From the NCBI GenBank assembly GCA_903813345.2, contig CAIIXF020000007.1, forward strand, positions 25,469,564-25,533,563: a DNA stretch of 64,000 bases, read 5' to 3'. How positions within the stretch are numbered: position 1 is the stretch's first letter; every line of letters starts with the position of its first letter. This document shows, in pieces, positions 1-64,000 of this stretch. The position numbers and the translations under genes were made by a program. The notes beneath the pieces were generated by a model. It made no database searches, had not been told where the DNA came from, and was given only the letters and a program-made list of their open reading frames with translations. The DNA comes from Owenia fusiformis. Taxonomy: Eukaryota > Annelida > Polychaeta > Sabellida > Oweniidae.

Positions 1-542
1 ATATTGAAGGGAGTGTGCAATACCAGGTCAAGTATTGAACTAACGAAATGATAGCAAATAGCAATAATAGCAATGATTAGGGTGTCATAAGTGTTGTACA
101 CCTTCAGGTCAAAACGAAGATTATGGACCACTTTTCCCTAAATATGCCGAAAAGGGCAAAGATAAAAAATAACTGGCTTCCGACCTCAGGGCCTGATGTT
201 GAATGTGGTCCATTTCTTCAATGTTCTTACTATATTTTCCTTTTCGGGGTCAAGGAACAATGCACCGGGGTGATCAAGGTGCGGTATGGTTGCTCACCGT
301 GAGTATTATACATGTAAATAAGGTCATAACTTTTGTATTTAATCTCACATAAATATGTTTTACTTGCCCATATGGTTTAGGAACTTGCCATGTAAACTCA
401 CGCTTATGTTTTCACACAATTTACTCGTAACACACCAGAAATTTTTTAGAGAAGGGCCAGGGCATTTACACAGTGTTAAAATGACTGGATGGATATTGTG
501 CCACTAAAATGGGTGATTGATTATGAGTTCATTATCTAAATA
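1..542. other. non-coding, no gene seen
   Basis: AT-rich sequence with no long reading frame flanked by splice sites. It could be the 3' UTR or flank of a gene lying to the left, but nothing in the sequence proves this. Confidence 0.4.
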
Positions 543-943
543 CACTGTTGCTCAAAAATATGGAATATCTACCAATTTAACATTGATTTCCTTGTTTTCA
601 ATCATTCAATGTACTTTCAAATTTTAGTGCATGGAGATTTTTCAATTATTTTTTCATAAATCCGTCAGGATAAATGAACTGGACACATTTATAATTCACA
701 ATATTTTTTCATTTTCCAAGAATTAATCTGTCAGAATCCATTGAAATCTTGGAGAATATTCTGGTAATAGAGCATATTCTTCAGACTAACAAAGGTTTCT
801 TGGAACATCTTTTGTACCTTGTCATTCTGGAGGAATCATTCTTGCATACTTTCATAAAGTTAAAACTTTTGTTAAATCTTACAATAAAGACGATTTACTG
901 ATTTTTATGAAATGCCCAATATTCCATTTTATGATCAACAGTG
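543..943. mobile_element. MITE with TA duplication, Tc1/mariner type
   Basis: A 401-bp element with imperfect terminal inverted repeats that start CACTGTTG on the left (543) and end CAACAGTG on the right (943). The inverted similarity continues for about 25 bp (an ATGGAATAT block on the left against ATATTCCAT on the right). TA dinucleotides flank it at 541-542 and 944-945, as expected for Tc1/mariner insertion. It has no coding capacity, so it is a non-autonomous copy. Confidence 0.7.
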
Positions 944-2274
944 TATGTATTATCTGATCTGAGACATTTGTTTTTTAATCTTGCCTTATATGGGATGCCC
1001 CAGGGTTGTTTGTGTTAGCATTTAAATATGCATATTTTTAATGATAGAGGACTAGAAACCAGCCTAATTTATTTTATTTTCCAAATTGCAAAAATATATA
1101 GGTAAAAAAATTGACAGGGAAACATACATTACAAGGTCATTTCTTGTAACAATGGTATGGACTACTCAGTGTTGTTTGTAAATATTTGAGGGGATAGGTG
1201 ATGGTTGAACTTGTTTATTATTTATTTTCATAAATGAGAGGAAGAGGGTTATCTGTTATTTAATATTACAACAAAGAGAACTTTTGTATTTTCTGTATTT
1301 ACTGTTATCATTCCACTTTTCTATCGTATTTTAATGAGATTTTTATTAATATACTATGTAGGTCTTAGGGGATGCTGTCCAACTATCAGCAGTCATTGAG
1401 ATATATAGTTAATTTCATTATGATTAATGCCCCCTCCCTCCCGTCTTCTAACAAAATTTGAAAATGTTGAACTGTCTTTCACTTGAACATCAAAAAATCA
1501 ACACTCTCCATTAGCAATATAATCTTTTACCCCCTCCCCTTAACAAAATAAACATTGTAATTCAACAATTGCTGGTAATTGGACATCATCCCCAAATCTT
1601 CCATTCAACATTTTTTTTGAAATATAAAAATGTTGCATTAAAAAATTCTGCTTTGTGCTTTTATTGCAGGATTTCATTCATTGTTCTGCGTGACCAAAAT
1701 GTCAAATCACAATTACAGGCACAATTAACATTATGTCTTGCATATTTATAGAGAAATATAAAAGGGAAGAGGGATCCATGTTTGAATATGGTTTTACGAT
1801 AAAATGTTTCAAGAAAACTTGAGGAATAGATGTTTAAAACCTGAATGAATTCTTATTAATTCCAAAACATTATTTTTCTGATAAACTGCATGTATTATAT
1901 TATCAATGTAAAACTTTAGTTGCATCATTTAATCCAATTTGTGCACCAAATATTTTGATAATAAATCAATTTGAAAATGTTTATAGTTGAAAAAAGTGTT
2001 TTTTTTCTGAGGATTTATTTTTGGGAATTTATGGTATTATATATATACCTGTATGTAGATCTGAAGCTGTTGCAAATATATATTTATATTTTTTGTTTGT
2101 TAACTTTTTCTTGAATACTATTGTAAAATAGACATAATAGGTGCATATTTTTTATTAAAATACAGTATTTTTTGATGAAAACATCATCAGAAATTTTGTT
2201 AATAAAAGTAAAATGAATGCAAAGAATTTTGTTTGTTTTTTTGGTGTAAAACCTAGTACTATATTGTCAAATCA
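944..2274. other. AT-rich non-coding stretch
   Basis: No exon-like reading frame. T-rich tracts and AATAAA-like hexamers occur (near 1550, 1960 and 2200), so a 3' UTR of an upstream plus-strand gene is possible. I see no repeat or element boundary. Confidence 0.3.
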
Positions 2275-2470
2275 ATCAGGCCTGGGCCAGAATTTGCCAA
2301 GGGGGGTTCACTTTTTGAAAAATTCCAGGGGGGTTCACTTGTGACAATTTTGGTCCAAAAATGGCCAAAATCACTTAAAAAGTTCTCAGAATGGTGAAAA
2401 AGTGCATGATTTTGAAAGATTTTTTGGCAAGGGGGTTCGAACTCCACCTGGCTAACAGGCCTGCCAATAA
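2275..2470. repeat. dispersed repeat R1 (GGGGGTTCAC family)
   Basis: This block (GGGGGGTTCAC, GACAATTTTGG, AATCACTT, GTGAAAAAGTGCATGATTTT) returns in similar form at 51050-51215 and partly at 32785-32925, 30000-30140 and 48840-48960. It is therefore a dispersed repeat. The 80-residue minus-strand frame inside it is a by-product of the repeat and not a gene. Confidence 0.65.
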
Positions 2471-3384
2471 TACAATTGATAGGCACATACTTGTATAACA
2501 TTCAACAGTAAGATAAGTTTGGCAAGTCAGTTTTTATGATACAGTATTTCAAAATGACAATGGTAATATACCAATAATAAAATCAGTTCATTTTCAAATA
2601 TAATTCAATGATTTTGCAAATTCACACATTTACCTGAGAAATATCTCCCAAAACATAATTGACCGTGAAAGTACATATTTACTCGTATAACATTATTGCC
2701 TGTCAATAATTCCAGGGATATCATCATGTCATGTCAAGAGTATAATAGAATAACAGGAAGAAACGTTTTGAGAAATATAATGCAGGTCACAGGGTGTCTG
2801 AAAAGAATACACCATTTATATTCAAGCTGTCTTAATATTTCCATCATTGCTTGCATATAGTATACCATGAGATAGATAATTCAAATTCCAATGAAATAAC
2901 ATGTATATCCCCCAGTCTGCACAGTAAGCACCAAAGAATGCAAATATATACAAATCTAATAATGTCATGTTGCACATATCACAGTAATCCATGGGTTAAG
3001 ACGAGGCATATAGATCATGTTTGTCTCCCTGATAGTATACATTTGTTAAAATATTCTTGCACATTGTATATAGAGAGCTAGAGGTCAGCTAGATCATTTA
3101 AAAATTATCCTAGTGGTAGGGGCAAATATATGTCCATCTTGCCCCAGGTTCCCCTTACTTTGTAACAAAGAAAGCACGGGGTAAATTGCAATCACATAAG
3201 AAAATTTACAGATATATTTTTCAAATATTGATTAAAGGAATATTTCGGGCATTTTTTAGTCAAAACTGATAAATGTAAATTAGCACCAAAATCCTGAGGA
3301 AAACCGTACTGTATTTCTCAGATCCCCAAATTCTCTAGATCTGTCACTAAGAAAGCACTGAAGTGATTGCATTTAAAAAGTATA
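2471..3384. other. 3' flank / probable 3' UTR side of CAPN7
   Basis: Non-coding sequence downstream of the CAPN7 stop codon on the minus strand. No second gene is visible. I could not place a convincing polyadenylation signal. Confidence 0.4.
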
Positions 3385-3560
3385 GACTAGTCTACCCCAG
3401 TCTCATTAGCTGCAGTCTATACTGCACTGCAGTCTATCATATTGCAGTCTCGCATACTACAGTTTAGCCCTAGTGTAGTCTCATTTACCGCAGTCTATCC
3501 TATACTGAAGTATATCACACTGCAGTCTATCAATACAGTTTAGCCTTACTGTAGTCTGGT
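3385..3560 (-). repeat. degenerate short tandem repeat at CAPN7 stop codon
   Basis: Read on the minus strand, motifs of the type AGACTACAGTA or ATAGACTGCAGT recur about every 20 bases. The first copy is the last coding triplets plus the stop (AGA CTA CAG TAA, ending at 3546). Later copies drift in sequence. The array thus appears to have grown out of the end of the coding sequence into the 3' UTR. Confidence 0.6.
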
Positions 3561-6500
3561 AAGGCTGATTGGTACATTTGTACTGATATTCAGAATGAAA
3601 GGCCCTTCATTGCCTGGGTAGAAAGTACATGGTCTGATGTTATACACCCCTCCTGGTAGGCTTTCCAATGATAAACACACAAACCCCTTCCTGAAAGCCA
3701 ATGCAAAAAAAATCATAAAATTAACAAAATCTCAAACATAACTTGAATTCTGGTACAAATGATTGCAACTGTTAGCAATGTGTGTAAGTTTAAAATAGAA
3801 CAAATATTTTTGGAATAAAAAAAATTCCATAAAAGAACATTAACATTGATTCTGTACCTGAAATCTCCTGATTGTTTTTTAGTGAAGGCACCCGGTGCAC
3901 TAGGGTTACTACAAGACACTGCTATCACCTCAAAGCCAACACTGTACTGCCTGCAATAAGGGTTCTATATTGTGATCAGTTTGCCGGGGGGGGGGGGGGG
4001 TCTGCTGGGTGGGTGTCCCAATAAATCTTGTTTTATATGTACTGTAAATCCCCTTTGGTGTCTATGTTACATACCATGTGCTAGTTTTCAAAATAACTTT
4101 TTTAACCTGATACATAAACACATACATGTACACATGTAAGTGCACCAAAGAAGAAAATTCACACATGCCTTGTATTTCCCTTAAAAATTTCTCATGATTC
4201 TGGTACTACCCGATTAACTTCAATTTCTTAGCTTGATAACAGTGGGTAAAGCTCTCATAATAGTTCAAGACATTGTCTCATATTTGCATTTTGCAATACA
4301 ATCAATGACGATTTTATGTGTACTATAGATGAAGTAACTTAATGGAAAGAGTACTTACTTTGGGCCTTTCAGCTCAATTAGTATACAGTTAGCTGTACTT
4401 GTGTTGTCTATCTTCACCTGATAGATGGGGTTGTTCTGATAGGTCTCTCTGTAGTTGCCACATCCCCCTGCTGTTTTACCTTTCCACTCCCCACTACACT
4501 GTAATGAGTTTAATACAACAATTTATCGATTTTAAGCGAGTTGATTAATTCATTCCACTTTTTGAATACACAAACTTTTCAGATGAAGAAACATTCATAT
4601 AGCGCATAAATTCTAATGCCAGTCACCCGAGGGCATTGTTGACATCAATATGTACTCTTGGCAATATTTGACACAAATAATATTTTGTGATTTTGAAATC
4701 TTGGTACTATTAATTTTTCCTGAGATTAGTTTTTTATATTTAGATACTATTACTTTTGCTGATTGGGTGATTTCTCAAAATTTGTTTTGCATTCAGTTTT
4801 TACAGTTCTTCATGTGTAAATATATTTTAGAGTACTTACCGTATTCTCTGTAATTAGCGCCCAGGGCGTTTAGAAAATTGAAAATACATTATTTAGACCA
4901 TTCTAATAAGCGCCCATGTATGAAAGAAATCAGAAATCCCGAGGAATTTCATGTATGGCAATTTTTCTTGACAAGAATGCATTTTCTTCAACATATTTTT
5001 ATAATAATATGACAAGTGCTGTTATTGGAGAGAATACGGTAAAGATCGCTTAGACAATATTGACAGTGGTTGAAGACCCGTCTATGTCTAATTTATTTCC
5101 GGCACGCCCACTTTGTCATTATCGCCGATTACCTTCAATATTTCCACTAGAGACTGCTGGATATCGATCTAAAGTTATACATTATTTCTAATTTGATGAG
5201 AGATCATCATAATTCGTGCAAAAGTCGTGTAAAAGTCGAGAAACATTAAAAAGAAACCAGAAAGTTCACGACCTTGACATGCGCAGAACATCTGCGCAGT
5301 AGCTTTTGAAATTTCTGAATGCCGATAAAGAACAATTCCTTCATTCATTATGGACTATTTGGAGACAATATTAGCATGGTATGGTGTGGGAAGCACCCAT
5401 CGATAGATATGTATCGAGAGGATGCATAGAATTACAAAACGCGTCGTGTTTACAGCAGTTTTAGGGTAAGTACTCTATTATCGCCCGCTCCTGGATTTTG
5501 AGAAATATTTTTTTCCTGATATATTCTTCAATTCTTGTTGATTCCTCGATGTTTCTTGGACTTTGTGAAGCGGGGTGGGCGCTTATTAGAGAGTGGGCGG
5601 TAATTACAGAGAATACGGTATATGTATTAAACTCACTGATTTTTCATATTTTGGAATGTAAGGTTCTCCAATCTTGTCCAATGAGAAAGGAGCCGTGGAG
5701 TAAACTCTGAGGGTGTAGTGAATGGTATTGCTCTTCTCATACTGAGAGATGACTAGAGTGTATTGGGACGTCCCGGCAGGCTCCACCATTTGGCACAAGT
5801 AATGGGGACTGTTGATTCTTACGCCATCTTTATATGGCGCTGGCTCATCTGGAGAAAACATAAATTAGACTTTTAAGAAATGTAACATTGCTACCACTAC
5901 AATTCAGGTAGAGCATCAAACCTTGGATTTACAGTTAGTAGAGCATCAGACTTCAGATTTGAAGGTCTTAAATGTGATTCAGGGCAAGTAATTCAGTTTT
6001 TTTCAGTTCAGGCTTGTTACACTGCACTTAGCATACCCAGGAGGGTATCCCGTCTGGTCGCTATGTTCACTATCAATATACTCACAAGGATTGACTATTG
6101 ACTAGACTATCTAAAACCCACAAGCATATAATATTTATTGAATATTCTACCACAGGGCAGGATATACTAAATGTACTCACAAGGGCAGAATATTTACTAA
6201 ATGTACTCACAAGGGCAGAATATTTACTAAATGTAACTCACAAGGGCAGAATATTTCCTAAATGTACTCACAAGGGCAGAATATTTCCTAAATGTACTCA
6301 CAAGTGCAGAATATTTACTAAATGTAACTCACAAGGGTAGAATATTTCCTATAAATGTACTCACAAGGGCAGAATATTTACTAAATGTACTCACAAGGGC
6401 AGAATATTTACTAAATGTAACTCACAAGGGCAGAATATTTCCTAAATGTAACTCACAAGGGCAGAATATTTCCTATAAATGTACTCACAAGGGCAGAATA

Positions 6501-9500
6501 TTTACTAAATGTAACTCACAAGGGTAGAATATTTTCTTGCCAGCAGGTTTATAGACTACAACTGTTATAAACTCCCTGTTGTCAGCAAAGTCATCCTGAA
6601 ATAATACACAATAGTCAAAGATCACACTTAGACTTAGAGGTTCTGAAATGTGCAACAACAGGGGACTCAAATTAAGAAATGATTACCAAAGTTATATGTG
6701 CTGTATATAAAATAGGGCTGATCAACAAATAACGCAAGTAGAGCCCTATCTCATGCAAGTTATATGTGCTGTATATAAAAGGGCTGATCAACAAATAACG
6801 CAAGTAGAGCCCTATCTCATGCAAGTTATATGTGCTGTATATAAAAGGGCTGATCAACAAATAATGCAAGTAGAGCCCTATCTCATGCAAGTTATATGTG
6901 CTGTATATAAAAGGGCTGATCAACAAATAACGCAAGTAGAGCCCTATCTTATGCAAGTTATATGTGCTGTATATAAAAGGGCTGATCAACAAATAACGCA
7001 AGTAGAGCCCTATCTCATGCAAGTTATATGTGCTGTATATAAAAAGGGCTGATCAACAAATAACGCAAGTAGAGCCCTATCTCATGCAAGTTATATGTGC
7101 TGTATATAAAAAGGGCTGATCAACAAATAACGCAAGTAGAGCCCTATCTCATGAAACAGGTGATTGTATGTCAAGTGTTAGGAATCAGAATTGTGTTTCA
7201 GGAAATGAAGGTAGTTAAAAGGTGAACAAAAAGCAAGATGAACTTCAGCCAAAAAATAGTGTAACTGATCTTAGTTTACTGATATTATTCTGCCCAGCAT
7301 CAGCCCTCTTTGATTACACTAATCACAATGCCAGTTAACATAGGTAATGCGAAAGGATAAAATGTACACAGTACTGTATACTTAACCTTGATAGATAAAA
7401 AAAAAATTAGTCCTTAGTGTAAAGGGCCAAGGGTAGTCGAATTTACCTTATCAGTGATATGTCTCGTAAGGAGAATCCAGACCACACAGGGCTGAGGTGC
7501 CCTGACTTCCAACTTATACTGGGGATTGTCTCCTATGGTGTAAGCATCCTTGCGGGGGCCATCTTTAGCAGTCCAAGTGCTACAACATTACAACATAATA
7601 GAATATTTATCATAAAATATAGTAAACCTAATAACAGGAGTGATGAGGATACAAATATGAATATTAGCCTGGGAGAGGGGGAAATTGGATTTCATAGAAT
7701 ACAAAATTCAATTCATTCATTTTTTGAGTGTTATAAAAATGTCATCACATTTAAGAATTATTAGTTTATTACAATAAGGTCAGCTAAAATAATTGATGCA
7801 ACATCTTTGTTTTATCATAATACGTGTATAATGAACATTCAGTACTTTTGTTCATATACACATACAAATGTTACACTGTATGGAAAATGAAAATCTTAGA
7901 CTTAGGCATGGAACCTAAACTAATGATAATGATGAGACAGAATAAACTGTACTTACTGATGCATACAAGTAGTGTGACTGAATATATCTGGATTCCAATT
8001 AAGATATATAACTTCATAGAACTTCATCATTGATTCATAGTCTATCCAGAATACTCCTGGAAACAAAACACAAATACAAGTTTAGTACTGGTATAACTCT
8101 ACATGCAAACTATAGTCCACAAAAACAGCCAGTTTTTATGAGGTACATATCTTGATATTATGAGGCTAATAGCCATCAATTCTAGTCAAGAAGATATGTT
8201 TTTTCTACAATGGTGTACGTACCATTGTCATATTGCTGGGCACTTTTGGGGTCATAATTGCATAGTCTCTGGAGCTCAGGTGTCCAGTGAGTGGTATCAT
8301 GCTCTGAGAAATTACCCTTCCATCTTAGATGACTCCATGGGTTCTTCAACATGAACAGTTTCTGTCCCTACAATAGAAATTGAAGTTTAACAACTCCATT
8401 TCCGGCAAGGTTGTTCATAAGACAAAAGACATCTTGTGGCTCATCTTCCTTCTTATCTTTTGTTCCGATGTTTCAAGGGTTGTTAGTGTGGATAAAAGTC
8501 TTGGGGGATTAATTTAAGGTGGGTGATTTTGGTATTTGGAGCATATTTTGTAAATGTCCATGAAATCGTGACCATATAGCCAGTAAGAGATAGATCAATG
8601 AAACTGGGTAGAATGGAAGAATGCTTAACAAGGTTTAATTTTATAAAAACCCATGCTGAATGATTGAGGAATTAACATACATTTGTTTGTATATTCCCAT
8701 CTTAAGCAATTTCCTATGATGTTGTTTCCCATGCAGATCCAAAACTCACCTTGACCTCTCTGACATCCAGCATAGCATACGCATGAGTGGGAACAAGTCC
8801 AGCGCGATCTGCCTCGACTTCAGTTAAATCTCCAGTCGCTACAGTAACCAGACAATGTCCTTTGTGAAATCTATCTTGTATTTTCTTAAACACTTTCTCA
8901 GCATCAAACTCCTTGGCACTTGATTTGATTCCAATTCTCTCTGGTATCCAGCCTGTCAGTGCATGGAGGTCAATATTCTGCAAGAGAATGTAAGAAAAAT
9001 CAATTTCATTACGTCCCATCTAATATATACTTCATTTAAATTTCAATTAGTAAGATCCAGCGATATTGATGCTGGTTCTTTAACAGAAGAGGCAGAAAAT
9101 GACAATACAACCAAAAACGGCAAAACAACAAACATTTGCTGGAACCCTCGAATGCCCTCAGCTACAGGCCGTGGAAATATTCGATTAAATTCTTATACCT
9201 CTTAACTCCACCAAATATTAATTTGCACTATATTCAGCATGAAAGCATTTATGTACTGTAAAGTATCTCATTACAAACAAGGGACCTACTGTATACTTAC
9301 AGAATTAGATCCAGGAAAGTCATAGCCTCCCATGACCTTGAGATAGGCTTTCTCCAAGAGGGACACCCACAGTTCATTTCTGTTATTAGAGTAGGAACAC
9401 AATAGTTGACCATCAGCACTCATTGGTAGGTAATCATCTATAATAACCTGCAATGATCAATTGATGCAAGGGTTGAGTTAAGGTTCTAAGAGCAGCTGGT

Positions 9501-12500
9501 CAAAATGGCATAATACGGACCAGTTGCTATGTAATTTTCCCATACCTACTGCAAAAATCAACTGGTCTGTTTCAAAAATAATCTGGGAATGACCAGTGGA
9601 CCAGTCCTTAGCTCAAGCTATGAATAGATGACACTACTATGTACATCCTCCGATCGAAGGGCTCCAAGAGACCCAAATATCTGAGGTACAGATTCTGAAC
9701 ACCTGCTTTAGGAGGATGTACTCTGTATTGAACATAATTGAAAAGCACATTTTTGAATGCACTCTTGCACGCCTAACCATCGCGTAAGCAGGCGTCACCG
9801 TACAGCGTCAAAAAATAGCGGAGTACAGTTTTCTGTACGGTAACGCAAATTAACTGCTTTGAAACAAAAACTATGACAAGGGTTTAAAAAAATTAATTTG
9901 ATGAAAACTAATACGATTTCATGTGAAATAAAAACAGCATTCTCTTAGAAATTGTTTTAACTTACTGATTATGATAAACGTTTTACGAGCACTGTTCGGA
10001 TTTTTTCTGAGTGAATCGGCCCACATAATCGACCCAAGTGAAAAAAGGTTGTTTTTTCACATTTCCTTTGGTTATTATTTTCCCTGCCGTCTGAGAGTAT
10101 GGATTATTTTTATGAGAATATGTTTTTGTTGACTACACTTTTTAGAACGGGCGAAGATTCAGCAAACAACCATGCATTATGTATATTTAAAAAAGATCAA
10201 ATTTGTACGGTGACGCACCAGCTGTACGGTGACGCTATGCTTTGATGAACTAAATGAGACTAAGATTGTATGATATGGAAACTCTGGAGTATGATCATTT
10301 GTTCATATATAGTGCATGGGCGCTTAATGGAAGGTTACTGGAAATGTATGATACGGTAAAGATCATGAAACCAAAAACTCTCTTGTTGCTATGTTATTGA
10401 TGTTTTAAAACAAGGGATGTCACAAGTAAATCTCATCTTGCACGTGTGACTTTTTAGGATGAAAGATGCAATATCTTGCATGGGGTAAAGATGGCTGTGT
10501 AGGCTATCTTTGTTAGTCATATGAGAAAAGTCTGGTTTAGTTCAAATGATACCAAAGCATTACGTCAACTTTCAAATAGTTAATTCCATGAAAACTAAAA
10601 ATATCGAAATTAATACTTCCTGTCCGCCATCTTAAATGCGAAGGTGACGGCTGTAACCTTCGCTTGATACTTACCAGTGATAATGTACATGTATATCTGA
10701 CGCTTCTTTACCTCTTGTTCGAACAGTAAGCTTAGAGCACTTCATAAAATCTAAGGAAGCGTCACCGTACAGCTGATGCGTCACCGTATAGTTCTGATCT
10801 TTTTTAAATAAATACACTGAATGATTTTTTGCCGAATATTCATCTGTTCTAAAATGTGTAGATAACAAATACATATTCTCATAAAAATAATCCATACTCT
10901 CAGACGACAGGGAAAATAATAACCAAACGAAAAGTGAAAAAAACAACATTTTTCTCTCGAGTCGATTATGTGGGCCGATCCAGTCAGAAAAAATCTGAGC
11001 AGTGCTCGAAAAACTTTTATCATAATTAGAAAGTTAAAACCATCCCTAAGAGAATGCTGTTTTTATTACACCCGAAATCGTATTTATTTTCATCGAATTA
11101 ATCTTTTTAAAACCCTCATTATAGTTTTTGCTTCAACTCAGTTAATTTTCGTCACCGTACAGAAAACTGTACTACTGTATTTTTTGACGCTGTACGGTGA
11201 CGCCTGCTTACGCGATGGTTAGGCGTGTCTTGCAGAGTTTTAAGCAGAAACACTATTATAACTGCCTTAACCTCTTGACTACCCAGAGTGACGAGATTTC
11301 TTGTCACCTCAGAAATAACATTGAAACCCAGAGTGACGAGATAATCCGTCACAAAATTTTTCACTAAAATTGCTCTTATTTGAACAATTTTTATCCAATT
11401 TGCACAAAAATTGTTTTAAAATGTCTAGAAATGATCTCTGCCGTCTAATTTTACTAAATTGAACATTGTCTGTTGTATATGTATGTAAATGTCAAAAGCT
11501 GGCAAAAAATGAAAAATTATATGGTTTCAACATATTTTAGAACCTAGGATTCAAGAGGTTAATAATAATTTGACCTTGACATTGTATGAGCCCAATGATA
11601 TTGTTAATTGTTATGGATACAAACATACCTTTCTTGGCACACCATTGATGTTAAGCTTGACCATGTATTTGCCACAAGGATTGTATTGGGGCTCCCCTTG
11701 TCTGTTCTGCGGGTAGATAATGCTGGAATAGTAAACACAACTTCCATTAAGTTGGGTCAGTTACTTTTCTTGAAGAGCAGGCAAGCATGGTTGATACCTC
11801 AAGGCCAATAGACTTCCTTGGCATGAATTCTTGTTTATTCAATGAGTTCAAGTATGTGTATAGAAGGGACCAATTTTGGCCCATTGCTTTAAATGGCCAA
11901 GCAGACCTACATGTAAATTATGTGACCAATACCCACAACTAGAATGTTATAAAAATCTCAAGTCTGATCTCAATTGCAATGATAAATCTCATTGATTTTT
12001 TTTTGATTTTTTTTATCTTTTATTTTTTTCTTATTAAATCTCATTGATGATTGATTCAGTCATTTCCAACTTTCAGCCATCTTTCAAATACATGTAGGTA
12101 ATAATTTGAGATAATATGTTACTTATCATTTTTGTTTATCAATTTAACAACTTACCTGGTTATGAGTTTCTTCTTGAATCTCCTCTCATATTGAGCACTA
12201 ATAGCAACAGATGCCACAAAGGAGCAGTCGGAAACAATGGTCTGCAAACATGCCATGGAGTACATGTGTGTTAAAATACAGGACATCATATTATATTTTC
12301 CACAAGCTAAGGGCGATAGAAACAATTTTCAAATAAAGATGGCATGGTGATCGATACTCTTAATCTTTATATCTTTGACTATGAAAGAAGTATACTTTAT
12401 GTCTATGATGATTGACTATTTTAGGATAATGTCCGATGAATTTCGCTAGTGTACCAAGTACAAATATAGATCAAGATCAGAATAGTCTGTTTACAAGTTT

Positions 12501-15500
12501 TCCTGTACAGTCGTGATTGTATTCATACCTGTTTTATACTAAAGCTTGATATAGCTAAGATCATAGTAGGGCTATCTAAGAAATCATCTGGTCTCACCCA
12601 CTTGTTAAACCTGTTCTTTTGCTTTGGAGACAGGGCTAACTTTCCCTCCTTATCTCTATAATGTGAAAATGAATAAATAAAATTTTAAAAAGTGTTTTAA
12701 AAAGTTTCAAACATTCAAAAAATAATTATTCAAAAGCTCATGTAATACAGTAAATGTTAATGTAAATAAGAATGGATAATGATTCACACAATAACCTTTC
12801 ATAATCCATGAATCTATTATATTTCATACTGCTTTTATTACATACATGTAATCTTAAGGGTTTTCAGTTGTTTTGGTCTTTAAGTGCCACCACACCTAAA
12901 ATGTTGGTACTGTGTCAATATACTGGAAAGCCCGCGCCCAGTAACTTCCTGATTGGTCAAGGTGCTGACGTCATAACCAATCAATCGAAGATAAAACTGC
13001 GCAAGCAATTTTTCTCAACTCATTTCAATCATTTTCAAACCATTTGTTTGTCAATTCTATAAGAAAACGGTACTCTCTGACCAGTCTACATCATCATAGG
13101 TATGTTATAAATCATTTATGTCACTATCGTGGTACATATGCCCTCGGCATATATGCCACGATAGTGACATAACCTCTAACTACTGGTCTTTATCTATAAA
13201 TTGAGACATTACGTACGTGAAAGGGATTGGAAATCCAAACTTTTCTCTGACATCCACAGACATAAATGGTACATATTCCCTTCTATTCACATATGAGGTG
13301 TGTCTGCAATATATAAATCTTTGTTCAAGAGTAATTGAACATTGGTATCATGTTTTTCTTACAATAAGGATTTTATCAGCTAATGTGTTCAACATTATAT
13401 AGGAGCAGGTCATTTTTCCAAGATTTTTATACAATCTATTTTTTAATTCAAAAGCTGTTTTTTAATTTATAATAACAATTCTAATTTACCTCAAGACTTC
13501 GATTTCTTCTTTGGTATAACCTCCTGCCCCCTGGGTAGCTACTGCTCGGGGCCTACCCTGGGATGGAGACCTTGCACCCCCATTAGATCCATTACCCACG
13601 GGTGCATCAGCAAACGCTCCAAACCCTTGATGGAAAAAATAAGACCAGGAGTTTCCCAAATTCATCAGCACATGTAAACTTTAAATGACACTATTGCAAA
13701 AACATATATTACCTGTTTAAATTTTAATATTTTTAGGTAAACATAATGACATGGCTCTTTTTGAAATTCCATAGTCATGGAAACAACTGAAATTAAGGCA
13801 TTGATTTATTAACACTCACCTAAAGGGGGCATTGCACGGCCTGCCTCAGGTGGCTTGGGTTTTAACTGAGCTTTAGGACCAGTGCCTTTCAGTTTTTCAG
13901 CTCTGGAAAGAAAATGAAACAATGAAATAGGTTAAGAAAATGTCGCATAACCTACAGCTTGTTACTAAATTGCATAAGGTCTATTATGAAATTAAAAGTT
14001 CAGGATCTTAAAGGCTATCTAAAAGAGGAATATTGAAAGGTTGTCACCTCTCGATCGCTTGCAGTGCCAGTTTCCCAACCTTTTCCTTATCAGTAGAGCT
14101 CTCTTTTTGCTGAAAAGTAAAATGTACCATTTATCTCTTTTTGGACCATTTAATTGGAGTTGGACCCGTGGCCTGCCATTTTATGATAATATGTGTTTTG
14201 GTTGAGAAATTACCTCATCAGCAGACCACAGAGGGAGTTCAAATTGGCAAGATACATATATATCAGTAATTCAGCTACAAGCCCATGTGACCCCCTCCCA
14301 CCACTTGACTACACACTTTCACAAACAGGAGGGAGGGGGAGGTGTGACGAGGGGGAGGGGTCACAGGGACTTGTAGCTAGACTAGTATATTAGATTGGTA
14401 AGAGTTACATGTTAAAAATAAGAAACAATAGTACTGGACCATAATATGACATAAATATTTTGGTTCAATATTTCTTTTAAACTTAGATGTAGCTAAATCA
14501 ATTTAATTCAACAAATTCATAATTGTAATTACAATCAGAATACACAGATTCACATACTATTTTGAGGAACATCTCTGCTGCTTCCATATAGAGTTCAATT
14601 GCTTCATCTTTGTTACCTCCTTCATCCTCATCAAATGCTTCTCTAATTGTATACTCAGCTCTCTCCATGTTAAGCTGAAATACACGTAGACAGTTCATAG
14701 ACATGAGTATACAACAAATATATCAATTCTTAATTTCAGAAATATAAGATGCTTACTATAGCATATGCACATATGTCCAGTTCAGAGTTCTACATTGTAC
14801 CTACAATTTTTTCTAAACTAGATGTCAAATATTAATTTAGCTATTACAACTTAAAGAAGTGTTCAATATTGGATCAATTATTTCAATTTTGGCAGGAAAT
14901 TTTCAACTCCAGTAGATGCATTACATGTAGTGTCCTGCATCTTCAACCTGCATCATTCAATGCTGGATTTAATTAATACATATACATGTACGTGCATTCT
15001 GATTTTGTGTCTTCACTGGAGCATGAACATTATACCTGATGTTGTGTTTTAACAGGAGCCTGGAAACTGCTTCCAGTACCAGTGTGGCCTGCCTTGATCA
15101 TCTCCGCCCTCTGTATATACTGATTGGCCCGCTCTATTAGGCCAGGTATCTGGGAGCCAGCCATAGAGCTGGTCAGTAGAGCGTTTGCAGCTTCCTGAAG
15201 TTGAATAAGTTACTTGTAAAATATGAAATTGGTGTTTTTACATGTTTTTATATAATCCTTTATGATAAAAACAATTATAACATATAGATAAATACATGTT
15301 AACTTGAAAGAACATGTGATGACAGAAAACAGACAATGAAATATACTGTATGCTTTGAACTTAGTTTATATGTTGTTGTTTTTATTTAGTGGGTGGGTGA
15401 GAAAACAATGTTTTTAGTCACTATAAATATAAACATGTCACGGAATAATTCATTGTGAAACTTTTGAGATGATTCCAAAATTAACAAGTTTTACAGAATT

Positions 15501-15653
15501 TTCATGAAATAGTCAGGAATCATTTAAAAAGTCGCTTTTGTTACTAACCACATAATAAAAAGCTGCTGTGTCATATAGACCACGCTTGTCACAGTCTACC
15601 GCACGTTGAGCAAACTCTACAGCATCTTTCTCTAAGCCAGCTGTGTCACCCAT
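3546..15653 (-). CDS. CAPN7: calpain-7 (MIT-domain cysteine protease), 20 coding exons
   Basis: Calpain-7 is a cytosolic cysteine protease that binds ESCRT-III proteins through its MIT domains. Coding exons (minus strand): 15653-15549, 15194-15036, 14674-14558, 14109-14048, 13902-13820, 13625-13490, 13303-13217, 12655-12529, 12241-12156, 11722-11629, 9447-9301, 8977-8750, 8367-8223, 8056-7957, 7579-7447, 6595-6520, 5848-5637, 4498-4359, 3950-3858, 3690-3546. All joins keep phase and use AG/GT sites. The product is 824 residues (human about 813). Two MIT domains fill about residues 1-160, the second including [17 protein letters not shown]. The protease core has Cys298 (SDCSFVAS), His466 (PTHAYAML) and Asn486 (KNPWSH), so it should be active. 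The C2-like C-terminal part includes [17 protein letters not shown] and QYSVGFEV, and the chain ends TRLQ. The ATG at 15653 opens [16 protein letters not shown], matching the human start. Its promoter side faces FBXL18. Confidence 0.96.
4839..5618. mobile_element. MITE with TA duplication (CCGTATTCTCTGTAATTA ends)
   Basis: Left end CCGTATTCTCTGTAATTA (4839) and right end TAATTACAGAGAATACGG (5618) are perfect inverted repeats flanked by TA. An extra right-type end, GAGAATACGG followed by TA, lies at 5030-5041. The left 201 bp (4839-5039) may therefore be one copy inside a composite. It sits in CAPN7 intron 17, only about 17 bp after the end of exon 17. There is no transposase. The family is probably pogo/Tc1-like, judged by the TA duplication. 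Confidence 0.7.
6080..6530 (-). repeat. 30-bp minisatellite made of the CAPN7 exon 16 donor site
   Basis: About 12 units of 29-32 bp. On the minus strand each unit reads AAATATTCTGCCCTT then GTGAGT then (T)ACATTTA. The first unit (6530-6500) is the true end of CAPN7 exon 16, whose coding part ends at 6520, with its donor GTGAGT at 6519-6514. The remaining units follow without a gap to about 6170, and an outlier ACTCAC lies at 6081. Every unit keeps the GTGAGT donor hexamer. Small length changes (TATAGG, TTTAGG, TTTAGT variants) separate the copies. Confidence 0.85.
6687..7152. repeat. 66-67 bp minisatellite in CAPN7 intron 15, 7 copies
   Basis: Seven near-identical units containing GCAAGTTATATGTGCTG, TATATAAAAGGGCTGATCAA and AGTAGAGCCCTATCTCATG. 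The unit is 66 bp, later 67 bp through one extra A. Each unit contains the inverted pair AGGGCT...AGCCCT, which could form a short stem. Because 66 is a multiple of three, both strands stay open over about 100 codons; this is not evidence for a gene. Confidence 0.9.
9768..11227. mobile_element. foldback DNA transposon, CACGCCTAACC ends, 5-bp TSD
   Basis: The left end CACGCCTAACCATCGCG (9768) is matched by the inverted right end CGCGATGGTTAGGCGTG (11227). The target duplication TCTTG is perfect on both sides (9763-9767 and 11228-11232). The inverted arms are long, roughly 470 bp each (9768 to about 10245 and about 10750 to 11227). They carry repeated GTCACCGTACAG motifs at the outer and inner end of each arm. 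The loop of about 500 bp has no transposase. It lies in CAPN7 intron 10. A CAC start with a 5-bp duplication fits Transib/RAG-like elements; hAT5 is an alternative. Confidence 0.8.
12880..13000. promoter_or_regulatory. possible CRE-like site in CAPN7 intron 7
   Basis: TGACGTCA at about 12965-12972 is a perfect palindromic CREB/ATF consensus, close to CCAAT-like ATTGG at 12952-12956. It lies within an intron, so it may be chance or belong to an old repeat. Confidence 0.15.
13116..13172. repeat. near-perfect 26-bp-arm hairpin in CAPN7 intron 7
   Basis: The left arm (TATGTCACTATCGTGG, then ACATATGCC after one T) is the reverse complement of the right arm with about two mismatches, and the loop is only three bases (CTC). 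Either transcript strand would fold into a stem of about 55 nt. It could be a tiny palindromic MITE or a small-RNA precursor; the sequence alone does not decide. Confidence 0.75.
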
Positions 15654-16110
15654 AGTATAGTTCACTACTTACAATCTTACATATCAGATGAGTTGTGTAC
15701 AATCTGGAAAACACTGTTCATTGATGTATAAGAGGAAGACCTTTTTTGAACACTACCTCAAAAACAAAGGCAAAGGGACAAGTAGTATTAAGCACAATAT
15801 GGAAGATCGGATCTTTCATATTGTGTTTACTACGACTTTTCTCTCAGCTTTTACCATTCGAGCTGAAAAAACCTGTGAAAAAATCATAAAGTGAAAGAAT
15901 CTATAGAGTTTGGATGATAAACTTGTAGATGTTTTCGTATCATGTCATCAATTAGATTCAATCATTACAACGAGCATAATACAGAATAAAAAGTATAAAC
16001 GTGTAGATATAGGGCAAAAAGAGAAAAAAGGACTCACAAAATTTTCAACCCGGAAGTGAAGACGCTCTTCAAAACTCTTCTGCGAGGAGGTGCTAAAATT
16101 AAAATCCGAA
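15654..16110. promoter_or_regulatory. divergent promoter region of CAPN7 and FBXL18
   Basis: 457 bp separate the two start codons, which point away from each other. The region must contain both 5' UTRs and most likely a shared promoter; no TATA box is obvious. A strong hairpin sits inside: CACAATATGGAAGATC at about 15792-15807 pairs with GATCTTTCATATTGTG right after one base. Confidence 0.6.
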
Positions 16111-19100
16111 ATGGAAAATCTCTCGGATCCTGTTTTGTTGAATATTCTACAGTTTCTGCCATTACAGAGCAGAATGACTCTGTCCTGCACTAATAAAAGA
16201 ATGTTGCGTCTCTGTTTTGACAAAATGTTGACAAGGTAACACGTAATTAGACCAATGCTATTCAGAAATAATACCCTCGGTTTCCTCTTGGTCTAATCTG
16301 ACTCTCGTGGGAGGGGGAATTATATTTAAACCAATTCTTTGCTGGATCTACTGAAAATGTGCAAATGCCTGTGACTCAAAAGAAGTATTCAATGATTTAT
16401 CCATGCCTATAGTCAGCAATCTACATATGTACAGTGGGGGGCATAAAGAATTACAAAACCTATGGAAGTTACATGTTGTCGCATATGTAATAAATTCTTA
16501 CCTCAGTGTATTCAGTGCTCTATTTTCTCCGTTATAGTAAGTCCAGATATAGTGGAATTTGTGTCCATAATGACAAATAAGAACTTAAAAATTTGATGTG
16601 GAATTCACATGTTAATGCGGACTCTTCAAATGTTGAGGTGATTTTGGAGCCAGATTACGCCGCAATGTGGGTTGGCTCCCAGAATGCAACATGACACGTG
16701 TCAGCTTTCAAAATGCCATTCCGCCGTTTTGAAATATGTCACGAATAAATAAGGTTACTTGATGTTGCATTCTGGGAGTCAATCCTCCTTGGATCACAAA
16801 CATGGCGATTCATGAAAACATTATTCCGATTTGGTAGGGATTTATCCATCATTTGCAGGTATGAGGCTTTGGATTCCTTTATTGTGCTACTTAAAGTGGA
16901 TGGGAATTATTTTTCTACCACTTGGGAGAGTTTGAGACATGAAACTTAGAATTAAGCTCATTGTGACAACTTTTGAGGGTTGAGATTTATTTTTGTCCCC
17001 CACTTTACATAAAATTGATTCTAAGGAGACTTCATACATTAATCTGTTACAGGGATAGAATTTGAATATCATCATAATTTAATAACTATATGTCACTTCA
17101 ATCTACATTGTAACATGTACCTGTCGTGTCAGTTTTTAGGGCCCAATGTTTTCGCTACAGCTACATACACCTGTATGTACATTTACATGTACTGTACTGA
17201 TGCAATTAGTTAATTACATGTGCAGTAGTTTGTAATTTTTTTCTTTATTTTTCAGGTGTACAACCTTTAGCGACAACTTCTGTCTAACAGACACCTGTTT
17301 CAGAACCTACATTAAGCAGTGCAATAATGGAAAACATATCTCCGTCCTTAATCTAAATAATGTTTACTGGATAGCAAGAAACAAGCTTTTACCTCAGATT
17401 AAGAAATGCACCATGCTGCGAGAACTTCATGTTAAAGGCACTAAAATCACCCCAAAAGACTTTGAAGCACTGTTGCCATGTTTTCAAGAATTGCAAACAT
17501 TAGCATTTTCATTTGAAAAAATATCTGATCTGAAAAAAGACAATTTTTCTGACTGCCAAGAATCACTGTCTCACATAAAACAGCTTTGTATTGAAGTTAG
17601 CCATCCTTTCAGAGCGGTTACTGGAACTATAACATCAACTTTTATTGGGTATGTCAGCACATTCATAGATTGGTGTACAGCTTTGGAAGAGCTCCATGTA
17701 ACTGCAGGTAAGCTTACAGAACAAAGTGCTCTTCCCATAAATGATTTCCTAACTCAACTGGGTAGAGTATTTAATCTCAAACCAATTTTTATGTACAACA
17801 TTTGAATTGTCCCATAATGTTTTGTGGAAATATCGCTAAGATTTTCAAAACATACATAAATACAGTGCAAATGACATCAGTGTTGGAATATTGCAATGAT
17901 AACAGTTTACACTCATCGTTGTAATTCAAAACCAAGTCTATTTTAAAAGAAATAACTATGAAAACCTCTGGCCTACTGCTAATGATATCCCTTGTGCTGC
18001 AGTGAAGTAGATGAAAACCTCTATGAATGATCTAATGATTCCAGAACATTGTTAATATGTAGTAAAACCTATCTAAGTAAAGAACACTTGTGGTACACAT
18101 GTCACTGTACATGTACATGACTTTTCAAGCATATTTTGAATTGAATGAAAAATATTTCTTTAGAAACTATGATTATACAATGTAGTGATATCAATATTTT
18201 CAGGAATATGTCATAGGATGAATGAAGAATTGTTCCACTTTACAATTGATGAAAATGCAATGAGCAACTTACGTGTATACACACACGCAACTGGGCGAGA
18301 GAATATAACAATGAACCTCATATTCTGTGGGATCATGAAACATCTTGGAAAATTTAGTTTCATTTGGAAGATTTTCCACATGCGTTCTTTACTTCTTGAA
18401 TTGGAATTAAACCCAGAGTTTGATAAGGACAGTAAGCAGATATTAACAAACATGGCTCAACTGAAGAGTTTGGACCTCTTAGACAGCTCTAGTGCACACT
18501 CCCTTCCAAGCAATGATACCACACCCTTGTCAGATGCTATAAATTTACGCTTTCTGAGATTACAGAAATGGGGAATTGAAGCCAAGGAACTTGCTATTCT
18601 GCTAAGTAATTTGTCCAAGTTGCGTTCTTTGTGTCTAGAGCAATGCTGCTTTGTCATGCTAGAATCGGGGGATGAAAGAGGAAAACGGCGAGCCAACATG
18701 CATGGTATTGAGGCTATATCTAAACACTGTCCAAATCTGGAATATCTGAATCTCAGTGGTATTTGCAACCCAAAGGATGAGCAAATCTTGCCCATGTCAC
18801 GAATCCTCAGTACTCATGTTCATATTACTTTCCCTGATGTCATAAGCAAAATGAAAAGTAAGCATTTTTATAGTTAGGATTCTTTACATGAGCCTCCACT
18901 GTTAATAATAATATAATAAGTATTTTGCTAATGTTGCTCTAAAACTTACATTATATTGCTGTTCGCACAGAAAGAATCAATTTTGTGAATACTGTACGTG
19001 TATTCAATGGTAGACTGAAGGAGGATAATTTTACATTACTAGTATTACATTTCAGATTTGAGAGGATTGGCTATTTCCTTGTGTCACTTGGATGACAACA

Positions 19101-22100
19101 GGCCAGCTGAATGTGCAGTCGTTGATGATGCCAAAGATGAAGACCACAAAGTACTTGGGAAAAATACAAAATGAGTTGCAAGGAAAAAAAGAAAGTGTGA
19201 TACACCAGGTGAAAATAAATTACATGTACCACCATTGTATTGAATATAAATCATTTTAGTGATGGTAGCAATAGTTGTTGGAGAATAAAGTAAATGAAGA
19301 TTAAAGTAGATGAGAAATTCTGATTTTAAATGAAAGGCAAATCAACTTTTTCAAATTTTTTATATAGCGGATGGGGTTTTCAAAAATGGCAAAATCCACT
19401 TTACTTATTTTTCCACAACTTTGAACATTCAGACACTTACGTATAATTCTTTTATTTGTTAAAAGTAAAGATGGATAATGGTATGAAAGCACATGACTAT
19501 TGATTACTCACCCATTCTTTTAACAGAACAGACTTACAATAAACAATAATAACAGTATTTTAAAACTCTAGCACATGCACAATAGATCATATGTTTGTGT
19601 TGCAAATCATGTGGTTGCACCTTACTCTTAGCTAATGGTATTTGACGTGAATACATTTTAAAATCGTTACATGTCTCTTTGAATACACCCTGTATAGTGG
19701 TGGTATAGTGATCTTTTTATGTACAAGTAAATATAACATGATGGCATTGTATTCAATTGTAATCCACTTGTTACATAAAAAACACAATATTTGCATACCT
19801 ATTTATTGTTCTCTCAATGATTTCAGACAAAGATGGAAATTGCCCTATGCAGGTGATAGCAGAGGGCTGTCCAAATATGGAAGAATTCGAACTAGTCACA
19901 ACATACTTTGAATCTGCCCTAGCTGAGAATCAGATATCTCCATCATCACAGAAATTCAGATATTGGTAAATTACATGCTTTATGATAGGTTGAACAACAC
20001 AGAATTTCAGATATTGGTAAATTACATGCTTTATGATAGGTTGAACAACACAGAAATTCAGATATTGGTAAATAACATGCTTTATGATAGGTTGAACAAC
20101 ACAGAATTTCAGATATTGGTAAATTACATGCTTTATGATAGGTTGAACAACACAGAAATTCAGATATTGGTAAATTACATGCTTTATGATAGGTTGAACA
20201 ACACAGAAATTCAGATATTGGTAAATTGCATGCTTTATGATAGGTTGAACAACACAGAAATTCAGATATTGGTAAATTACATGCTTTATGATAGGTTGAA
20301 CAACACAGAAATTCAGATATTGGTAAATTGCATGCTTTATGATAGGTTGAACAACACAGAATTTCAGATATTGGTAAATTGCATGCTTTATGATAGGTTC
20401 AACAACACAGAAATTCAGATATTGGTAAATTACATGCTTTATGATAGGTTGAACAACACAGAAATTCAGATATTGGTAAATTACATGCTTTATGATAGGT
20501 TGAACATCACAGAAATTCAGATATTGGTAAATTACATGCTTTATGATAGGTTGAACAACACAGAATTTCAGATATTGGTAAATTGCATGCTTTATGATAG
20601 GTTGAACAACACAGAATTTCAGATATTGGTAAATTACATGCTTTATGATAGGTTGAACAACACAGAAATTCAGATATTGGTAAATAACATGCTTTATGAT
20701 AGGTTGAACAACACAGAAATTCAGATATTGGTAAATTACATGCTTTATGATAGGTTGAACAACACAGAAATTCAGATATTGGTAAATTACATGCTTTATG
20801 ATAGGTTGAACAACACAGAAATTCAGATATTGGTAAATTGCATGCTTTATGATAGGTTGAACAACACAGAATTTCAGATATTGGTAAATTGCATGCTTTA
20901 TGATAGGTTGAACAACACAGAAATTCAGATATTGGTAAATTACATGCTTTATGATAGGTTGAACAACACAGAATTTCAGATATTGGTAAATTACATGCTT
21001 TATGATAGGTTGAACAACACAGAAATTCAGATATTGGTAAATAACATGCTTTATGATAGGTTGAACAACACAGAAATTCAGATATTGGTAAATAACATGC
21101 TTTATGATAGGTTGAACAACACAGAATTTCAGATATTGGTAAATTACATGCTTTATGATAGGTTGAACAACACAGAAATTCAGATATTGGTAAATAACAT
21201 GCTTTATGATAGGTTGAACAACACAGAATTTCAGATATTGGTAAATTACATGCTTTATGATAGGTTGAACAACACAGAAATTCAGATATTGGTAAATAAC
21301 ATGCTTTATGATAGGTTGAACAACACAGAAATTCAGATATTGGTAAATTACATACTTTATGATAGGTTGAACAACACAGAATTTCAGATATTGGTAAATT
21401 ACATGCTTTATGATAGGTTGAACAACACAGAAATTCAGATATTGGTAAATTACATGCTTTATGATAGGTTGAACAACACAGAAATTCAGATATTGGTAAA
21501 TTACATACTTTATGATAGGTTGAACAACAAAGAATTTCAGATATTGGTAAATTACATGCTTTATGATAGGTTGAACAACACAGAAATTCAGATATTGGTA
21601 AATTACTTGGTTCATTTTAGGTTGAACAACACAGAATTTCAGATATTGGTAAATTACATACTTTATGATAGGTTGAACAACACAGAATTTCAGATTTTGG
21701 TAAATTGCATGCTTTATGATAGGTTGAACAAAACAGAATTTTAGATATTGGTAAATTACACACTTTATGATAGCTCCAACAGCACAGAATGGCAAGTACA
21801 AGTTACATTACAGATATAGATAAAAATGATAGCTCCATTTGTATTGCAGTTCTGGTACCAGAAATGTGTTGGAGCATGACCTTTCTCATATTGCCAAGTG
21901 GTATTATCTGAAGAAACTCACACTAGGTGCGATACCAAGTAAGTTAGTTGCATTTTTTCATATTCAATATTCATTTACCTTTTAGAATACAAATCTTAAT
22001 AATATTTTAGAATACATATTAAACCACAAGCTTATAAATAAGTTACTTTTAATACAGGGAGTGACAAGTTTATAGCCTGCATCTATGTTGACATGACAGT

Positions 22101-25100
22101 TCCAGTGTCCTAGACTTGTCACACAAATCATTGACCATATTTGAAGCAATTCTATCTCCTAGCTGCAATCAAATAACTGTTTTGGTAACTATGTCACCAG
22201 TACACCGTAAGTGGTGATTAAAAGTTTTGTGGAGGGTTTTCAGCGTTGGCATCTGTAACACAGTATCTATAAGAGATTCTGGTGTCTGTAACAAATTCTG
22301 GTGTCTGTAACAAATAGTAGGTGGTGATATTTTTCATGTTAATGCCTTGTTGTTCACTTTTGCATTACTTATTTCAATATATTTGTAGACATTGACAAAG
22401 GGGACTTTCTGGTGGAGATCGCGGAACAGTGCCCATATATTCAGGTGCTCTCTCTTGCTTTCATAGGGATGACAGGGCACTGCAAGTATGACGCCTCTCT
22501 CAATAAAGCTCTTCCATTAATGAACAATCTGAATGATTTCAGGTAGAGATGTACTTTTAATTGGTATTAAAACTACATTTGTATCATTTGCATGAAGGGT
22601 GAGTTTAGCACATTCTTCAGAAATGTTTACATATTTCCAACATTCAATTATTCAATATTTGTTTTTAGTAAATTATCACTTTTCTGGGTAGTAACAGATA
22701 TACAACATGATGGCATGTACTTGTAATTTTCAAAAGGATGACATGTACTTGTAATTTTCAAAAGGATGACATGTACTTGTAATTTTCAAAAGGATGCAGC
22801 ACCTGAGACCTATTACTATTTCACTATCATATTCCTCACTCAGGGCTTGCATTAAAGGCGTCCCATACATGTTAAGGACTCAAAAATAATTTGGAGGACG
22901 CAAAAATTGAAAATATTTCCGTTTTTTGGATGCAAATTTTTTTTAGGTCAATACTACAATGTCTTTACAACGATACCTAACAAAAACAAATAATTATGAT
23001 CTCTCACCTTTATTTGAATCGTAAATAAGGCTCAACATGTTGAATATTTACAAATAATCATGATTCTCTCGAATTTTTTCGACTTTGTTTATTTTTAGAT
23101 TTGAAACCATGACACGCCACGGTTTTTCCTATTCAGAAACAAATATTAGGTTATTCATGAAATAAAATGTATTCATTGTCGAATGAACGAACATGCATTT
23201 ATTCAGTCCGTACTTAACGTTTACTTCCGTTTTAAATTCGCGGCAAGAAATCACAAACTGAAAGGTGTTTTGGTAAAAAATGCTTTTAAAATAAAGTTAT
23301 ACCTCAAAACAGGCTAGAAATAAGGGACACACTTTTTTTTCAAAGGACACACTTTAAAAAAAAATTGCGTCTTTGGGACTCACAAATTTTCTAACCTAAT
23401 GGAAGCGCTGTACTTCTTGATTGGTTTACAGGCCTAACACATGGCCAAAAATAATAAGTCATAGTTGTCCTAACCAGTAGTATGACATCACTAAAATACA
23501 TATTCCCCTGGCATATGAATAGTAAAACAAATATTTCATTCCACCAGTGACATCAATATTGTATCTACAATACAAGGTCATCATGGAAACGATAAAGGAG
23601 TGGTATCGATATGGTGAATTTTTTGAACACGCATTTCTCATAAACCAGTCAGTCATCAAAACATTCTGAAAATTTTACACATCGTCATTTTAATGGTCAT
23701 CTTACGGATGGTAACATTATATTTGAATTATATATATATAATAACTTTTCTCTATATTGTTTTAGAAAACACATCAGACACTTCTTTCGTTCTTGGTATC
23801 ATATGTTCGGAATGAAATGAAACATCTATCCGAACCTCATTGAAACAAAACGACATAAACACAACGTGTTTAGGTCTCTCTATATTGTAATTGTACAAAG
23901 GAAAATTTGGTTGATTTTAAAAAAGTAATGTTAATGAAATAAAAGGTTTATCTTAATTTTCATCTATTTTGGGGGGCTTTGTTTTTGCATACTTTTTGTT
24001 AACTTTGGATAATTATAATAAAAACAAAAAATGTTAACAAAAACAGTTATATGAAATATATATAAATAATTTTTGCATTAAATTGTTGCCAATCAGTCAA
24101 CATTACATAAAGTACCCTGTTTTTTACAGGATGTTTTCAATAATTGGTTTAAGAGAAAAACATTGTTGAATTCAGTTCACCATATCGATACCTCTCCTTT
24201 AAAAAATAATAAATTTATAAACATTTTAGGTTGGAACAGCCCAACTTCCCTCTGAGTTCTGCCTTCTTCAAGGCCCTCGGAAAGTGTAGGGAGTTGAGAA
24301 GGTTTTGTTGCATTGCGAAAAACAGTAAATTTGTGCCTAAAGATATCACTGCCTTCGTTCAAGAGGTAACTATTGCAAGTTGCAAAACAATGCAGGGAAA
24401 AAATCTGAACTTTTTAAAGTTTTGTTTCTTATTCTACCTCATGTTAAATATGACCATAAAAGTGACAATTTCTCATTGTTTGTTTCCCAATACTGATCAT
24501 GATTTCTGTAACACCATACTTGATAGAGACTTCAAAATGAACATTCTTTTATCTCAACCTGTTTATCTTATATATTGTATTTTATAAATGTATCGTTGCG
24601 TTGTAGAGCAAACACCTTGCTGTGTTACAACTGCTGACTGGTGCAACTATTGCAGCCTGTAACGCCCTAGAGAAAGCAGTGAAGAATATGTGAGTACAGT
24701 TTAACATAGCTAGCATTGTTTCAAAGTGAAGTCGGGCAAATGTACTTTTAAATAAAAAAGCCTGTACTTATTTCATCCTTCGATCACAGGGCTTCAAAAT
24801 CCAGAATATATTCTTTCTTTTTACACCCTGCGATAAGCAGTTAGCATTTCCCCGATTAAGAACTCGCAATCTGATTGGCAGTCGCATCACTGCGACAGAA
24901 ATCATCTATAAGTCATTGCGCATTCATAGATCATAGATCACGTGCTTCAGTTTAATCGCTTCCAAATTGGTTATAGCAGGGGGGAAGAAGGAGGTACGGA
25001 ATAGAAAATAGAAACATATTGATTGACTTTTTATGTCACCATCACAAGTGGTGACATATTGTTATGGTCTCCAACTTTTTATGTCACCACACATTTTTGT

Positions 25101-26868
25101 GGAAGGTGTTCGAAATTTGGAGGTTGATGTTTGGCAGTCAGCGTTCGGCATCTGTAACAAATGGCAGGTGGTGACATTTTGCATGTTAATGCCTTGTTAA
25201 TCTTGCGAATGGGACAGTCCATCATTACCCTGCATGACATGTTTTAATATGTTTATTGATATTATTAATATGAAAAACATCCATCAAAGCTCATGATTAT
25301 ACTTCCTTGTCTGGCATGATAATTGTTATTGTTAGACTACAGTGAAACCTGTGAAGTGGAACACCTCACAAGTGGAACACTTTTTAGAGGTATCAAAGGT
25401 GTTCCACTTAGACAGGTTTTACTGTACATGTATTTTAGAAAGCTAATACAAAAACTAATACAGTGAAATCTCTAAAGTGGAAAACACATAAGCAGAACAC
25501 TTTTCAGAGACCCAAGACCAACTGACTTAATGTTAAATAAACCTGTTTAAAGTCCCCGAGATTAGAAGAGTTTATTTTTTATTTAGGTATGCAAGCTACG
25601 TATATCAATATTAGGCCTTCATTCATGTACTCGTGTGCATGTAATCAGCATGCCCTTCAATATTATGTAAACCAGGCTATTCAAGTACTGTATAATGTAC
25701 ACTATTTATGTGTGTACTGCATACACACAATACAATTCCCTGGGAAACAAAACACAAATACTTTTTATATGTTCAAAATGAGCCATTTGATTGATGCAAA
25801 CACTAAATAGCTTCATAAATAACATCTACAAAGTATATCTAATAGTGATTTTCAATTTCAATGGTGAAACTTCCCTGGTTACGATTATATGGGAAATCAT
25901 CACGAGACGAAGATCGTTCGCCTTCCTGGCTTACCTCTGAATCGTGTAACTGGTAATCTCTTTATATAGTTTAGCGAGAGCGGTGCGCCTGCGCAGTTTT
26001 AAACTTTGGCGCACACTTTAAGTGGAACACCTCCCAAGTGGAACGCTTTTTAGAGGTATCAAAGGTGTTTCACTTAGACAGATTTTACTGTACTGTTTGA
26101 GTTGAAATTTCCTGATTCTTGATTAGGGTTGGGCTCAAAACTAGTATTCTACAAATGTTTGTAGAACATCTATTATGAAAACCATAAATAAAGGTTTCAA
26201 TAATGGATCTTCTTATGAGTTTGTGAATATAATGGATACTATTTTAATGTGATGGGTCTTACACCCAGGGGAGAGTTAGCAGTTAGGGGTTCTACAATAG
26301 CCTAGATCCTGGTAGTATGATAATCGATCTTGATTGATTGGTTGCTTTGATACTGTATTCTGAAAATAGGTTCAGATGGTTACATTGTTCTCATACTTAA
26401 TGGATCTAGATAATGTTGCCTGATATTGGTTAATCTTTTATTTTATGATTAGTAGACCGTGGCGTTTGTTTGTTCTGTAATGTGTTTTGGACGTGATATG
26501 TGGTCCTGGTACTGTCCTACAATACCGGGTGTTCCAATAATATTTTATTATCACTTTATTTTGACACTGCCAATTAAATGTTGACATTTGTTATGCAAAA
26601 TATTTTCTTTTTAACTTGTGTTTGGCATTTGTAGCAAATGGTTATATTTTGAAATTTCCAATGACATTTGGTTGATACCTTTTTTTCATATTGTTTCAGT
26701 GTTTCTCAGACCCGTCCAGGATTTTGTGTCACCCTGTATCCTCTGATGGCAGACCAAGAGAATCTAAGACAGAAGCTTTACCAAGTGCCTCCTAGACATT
26801 TCAGGGAATTAACTGTTTTCTCGTCAAAAGTTGCACAATCTCCTCAAAATGCATGGTGGGATACTTGA
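16111..26868 (+). CDS. FBXL18: F-box and leucine-rich repeat protein 18, 10 coding exons
   Basis: FBXL18 is the substrate-binding subunit of an SCF ubiquitin ligase. Coding exons: 16111-16235, 17256-17707, 18204-18857, 19056-19208, 19827-19965, 21850-21938, 22389-22542, 24230-24365, 24607-24689, 26700-26868. The product is about 715 residues (human about 800). The F-box is at the very N-terminus (LSDPVLLNILQFLPLQ). LRR segments follow (MLRELHVKGTKI, NLEYLNLSGICNP, LKKLTLGAIP, IQVLSLAFIGMTG). The C-terminus (LEQPNFPLSSAFFKAL; ELTVFSSKVAQSPQNAWWDT) matches human FBXL18 closely. Phases join at every junction, including phase 1 on both sides of exon 4. Exon 4, however, contains an in-frame TGA at 19172-19174. 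Either this copy carries a nonsense change or sequencing error, or the true exon 4 boundaries differ. The exon 5 donor at 19966 heads a 51-bp minisatellite. Confidence 0.9.
16668..16790. repeat. small palindromic element in FBXL18 intron 1
   Basis: TTGGCTCCCAGAATGCAACA on the left (from about 16671) is repeated inverted as TGATGTTGCATTCTGGGAGT on the right (to about 16780). The element is about 120 bp in all, typical of a short MITE. I did not find a clear target duplication. Confidence 0.55.
19945..21765 (+). repeat. 51-bp minisatellite that multiplies the FBXL18 exon 5 donor
   Basis: The unit ACACAGAAATTCAGATATTG, then GTAAATTACATGCTTTATG, then ATAGGTTGAACA repeats with a period of exactly 51 bp. 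The first unit begins in the last ~18 bases of FBXL18 exon 5. Its GTAAAT donor is at 19966 and the last copy of that hexamer is at 21751, a distance of 35 x 51 bp without any indel. Units differ mainly at two positions (AAATTC/AATTTC; TAC/TGC/AAC). Because 51 is divisible by three, both strands are open for about 600 codons; this reflects the period and not a gene. In the frame of exon 5, reading past the first donor hits TAA at once. Confidence 0.95.
22710..22797 (+). repeat. 28-bp tandem repeat, 3 copies
   Basis: GATGACATGTACTTG followed by TAATTTTCAAAAG occurs three times in a row in FBXL18 intron 7, with one base change in the first copy. Confidence 0.85.
22843..23412. mobile_element. possible hAT-like MITE
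   Basis: The left end CAGGGCTTGCATTA is partly mirrored by the right end TAATGGAAGCGCTG, and GGACGCAAAAATTG near the left is mirrored by CAATTTTTTTGCGTC-like sequence near the right. A CAG start suggests hAT, but no clean 8-bp duplication is visible, so the call is weak. Confidence 0.35.
23595..24199. mobile_element. palindromic MITE with TA duplication
   Basis: The left end AAGGAGTGGTATCGATATGG and right end CCATATCGATACCTCTCCTT are inverted, and inverted similarity extends further inward (GGTGAA...ATAAACCAGT against ATTGGTTTAAG...TTCACC). TA flanks both sides (23593-23594, 24200-24201). It lies in FBXL18 intron 7 and ends about 30 bp before exon 8. Confidence 0.65.
25040..25200 (+). repeat. 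dispersed repeat R2 (GTGTTCG/GGTGGTGACAT family)
   Basis: The pattern TTTATGTCACCAC ... GTTCGGCATCTGTAACAAAT ... GGTGGTGACATTTTGCATGT recurs diverged at 22200-22345, and in inverted form at 47390-47560 and 55240-55325. It has no coding potential and lies in FBXL18 intron 9. Confidence 0.6.
25340..25424. mobile_element. pogo/Tigger-like mini-MITE, 85 bp
   Basis: Starts CAGTGAAACCTGTGAAGTGG and ends GACAGGTTTTACTG, with TA on each side. The two halves are inverted (AAGTGGAACACCT against AGGTGTTCCACTT). These ends resemble pogo/Tigger termini. Confidence 0.7.
25461..26090. mobile_element. pogo/Tigger-like MITE, 630 bp
   Basis: The left end CAGTGAAATCTCTAAAGTGG and right end GACAGATTTTACTG are inverted and flanked by TA (25459-25460, 26091-26092). 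It belongs to the same family as the 85-bp copy just upstream. No transposase frame is present. It lies in FBXL18 intron 9. Confidence 0.65.
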
Positions 26869-26881
26869 AAACTAAGAAGTA

Positions 26882-27103
26882 CAGAGAAATCTGTTAAGTG
26901 GAACACCTCTGTTAGTGGAACACTTTTCAGTGTCCACACAAAGACAAACTGACTCAATGTTAAATGAACTTTAGTGGAACACCTCTTTTAGTGGAACACT
27001 TTTCTGTGTCCAAAGAGACTTAATGTTAAATGAACTTGGAACACCTCCCAAGTTGATAACTTTTGAGAGACCCCAAAGGTGTTCCACTTTGACAGACTTA
27101 CTG
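26882..27103. mobile_element. pogo/Tigger-like MITE in the FBXL18 3' UTR
   Basis: Third copy of the family: starts CAGAGAAATCTGTTAAGTGG, ends GACAGACTTACTG, TA on both sides. It begins 13 bp after the FBXL18 stop codon. Internally GTGGAACACCTC occurs as direct copies separated by about 70 bp. Confidence 0.65.
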
Positions 27104-28631
27104 TACTAGTATAACATGCTATTACTGCTGGATGTCAAGCCTGTCATTACAACTGGTGAAGTGATTTATTTGATATTATAATTAACACTTGCCAGCTGAA
27201 TGTAATCACACTGTAGGAATAGGAGTTTATGTTCATATATATGATACTACCTTTCCCTTTGGAAATTCTATTCACAGAAAATGATTTGAAGATGGTGCAA
27301 TTATGACTTTGAATAGTAATTAAAGGTACATTTTCAATAGCTTTGAAGACCATAGGCCCAGGAACATGTATAAAAAATCTAGTCTGAGTCTCCGAAGAAA
27401 AAATTTTTCACGGGGGACTCGGATTCACTCTTTTATGTTCCCTGATCTCTGTGTAAGCCCTTGATGTATCAGAGTTGTTACACCAAGTGCCATATACGAG
27501 TACTAGTGGGAAATTGCTGTGCTGAAACAATTAATTAGACTTTCATTTTATGAAACTTGAAAAGATTCATAATGACCTTCAAAAATGCAATATTTACAAT
27601 TTAATAAACTTATATTATTGATACATGACTAATAACTAATACATGACATTTTGCCATATTGTTGTGTCAATTAATTATCCCAAAAACTATATACATATCG
27701 GAAACTAATCCAAATGTGTACATTGACTAATATCTGCCTAAGTCCTTGGTCCAAAACTAGTATATTAAGTAAATGAATGAAAGATGGATATAGAAAATTA
27801 TGGTGAAATGATAATAATAAAAGCTAAGGAGAAAAACAATGTAATTGTTTGTTTATGTTTATTATTTCTGTATTTATTATCCTGGAGCAATTTAAAATGT
27901 TATATTATGATTCCAGTAATGTCATCTATAAGTATTGTTACATGTCATGTAAACCTCTGACTGCTTGATTTATAACGGAAAGTTTGACTTTGCTCACTAG
28001 TAATATTGCACCTTTTTACTGGAGCTCATACCAAAAGTGTTACTGTTAAAAAACTCATAAAGACCTGACACATTTTAGCATTATACCACGACCTTCATTC
28101 AGCAATCTACTTGTAAATTTCTCGTGTACTGTAGATTTGTTGAATTTTTTGCAAACATCATAGGAAGGGCCCTCTGTTTTACAGGCATGTTTCTGTGTAG
28201 GTGTTAGAAATAGAAAAACAGGGACAATAAACAAAATATACCTCACAAATACATTATTTCATCATTTATGCTTGATTCTTATCTTTCACATAAACTATAA
28301 TAGTGTGGAACTTACTGCTACAACCGTTATAAAATAATGCAGATTTAATCACTTGTATTTATACATTCAGCACTTTCATTGGTATATTGTTTACTGAACT
28401 TCAGGCAATGGATAATAAAGATGGAATCATTTGCCATTAAGTTATTAGTATCATATTTATAGTTTTAATAGCATTTTCCGAGATAATATTTCGAGGTATA
28501 TTATTTAGATATCTAATTATTATCACGCACTTTTTGTAACGCAAAATGAGTTGAAACCAAACCATTGATCTATTTATAGATGTTAAGGTTTAAATTACAT
28601 CCTTTTCAAATTCTATCACTGTTGAATTATA
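27104..28631. other. no gene seen (probable FBXL18 3' UTR then spacer)
   Basis: AT-rich, no exon-like frame. AATAAA-like hexamers near 27600 and 27815 could end the FBXL18 transcript, but this is only a possibility. Confidence 0.35.
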
Positions 28632-30298
28632 CACTAGGGCAGAGCATTTGTACTGAAAGGAGCGTTTTCAGTACAAATGTGTACTGAAAAATGTACTAGT
28701 TTTGTTTCAGTACAAAGGAGCAGGGAAAGTATCGCAACAGACTTTTGATAATTTTGACAGTTGATAATTTTTTGTGAGTAGTTTCTGGCTGTAAAAAGTA
28801 AATGCTTGGGAAAGGTGAATCTATAATCTTCAAGAAAAGTTCAAAGAATAGTTTTTAGATCAATTCGATTATCTTATAATCCATGTTTAATCCACCCATC
28901 AACAAGCTTTTTCAAAATACATTCGTCATTTTCACCATCGTCCCTCATTTTTTTTACAATTTTTCATGCAAAGTTTCATTGTACTTGAACACATGTTTCA
29001 TCATGTAAAATATGTAAGGAACTCCATGAAGTTTGTTTTTGAGTTTTTTTTGAAAAAATGAACCTCTTAAAATGCATGTTTACAAAAATAATTTAGGAGT
29101 GATGTAAAAGATGGCGATGTTTTTCAATAATAACATGCATAGGTGGGTGAATTACTCATGTGTGTTGTGTTTTAATCCTGCATTCACTGACTGAGTTAGC
29201 CTATTGAAAAATCATAGAGATTAATAATACAAACAGTAATATTATGAATACTTCTACTTCAAGTTCAAATAGCGCTTTCAGGGTCCTGTGTTGAAATACT
29301 AGATCACCTATGTGCATGAATTTTCAAGAGAAACCATCAGTGCAAGCAATTAAATGAAAGCATCATCCGAACATCACTTGAAAAGTACTAAAGTGGTGAA
29401 AAATTGTAGGATGTTGACAGAAAATGTGCCTAGGGGAGAGGGTCGTCTCTCAACCCCCCTCCCTAGTCACGGGACTAATACATGTGATATGGCAAAGTCC
29501 AATTCATAGATTAAGTTTCCCTTGCAGTCTTGTTGGCATTTTTATTAGAGTTCATGCTTTGTTTATGTTAATGGGTGAGTGGGAGACCCTTGGATGGGAA
29601 TCAAATATAAAATGTTTTCTAAAATATATATTTGAAATACTTTGTGTATGTACAGTCACAAACTCTAGGCAACATTAACTAGTAATGGGGCAACACCCCA
29701 ACTCAACTGAGTGAATGTGTAAACCATATAAGGAACAAAAAACATTACATAAAACAAACTCAGCATGCAAACATGTAAAACTGGCATGGCAAAACAATAG
29801 ATAGTGAAACTGAATAATAAAAGCACATATGACTAGAAAACAAGGGATTAATGAACACTGGTGTAAAGTAATGAAGGGACCTGTTAAAATGACATGAATG
29901 GGGATTGGTCAATTTGAATAGTAGAAATATAAAAAATGTGAAAATTAGCCAGGTAGAGAGGGAGAGATAAAGGGAGCTGCTGCTCCCCCAAGAGATTCTT
30001 TCAAAATGATGCAGTTTCTCACCAATCTGAGCACTTCGCATGATTTTTTAGCCAAAACTGTCAAAAAGTTCATCCCTAGGCAAAAGCTTTGCCCTTGGTA
30101 AAACTGCTCCTACCCCTTGGTAAAAGCTGGCTACAGACTGTGTAAAACACTTGTGTGAGAACTTGAACATGAACGAGTACTGTTATGACCCCCAGTAATG
30201 TTGTCCATCTCTCAACTGGTTTAACTGGGGACCATTAAATCAATTGGCATTATATCAATCAGGCAAAAAGAGGCCAGTGATGTGAAAATAGTCAATAG

Positions 30299-31078
30299 CA
30301 CGGTGTTATAGCATGACGGTTACGCCACCTCTGAAAACGAGGTTGGACAGCTACGTTCACTGATTTATCCAATAAAATGGCCGCGATGGAAGAGAAAACT
30401 AAGGTTGGCGCATTATTTTCTACTTCTGTGTATCAATGAAAGGATGAACGATTTATGTAAGAATTGCATTCGGTGATACTTTCAGTAATGTATATTTTGA
30501 ACGTAGCCTTTGCAAATTGATGCCCGGGGATAACATGAAATAAGAGAAAAACTGTCGAGTTTGAAATTCAAAACTAAACAAAAATTTAGTAATTTGTTTA
30601 TTTTTGTTTTTGTTGTTAGGGCATGGTCTACATTGCCTAAAAACCTTGTGGTATATATATGTAACCTACATACGATCTTACAAAGCCAATTGAGCATTGG
30701 AAACCACCTAATATGTTCTACTCAAGCCATAATAATGTATTTTGAATTTGCAATAAACTTACAGTTAATATTTTGAGTGGCTCATGTACTGAGACAACAC
30801 GAGAAAGGACCAAATATTATAAACTTTGATATCTCAGTCGGTGGGTTTACAGATTATATTCTGTTTCTTGTAGACCACCTGGCAGATTTGACCCAGTCTT
30901 TATAACCATCCATATATACGTCACCGAATGGAACTAGTTTAAGAGGAAATCTTATCTGTGAATATTGCCTACAGGCGAGAAAGAGGACATGCTGCCTTTC
31001 CCATCCGCCATTTTTTGTTATCGTTACCGCAAAATTTTGCAAATCGCCTTGACGTAACTGTCATGCTATAACACCGTG
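30299..31078. mobile_element. non-autonomous transposon, CACGGTG ends, 5-bp TSD
   Basis: The left end CACGGTGTTATAGCATGACG is matched by the inverted right end GTCATGCTATAACACCGTG; the TIR is about 30 bp with two mismatches. Perfect 5-bp duplications AATAG are at 30294-30298 and 31079-31083. The first heptamer CACGGTG is one base from the consensus RSS heptamer CACAGTG, but no A-rich nonamer is seen. It is nested in the CACTA-like element and has no transposase. Confidence 0.75.
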
Positions 31079-32439
31079 AATAGGGGGCCATAAGTTTACA
31101 CATTCCATGTGTACGTTCATCAAAATAGTGCGATCTTAACCTCCCTAATAACTGAAATTGTTGACTCAACCAATAGAATCATTCTATGTTTGTTTATATT
31201 TGTTCACATTAATATGGAAGAAAATCGGACATTTTGCTAAAAAGATGTTATTGTAAATCTTAGAAATAATGATAAAGGTAGTATACACCACACACTCAAT
31301 GGTATTGATTGTGGTTTTCAGAGACTCTCAATAGGGACTTTAAGCTTGCAATGTTTTTCACAACCTAAATGTGAATGGAAAATATTTAGCGATGCATTTA
31401 TATGGGCGATTGGTCATAGGTTGGCGTTTCGATTTTATATGCAAGCTTAATCTCCCTAATGTTAACATTAAGGTAAGAGTGTATGTTACTCATAACATTT
31501 TCTTAGGATAACATTTCTTGAATTGATGAATATGCAAAAATTATTCTTAGCATATCATCCTTCATTTCATTATTTGAATAATCAATCTGGAGATAAACTC
31601 AAATAAGGAAGTGTGTTATAACACATCATCATATATGTTCAATGTTTTTTCAGAAGCTGGATCAAAATATTTGTCTTACTAAAATTATTGGCAAAGGTAT
31701 GATGTACTAAATTCTTGTACTGAATTTATGATTTTAATAGCACTGTACCTCGTGAATCATTACTGATAAACAAGATACAGAAAACCTGTTCAAAGTAAAT
31801 GCTATAATAAGGCATCATAGAAATTATCATAAAGAGAGGTATTTAGAATTTCTTAGCAACTTACACACACACACAGGTTTAACTGCACTCAAACATTAAA
31901 CAGTCAACTTGACAGGTATTCAGAATTTTTTGGGAAATGCTGCGGTTATGCTCCATTGATTAAACAGGGGATCAAACAGCAGGGGATCAAACAAGTCCAA
32001 CCATTCATTTATGAAAACATTTTGAACTAACTTTATGGCACACTAATGACATCTTATATGAGTGTGCTGTACTAAAAGCATAGCCCCATTGGATCCCCTT
32101 ATATTGGATTATCATAATCCTAATCCACGAGGAGTTCCTTATATATTTTAAGTGATGAAACATGTGTTCAAGTACAATGTAACTTTGCATGAAAATTGTA
32201 AAAAAAATGAGGGACGATGGTGAAAATGACGATTGTATTTTGAAAAAAGCTTGTTGATGGGTGGATTAAACATGGCTTATGAGATAATCCAATTGATCTT
32301 GAAACCATTCTTTGAATTTTTCTTAAAGATTATACATTGGCCTTTCATATGCATTCATTTTTGTACAGCCAGAAACTACTAGAAAAAAATTATTTACTGT
32401 CAAAAATCTGTTGCGATACTTTCCCTCGCTCTTTAAGTA

Positions 32440-32745
32440 TATTTTTGTACTGAAAAATGCACTGAATTTTTTTCAGTTTATTTTTCAGTACAAATTCATG
32501 TACTGAAAAATATACTGAATTTAAGTACAAATTTAAGTATAAATATGTACTGAAAAATGTACTGAATTTTAAGGACAAATTTAAGTGCAAAAATATACTG
32601 AAAAATGCACTGAAAATTTAAGGATAAATTTAAGTACAAATATATACTGAAAAATGTACTGAAATTTAAGTGCAAAAGTCAGTATAAAAATGTACTGAAA
32701 AATATACTGAAATTTAAGGATAATTTTAAGTATATGCAATGAGAA
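32440..32745. repeat. TGTACTGAAAAA subterminal array (inner block)
   Basis: Irregular repeats of TGTACTGAAAAATGCACTGA-type units, 20-40 bp apart, on the right side of the CACTA-like element. Related to the motif next to its termini. Confidence 0.8.
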
Positions 32746-32968
32746 ATATTTGTGCCCAATAATGGAAATAAGAGAAAACGTAAATGTAAGGCTAACTTTA
32801 TAAACTCTAAATCACTCAAAAAGTTCTTAAAATGGTGAAAAAGTGTATGATTTTAAAATAATTTTTGGCCGGGGGGGGGGGGGGGTTGCTTGGACCCCTG
32901 AACCCCCCCCCCCCAACAGGAATGCTATTACATTATGAAATTATTTTGGATGCTTCCTTTACAGCAGC

Positions 32969-33591
32969 CTTTAAAGGAACATTCTTTGCCAGACTATTTC
33001 TCTCCTGATATGGTAGCTACAATCATATATATACTTTACATATTTAGCAAAACACGGGAAAAAATTTTCATATGGTCAATATTGATCATTTAAAAATGTA
33101 GTACTCATTCCCAGTAAGCTGCCATCTTTTCAGATTTCTTTCAGGAAGTGATGTCATCGACTCTCACCTGTTATAACCTTGTCTATTACAGTATAGGAAA
33201 GAAGTACAAAATCACATCTAGAAATCACAACAAGAAGCCCTTATCTTCTTTGTAAAAATATTTTCAGGAGTTGTCAACTTAGAACTAAAGAAGAGATAAT
33301 CAAAAGGATTTTAATCATAGACCAAATTGAAAAAAAATATTCAGCTGGTTCAGTAATTCTAATAGCTCCTTTACCTAATGTTATATGCAAAGTTGATAGT
33401 CGATGACATCACTTCCTGAGTGGAATTTTAAAAGATGGCAGCCTACTGGAATTGAGCACTACATTTTTAAGTGATCAATATTGACCATTTCAAAACATTT
33501 TTCTGTTTTTTGATAAACTTGCAAAGTATGTATATGGTTATAGCTACCATATTAGGAGGGAGATGGTCTGGCAAGGAATACCCCTTTAAAG
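32969..33591. mobile_element. nested palindromic MITE, CTTTAAAGG ends
   Basis: Inverted halves: CTTTGCCAGACTATTTCTCT and TGATATGGTAGCT on the left mirror AGCTACCATATTAGGAGGGA and GATGGTCTGGCAAGG on the right. GAAGTGATGTCATCGACT mirrors AGTCGATGACATCACTTC further in. The exact termini are uncertain (CTTTAAAG on both sides). Confidence 0.6.
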
Positions 33592-34104
33592 CAGACTCTA
33601 ATCAAACTGGAGAGGCTAGGTTTACCGTAATCAAGTGTTTTCCTTTTAATAAGTTATGTTTTTGGATTTAATTATTTAAGACGCATCCTGTAATAATATC
33701 TGATTGCATTTTCTCCATCAATAAATTTCTTTTTAGCCCGATCAAACCTATCAAATATAATGCATATATAAGGGTTATGTACTGGGAGGTTTTGGATACC
33801 CATATTTCCTGAGGGATAAACCCTTTATTTAAAACTGATTGTACATAACATGTGTATTCCATACCTTTTGAGGTTTCTAGATACATTCTACCTTATAAGT
33901 TCTAAAATTCAAAAACTTTAAAGGTACACATTTTCTCAGTCTTAAAAATACGTTTTTCATGAGATTTTCACTCATATTGCTTGAGCAAATTAATTAATTG
34001 ATATCAAAATTAAAATATATAACATGAACATAGAACCTCATTTGCTCGAGTATAGCAAAATCCATGGTATAGATGTCAAAGTCAGGAAGATGTCGTAATT
34101 CAAA

Positions 34105-34445
34105 ATCTAAGTATATTTTTCAGTATAAATTTACACTTAAATATGCCCTTAAATTTCAGTATATTTTTCAGTACATATTTGCACTTAAAATCACACTTAA
34201 ATTTCAGTATATTTTAAGTACATATTTGCACTTAAAATCACACTTAAAATTCAGTATATTTTTCAGTATAAATATATACTGAAAAATGTACTTGAAAATT
34301 CAGTACATTTTTCAGTACATATTTATACTGAAATTTGCACTGAAATTTTAAGTATATTTTTCAGTACATATTTATACTGAAAAATATACTTAAAAATTCA
34401 GTACATTTTTCAGTATATATTTGTACTGAAAACGCTCCTTTCAGT
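34105..34445. repeat. TTTTTCAGTACA subterminal array (outer block)
   Basis: Many copies of TTCAGTATATTTTTCAGTAC-type units in both orientations directly inside the right terminus of the CACTA-like element. They are the reverse complement of the units at 32440-32745. Confidence 0.8.
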
Positions 34446-34465
34446 ACAAATGCTCTGCCCTAGTG

Positions 34466-35134
34466 ATATATCTGCAGCTTTAATCGGCTTATTGTCTCTT
34501 TGCAGATTATTGACATAGACATAGACGAATTAAAACACTAAGAATGGTTGATCTTGTAGGTTTTGTTGATATTCAATTTAATTTTTTTTACATTTATCAC
34601 TCTATTATATAAATCTCTTAATGCTGCTCTATGAGAATTCGTTTGATAATATGGATATCCATTAATAATACATGTAATACAGTGTGTTATTATTGTGATA
34701 AATGATTCTATGCCATTTCAACGTTCTCATAAGCTCATTTATTGGCTTCATTTCTTGCCTGGACCATAGCCAAACTTGACTCTTTGAATTCTGTTGAATC
34801 GAATTGCATTCATTGTATGGTAATCGGCTTTATATCAGAATGAAAATGAAATGTATTAATGAATTTGACCTGGGGTTCGCTTTCTTTAGTTACCTTGTTG
34901 TGATGTAGACTGGGCCAGTGAGAGTAGGTCATTACTTTATACTTCTTAGCTTATACATACATTATATGCGTTTTATATACGTTATACGTTATATTATACG
35001 TATATTTACGTTATTGTATGTGTATGGAAGAGTCTAGTATGGCAATTGCAAAGCAGGACTAAATACTTACAGTATACATCACCATCTGTTAAAACTAAGA
35101 AGGACATCCATCATTCCTTATATAAACCACAAAA
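34466..35134. promoter_or_regulatory. upstream region of the 35135 gene
   Basis: Non-coding, AT-rich. Repeated TTATACGT motifs around 34970-35020 are the only visible pattern. Presumably contains the promoter and 5' UTR of the gene starting at 35135; no specific element can be named. Confidence 0.3.
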
Positions 35135-37829
35135 ATGCCAGGAGAAAGAGAATCCGTCACGCTGTCACGACGAAGCTCTAGAAGTAGTTCTGGATTGGTC
35201 TATTCTGGATCTAAATCAACCAATCACGTACCAGGCACTGTAGGATACGCAGCAGAGCGCGAAAAGGCAAAATCATTATCTGGCATCACTATCCAAGACC
35301 TAAGAAATAAACGATTGTATTTTCGAGCAAGATACCCCAGTCAGTTTCACGAGTCCTACGTGTCAGGGTACCGAGTCCGAGGCTCAGGAGAACACCTTCC
35401 CGATGTGCCCATCTGCTACAAAACACCTTCAAAATACGTGTTGCAGCCTAGGAAACTGGACTGTGCGCACCAGAAGATGCACGCAGTGCCTATTTTCACC
35501 CGTAGACAGCGAGGTCAAAATATTGATGTTCGAGATCTAAGGATGCCGGAGTTTTATGGTCCGTTTTGTAAAACAAAGGGGAGAAATGCTGGAAAGTTTT
35601 TTAAGTGAGTTTTATATCTAATATTATCAGTCAGAGATTGATCTGGTGCAGACTTATGCCGTGATTATATTGTTTTCTCCAGGATCTTTATTCATTCTCC
35701 CAAATAGCTTGTCTACCCCCGAAGCCCAAAAGCAAGATGTTCGAAGCCTGAGACAAGACGGTCATACGGGTCTAACAGTAAACTGGATCTGATCCTTACC
35801 TCACATAACTTTAAATTATTAATCTATTTACACGTGTCTACTTTTTATTAAAAAGTTTAGCTCCGAAAATGGTCTACAATAAATATCGCAAATCGACGTT
35901 CCTTCATAAATGGCCTTATTTTCAATCAGTAGCCTAGTTACTACATATACAATTCATGAATAGATGCGCGTTTCTTGGTAAAATATCCTTTCTCATAATT
36001 CAAATCATTGAATAGAACTAATTACGACTTAAAATTGCGTTTTTATTTTCCTAATTATTCTGTAATTGAAATAATCATTAATAGACACACCTGTTTACTG
36101 TGTATACATTATACTGTTGTATATGGGAATTTTAATAGGTTATCTTAACAATATTGTAAACACGGCATGTAGATGATGGATCTCCTGAATTCCTAGAAAC
36201 CAGTATTATGTATATATGCAATGTTGTTATTTATCTACATTGGAATGATCAATCATACTAGGAAATGATGTTGTATCAGTCCCGTTTATAAGAGATTTGG
36301 TTTCGATTAACAATTTTGATTGAACAATCGTTTTGATTTTTTGATGGAACAATCGTTTTGATTTAGTATCATTTTGTTGATGAAAACAAAAAGCCACATA
36401 CATCATGTACATGGTTATATCTTAGATCATGACTACTTTCTGACCACGAAGATCGACATATCATTTAGATCCATTCATTGTCTCAAAGTAAAATCCGGGA
36501 GAAAAATATACAAATGATAATTATTCAATTTGGCTCGGTGATATTGACCTCCTTTTCACAAAAGGTCCTTTTACAATGTTAATGCAAGTAAAATTGTACC
36601 ATTCTTCATTTTAATGCCCAGTATCAATAAGTTCTTGAAAGGAAAACTGGTCTTTCCGGAATTTCTGTATAAATTGGGGTGTAACTCTCTCTAAAATTTA
36701 GTGTTCCCCATGTTATTTCCCCATAGTGAAAACTCATGCCATCCATTGGTTTCAGCTCATTTTGCTTATCTTTAAAATCACTGGAGCAATCTGCCTTTCC
36801 TTTTAGGAAATAAAGCATGTCTCAAAGCGCATTCTAATTATGCATAGGAACATTATAATAAAATGTTGCCCTTTCCGTGAAAATTAGGTCAATATTTTCG
36901 AAAAAGTTAATGGGTACATTGCCTCTTTAATATCATCATTACAAATATTTTTCTCGCAGATAATGCATATACGATACACATCCTCATTATCAGGAAACGA
37001 AGTGTGTAAATTGCAGCCAGGCTCCAGTGACCCTTGCTCTTATTGGTTATAACTTATTATTATATAGCCAATTAGTTGGAGCACCATTAGGAGTTGGTTG
37101 CATTGACCTCAAGAGTCTGTGGTTGCAGTTTACACAGACCCATCAGAAAATATTCATAATCCAGTGTTACTAATACTAATTATTAATAACTAGAGATATA
37201 AATAGCTAGTGTTATTTTTAATAGATATACTTGTTGATTTTTCTCCCGATTTTTCATGCGCATTACGAGTCAATACAAACAATGATCAATGTGTCAATAA
37301 ATGTATTTAGATGTCACATACATGGCATATGAGCTCATTTTCTTGACAGTATTTTACATTTATATAAAACGAATGATATGTCACTTAATATATAACCATG
37401 AGTAATCTTGAGCCATCTTCCATTATCTATCTTTCTTTTCTAGCTTATGATCATCCCAGTGTATGTTGGTTGTGTAGGTTGGTTACGCAAGCGATTCATA
37501 CAAGGGTTCATAAAGTAGACATTTATTAATGTTTTCTGCTTGATTCCAGGAAAACTGCCCAGGCTGATAGCTCGCATGAGCAATGGCAAAATGTAAGAAG
37601 CACATGCAGTCACCAATCAGTTCTTGACGAAACCAACCTAACTCAACCTCTATCCCAAGGGTATACAGAAACTGTTGACTGGAGTAACAACAATCAAGCG
37701 AACGAAACCCTTGAATATGATGGGGGTCACGAAACCGAGGACCATAGGGATTTATATTTAGACTCGGTTGGAAGCGAAATATCGGACACAGATAAAGATC
37801 CAATAGATTTAGATCTGCAATATATGTAA
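35135..37829 (+). CDS. uncharacterised protein, 2 exons, 249 residues
   Basis: Exon 1 is 35135-35604 and ends at a strong donor (AA/GTGAGT). Exon 2 is 37550-37829 and follows TTGATTCCAG. The phase is kept (AA+G gives Lys). The 249-residue product is soluble, without signal peptide or membrane segment. The N-terminal ~25 residues are Ser/Arg-rich (TLSRRSSRSSSG). The central part is rich in Tyr, Pro and Arg (DLRNKRLYFRARYPSQFHES; MPEFYGPFCKTKGRNAGKFF). The C-terminal ~90 residues are acidic and Asn/Gln-rich, ending DLDLQYM. I do not recognise the family. The Tyr/Pro/Arg character recalls small ciliary microtubule-associated proteins, but this is only an impression. TATAT/GTAAGA just before the stop could be another donor, so more exons are possible. 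Confidence 0.65.
36400..37170. repeat. diverged copy of the 52638 MITE family
   Basis: Shares with 52638-53358 the blocks GATCATGACTACTTTCTGAC (left) and ATCAGAAAATATTCATAATC (right), plus interior similarity (GGAAAACTGGTCTTT; CCATTGGTTTCAG). A further small palindrome, TGTGTAAATTGCAGCCA at 37009 against GGTTGCAGTTTACACA near 37120-37136, is inserted in its right half. It lies in the intron of the 35135 gene. Confidence 0.5.
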
Positions 37830-40185
37830 GAAAGAATAAAAAGTGAATCCGATTCAATACTAGTGAACGTTATTATCAGGGTACCTGCAGTATAGTTAGC
37901 CATGGGGAAAGGGGGGGGGGGGCGTTAACGTAGGACACAATTTGACCCAGGGTTTGAATATCCCATTAGAAATGACTCTGGAATAAAGGAGAAAATAAAA
38001 TAATTGAATTTTGTCTCTCTGTTACTCAGTTGATTATATAGTACTTTCATAATCAGGGGGCAATTTTGATATCTTTAAGGTAAACATGGTCAAATGACAT
38101 TACATGTACTACATGGCCTTATAGTTGTGGAGAGAGAAGTTATGATACATGTTGAATCAAAAACATGTCCGTTACACCCCGGTCACATTTGATTTACGGC
38201 GGCCGTGGCTTCACAAAATCAATTTAGAAAATCTGCACCGTACCAGGGGTTTCACCAGAATTTCTCACAACAGGCAATTAAAATAAATGAAAACAACAGG
38301 CAAAATTAATGGAAATTATAAATTTAACATGGAAAAATTGAAAAGTCCCTAAATACAACAGGCGATTTTATGAAAACAACCAGTGAAAATCTCCTGCCGC
38401 TAATGAAACTCCTGGCTTCCTGCTGTTCATTACTTGATGAATCACATGATCCATATTCTGAGAAATGGCACATTGCCATTCTGGTTTGTCAGAGTTTCTA
38501 TTCCGATGGATAGTAGAGACTCCTACAATGACACATGGTGCTAGTTCACGGGAGCTGTACCAATTACGCGCAATGGGTGAACGCGCGAGGTATTTGCATT
38601 GCACAACGATGGATAATTCACGCATTCACTAATAACGACTTTTAATGTTAGATAATTTGTAATTGATTTGACATAGACTCTAAATGATACCTGATTAAGC
38701 TTTATTAGCTTTTTGTTTTCTAAAATGCAAATTTAATTGTACGGCTTTAGTGCATTATTTTAATATTCTGTTTACCTGGGCTTTCACTTATATTGTAATA
38801 TTTATTGTTATTGTCTGAGTCATTAATTACAATCACGGAGGGAATATAACTAAAAGCAGATTTCCAAGTATCTGTTGTAAAACTAAATGAACAAGGAAAT
38901 CGTATTAATAACATCATCAAATACCGAGAATAACAAGATTATTACTCGATATACAGCAAGATAAACTTGCTTCACACACACGCAAGCGGGATTGTACTTA
39001 TCATAAAGGACGTACTTTGTCCTTGTGTAGTTACTAGTTTGTTTGTATCCAAACAGACTGTCAACCTTGTGTTGTGTACCGTCCTGTGGAAATTGCAGTG
39101 AACTGTTTTGCACAAAATTATCAAATTGAGGAAGCATTAATTCACAAGAAATAAACTAAAGAAATTACTAATAAGCTTCACATCAATTGGAAGTAAAGCT
39201 TGGAAAAGTAACAAGTGTGCAAATGAATGTACTACATCGGCCATTTTGAATAGCACTTCCCATGTAAACAAATATATTTGGAAACCAAATTTTGATATAT
39301 ATTGGCTCTAAAGTCTGAAATTTTCAGCTAATTTTCAAAAAATGTCAGAACTATAGAATATAGTCTAGGTCCTTCTGCATGATTGTCATAGCCAACGTTT
39401 AGCGTGGTTCGCCTTCCAGACCGCATTATTGGGGGGGGGGGTATTATCTACGGAAGGTGGACCCTAAACTTCCGGGTTGTTGCCTCAACGTGCATCCCGG
39501 GGTTAATGGCATTCGGTGTTATGGAACAGTAACATGAAGAACAATTAGACCATTAATCCGATCAAAAGACGATCGGCGATTTATAATATACCGCATTCAC
39601 CGAATCAATCACTCATTTTCCTAGAAAATTGTAATATGATCATATTTATATTCCGATTTTACGAAACGAAAGAACCTTCGTCGAGGTGACTGCAAACAAT
39701 ATAAATGATTTGAACTCAATTTTTGAAAATCGGTCCCTATTATCTAAAACGCATTTTCCAAATAATATTTACTAGATATAAATCCCCATTTAATAATTAA
39801 CAGAACGAGATCCAAATAAGACATATTTTTTAACAGCAAAATAAAATAAGTCATTCCTCAATTTTATTGCCATTCGCGGATCCAATTTATGATTGATCAT
39901 AATAATGAATAAGTCACGAGTGTAAGTGGCGCCATCATATCATTTATAAAAACTTTTCCCATTTTGACTACATTTAATATGTGTTAAGGGATACATGATG
40001 TATCATACAGAAAGATGTGATTGGTGTCGGAATGATGGAATGAAGTCTTGGCCCATTTTTAACAGACACTAAGAAACAGGATGTGGGGCATGATTGGTGA
40101 GGGCGCCATTGGATAAAAAGAGCGCCCAACATTATCTTAGAAAAATACAAGGGCCGACCATAAACTTTCTTACCGTTGGCTCTAG
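37830..40185. other. no convincing gene
   Basis: Contains a short poly-G run (37911-37922), another at 39431-39440, and scattered reading frames below 90 codons without splice support. Probably 3' UTR/flank of the 35135 gene followed by intergenic DNA. Confidence 0.35.
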
Positions 40186-40487
40186 ATTTTATAATAAGAG
40201 GAGTTTGATGTTGGAGTTGGAGTTGATTTTAAAATGAGACAGGATAGTTAGTTTGCTTGGAACTGTATGAGTTTCATATAAATTGGTTTATTGGTAGTGC
40301 AACAGAGTCAATACATATTTTTAGCAATTTTTTATAAAAAACGCTGCTCCACCTAACTTAATCATTGAAAATGTGCATTGACTTGACCAATGGACCAATT
40401 TATATGAAACTCAAATTGTTTAAAGCAAACTTATTACCCTGTCCCATGTAAACGTTTGAGCATCCAACTTCTCTTATTATAAAATCT
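40185..40487. mobile_element. 300-bp palindromic MITE
   Basis: GATTTTATAATAAGAG at 40185 is repeated inverted as CTCTTATTATAAAATC near 40471-40486. The interior is also inverted (GAGTTTCATATAAATTGG against CCAATTTATATGAAACTC). No clear target duplication was found. Confidence 0.65.
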
Positions 40488-40530
40488 CACTGCTACCCAC
40501 CTAATTACACAGACGTATCGTCGGTGTATC

Positions 40531-40561
40531 ATGGCGGAACTTCCTCCGGGACTAAGTTTCG
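40531..40561 (+). CDS. possible first coding exon of an unknown gene
   Basis: ATG starts a 10-codon frame, MAELPPGLSF, in a GC-richer patch (ATGGCGGAACTTCCTCCGGG) that ends at a donor-like G/GTAAGA (40562). This is the typical look of a first coding exon. I could not find the next exon on the plus strand within the window, so the gene may have a large intron (the GPCR would then lie within it) or the call may be wrong. Confidence 0.3.
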
Positions 40562-40932
40562 GTAAGATTTTTTTATTTCCCGATTTACACCTACTTATAA
40601 GTCACGTTGTGGATAATAATTTGGCTCGAAGTTAAGGAAGATAGTTTAGTTTGAGAATGTGTCGATGGTTTTAGGTTTTATATGTTAACAAAGACACAAT
40701 TCACGTATTTAGTCCCTCGCTTTTCTTACACTGACGATCGGCATTAATATTGCCAATATTACACTGATATTGGTCGTTTTGTTTTGGAAACTCATGAATC
40801 ATGACTCGAGTAACATATATCGACGAGAATAGTTCACCATTTCAGTGATTTGAAATCCATTATTACTTTAATGGTAGAATTATTTATTAATTAAATACTT
40901 TGTACAAATATATTTCTCTCCGTTATTGGGAT

Positions 40933-42265
40933 TTAATGTTTCGCTTGTACAGTGTACACTGATGACTGATGATTTTTATTTGCTGACAAACGGAACACAT
41001 CTGACTTATTTGTAGAGTAGAAACTATTGCTCGTTCGCGAATACCCATTCTTCGTTTTGTATGCCATCAAAGTGACGTCAGTTATACCATCCTTTGGAAC
41101 ATCTTTGCGCTTGCAATTCAATCTATCGAAGAGGGACCGCATCTCTACTCGAAATCTTTTACCAGAAATGCAATATAACAGGAAGTTGATTCCACAGTTT
41201 ATAAAGTATAATTGACGGGTGATGGCGTCAACTAGAATGCTTATACTATTCTCAAATACGGTCTTTGGCTCATTGTAGTTAAAATAGAAGAAGCGAATCG
41301 TAATTGGAAGAGTGAGAAGAACAAAAATGAAACTGATGCTCAGTAGCATGGCAGTCATTGAAGTGGTTTTATCATCCGTCTTTTCTGTAGAGTTTGACCT
41401 TCTTCTCCAAGATGACGCAATTATTAAATGGTACACTATTACGCAATTACACGTAAGAAGAATTGCAAATGGAAGTAAGGCTGCTACGACCATGTCAATG
41501 ATAGGCCAGACGTAATTTCTGAATGTAGCCTGGTTATCGGTAGTGATGGGTGTAACACTCGTGATCAAGAAAGATAATCTGTTCAAGTTCCTTGATTGGA
41601 TGAGTTCTGAAGGGGCCTTGTAGCCAAAACAAATGGCCGTTCAATAGAAGGAACAACAAAAGAATCACACCAACCGCGATCCAGGCATTCCTATGCGTAC
41701 ACAAGCGCTTCACCTGCAACGGCCATCCGACCATCAGCACTCTCTCCAGGGAGACAGCCACAAGGAGCCAGGCTGAGATATGGGCAAGATAGTACGCTAA
41801 GAAAGCCCCAGCTTTACACAATACCACGTGAGAGTTTCGAAAATCAATGTTCCACATTTCTATGATCCAAAAGCGCATTAGGGTGATCATTAGATTGAGC
41901 GTATCGGAGACACATATTGCGGCTAAATAAACGCTGGAGCTCATCGTCCACATCTTGGTCATTGTTAACACCAAAAATGTTAACAGATTCATGCACAGTC
42001 CCAATAATATGATAACTGGTGATACGTAACGCATAATCACAGCTGCGGCGTCTTCCAACTGTTGACTCTCGGGGTCTTTCGGGGGAATTTTCTCCAGAAG
42101 CAGATCAAGTAAACACTCAGACTTATCACTCGGGGATTCCATCATAAAACATTGCATAATTAAAATGTCCCTGGGATCGGGCATTGCGGCTGTAGTCGTA
42201 ACAGTGATATTCTCAATAGTTGCGTTTGTGAACATCATAACGCCCTCCGTTGTTGACGCATTCAT
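40933..42265 (-). pseudogene. class A (rhodopsin-like) GPCR, peptide-receptor type, one frameshift
   Basis: A single-exon seven-membrane receptor, about 440 residues. The first frame (42265-41534) has an extracellular N-terminus with N-glycosylation sites (NAS, NAT, NIT), TM1 (ILLGLCMNLLTFLVL, Asn1.50), TM2 (AAICVSDTLNL, Asp2.50), the TM3 disulphide Cys (VVLCKAGAF) with LERV in place of DRY, TM4 and loop 2 up to ECYTHHYR and a stop. The second frame continues at 41533 with TM5 (YVWPIIDMVVAALLPF), TM6 and TM7, where INFLLYC stands for NPxxY; it ends VQAKH. Skipping one base around 41538-41545 joins the frames. The TM7 form is seen in invertebrate FMRFamide/TRH-like receptors. This is either a real loss of function or a one-base sequence error, because the rest is intact. 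Confidence 0.8.
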
Positions 42266-43204
42266 ACTTAGGAGAGACGGGTTACTATTCGTTCAGCTGA
42301 CGTTTCTTCAGTTTAATGTCACGCATCTGTAAAATAAAATGAATTCTGTAACATTAAAATACATATAACACGACCTCGAAATATTAAATCAGAAATGGAA
42401 GACGAGGTGAGAGTAAGTTTTGAAAAATGTCATAATTCTACAATATTTTTTTCTCATATTTCCTTGTCATTCCTATGTTATAAAAGGTTCAATCGTCCTA
42501 ATTGCATTTCAGCATAACCATTCGATTCTTCAGCGCATCTGGTATAATATTAATATGGTGGTCCCTTTTAAAACGTAATGAATTTGGACTGGGATTCAAT
42601 AACATCTATATTCTATACAATCTCAATAAATTCTATTTTCAGAAATTAAAAAAATTACTCATGGAACACTGAGAGTATATGATAATAGATATATTTTCTG
42701 TATCTCGTTTTATCTGCCATCAAGTATTTCTATTATGGATGATACACTTATGACAATATCGCTGACGGATCGGGTATTAATGTGGTTGAAATTATTTGTT
42801 GGAATCTCTTTTTAACACATTGGAGTCATTGTTCTTGCTTTATAATTTAGATTTGATAACTCATCGTTAATTCGTGCATGACGGTTTAATTCACAAAGTC
42901 TGCAGATATAGAACATCGGCTGGCGTCAATTATTTATGGGAGTAATTTCGTTAAATATATCAAGTGTTTTATTATGTATCATGTATTTTACGAAAAGTAT
43001 TGTTTCAACCAATCAAAAAACTATTCTAAAATTAGATATGTTACGAAAGGCTTTTCTTGATGAGATATATATTCTAATAATGTAAATATTAGCGTTCAGC
43101 AATCAATTGAATTCCGAACAATGTCGCAAACTGAATCATACAAAATGTTTAAATGTAATTTCAAGTTCGAGCCAAATTGACATTCAATTTCAAATGGGCA
43201 TATA
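42266..43204. other. upstream of GPCR, no gene seen
   Basis: AT-rich, no exon-like frames; presumably the GPCR promoter side. Confidence 0.3.
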
Positions 43205-44701
43205 CACAGGCTGGTATCGAAAAAATTGTCCGCTGTGACGGAGCGTGCTATTTTGCATAGAAACACTAGGAAATCCACACAATTTATTTTTTTACTCATA
43301 TGTTTTGGTATATCAAAGAAAATTACTGACTCCATGCAATGAATATATCATTTGCGGGTAACTTTAACTTCTGTTCGAAGTCCAACAACGCAAAGAGTAA
43401 AAGCTATTGAAAACGGCGTCGGAGTATCATACTCAAAAATGTACCATTTCTTTTATTTCTTTTTAATGGTACAATATAGCGACACTATAATATTTACATA
43501 TGTTTTCAGCATAACTCTGAAGGTATTAATGAGATCTGTATGTATTGGGTATTTTTTATTTTTTTATAAAAAATAATGTTTCATTTTTTTGTCCGCTGTG
43601 ACGGAGCAGTTTCAAATCTGAAATACATTAAGACTTTAGATTTATAGATTTATAATATATCTCTTTATAACTACACGTTAGAGGAGGGAGCGTGTTAAAT
43701 CTCTTTCGTAAAGAATTCTGAAAAATAAAACGGAATAAAAGTACACAATTCAAATTCTGAGATGGATATACGACCACTCTTTAAGCTCCTTTTCTCAGTT
43801 TGTACTGTAATCCAAGTTATGCATGGTAACTCATTAAAAATGATAGTCAACTTTATTTCAGTATAGGGTATTTGCCTTTCGTTGTGCCTACTGTGGATCC
43901 ATCAACTGACATGGTCATTTTTTATGGTAACTTATATTCAGTAATATTATGTGGTAAAAGGTTATACATCTGTCGGAATGCAGGATGTCTTTGCGCTTTT
44001 TCGAATAAATTCATATTAGCGCTATTTACACTACACTTGACATTCCAAGACGCCTTTGCGAAAACGTATTAGAAATATTATGTTGAGTTTACACCATGTT
44101 GATTCATGTTGATTTACAAACCTCCGAAAAATGCTAAGAGTCGTCGTTTTTACATCTCAGATTTACATTACCCCAGATCTCCCAGAGGCTACTTGTCATA
44201 ATTTAGGAAAGTGATTTGTGACGTTCTCTATTCTAAGGGTACTTTTAAAAGGTATAATTTGAATCTTAAATTCTTAACGTAGTTCACAGTTAAAACTACT
44301 CCGTCACAGCTGACAAAAAATGTAAACATTATTTTTTATAAAAAATATTAAAAATACCCAATACATCAAGATATCATTAATACCTTCAGAGTTATACTGA
44401 AAACATATGTAAATATTATAGTGTCACTCTATTGTACCATTAAAAAGAAATAAAAGAAATGGTACATTTTGGAGCATGATACCCCGGCGCCGTTTTCAAT
44501 AGCTTTTACTCTTAGCGTTGTTGGACTTCAAACAAAAGTTAAAGTTACCCGCAAATGATATACCCATTGCATGGAGTAAGAAACTTTCTTTGGTATAGCG
44601 AAACATATGAGTAAAAAAATAAATCGTGTGGGTTTCTTAGTGTATCTATGCAAAATAGCACGCTCCGTCACAGCGGACAAATTTTTCGATACCAGCCTGT
44701 G
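43205..44701. mobile_element. foldback transposon, CACAGGCTGG ends, with loop insert
   Basis: Perfect ends CACAGGCTGGTATCGA (43205) and TCGATACCAGCCTGTG (44701), with a 5-bp duplication ATATA on both sides (43200-43204, 44702-44706). The two arms of about 410 bp are inverted copies. Each arm carries GTCCGCTGTGACGGAGC near its outer end and again near its inner end. Between the arms lies a loop of about 660 bp (about 43625-44285) that the related copy at 54419 lacks. There is no transposase. Confidence 0.85.
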
Positions 44702-45483
44702 ATATACGACGAATTCTAACAAAGTTTTTCATTGGTAATCACAAATTAAAAATAGAAACGGTTAAATATGAACGCCCAAAATAAAAATTCGATGAAAGAA
44801 CTTCTGAGGTTTTAGATTTAAGCTAAATAGAAAACGAAAAACATGTAGTACCAGGCGATACTTTCATGTAAAAATTATATGGAACGTGCAACATACAACA
44901 TAATAAATAAATAAGAAACAATTTGTTATTTTGACAATGGGCGTAGTTGGAAGAGTACCTGAAAAGTAAGAAAAACCAAAAAACGGAAATTCCGTCACCA
45001 ATCACCATTAAAATAAAACGATTATACTTAATTATAAACAATCAGAATAGTGTACGTACAATTCCCAATTCGGTGAAGTTTCGTTAAATTGCTCAATCTT
45101 TTTTATTAACTTTATCGAATGAAATTCCAATGGCAAGTTTTACTTACGTGGTATCGCGGCCAAGGCTGATCGTATCATCTCATATGTACATCCACCTCAA
45201 TATATTTTCCAGCTACAGGTGCTTAAACATAGTCGTTTTTAATGTATAATTATGTTAATTAGAATATAGAGAAGTGTCAATATTGAAAATCGTCATCAGT
45301 TGTGTTTTTATGGCAAATGTTTCGCACAGAGTTTATCACGACGTATGTTATCGAGAATAATTAAAGAGTAATGAAATGCCACTAACGTGTTTTTCCGATA
45401 ATACCTATTCAGATGTTTTCAGGACGAATGAGGCACCAACGCATTCAATGCAAGCATATTGTTTTAATGTATGTCCTAATTAA
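44702..45483. other. no gene seen
   Basis: AT-rich spacer between two mobile elements; nothing supported. Confidence 0.35.
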
Positions 45484-47201
45484 AGGGTCGTGTAAACCGC
45501 AAATGGGCTTTTTATACGATTTGTGGATTAGTGGTTTCTGGTAGTGGATATAAGGTGATAGGGTGACCCAAAAACGTTACCCTCTGATTTTGAAATATTT
45601 TTCACAATTATGAAAGAATCTAGTCTAGCTATAAAGCCCTTGTGTTCCCCTCTTACTGCAACTCTGTGTTGTGTTGGTGAATGTTGTCCAAAGTATTGAA
45701 GCAAGACTGGTAATCTTCATGATTTTTTTGTATTGAGAGAGAGGTCAATGCCCATGGAACATTTATGTACTTGCATAGCATCAATGATTTAGATATTTAG
45801 CAATATCATTTTTCCGTAGCTAGAGGCATGCTCTGACGCCTAACTACTTAAAAATGTAAGTGAGAAATCGTCTCTCATAAAAGTCACCAAATAAGCAACT
45901 CAGTTCATCACATTTGACAAAATTGTTTTAGAAAATGCGTAGATATGACGTGTAATGTTGATAATTGTGTGTTAAGCAATCCAGATATGACTCAAATAAT
46001 AGCTAAGACAGAGATCTCAATTTCAGAAAATTGTATTTTTGAACATTTTTGGACGATTTCACCTGAGAGTAAACAGTGTATCTGGACGAAATTGACGTCA
46101 TTACTATGATGTATCGCAAAAAGCTCGCGCACGCATTGTTACACATTGTGTGGCGTAATCCAGAGGATCCTCGCTTTTAACATGGTAGAATGTGACGTTT
46201 TTGAGAAAAATGTACACAAATGAAAATCCTTTCGTCCTCCACATTTACCTCTCTATCTCAAAACATTTTAGACGAATAACTCTGATATCATATATATATT
46301 GTTAATGGGCTAGGAGCATCATAAAACACGAATCAATTGATATTTTAGGTGAAATAAATATACCTGTTGCTGTGCTTGAAAATAGGCGAATGGCGTAAAT
46401 TAGCCCTATTTTGATGAATTTTGAAAACCTTTCGTCCTCCACTTTTCCACATACAACAGAAAACACATACTTTTCCGAACAAAATCAAATATTTATTAAT
46501 AAACTAGAGTTTAGGAGCAAAATAATCATGTATGATTTATTAAAAATTGATCTCGTATTTTTTGTTTAATGTACACCTGAAAAGTTGAAGGAACAAAAAA
46601 ATGAGCAGAAAAGGTCGCTGTCAACAGATTCTATTTTTCAAACTCTATGACGTCACAATATGGGACGCTTACTAAAATTCATCCTTTGAAATAAAACTTC
46701 TATCTACCTTTATCAAGACGAAAAATAAGTATAATAGTCATATATTGTTTGAGTTATAAGCGTTTAAAAACGAAAAATAATTCAAAATGTAACGTGTCAA
46801 CAGGGAATATTTGCCAGATGTTTTGGTAAAAAACTCTTTTTTAAAAAAGAACGCGCAAGAATTGTGAACGGAGTGTAGTTGATCTAAAAAACTTCATCGA
46901 AACAGCTTTAAAATGAAATACAACTTTAATTAGAATATTATTTTAGAATCCGGGGAATCAAAGTTACATTCACGCGATACCCCTAAAAAACAAATGCGCC
47001 ACCTTTTTGCGACACGTCTATATAGTCTATATTTTATGAATCTTAAAATAAAATTACAGATGCAATATGAATAGACCAATATTTTCTGGATTAATTGAAC
47101 AATCTAGCTACCAAAAAATCATATTTGAGAAAGTTCCTAATATTCGATGCTCTTCTTCACACCATGGGGCTTTAGGGAATCGGTTTGAAGAACATGACCC
47201 T
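45484..47201. mobile_element. TTAA-type non-autonomous transposon
   Basis: The left end AGGGTCGTGTAAACCG and inverted right end GACCCT preceded by AGAACAT are flanked on both sides by TTAA (45480-45483, 47202-47205). A further inverted match lies inside (ATGGGCTTT against the inverted GGGGCTTTAGG). TTAA duplication is typical of piggyBac and Kolobok. The 1.7-kb body has no transposase frame. It contains a direct repeat, CTTTCGTCCTCCAC, at 46229 and 46430. Confidence 0.55.
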
Positions 47202-47205
47202 TTAA

Positions 47206-47389
47206 CCTAGAAAGCTGTTTAATTAATTTCTAAATCCTTCAACTTGGTTCAACACAATGAAAAACATGAGTTGTAGATAGAAGGACGACATTTATATATC
47301 GTGATCATATTGTCTGACAAAAGCACGGACAGCAGCTGAAATCTGCAGCGTCCACGCCACACACGTAGTGTAGGTAGGAACGGAAATTC
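47206..47389. other. no gene seen
   Basis: Short AT-rich spacer without recognised features. Confidence 0.3.
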
Positions 47390-47565
47390 AAACAAAACAA
47401 TGCTTTAATATGCAAAATATCAACACCTACCATTTGCTACAGACGTCGATCGCCAACCACTGAACACCAATCGCCTAACTCCAACCGCCGAACGCCGTCC
47501 ACAAAAAGTTGGAGATTATAGCAATATGTCATCACGTGATGGAGACATAAAAATGACGTAATTAT
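47390..47565 (-). repeat. dispersed repeat R2, inverted copy
   Basis: AAAACAATGCTTTAATATGC, CACCTACCATTTGCTACAGA, ACCGCCGAACGCCGTCCACA and a final TGGAGACATAAAAA are the reverse complement of the R2 repeat seen at 25040-25200. Confidence 0.65.
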
Positions 47566-48590
47566 TTCTGCTCGAGGGACGATGCCGTGGATGTTTATGC
47601 GATGTCAAAAGACAAAACAGATTTGATATACATCATGCACCGATACATCATGTACCTTTTATCGATGTATCGAATTCCAGTATCTCATAATTGATATGGT
47701 TTGAACGGTTTGAATGCTCACTTTGAACACTGGTTCATCAGTTGGAAGATATTAGGCAATTTGATACAATACAATACAATAGACGTTAATCTTTAGGCTT
47801 ATTTATTTCTTTTGTCAAAATCAACCTTAGCCTATTTCTAGTCTTCCGAAAAATTAAAAACATCGTTAGTTCGACCTTTTCATCATGATGAATAGTCCTT
47901 TGTCCATTTGTTGTATCAAGAATACAATCACAGTGATTGGTTTGGAGATTCAGCAAAAAAAACAATATACAATACTGGGGACAATACAGTCTCAGGATTG
48001 ATAGAATACAATAATGCTAGCGTTTCTAATAATTCCACCAGTTATTTGAAATATATGTTAAAGAGATAAGGCCGATTAAGTAACATTTGGCATTATCTCA
48101 TTTTCGAGAATGGACGAGGGTATGATTATTCTAATTCTATTTTGATATAGGCATTTGCAATTTCAATAAATCCTGATGATTTTTGCAGTTGAAACTGAAA
48201 ATAAAATCCAATGATTAGATCCTGGACTACATATTATCTAAACTCATCTTGCCTCGCTTATCTATGTCACCGCCAGAGCATTTGTTACATCCAGCGTTTG
48301 TGACAAATTGTTACACTTTTGTAGACACACCAAGTGCTGATATTTTGTCAAGCGAATGCCTTTGAAAAAGTGAATTACGGAATGTACCTTTCCAATAGGG
48401 CCTGCCACCTTTTGGTACATCAAGGAAGTTATGATATATCAGCAAGCGAAGATTGATGATGTCATACATGTAGGTTGTTGGTAGAGCAAATTGCCAGTTT
48501 TGAATTACGGTGTAAAAGAAATTATGGTCCCCTGGGGATTATGGTCCCCTTTCCTTACGGCCCTTACTGGCCCTGACTGTGTATAAATAA
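47566..48590. other. no gene seen
   Basis: AT-rich. A weak R2-like fragment (TATGTCACCGCC ... GTGACAAATTGTTACACTTT) at about 48263-48345 is the only pattern recognised. Confidence 0.35.
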
Positions 48591-48965
48591 TAAGGAAAAT
48601 AATTGTGATTAGGTCACCATATAAATCAATAGAGAGGAGGACCAACATTTGATAGGACCACCTACCCTTTTACAACGGAACAGTCAATGACATCATCATA
48701 TCAATCTTGCCAATGTCGCTTCCTTGGTGTACCAAAGGGTGGCAGGGTTGACTGAGGGTCTATCCCGTACTTTACATTCACTTCCATGCAGTTGGTTAAA
48801 AACTGCCTCTGCAAGGAGATTGAACCACAATATCCACAGACAGGCCCGTAGGCGGGGGGGGGGGGGAGCTGGTGGACCGATACCACTTTTCGCATGACTT
48901 TTCAGCCAAAAGTCCCCCCTTGGCAAAAGCCCCCCCCCACTTATAAAACCTGGCTACAGACAAGA
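48590..48965. repeat. dispersed repeats with poly-G/poly-C (R1-related, R3)
   Basis: ATATAAATCAAT ... GGAGGACCA ... TTTGATAGGA (48620-48680) is shared with 60410-60460, so it is a dispersed repeat (R3). 48855-48868 is a poly-G run. 48890-48965 (ACTTTTCAGCCAAAAGTCCC ... CCTGGCTACAGAC) is an R1-like segment also seen at 30040-30140. Confidence 0.5.
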
Positions 48966-49392
48966 CAGATTTAGGTAAACCTATGTATCAATTAGGATTT
49001 GGCAAGTGACAGACAATACAATTATTGAACTAGAAATATATTAATTAATCATGCAAATAACCATAATCTATAGACCTTTCTTTTTTATGAAGTCATCAAT
49101 CTTGGGGCGAATGTCCTATTGATTGTTTGTAATATAATGATTAATGTTTATGAACGATCCATGTTTTCGACTTTTGTATTGTGATACTTTATACGTCATT
49201 GGTTGTCAACTTGTACAATATGATGCCCTTGAATGCTACAGTAAACAAGATGTACGATGACTTGAATCAAATGAAACAAGATCTTCTTTTTAACTTTTTG
49301 ATTGTAACAGCATCTTGTTACACAGCATTGGTCTTTTTTATTTTATCTTTGAGAAATTTGATTTCGAAAATGTTTGATGTTATGATTATTAT
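48966..49392. other. 3' flank of the lectin receptor gene
   Basis: Non-coding sequence downstream of the minus-strand stop codon at 49393; a 71-codon plus-strand frame here has no supporting features. Confidence 0.35.
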
Positions 49393-52300
49393 CTAAACCT
49401 CAACCCAAGATATTTTCTGTTTTACTTTTAACTTTGTTTGCGTCTTTGGCAAACATTTCTTTTTCTTGTAATTAACTCGTGTAACTGAGGCAGTTTTTTC
49501 AGAAAGCGACTCTAAATCACTCCGTGAGCTGATGGTATCGATGCTTGAAAATGTTTTTATCTTTTCAATCTTTGTTTCTCTTGGCGTTTCTTTATGTATC
49601 TTCTTTGTATCAAGGGTGTGGTTTGTCCCAACGTTATCATGTTGCCACCCCTGACGTTGATTCCTCAATGAGGAGACTTTATTGGACCTCACTTCCTTTC
49701 GCTCCCCACAGGCCAAGTATCGACACACGGAGACCAGGTCTATCAAGGGTACACTTATCAGGATAAGAAATGCGACAAACAGGGATGGCATACTATATAT
49801 CACGGCGTCTTCCGCTTCTTCTACTGGCCAGATTATTGGCTTAACCCCTTAAGAAAGAAAACATTGAAAATTGACAATTATTTCTTTTTCGGCCGCGAAG
49901 GAAACTTGAGATGCTTTCATAAAATATCAAATAGGTCGTGCTGGACTTTGATAATCAACATATCCATTCGTTTTTTCCTTTAATTAGTCATCTCAAGACA
50001 AAGAAAACAAGAAAGAATTGATATCATCTTAAGTATCATGATAGCGATTGCATATGTTTTGACGGATACCACTATTATTCCAATAATATAAACACAATCA
50101 TTATGCTCTGCAGTATTTCTACTCTTAATACTATTCTTATAAGAGAAGTGTACTTGATAATTGGTATTAATATTGGGCACAATTTTAATTAGCATACAAT
50201 TGATCTTACTAATTATCACAGGAGGGCCAAGGTCTGCAGAATCCTCATAAGCTGAAAAAGTAAACAAATGCATGTATGCCAGTACAGGGTGACACAAAAT
50301 GCCACCCACCCGCATGATGTTGCATAACTCTTTTGCCCGATGATTTTTGACTTGTTATTTAGCACATTAAAACTAAATTCCACGGAGTAACGCCACGGGA
50401 AGTTTCAGATGACTTCCTCAACTAGATGCAAATTTATGAGCGTTACAAGATATGCTCTAAATGTTGACCATTCCTTTCCAGGCACATCGGGATTCTACAC
50501 AAAAAGGCCATCCACCATTTGTAACATAACTCTGTAAATACTAATTATAAATTTTGCTTGTTTTTACAGGGAAAGCAAAGCAATTCTATTCAATGAAACA
50601 CAGCAAGATGACATAGTTGTCATTAATAAATCATCAGAACTTATTTACAAAATTTGCAGAAAAAAAGTTATGCCACATTATGTGGGCGGCATTCTTGTGT
50701 CACCCTTTACGTTAGTTCACAAGAGGCATCTCAATATGATAGATACATAAACGTGACCATCTGGATATAATTACAATTGATTCCAGTGATCAAATAGCGC
50801 AGGCAGATATCGAAACGGTGAGTGCAAATATTTATTACTACTATCTATTGATGATGATCGATCAACAGTCCGTTTGAACGCTACCTTTTCGTCTCTTGCA
50901 CATATATTTGTGGCTCGATGTACATGGTTCTTTCACCCATCCATCTCCTGTAACAGCCGCGCAATCTCCACCACCGCTCCCCTCGCCTATCCACCTGTTC
51001 ATTGAAGTACATAATGTTCAGTTTGTGCGCGGTCATACTCTTTCAGGCCCGTGGCCAGCTTTTGCCATTTGTAGGGGTTGGTTCACTTTTCAAAAAATTC
51101 CAAGGGGGTTCACCATTGACAATTTTGGCCGAAAATCACTTGAAAATTGCTCAGAATAGTGAAAAACTGCATGATTATAAAATAATTGTTGGCCGAATCC
51201 CCTGGTTATGGGCCTGTTTGTCGAACGATGTGGTGATGCATTGGGGCATGGCTAAATTGCATGCTCCCTCTGTTGTTTTTTGGTTGACATTTATATTTTC
51301 TTGAATATCTCATTTCACCATACTTTGTTTTTATAACAATGCACTAAACAGAAGAAATGCTCCCCTTTAGAGATCTTAACAACCAGTGTAAAGAAAGTCA
51401 AAGAGATGTCAACTAAACGATATATCAAAGCAAGCCACGGTTGCCCAAGTATACTGTATATTAATTGTGATCATGAACAGGTAAACGTAAGAAATGTGTT
51501 CTATTTTACTGTTCCACTTCCGATGGCATATCCAGAACTGAGAGAAAAACAAGGTTCTCCTTTTGCCCTGAATTGTTATATTCAGGAAGTAGTTGAATGG
51601 TGGGAGAGGGGGGGGGTGTAACAGATTATGATTTGGGATAGTTGGGGTTTGTTTTTCTTATGTCTGGTTTACTAGTCTTAGATGTTTACCTTTTCTTGTT
51701 GTGTTCTGTAACCATTTTTGGTACTTTCCCGTTGGCATGCACTTGCGAATACATAATTAATGATAAATATACACATGCTTACTTGGTGTACGTGACCTTT
51801 GACGAGTTTTGCCATTGATAATGTGTAATGTTATTGCTTCTTACAAGACGAACGCCGATGTAGTACTTGTCGCCCGTAGCTTTATAACTGCAATCAAAAT
51901 GGAGCAAAGTCAGTTGTATGATTATGTTTAGACGGAATAATATTAAAAAGAAGACTGGTTAATTTTATCTGCATAATAGGTTAAACTCATAATTTTGAAG
52001 TTGAAATAACGATCAAACCGTCAGTCAACTTTTATGACTTTTTATGCCACTGCAACGATATGGTAGATTATAATAAAGCCGCTCAGTTGAATTAGCACTC
52101 AGATCGCTATTAGTAGTCAGTGTTAGTTACTGCCTAAACAAACAGATAAATCCGTTATCTAGGTGAGCGATCTGGTTTGACTGATAGCTAGCAGCTATCA
52201 GAATGCGCGACATGTACTACTCATATTTGCAATCAACCCGTCAGCCGGCAGTTGCATTCACAAACGCTACCTCAGTGTTGCAGACGCTATGATCACATTG

Positions 52301-55300
52301 GCTAAATACTCACGAAATGGCTGTGACGAAACTATTTTCATCAGCGTCGTTTATATTCACTAGGCTTGCTGACATCTCTTCACATGCTTCGACAGCCGCG
52401 TCATACGACGTTGCTACACCAAAGCTTGGGTAGTAACAATCGGAAGCATAACCATGCCAACCAAATGGACACTGTCGGTTTTCTGAAATTGAAACATGGT
52501 TAAAACGATGGTAGGCTCCATTGTAATTTATTATTTTTCAGATTTTGTAAAAACGAATGGTAGGCTCCATTGTAATTGATTATTTTTCAAATTTTGTAAA
52601 AACGAATGATAGGCTCCATTGTAATTGATTATTTTTCAAAGGAGCATGTGGGTTATCGCAAACAATTTCAGAAGGTTAATTATATCTTGGATTATGACTA
52701 TTTTCTGACAATGAAGCCAAGTTTATCTTCTATATCAATTCATTATCTCAAAGAAAATTATGCACAGTAATAATAAATTCAAACAAACTCGGAGATATTT
52801 AACTAGCAATTAGCCCATCAACACACTTTTTCAAAGATGTTGACCCCATTTTCACCAAAAATGCAATCATTTTTTACTATGTTTAATGCATTACTATTCT
52901 TTATTTTGATGTATCAAATAATTCTTGAAAGAAAAACTTAATTGCATTAAGATAAGTGTTCCCCGTGTTTTTTCTTCATTGAAAAATCTCATGCTATCCA
53001 TTGGTTCCAGTTCATTTTGGTCATCCAAATTCAGTATCTTTAAAGTCCCTGGAGCAATCAAATTTTCCTTTTAGGAAATCGAACATGTCTCAAAACACAT
53101 TCTAATTATGCATTCAACAATATAATAATAGGTTGCATTATTGGTGAAAATTAGGTCAACATTTTTGAAAAAGTATGTTGATTGGTCCATTTCCCCTTCA
53201 ATATCACTTAGGTCTGATTAACTAAATTATGATTATATATACTTTTCTTGAAGATAATGAATGGATCTAAAAGATACACCCATGTTCATGATCAGAAAAT
53301 ATTCATAATGCAAGTTAGAATCGTTTGAAATTGTTTGCGATAACGTACGTGCTCCTTTATTTTTCTAAATGAAGCAAATATAAATGTTATCCTTCCAAGC
53401 AATAGTGGTAGTTAATATGTAGCCTAGTATTTCAAAAGAAACGATGCACCCTGACGGCGACCATCATATCCTTAGAAGGGCAGTAGCAGTTCTGCTCTGG
53501 CAAAACAACATTTCATTTTATTTCATTTATTTATTTTCAAACATCTGGTGAAACATACAGATAAGGCGGATGACACCCTAATGGGCATATTATCCGCACA
53601 GAGAAGATGAACATGACAAGCAGTGTTGTGTAAAAGTATGTATCTCCAGCCACGCACTCCCCACCTCCATCCCCCACCCGTCAGCATGGTCTTAACAATA
53701 TGGAAAGTAAACTGGGTTGCCAGTTACAGTCTCTGAGCAGTATATTCGAATAAGGTTAAGTGCTTTGAAAAATGATAGGCGATGATATATGTTGGCTTTG
53801 CCAATTAGATGATGGAATAAAAACAATGAGCAAAAAAGAAAGAACTACAGTACTTACCAACTGTAAATTCACACATGACATTGTTCAAATCGTTGCAGTA
53901 TGTATCATCCCATAGACTGCCGTTGGACACAGCGCATATGTGAGTTCCTTCGCCATCTGGTTGGTTAGTGGAGACGTCCCATACAGTATCATGAACTTGG
54001 GCTCCACCCAACCATAACCATTCCTTCGCCTCTATAAGTTTCATTCCCAACCAAAACGTCATACTACCAAAAAAGGTAATGACGTTTTACTAATGTTTTC
54101 TTCCTCTTTGGTATAAAAAAAGTAAAGCTTCATACTCTAGAAAAATAGGTTGAAGTGAAATTGGGTTTGGTTTCTTAAGGTTATTCACTTGTTATTGTCT
54201 TTCATATACGCATGGTATGTTTAAAATAACAAAATTCATATTTGATATTGCTACACTCGACACTAGAAATGCTTAATAAGACAGTTGCATAAAGGATTTT
54301 AGTTACACTGTGTTCTAAATATGGGTGCGTGACAAGGATGGGCAAAAAAGAACAGGGCATAAACAAGTCAAAATGGCACCACCTTGTAACACTCCGAACG
54401 TAAATTGTCACAGACGCCCACAGGCTGGTATCGAAAGATTTGTCCGCTGTGACGGAGCATGCTATTTTTCATAAAAACTCTAAGAATGCTTCACGATTTA
54501 TTTTTTAACTCATATGTTTCGTTATATCAAAGATAATTACTTACTCCATGCAATGGATATATCATTTGCGTGTAACCTTCACTTCTGTTTGAAGTCCAAC
54601 AACACTAGGAGTAAAATCTATTGAAAACGACGCCAGAGTATCAAACTCTAAAATGTACCATTTCTTTTTTAACTTTTTAATGGCATGATATAATGACACG
54701 ATAATATTAACATATGTTTTCAGCATAACTCTGAATGTATTAATGAGATATTAATGCATTGGGTCTTTTTATTTTTTTTATAAAAAATAATATTAATATG
54801 TTTTGTCCGCTGTGACGGAGCATTTTCACAGTTCACATTTGCAACTGCTCGGTCACAGCGGACAAAAAAATTATTTTTTATAAAAGAATTAAAAAGACCA
54901 AATACATCAACATCTAATTTATACCTTCATAGTTATGCTGAAACCATGTGTAAATATTATCGTGTCACTATATCGTGCCATTAGAAAGTTAAACAAGAAA
55001 TGGTACATTTTGAAGTATGATACTCCGGCGCCATTTTCAATAGCTTTTCTTCCCACCGTAATTGGACTTCAAACAGAAGTGAAAGTTACCCGCAAATGAT
55101 ATATCCATTGCATGGAGTAAGAAATTTTGTATGGTATAACGAAACATATGAGTTAAAAAATAAAGCGTGAAGTATTCTTAGTGTTTTTATGAAAAATAGC
55201 ATGCTCCGTCACAGCGGACAAATATTTCGATACCAGCCTGTGACGCCGAACTCCGAGCGCCAAACTCAAAACACCGATGAAAAAAAATGGAGCCTAAAAC

Positions 55301-56656
55301 AATATGCCATCACTTGTGGTGGCAGGCCTGTCAACTGTCCCGCAATTTGCGTATTTGTCACGCATTTGCTGAAGAATTTGAAGTCACGCCAGTTATTTTT
55401 GCGTGACAGAAAATGTCACGCAAATACGCATTTTACCTGATAATTGTCAAGGAAAAATATTTGTGTAGAAAAATTTCTAAAAAAGATCTACACAGCAAAA
55501 ATACGAACGCCGAAAAAAATCGTACGCATTTCGTTCGGAGTTTTCACGCGAATTACGTATATGTCACGCATTCCGTTCGAAATGTTTCGTATTACGCGAA
55601 AAATTTGAGGTGTTCAAAATTTGGCAAGATGTAATAAAATTTAAACCAAGGTGTTCAAAATGTGGATCAAGGTGTTCAGATTTGGACCAAGGTGTCCACA
55701 TTTTGAGGGGAGGTGTTCAACATTTCCAAGTCACTCATGTTAGGTGTTCCCAAGTTGACAGGCCTGTGGTGGTTACAAGGGCATTCTACTTGTCGTTGAT
55801 CTTGAGATCTCTAGAATCTCACCTGTGGTTTTCTATGTTTGACAGGATATCAATGCCGTCTTTGGATAAACTTCTCACCATGGTGGCTGTATGTTTGATA
55901 CAAAAGTCATTTGCATCTCGCCATGTCATGTTTAGCATCGGTGAGTACCAGTAGCACGTGCCATTCCCGGTTTCGTTATACAGTGACATCATTGGTCGTT
56001 CTGAGACACAAATAGAGGAAGTGTCCTTTGTTTCATCTGTAAATGTATTTTACATTATTCCATAGTTAGCATGATATTCATAGGATAACACGTGAAAATA
56101 AAAACGGTATTTTTGTAATCAGTGGTAAAATATGATATTTTTGACAAATTTTCACTTAACCATAGCATACGGTTTTTTAGCCATGACATACGGCGCCGTA
56201 TGCGATGGTTTATGGATTTTTGCTACTGCAGACTCAAAACGAGGCTAAGTGTCAACATCGCCGTTTGGAAAATTCGAATTAAATAACTTAATTTCCGACG
56301 ATTCTGATGATGATTTTAACTATGGTTAATAAAAAGAACATCCTACTTCACTTCTTAAAAGAGAGCTTCCTCTTCAGTAGTTTAACTAGACTCACGCAGG
56401 GTATTGAAAAAGCAATCAATGCAGAAAAAAATTTCGTACAAAAACGCTGTCCAAAAACAATTGTTCAGAAGTCACAATTAAGTATGAGCCAAAGTTCATG
56501 ATTAAACCTCCATGCGACTTAAAATACGTTCATTGACTTACCTTCAAGCCAACTTGAGTTGGTCGAGTGAGATGTGTTGGTCGATTCCGAATCCGTACTT
56601 CGTATCAAAAATGCCAACGAAATTAAAAAAACTACAAAATTCTTATGAATCTCCAT
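49393..56656 (-). CDS. type I membrane C-type lectin receptor with two CTLDs
   Basis: Eight coding exons on the minus strand: 56656-56542, 56036-55823, 54063-53858, 52482-52314, 51887-51783, 50994-50885, 50251-50210, 49847-49393. All junctions have AG/GT sites and matching phases, giving 471 residues. Exon 1 encodes a signal peptide (MEIHKNFVVFLISLAFLI). Exons 2-3 form CTLD1, with CYWYSPMLNMTWRDAN, WLWLGG, a QPD motif (NQPDGEG) and WDDTYC ... VMCEF; QPD plus WDD is the galactose-type calcium site. Exons 4-6 form CTLD2 (CPFGWHGYASDCYYP; YYIGVRL; DCAAVTGDGWV ... KYMCKR), which lacks EPN/QPD and probably does not bind sugar through calcium. Exons 7-8 give a short acidic stem, one membrane segment (MPSLFVAFLILISVPLIDLV) and a basic Ser/Thr/Lys-rich tail ending SWVEV, which could be a class II PDZ ligand. 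It is likely a surface receptor for sugars or microbes. Exon 7 (14 codons) is the least certain. Confidence 0.82.
51050..51215 (+). repeat. dispersed repeat R1
   Basis: Copy of the repeat at 2275-2470 (GGTTCACTTTTCAAAAAATT, GGGGGTTCACCATTGACAAT, CTCAGAATAGTGAAAAACTG). It lies in intron 5 of the lectin receptor gene. Confidence 0.7.
52505..52637 (+). repeat. about 60-bp tandem repeat, 3 units
   Basis: GGTAGGCTCCATTGTAATTG ATTATTTTTCA ATTTTGTAAAAACGAAT recurs three times; the third unit is cut by the MITE that starts at 52638. Confidence 0.8.
52638..53358. mobile_element. palindromic MITE with 7-bp TSD
   Basis: The left end AAAGGAGCATGTGGGTTATC and inverted right end GCGATAACGTACGTGCTCCTTT share GATAACC/GTTATCGCAAACAATTTCA. 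The 7-bp duplication ATTTTTC is perfect (52631-52637, 53359-53365). Inverted similarity continues inward (ATTATGACTATTTTCTGA against TCAGAAAATATTCATAAT). It lies in intron 3 of the lectin gene; a diverged copy is at 36400-37170. Confidence 0.75.
53515..53615 (-). mobile_element. LINE 3'-end fragment with (AAATA)n tail
   Basis: A TTTCATTTATTTATTT simple tail followed by GGCGGATGACACCCTAATGG ... TATCCGC resembles the 3' terminus of a LINE in minus orientation. No coding part remains, so this is a weak call. Confidence 0.3.
54419..55242. mobile_element. 824-bp foldback transposon, CACAGGCTGG ends, 5-bp TSD
   Basis: Near-perfect palindrome. The ends CACAGGCTGGTATCGA and TCGATACCAGCCTGTG are flanked by a perfect 5-bp duplication ACGCC (54414-54418, 55243-55247). 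The motif GTCCGCTGTGACGGAGCA stands at the outer and inner end of each arm (four copies). It is the same family as 43205-44701 but with almost no loop. It is inserted in intron 2 of the lectin receptor gene. Confidence 0.88.
55243..55325 (-). repeat. R2 repeat fragment
   Basis: GACGCCGAACTCCGAGCGCC ... CAATATGCCATCACTTGTGG is an R2-type sequence directly next to the foldback element. Confidence 0.5.
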
Positions 56657-57465
56657 AAACATATTTGCAGTGAGTCACACAGAGTAAAAACATTGCCTTT
56701 GCAATTTACTATAATTATTTGACCATGGTCGGGTTTTGAGCGATATCTGTTTCCTAGAGCTCGGAAAGTAAATAATGTTCTTTGGTAATTCATTGATTTG
56801 TTAGTGATATCAATATGACTCAATTCGATATGTTTGGCCACAGCCTATTTATTTATTTATCTAATCGATTTGATTTAGGTACCATAATCACAGATTATCT
56901 GAACATTATTAGCAAAACTGTGACAGAGTGTTATGCTCGTTTACTGCTCTTTCGCAAGAATGTATCGTTGTTTTTGTCTCTCTTTGCTTTCAGAACGACC
57001 GCTGCTGCTTCCGAGTTAGCCTTGGTTCCCTGGACCCCCCTTATCAACTTGAACTACAAGATTAAGGGGAAGGGGGGGGGGGGGGTCAACAAGATCTGCA
57101 CTTTTAACCCGTTCCGTTTACGTATACGTACCTATAACAGTGAGGTATTGCGACACGTTCGTGATGAAAATGTCGTTGGAATTCCGCCTGTATACAACTC
57201 ATGAAATAAGGATAAAAGAAAAGTCGTACATTTGAGGTTCCGACATTTTGTTTGGCAACAAGTATGAAGAATGCAGTACCAGTACAGGTTGAGACCAGTG
57301 AACTAGCTAGTCCCGAGCTAGTATTGTTTAAACCGATCGCGATATACATGTACAGTGATTGGTGTTTCATAAAGAGAGTTAAATAAACTGCCATCTTTTT
57401 ATGGATATGATTTACATCACCTAGATAGTCCCTATGAAGCCGACAGACTAACAAAGGTATGATAA
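56657..57465. other. upstream of lectin receptor gene, no gene seen
   Basis: Presumably holds the promoter of the minus-strand lectin gene. Contains a poly-G run at 57073-57086. Reading frames of about 120 codons on both strands lack domain or splice support. Confidence 0.35.
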
Positions 57466-59013
57466 TGTAGTAAGATGTTTAATAATGATATTAAAAGTTG
57501 CGTCCTTAACAACAACGTGTCGACTGGCTGGTTTAGTGTTAAACGCTCATGCAGGTAGGGGGACCCGATCAGTTGCTTGAATTTTTTACTTGTTATAGAG
57601 ATGCTAGTCTTAAAAATTAGACAAGACAATGGTATACAGGGAGTTGACATTGGCGAGGCAAGTCAAAAACTAGCGATTTTTGCAGATGATACCACGTTGA
57701 CTCTTAAGGACGTAACGTCATTACAAAAAGCATTGGACATCTTTGAAGATTTCAGACTAATATCAGGTTTATGTATTAATAGAGAAAAAACAGAGTGTAT
57801 GTATATTGGAAGTGATCGTCATAATAATGAAATAAACCTTTTTGGTCTGAAATGGGTAAAGATACCAAGTAGACTTTTAGGGATAAAAATATCATATGAC
57901 ACAAATGCAAATAACACGGATAATTTTGAGAGAAAGTTAAATATGCTTGAAAAGGTTCTTATATTGTGGTCAAAGCGAGATCTTACTTTTTATGGAAAGG
58001 TACTCATAATTAAGTCCCAGGCAGTGTCGAAGCTAATATACTCGATGACAATGACCAATACGCCTGATGATATCTTGACGAAGGCTCAACGACTAGTCTA
58101 TTCTTTTTTATGGGGAGGAAAGGGTGAGAAAATTAAGCGAAATACTTTAATAGGGGATTTTGAGGATGGGGGTCTGACAATGGAGAAAGCCTTGAAATTA
58201 ATGTGGTTAAGACGTTTACTTGACACACGAACTAGTCACTGGAAGCTTATTCCTCAAGTTTATTTCAAGCGTCTTGGAGGACTGAGTTTTTTGTTGCAGT
58301 GTAATTATGATATTAAAACACTGGCACACAGTGTTCCTACCTTTTATATGAATTTGCTTCGAAACTATTCAGAATTAAGAAATAGGTCGCCGCCTAGAAC
58401 CAGTTCAGGGGTTAAAGGTGAAATAATTTGGAATAACAAATCAATTCTAATTAATGATAAGGAGGTGATGTACAAACATGTCATGGAAAAGGGGGTCATT
58501 TATATTAATGACCTTCTTAACGAGAATGGGGCTTTTTTACAGTACAATGAGTTTAAGACTAAGTAATATCAACTTTCTTGAGTATTTTTCAATCATATCG
58601 GCTATACCAAATGATTGGAAATTTCTATTGAAATCAGATTTAAGTTCGACCTTTGAACCCAGCATACAGGAAGAACTCGTGTATTTGAAACTTGGTGAAA
58701 AACAGGTGACAATCTCTAGTATAACGGTTAAATCAATTCAAACAATATTAAATGGAAACAAGTTCTTGGAACCGTTATATAAAGACAAACATGATCGTGA
58801 ATTAAAGAGAACCGATTATTTTAAAATGCCTTATATGTGTACGAAACAGAATAAAACGCGACAACTTCAGCAATTTGAAAAAAATGTTTTATTATGTACC
58901 TGAACTTAAAAGTATGACTGTTGCAAATGTCTGAATGAATGGAGGTGGTGTGAAAAATATCTGAACTGTTCTAATTATTGTACTTGTACTGTTTGAATAG
59001 AGAAAAAAAAAAA
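57466..59013 (+). mobile_element. 5'-truncated L1-like LINE (reverse transcriptase fragment)
   Basis: The plus strand encodes the second half of a LINE reverse transcriptase. It runs from DIKSCVLNNNVSTGWFSVKR through a GDPIS motif, where the usual Gln before it is a TAG stop (57556-57558), NFLLVIEMLVLKIR, the catalytic FADDT (LAIFADDTTLT), and the thumb and C-terminal region (KRDLTFYGKVLIIKSQAVSK; YSFLWGGKGEKI; GGLTMEKALKLMWLRRLLD). A frame break near 58555-58570 shifts the C-terminal part into another frame ending at 58903. An A-run at 59005-59013 marks the 3' end. It is 5'-truncated and dead. The domain order and tail fit the L1/Tx1 group. Confidence 0.88.
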
Positions 59014-59439
59014 TGATAATGTAGTAATCTCAGTCATTAGAAATGGTATATCCGTTTTAATTTTAGAAAAATGTATATTCTAATGAGTCACACCTGGCCC
59101 TGTCACTGTTTAAGTATAAGATGCCGCCATTATCTACATCTTGTATTATTGCTAGCTGTACTTATCATTTTGAGGATAGAACATAAATATCATGTACAGG
59201 GAGTGCCAAAAGATTTTGCAACTTTTTTAGAAGGCTAGAAAAGTATTGTAACAGTATGGTATTGACAGAATTTTTTGTACAGAAACTTATGGATAGGCAT
59301 ATTTTACCATTCAAATGCTTAAGCAAATACTGATTTCAATTTTTTTGTCAGATGTTTGAATATTAATGCTAAATTGTTCATGTGTCCGAGATATACAGAT
59401 TTTCCTAGAAAATGTTATTTTCTATGATTTTATGTGATC

Positions 59440-59850
59440 ATCGATCAATATCACATTTATTACGTTCACTAAATCTGCTAAAGTCTTTGATAAGTGGTGT
59501 ATTGAGCGGCTATTCATCAGGACTAATGAATCAAGGGGTATTCTTCTCCAGATATTCCAAAGTGACTTTTGCCCTATGGCCTGGAGCGCTATCCTGCTGA
59601 AAGAGCCCTCATTCTTGACAGATGTCCCTTTTGAAGAATATTAGCCCTGATGAATGACCAGATACCAACCCCTGTGACTATCACATATGGGGGCACATGG
59701 AGCAGTGTATTGTAGTATTAATGGTTATATCCCACAAACTATTGATCAACTAAAAAAAGTTCTGCAGGATAAGTGGAGAGAACTACTTTAAGAATTGCTG
59801 GATCGCTCCATTGACGAGTTCGGTCATCGTCTCCATGTGCAGTAGTAAGA
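59440..59850. pseudogene. scrambled mariner/Tc1-type transposase remnant
   Basis: 59629-59850 (plus) reads NPCDYHIWGHMEQ, then IPQTIDQLKKVLQDKW and ELLDRSIDEFGHRLHV with stops, the C-terminal part of an IS630/Tc1-mariner transposase. 59519-59605 (minus) reads QQDSAPGHRAKVTLEYLEKN, which in an intact gene lies just before that part. The remnant is therefore internally inverted and decayed. Confidence 0.65.
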
Positions 59851-60466
59851 TATAGCTGTAAAGTCGAGATCCGAAGTCATGTGAAAATGGAAAAGGAGTG
59901 GGTCAATAGTGGTGACTAAATGTATCACTTCCCTCTCGTCTACCTGGATAAGTGAACTTACAGGAAAAGTCTTAAATCTAAATAGACATACATATAGTAT
60001 GTCCTACAAAACAAAGGTGTTCGGCGTCAGTAAAATGACGGTGTTTGGCGCCGATCACAGTATCACAATCAACCTATTATTCTAACATACTATTTTTAAT
60101 CAGTGCATTTTAGCTTCATACTTATTTGTATTGATTGGGATATATTTCAAATTTATGATCAAATGTGTCATATTCTAATTTAAATATCAATAATTGATAT
60201 AACATAAAATTCTGAAACAAAGTAATTTGAAGTTTACAATGATATTAAATAAAAAAATCAATTGCAAGATTATGACATACAAATGGGTAGCAATCAAACT
60301 TTTAAAGTCGGCAGCACTATGGTGCTGCCCCCTTAATGAACTTCATCGAACTTTCTAAAAAACTCAATGAGTAGTTTGTGACGCAATAACAAGGGATAGA
60401 GGTCAACATATAAATCAATGAAGAGTAGGACCATAATTTGATAGGAACCCCTTCCCTTGTACACAT
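59851..60466. other. no gene; R3 repeat copy at 60400-60460
   Basis: AT-rich. 60410-60460 repeats the segment at 48620-48680. A GTGTTCGGCG/GTGTTTGGCG pair near 60020-60055 is an R2 trace. Confidence 0.4.
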
Positions 60467-60660
60467 GTGTCAAAACAGAATGATGACAAAAACGCTGTTC
60501 TAAATTTTTGAAATGGCTCTCTGTTATAATCACAAACGCTAATAGAATGTACTATTTATGTCAAAACAGAATGATGACAAAAACGCTGTTCTAAATTTTT
60601 GAAATGGCTCTCTGTAATAATCACAAACGCTAATAGAATGTATTATTTATGTCAAAACAG
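60467..60660 (+). repeat. 90-bp tandem duplication
   Basis: TCAAAACAGAATGATGACAA ... GAAATGGCTCTCTGT ... AATCACAAACGCTAATAGAA occurs twice in a row with a few base changes, followed by the start of a third copy. Confidence 0.85.
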
Positions 60661-61559
60661 GTCAGTTCAAGTAAAAAAGTTACTGAAATACCACGGTGGG
60701 CTATGATAGGGGGTATTTACCTTTTAGTACTTTTAATAAACTATTTTACTTCTACTTCTACTACCAATTTACTTAGTTTAGAAGAAGCATTATTCTCAAA
60801 ATTTGGAATATTCCACCCCTATGTTTTGCCTTTGTAGTGTTGTTTGGGGTAAAACTGAAGACTGGACAAATTTGGCAAGTCTTATATTACGGTGTCCAAC
60901 CCAAACGCTCTTACATGCCTGACGGCCGGAGCGTTTCATTACTGAAACTAAACAAAGAAACGCTCCGGAGTAGGAAAGCTGGCGGGCGGGAATGATGAGC
61001 CGTCTGACGATTTCCCCAAAAATGGGAATAAGAGGTATGAGTTACTTATTTCGAGTATAGCTTTCGATGGATGTGATATTCATGTTGCACTTGGCTGGCT
61101 GTTGACGTTTGAAGCAATTGGGAGCTGTACGAAGCAGTATAGTTATCACAATTCTTAAACGTATTTGTCACTCTACCGGTCAAAACCCCTTGTGATTAAT
61201 TGAGCCAAGCTTAGATCACCAAGTATATTTTGGTCAAATTTCGATGCTTCGACACACCATACATTATCGTAATTGTGATTTGATGACCGAAATTTCAGTC
61301 TTAAAAATGAGGACATTCTAATGTTCAAGAAACACTGCAACCTGGTTCACACAGTGAACTGGAAACGCTCCGGTACTAAGCTTAGTCTAGACTGGGAATA
61401 CTAAACTGATTTTATTCCAAGGTAGATATGTTTAGGAATTAGCTTGACTTTCCTTTTCAGGAAGAGAAAGAAAAGATCTATTATTTCCCTTGGCATCAAA
61501 AGAAGAAAGATTAATTCACATATAAACTTTTTGTTTTTTTGTCAATAGTTTTATATTTT
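60661..61559. other. no gene seen
   Basis: A 62-codon frame at 60649-60837 has a hydrophobic core but no homology I recognise. GGAGCGTTTC-type words recur at about 60926, 60960 and 61372 in both orientations, perhaps an old inverted element. Confidence 0.3.
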
Positions 61560-62640
61560 AGCACAGTTAGTTAGTTAGTTAGTAAAATATTTATTAAAGT
61601 CTCACACTGTAAACAATATACATACTAAAATAGCAATAATTAACAGTCCCGCCGGCTTCGGCGTATGAGACTCAAGAAAGCAATGTAAAAATATATCAAA
61701 AATATGCTCAGATGTAAAAGTTTTAAATATCATATTCTCTTCTATTGCACATTATTTAATGTATAGTTTTTGCCAATGGTCTTTGTAAAATAGAATTGTT
61801 CATAATTGAGCAGTGTTTAGCTAGACTAGGATAATGTATTAAAGTCAGTTATTTCATTTTTGCAAAGTTCAATAAAATCCCTTCGTGCACAAGTATGAAG
61901 ATCACAGTCAATGAGGATATGCATTTCATCTTCGACCCCTTGTCGACACATGCATAATCTTTCTTGAAGGGGAATACCTTGAAACCTGCCTGTTTCAACC
62001 TTCAGCGGTAAAGTTCCTGAGCGTAATCTTGCTAAGTTGCTGCGCTCGTGTTTATGCATGGAAATAGTTACATAGTGTTCTGGGTGTGAAGCATGGATTT
62101 TATGAAGCCGGTATACTCGTAGCTTATTACCATTTACAGGGTTACGGTTATCGTTCCACAATGCAGTATACCATGACTCGTGTTCTTTTGCAACGAGAAT
62201 TTCTTTGAATTGTTTCAATTGTATTTTTATGTTTCTTGTTTCAACATGAAAAAGATGTTCCGCTCCATAAGATTGCAGCATATTCAGGGTAGCTTCCTCC
62301 CATGAACTTCGCTTACGATAAGAGAATAGGTGGATTTTCTTCATCACTCTAGAATTGTCCATATTTTGTAGCCGACACCATGTACGTGCTATTTCGACTT
62401 TTAGCGTCGCTGATATGGGTAAGCATAAAAACATCATCTAATGTAGGCTTAAGTCGGGTAGTTGCACGTTTACAGGTTTGCACTGGGTCAAAAAGGATAA
62501 ATCTGTTCAAATCCTGTAAATGCTTTCTTGTAAATGTAACCAATAATGAGGTAAATGCATTAAAATATACAAAATGGCATTTACACATAAATGAACTACT
62601 GTGCATCAATGGGGATTTATTAAACTAAGATTAATGTGGC
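61560..62640 (-). mobile_element. non-LTR retrotransposon 3' end (ORF2 C-terminus)
   Basis: The minus-strand frame 62437-61826 has the pattern of a LINE ORF2 C-terminus: NLARLRSGTLPLKVETGRFQ, then RLCMCRQGVEDEMHILIDC (a Cys-x-Cys ... His ... Cys knuckle). A second frame (62609-62349; KRATTRLKPTLDDVFMLTHI) supplies the part before it after a frameshift. The 3' end is marked by an ACTA-type microsatellite (TTAGTTAGTTAGTTAGT at 61564-61582 on the plus strand). It is a 5'-truncated, inactive copy; the clade is not determined. Confidence 0.65.
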
Positions 62641-63144
62641 TAATGTGTTGGTGTATTTGTGGTGAAAACAAATAAGTTACATCATCGACTGAACGCATCC
62701 AACAAAAAGTTGCATTTACCATATTTATGTAAATACACAACATACCATTTATCAAAATCTGTGCTGATGTTCATTAATGCGCTGATGAGCATTTACGGCA
62801 CATCATTATAGCTTATCAGATTACAAGTAGGTCACAGTTGTAGTGTATGTAGTCGTATGTATATGAAGATTCGAAATAATGTCAGTTAAGATAGGGAGAC
62901 TTGTCTAAGATTTTTAAATTTCATTTCTGTAAACGGCCACACACCAACTATCAACATGATTCTACGAAATACGATGGTGAAAAGATTTGAGAAATGATGT
63001 ATGCATAGAACTTATCTTCATCACCTTTGTAAAAAGTAAGTATTTTACCATCTTCAGCATTTAAACTGTTTAAAAGTGGATTGAAGTTTATTATTCTTTT
63101 CATGAAACGTTTTTGTAGATACCTTAAAGTGTGACTCAAGACAA
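62641..63144. other. no gene seen
   Basis: AT-rich sequence between the LINE fragment and the satellite; nothing supported. Confidence 0.35.
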
Positions 63145-64000
63145 AACTTTGGTGACACAAGATAGAATCTTTCATAAAACAATTTAACGAGTATTATTAA
63201 ATCGTAACACAAGATAGAACTTATGTTGACACAGAATAGAACCTTTTATAATACAATTTAATAAGTATACCTTAAATTGTACCACAATATAGAACCTATG
63301 TTGACACAAGATACAACCTATGTTGACACAGGATAGAACCTAGGTTGACACAAGGTAGAACCTTTCATAAAACAATTTAACAAGTACTTTAAATCGTGAG
63401 ACAAGATAGAACCTATGTTGACACAGGATAGAACCTAGGTTGACACAAGGTAGAACCTTTCATAAAACAATTTAACACGTACTTTAAATCGTGACACAAG
63501 ATATAACCTATGTTGACACAGGATAGAACCTAGTTTGTCACAATATAGAACCTTTCAGAAAACAATATAACAAGTACTTTAAATCGTGACACAAGATAGA
63601 ACCTATGTTGACACAGGATAGAACCTAGTTTGTCACAATATAGAACCTTTCAGAAAACAATATAACAAGTACTTTAAATCGTGACACAAGATAGAACCTA
63701 TGTTGACACAGGATAGAACCTAGGTTGACACAAGGTAGAACCTTTCATAAAACAATTTAACACGTACTTTAAATCGTGACACAAGATATAACCTATGTTG
63801 ACACAGGATAGAACCTAGTTTGTCACAATATAGAACCTTTCAGAAAACAATATAATAAGTACTTTAAATCGTGACACAAGATAGAACCTATGTTGACACA
63901 GGATAGAACCTAGGTTGACACAAAGTAGAACCTTTCATAAAACAATTTAACACGTACTTTAAATCGTGACACAAGATAGAACCTATGTTGACACAGGATA
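63145..64000. repeat. 95-bp satellite, array continues past window end
   Basis: AAATCGTGA(C/G) recurs at 63391, 63486, 63581, 63676, 63771, 63866 and 63961, an exact 95-bp period. Diverged units begin about 63145. Inside each unit the ~20-bp word GACACA(A/G)GATAGAACCTA is itself repeated three times. Two unit variants exist (GGTTGACACAAGGTAGAACC and GTTTGTCACAATATAGAACC). The last unit is cut by the end of the window. Confidence 0.93.

What the first reader, a model, noticed from the sequence alone, without database searches (positions are those of the whole stretch)
19945..21765. A minisatellite grown from an exon-intron boundary gives FBXL18 36 in-line copies of one 5' splice site
The end of FBXL18 exon 5 (CACAGAAATTCAGATATTG) and its donor GTAAAT are the first unit of a 51-bp array. 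The GTAAAT hexamer then recurs at exact 51-bp steps from 19966 to 21751 with no indel over 1785 bp. Each unit repeats the upstream exon bases as well, so every copy should look like a genuine donor to U1 snRNA. In the exon frame, use of any later donor brings in a TAA at once, so only the first donor gives full-length protein. The array could act as a splice-site sponge or a source of NMD isoforms, or U1 may simply choose the first site. Some units also carry an acceptor-like TTTCAG six bases before the donor.
Basis: partly seen in the sequence, partly recalled or inferred. Interest (0 to 1): 0.85.

Follow-up and report, generated by a model that had tools for sequence, protein, structure and literature searches.

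The report
Minisatellite that repeats an exon's splice site
A 51-letter stretch covering the end of one FBXL18 exon and its splice signal has been copied 36 times in a row into the intron; this is a known but rarely described kind of repeat ("mirage"), it is probably harmless because the first copy is the one that counts, and the same thing turns out to be common in this animal's genome.

Summary
A 51-bp unit starts inside FBXL18 coding exon 4 (19827-19965) and is repeated 36 times without an indel, with GTAAAT at every 51-bp step from 19966 to 21751. The exon came first: a paralogue on another chromosome has the same exon end and the same donor position and no array. Joining the first donor to the acceptor before 21850 gives a continuous FBXL18 protein (PF19729, 176 bits); each of the 35 later donors gives the same truncated protein ending FRYW-stop.

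The kind is already known. Amphioxus Adh3 and globin genes carry "mirages", tandem repeats of exon/intron boundaries, and the human CBS 31-bp VNTR and IFI6 minisatellite have similar anatomy. What I add is scale: the neighbouring CAPN7-like gene in the same window has a second one, and most of 20 tandem-donor arrays sampled genome-wide begin at what looks like a coding exon end, six of them confirmed by homology. Acceptor-side versions exist too.

Most likely this is a near-neutral intronic minisatellite seeded by duplicating an exon edge and tolerated because the exon-proximal site is used. A splice-site sponge is unlikely. Low-level truncated, NMD-prone isoforms are possible but untested.

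The parts
19827..19965 (+). FBXL18 coding exon 4; its end is the source of the repeat unit
   Evidence: Reading frame continuous with exons 3 and 5; paralogue has the same exon end QISPSxxKFxY|C
19933..19946 (+). Exon bases GATATCTCCATCAT, in register with the array; 11/14 identical to the end of unit 36 (GATAGCTCCAACAG) but 8/14 to the core unit, so the ancestral duplicated block probably took in about 33 exon bases
   Evidence: In-register comparison; a random local 14-mer reaches 11/14 with P 0.00044
19947..21789 (+). 51-bp minisatellite, 36 units, no indel
   Evidence: TRF and unit alignment
19966..19971 (+). Donor 1, GTAAAT, the productive 5' splice site
   Evidence: Splicing from here to 21850 gives PF19729 176 bits running across the junction; paralogue donor at the same place
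20017..21756 (+). Donors 2-36, identical 9-mers TTG|GTAAAT every 51 bp; each gives a stop codon (FRYW*)
21732..21849 (+). Unit 36 (9 differences), then unique or degenerate sequence down to the acceptor TTGTATTGCAG
21850..21938 (+). FBXL18 coding exon 5
16111..16235 (+). FBXL18 coding exon 1 (F-box)
17256..18857 (+). FBXL18 coding exons 2 (17256-17707) and 3 (18204-18857)
22389..24689 (+). FBXL18 coding exons 6 (22389-22542), 7 (24230-24365) and 8 (24607-24689)
6520..6595 (-). Exon of the neighbouring CAPN7-like gene that ends ...AAAATATTCTACCCTT
6154..6534 (-). Second boundary-spanning minisatellite: 30-32-bp unit repeating the exon end and donor CCCTT|GTGAGT, 12 donors

Best explanation
This is a boundary-spanning ('mirage') minisatellite. 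The end of FBXL18 coding exon 4 and the start of its intron were duplicated in tandem, and the copies multiplied and homogenised by ordinary minisatellite turnover. The exon-proximal donor stays in use, so the whole array is spliced out as intron and is close to neutral. Shown: anatomy, gene identity, exon-first origin, stop after every later donor, and many similar arrays elsewhere in the genome. Inferred: that donor 1 is used in nearly all transcripts, by cross-exon recognition (exon 4 is 139 nt and lies between introns of 969 and 1884 nt), that slips to later donors make at most minor NMD-prone mRNA, and that array growth is by slippage or unequal exchange.
For: Array and steps exact. Spliced protein from donor 1: PF19729 176 bits, aligned through the junction (406-608 to profile 379-580); truncated form 43 bits. 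Paralogue on C11: same exon end, phase and donor position, no array. The unit matches nowhere else in the genome. Recurring variants and blocks of units show homogenisation, with private changes gathered at the 3' edge (rho 0.43, p 0.009). Second case in the CAPN7-like gene. Genome-wide sample: 15 of 20 tandem AG|GTRAGT arrays have an exon-like open frame ending at the first donor; homology runs to the donor, or to within a few residues of it, for UGDH, NCS-1, MINDY-3/4, Ig I-set, Kringle and Rieske. Minigenes with two identical donors 52 nt apart use the upstream one under exon definition (PMC9225289). RT-PCR in amphioxus suggests mirages do not disturb splicing (PMC3087553).
Against: No RNA evidence here. 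Under intron definition the downstream of two equal donors is preferred (Reed and Maniatis rule, in PMC9225289), and the last donor would leave a 99-nt intron. In human IFI6, two downstream repeats are used as donors (PMC4526556). Donor 1 is weak and no stronger than its 35 copies. A stronger-looking site, CAG|GTGATA, lies inside exon 4 after 19852.
Confidence: 0.83

Rival explanations
1. A regulatory rheostat: later donors are used often enough that copy number sets the share of truncated, NMD-degraded FBXL18 mRNA, so array length tunes expression.
For: All 35 later donors are identical to donor 1 and give FRYW*. Downstream donors are favoured under intron definition (PMC9225289). IFI6 uses downstream repeat donors (PMC4526556). 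The CBS VNTR is polymorphic, 16-21 copies (PMC2630376), and its length has been tied to enzyme activity (title of Lievers 2001, in the same reference list).
Against: No RNA data. The donor columns are no more conserved than chance would allow: six invariant donor columns when 33 of 51 columns are invariant, about 0.06 (computed by hand). Similar arrays sit in many unrelated genes.
Confidence: 0.1
2. A splice-site sponge that titrates U1 snRNP.
For: 36 U1 sites per transcript.
Against: Each site pairs weakly with U1 (-5.3 kcal/mol). One ordinary gene cannot plausibly titrate an abundant snRNP (own knowledge). No AATAAA or ATTAAA poly(A) signal in the intron that U1 would need to silence.
Confidence: 0.01
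3. The array is coding: the open +1 frame (605 aa, 19927-21744) is a repeat protein.
For: One + frame and one - frame stay open throughout.
Against: A 51-bp unit keeps any stop-free frame open in all copies. The recurring variants all change the amino acid. The FBXL18 frame stops at once, and the Pfam hits to the repeat look like repeat artefacts, with no stretch passing on its own.
Confidence: 0.01
4. Assembly error in length or position.
For: Tandem arrays are often mis-sized in assemblies; the globin mirage of amphioxus was mis-assembled in the draft (PMC3087553).
Against: Units carry ordered variants rather than a perfect collapse or expansion, the assembly is chromosome-scale, and independent cases occur elsewhere. 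Exact copy number is not secured.
Confidence: 0.05

Closest known systems
Amphioxus 'mirage' minisatellites (Adh3; globins BflGb6 and BflGb9; PMC3087553)
   Same: Tandem repeats of an exon/intron boundary, units 10-160 bp, donor or acceptor side, copies carrying splice signals, homogenised with edge units left out
   Different: Here 36 copies of 51 bp, in FBXL18 of a genome with 12 chromosome-size contigs that is probably not amphioxus; no RNA or population data
Human CBS 31-bp VNTR, c.1444_1467+7(16_21) (PMC2630376)
   Same: By its HGVS name, a unit of the last 24 exon bases plus 7 intron bases, repeated in tandem and varying only in copy number and single bases
   Different: 31-bp unit (frameshifting), 16-21 copies, known to be polymorphic
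Human IFI6 (6-16, G1P3) minisatellite (Turri 1995; cited in PMC4526556, PMC2572611, PMC3618361)
   Different: 12-bp unit (own knowledge); two downstream repeats are reported as used donors giving protein variants, while here any later donor truncates the protein

Membership tests
Boundary-spanning ('mirage') minisatellite | Tandem unit contains exon end plus intron start of a real gene | tested here: met
   19 exon bases (about 33 with the diverged part) plus donor in each unit; FBXL18 by PF19729 and paralogue
Boundary-spanning ('mirage') minisatellite | Copies keep splice signals | tested here: met
   36 of 36 donors TTG|GTAAAT
Boundary-spanning ('mirage') minisatellite | Concerted evolution inside, edge units excluded | tested here: met
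   3' edge units diverged (rho 0.43, p 0.009). At the 5' edge unit 1 equals the consensus, so it is met at one edge only
Boundary-spanning ('mirage') minisatellite | Both donor and acceptor sides are affected in the genome | tested here: met
   Acceptor-side arrays next to SSF, Nup93, HMA and MINDY-3/4 exons
Boundary-spanning ('mirage') minisatellite | Regular splicing is not disturbed | not testable with these tools
   No RNA data
Boundary-spanning ('mirage') minisatellite | Length instability between haplotypes | not testable with these tools
   One assembly; the unit was found at one locus only
IFI6-type minisatellite with several used donors | More than one repeat donor is used in mRNA | not testable with these tools
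   No RNA data

The most novel reading that the evidence does not exclude
In this genome minisatellites are preferentially born at exon edges (for example from breaks or R-loops at splice sites), giving many genes tandem splice sites and a standing supply of boundary-length variation and possible new introns.
Probability: 0.12. Interest if true: 0.75.

Novelty: new member of a known kind. Interest (0 to 1): 0.5.

Why it matters
It is a natural test of a classic question: how the spliceosome chooses among identical 5' splice sites. Here there are 36 in a row, with only the first giving protein. The wider result may matter more. Boundary-spanning minisatellites, described in amphioxus and a few human genes, appear common in this genome, so they are probably under-noticed, can mislead gene prediction, and are a plausible route to new introns.

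Tried and rejected
Sponge: rejected on donor strength and stoichiometry. Coding array: rejected. Dispersed satellite or transposon origin: no second locus for the unit. Sequestration of later donors by RNA folding: local accessibility does not set donor 1 apart from the other copies. Six-base microexon between the array acceptor and donor: would also create a stop and the acceptors are poor. Overall enrichment of donor motifs among tandem arrays: not shown; AGGTGAGT x3 gives 324 matches against 142 for the reversed motif, AGGTAAGT x3 239 against 352, GTGAGT x3 3225 against 4157, and these are matches, not loci. PDB searches for the CAPN7-like exon and three other exon candidates gave nothing. 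The original IFI6 paper is not held.

Full report
Observation. The array is real and as described. TRF reports period 51, 36.1 copies, no indels, 19947-21789, and GTAAAT stands at exact 51-bp steps from 19966 to 21751, 36 times. Unit 1 is identical to the consensus and its first 19 bases are the end of an exon.

Gene. Coding exons were placed by frame and splice signals. The spliced protein (610 aa, 3' end not completed) has an F-box and PF19729 LRR_FBXL18 at 176 bits, with a match running from residue 406 to 608 straight through the array junction at 456-457; the product of any later donor scores 43 bits. All 35 later donors give the same 457-aa protein ending FRYW. The last donor would make exon 4 1924 nt long instead of 139 and leave a 99-nt intron instead of 1884 nt.

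Which came first. A second FBXL18-like gene on contig C11, 41-44% identical over its two long exons, has matching exons, the same exon end (QISPSNHKFNY|C against QISPSSQKFRY|C), the same phase, donor TTG|GTAAGT, and no array in its intron of about 300 bp. So the exon end and the intron are older than the array. The 14 exon bases before unit 1 also resemble the end of unit 36 (11/14, P 0.00044 against random local 14-mers), better than the core units (8/14), which suggests the first duplication took in about 33 exon bases and that the core later drifted and homogenised. The unit matches nowhere else in the assembly, with the caveat that the search skips common words.

Turnover. A few common variants (7T, 25A, 26G, 30A and combinations) are shuffled through the array, with short repeated blocks, and private changes concentrate at the 3' edge. 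This is normal minisatellite behaviour. There is no sign of selection on the donors as such.

Splice choice. The 9-mer is the same in all copies and pairs weakly with U1 (-5.3 kcal/mol; paralogue donor -10.7). Predicted local accessibility does not single out donor 1. What favours donor 1 is position: two identical donors 52 nt apart in a minigene are resolved to the upstream one when the exon is recognised as the unit, and to the downstream one when the intron is (PMC9225289). Exon 4 is short and its introns are long, so the first donor is expected to win, but the outcome in this animal is inferred.

Wider survey. The window holds a second case. A CAPN7-like gene on the minus strand (MIT and peptidase C2 matches elsewhere in it) has an exon ending AAAATATTCTACCCTT|GTGAGT, and 12 donors follow at 30-32-bp steps. 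I then took 20 tandem AG|GTRAGT arrays from whole-genome pattern searches. By open frame, and in most by an acceptor upstream, 15 look like exon ends at the first donor (L066-L068, L070, L071, L073, L075-L077, L079-L082, L084, L085). Homology confirms six: UGDH (46/46 residues to the donor), NCS-1 (to the last residue), MINDY-3/4, Ig I-set, Kringle and Rieske. Open-frame length alone is weak evidence (p 0.0005 against background), and the sorting into 15 and 5 was by eye. Eleven control arrays built on the reversed motif were shorter in open frame (7-61) and none looked exon-like, though they were not scanned with Pfam. Arrays of acceptor motifs also abut exons, with the last acceptor at the exon: SSF transporter, Nup93, HMA and MINDY-3/4 by Pfam. 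MINDY-3/4-type exons appear at both kinds of array about 23 kb apart on C4, so one gene may carry both. In these cases the exon-proximal copy is the one that fits the protein.

Literature. PMC3087553 describes this as 'mirages' in amphioxus, with RT-PCR suggesting that splicing is not disturbed. PMC2630376 gives the human CBS VNTR as c.1444_1467+7(16_21). IFI6 is the known case where downstream repeat donors are used (PMC4526556). The present case is a new member of that kind.

Organism. It is not named. The assembly has 12 contigs of 32-62 Mb and 498 Mb in all. Owenia fusiformis has 12 chromosomes (PMC9539403) and, from memory, a genome near 500 Mb, while amphioxus has 19 or 20; this is a guess, not a result.

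Limits. No RNA, no second individual, no exon annotation for the genome, a small and motif-chosen sample of arrays, and no demonstrated excess of arrays at exon edges.

Noticed in passing
window 6154-6595, minus strand: Second boundary-spanning minisatellite, in a CAPN7-like gene, 12 copies of CCCTT|GTGAGT at 30-32-bp steps.
   Followed up: yes
L066-L085 (20 tandem-donor arrays): Most sampled tandem-donor arrays in this genome start at what looks like a coding exon end; six are confirmed by homology.
   Followed up: partly
L101, L102, L105, L106: Acceptor-side counterparts: tandem TTTTCAGG arrays whose last copy is the acceptor of a conserved exon (SSF, HMA, Nup93, MINDY-3/4).
   Followed up: partly
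L067 and L079: Units of 33 and 42 bp with no stop codon in the exon frame in the stretch read, so later donors could lengthen the protein by whole repeats.
   Followed up: no
L077 and L106 (C4 about 20.87-20.90 Mb): MINDY-3/4-type exons carry an acceptor-side array and a donor-side array about 23 kb apart, possibly in one gene.
   Followed up: no
window 19927-21744 (+) and 19930-21807 (-): Long open frames through the array (605 and 625 aa) that a gene predictor could call; they follow from the 51-bp period.
   Followed up: yes
window 19852: CAG|GTGATA inside exon 4 pairs better with U1 (-8.2 kcal/mol) than the real donor.
   Followed up: no
L014 and L015 (C11 about 26.6 Mb): Second FBXL18-like gene, 41-44% identical over its long exons, with the same exon structure.
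   Followed up: yes
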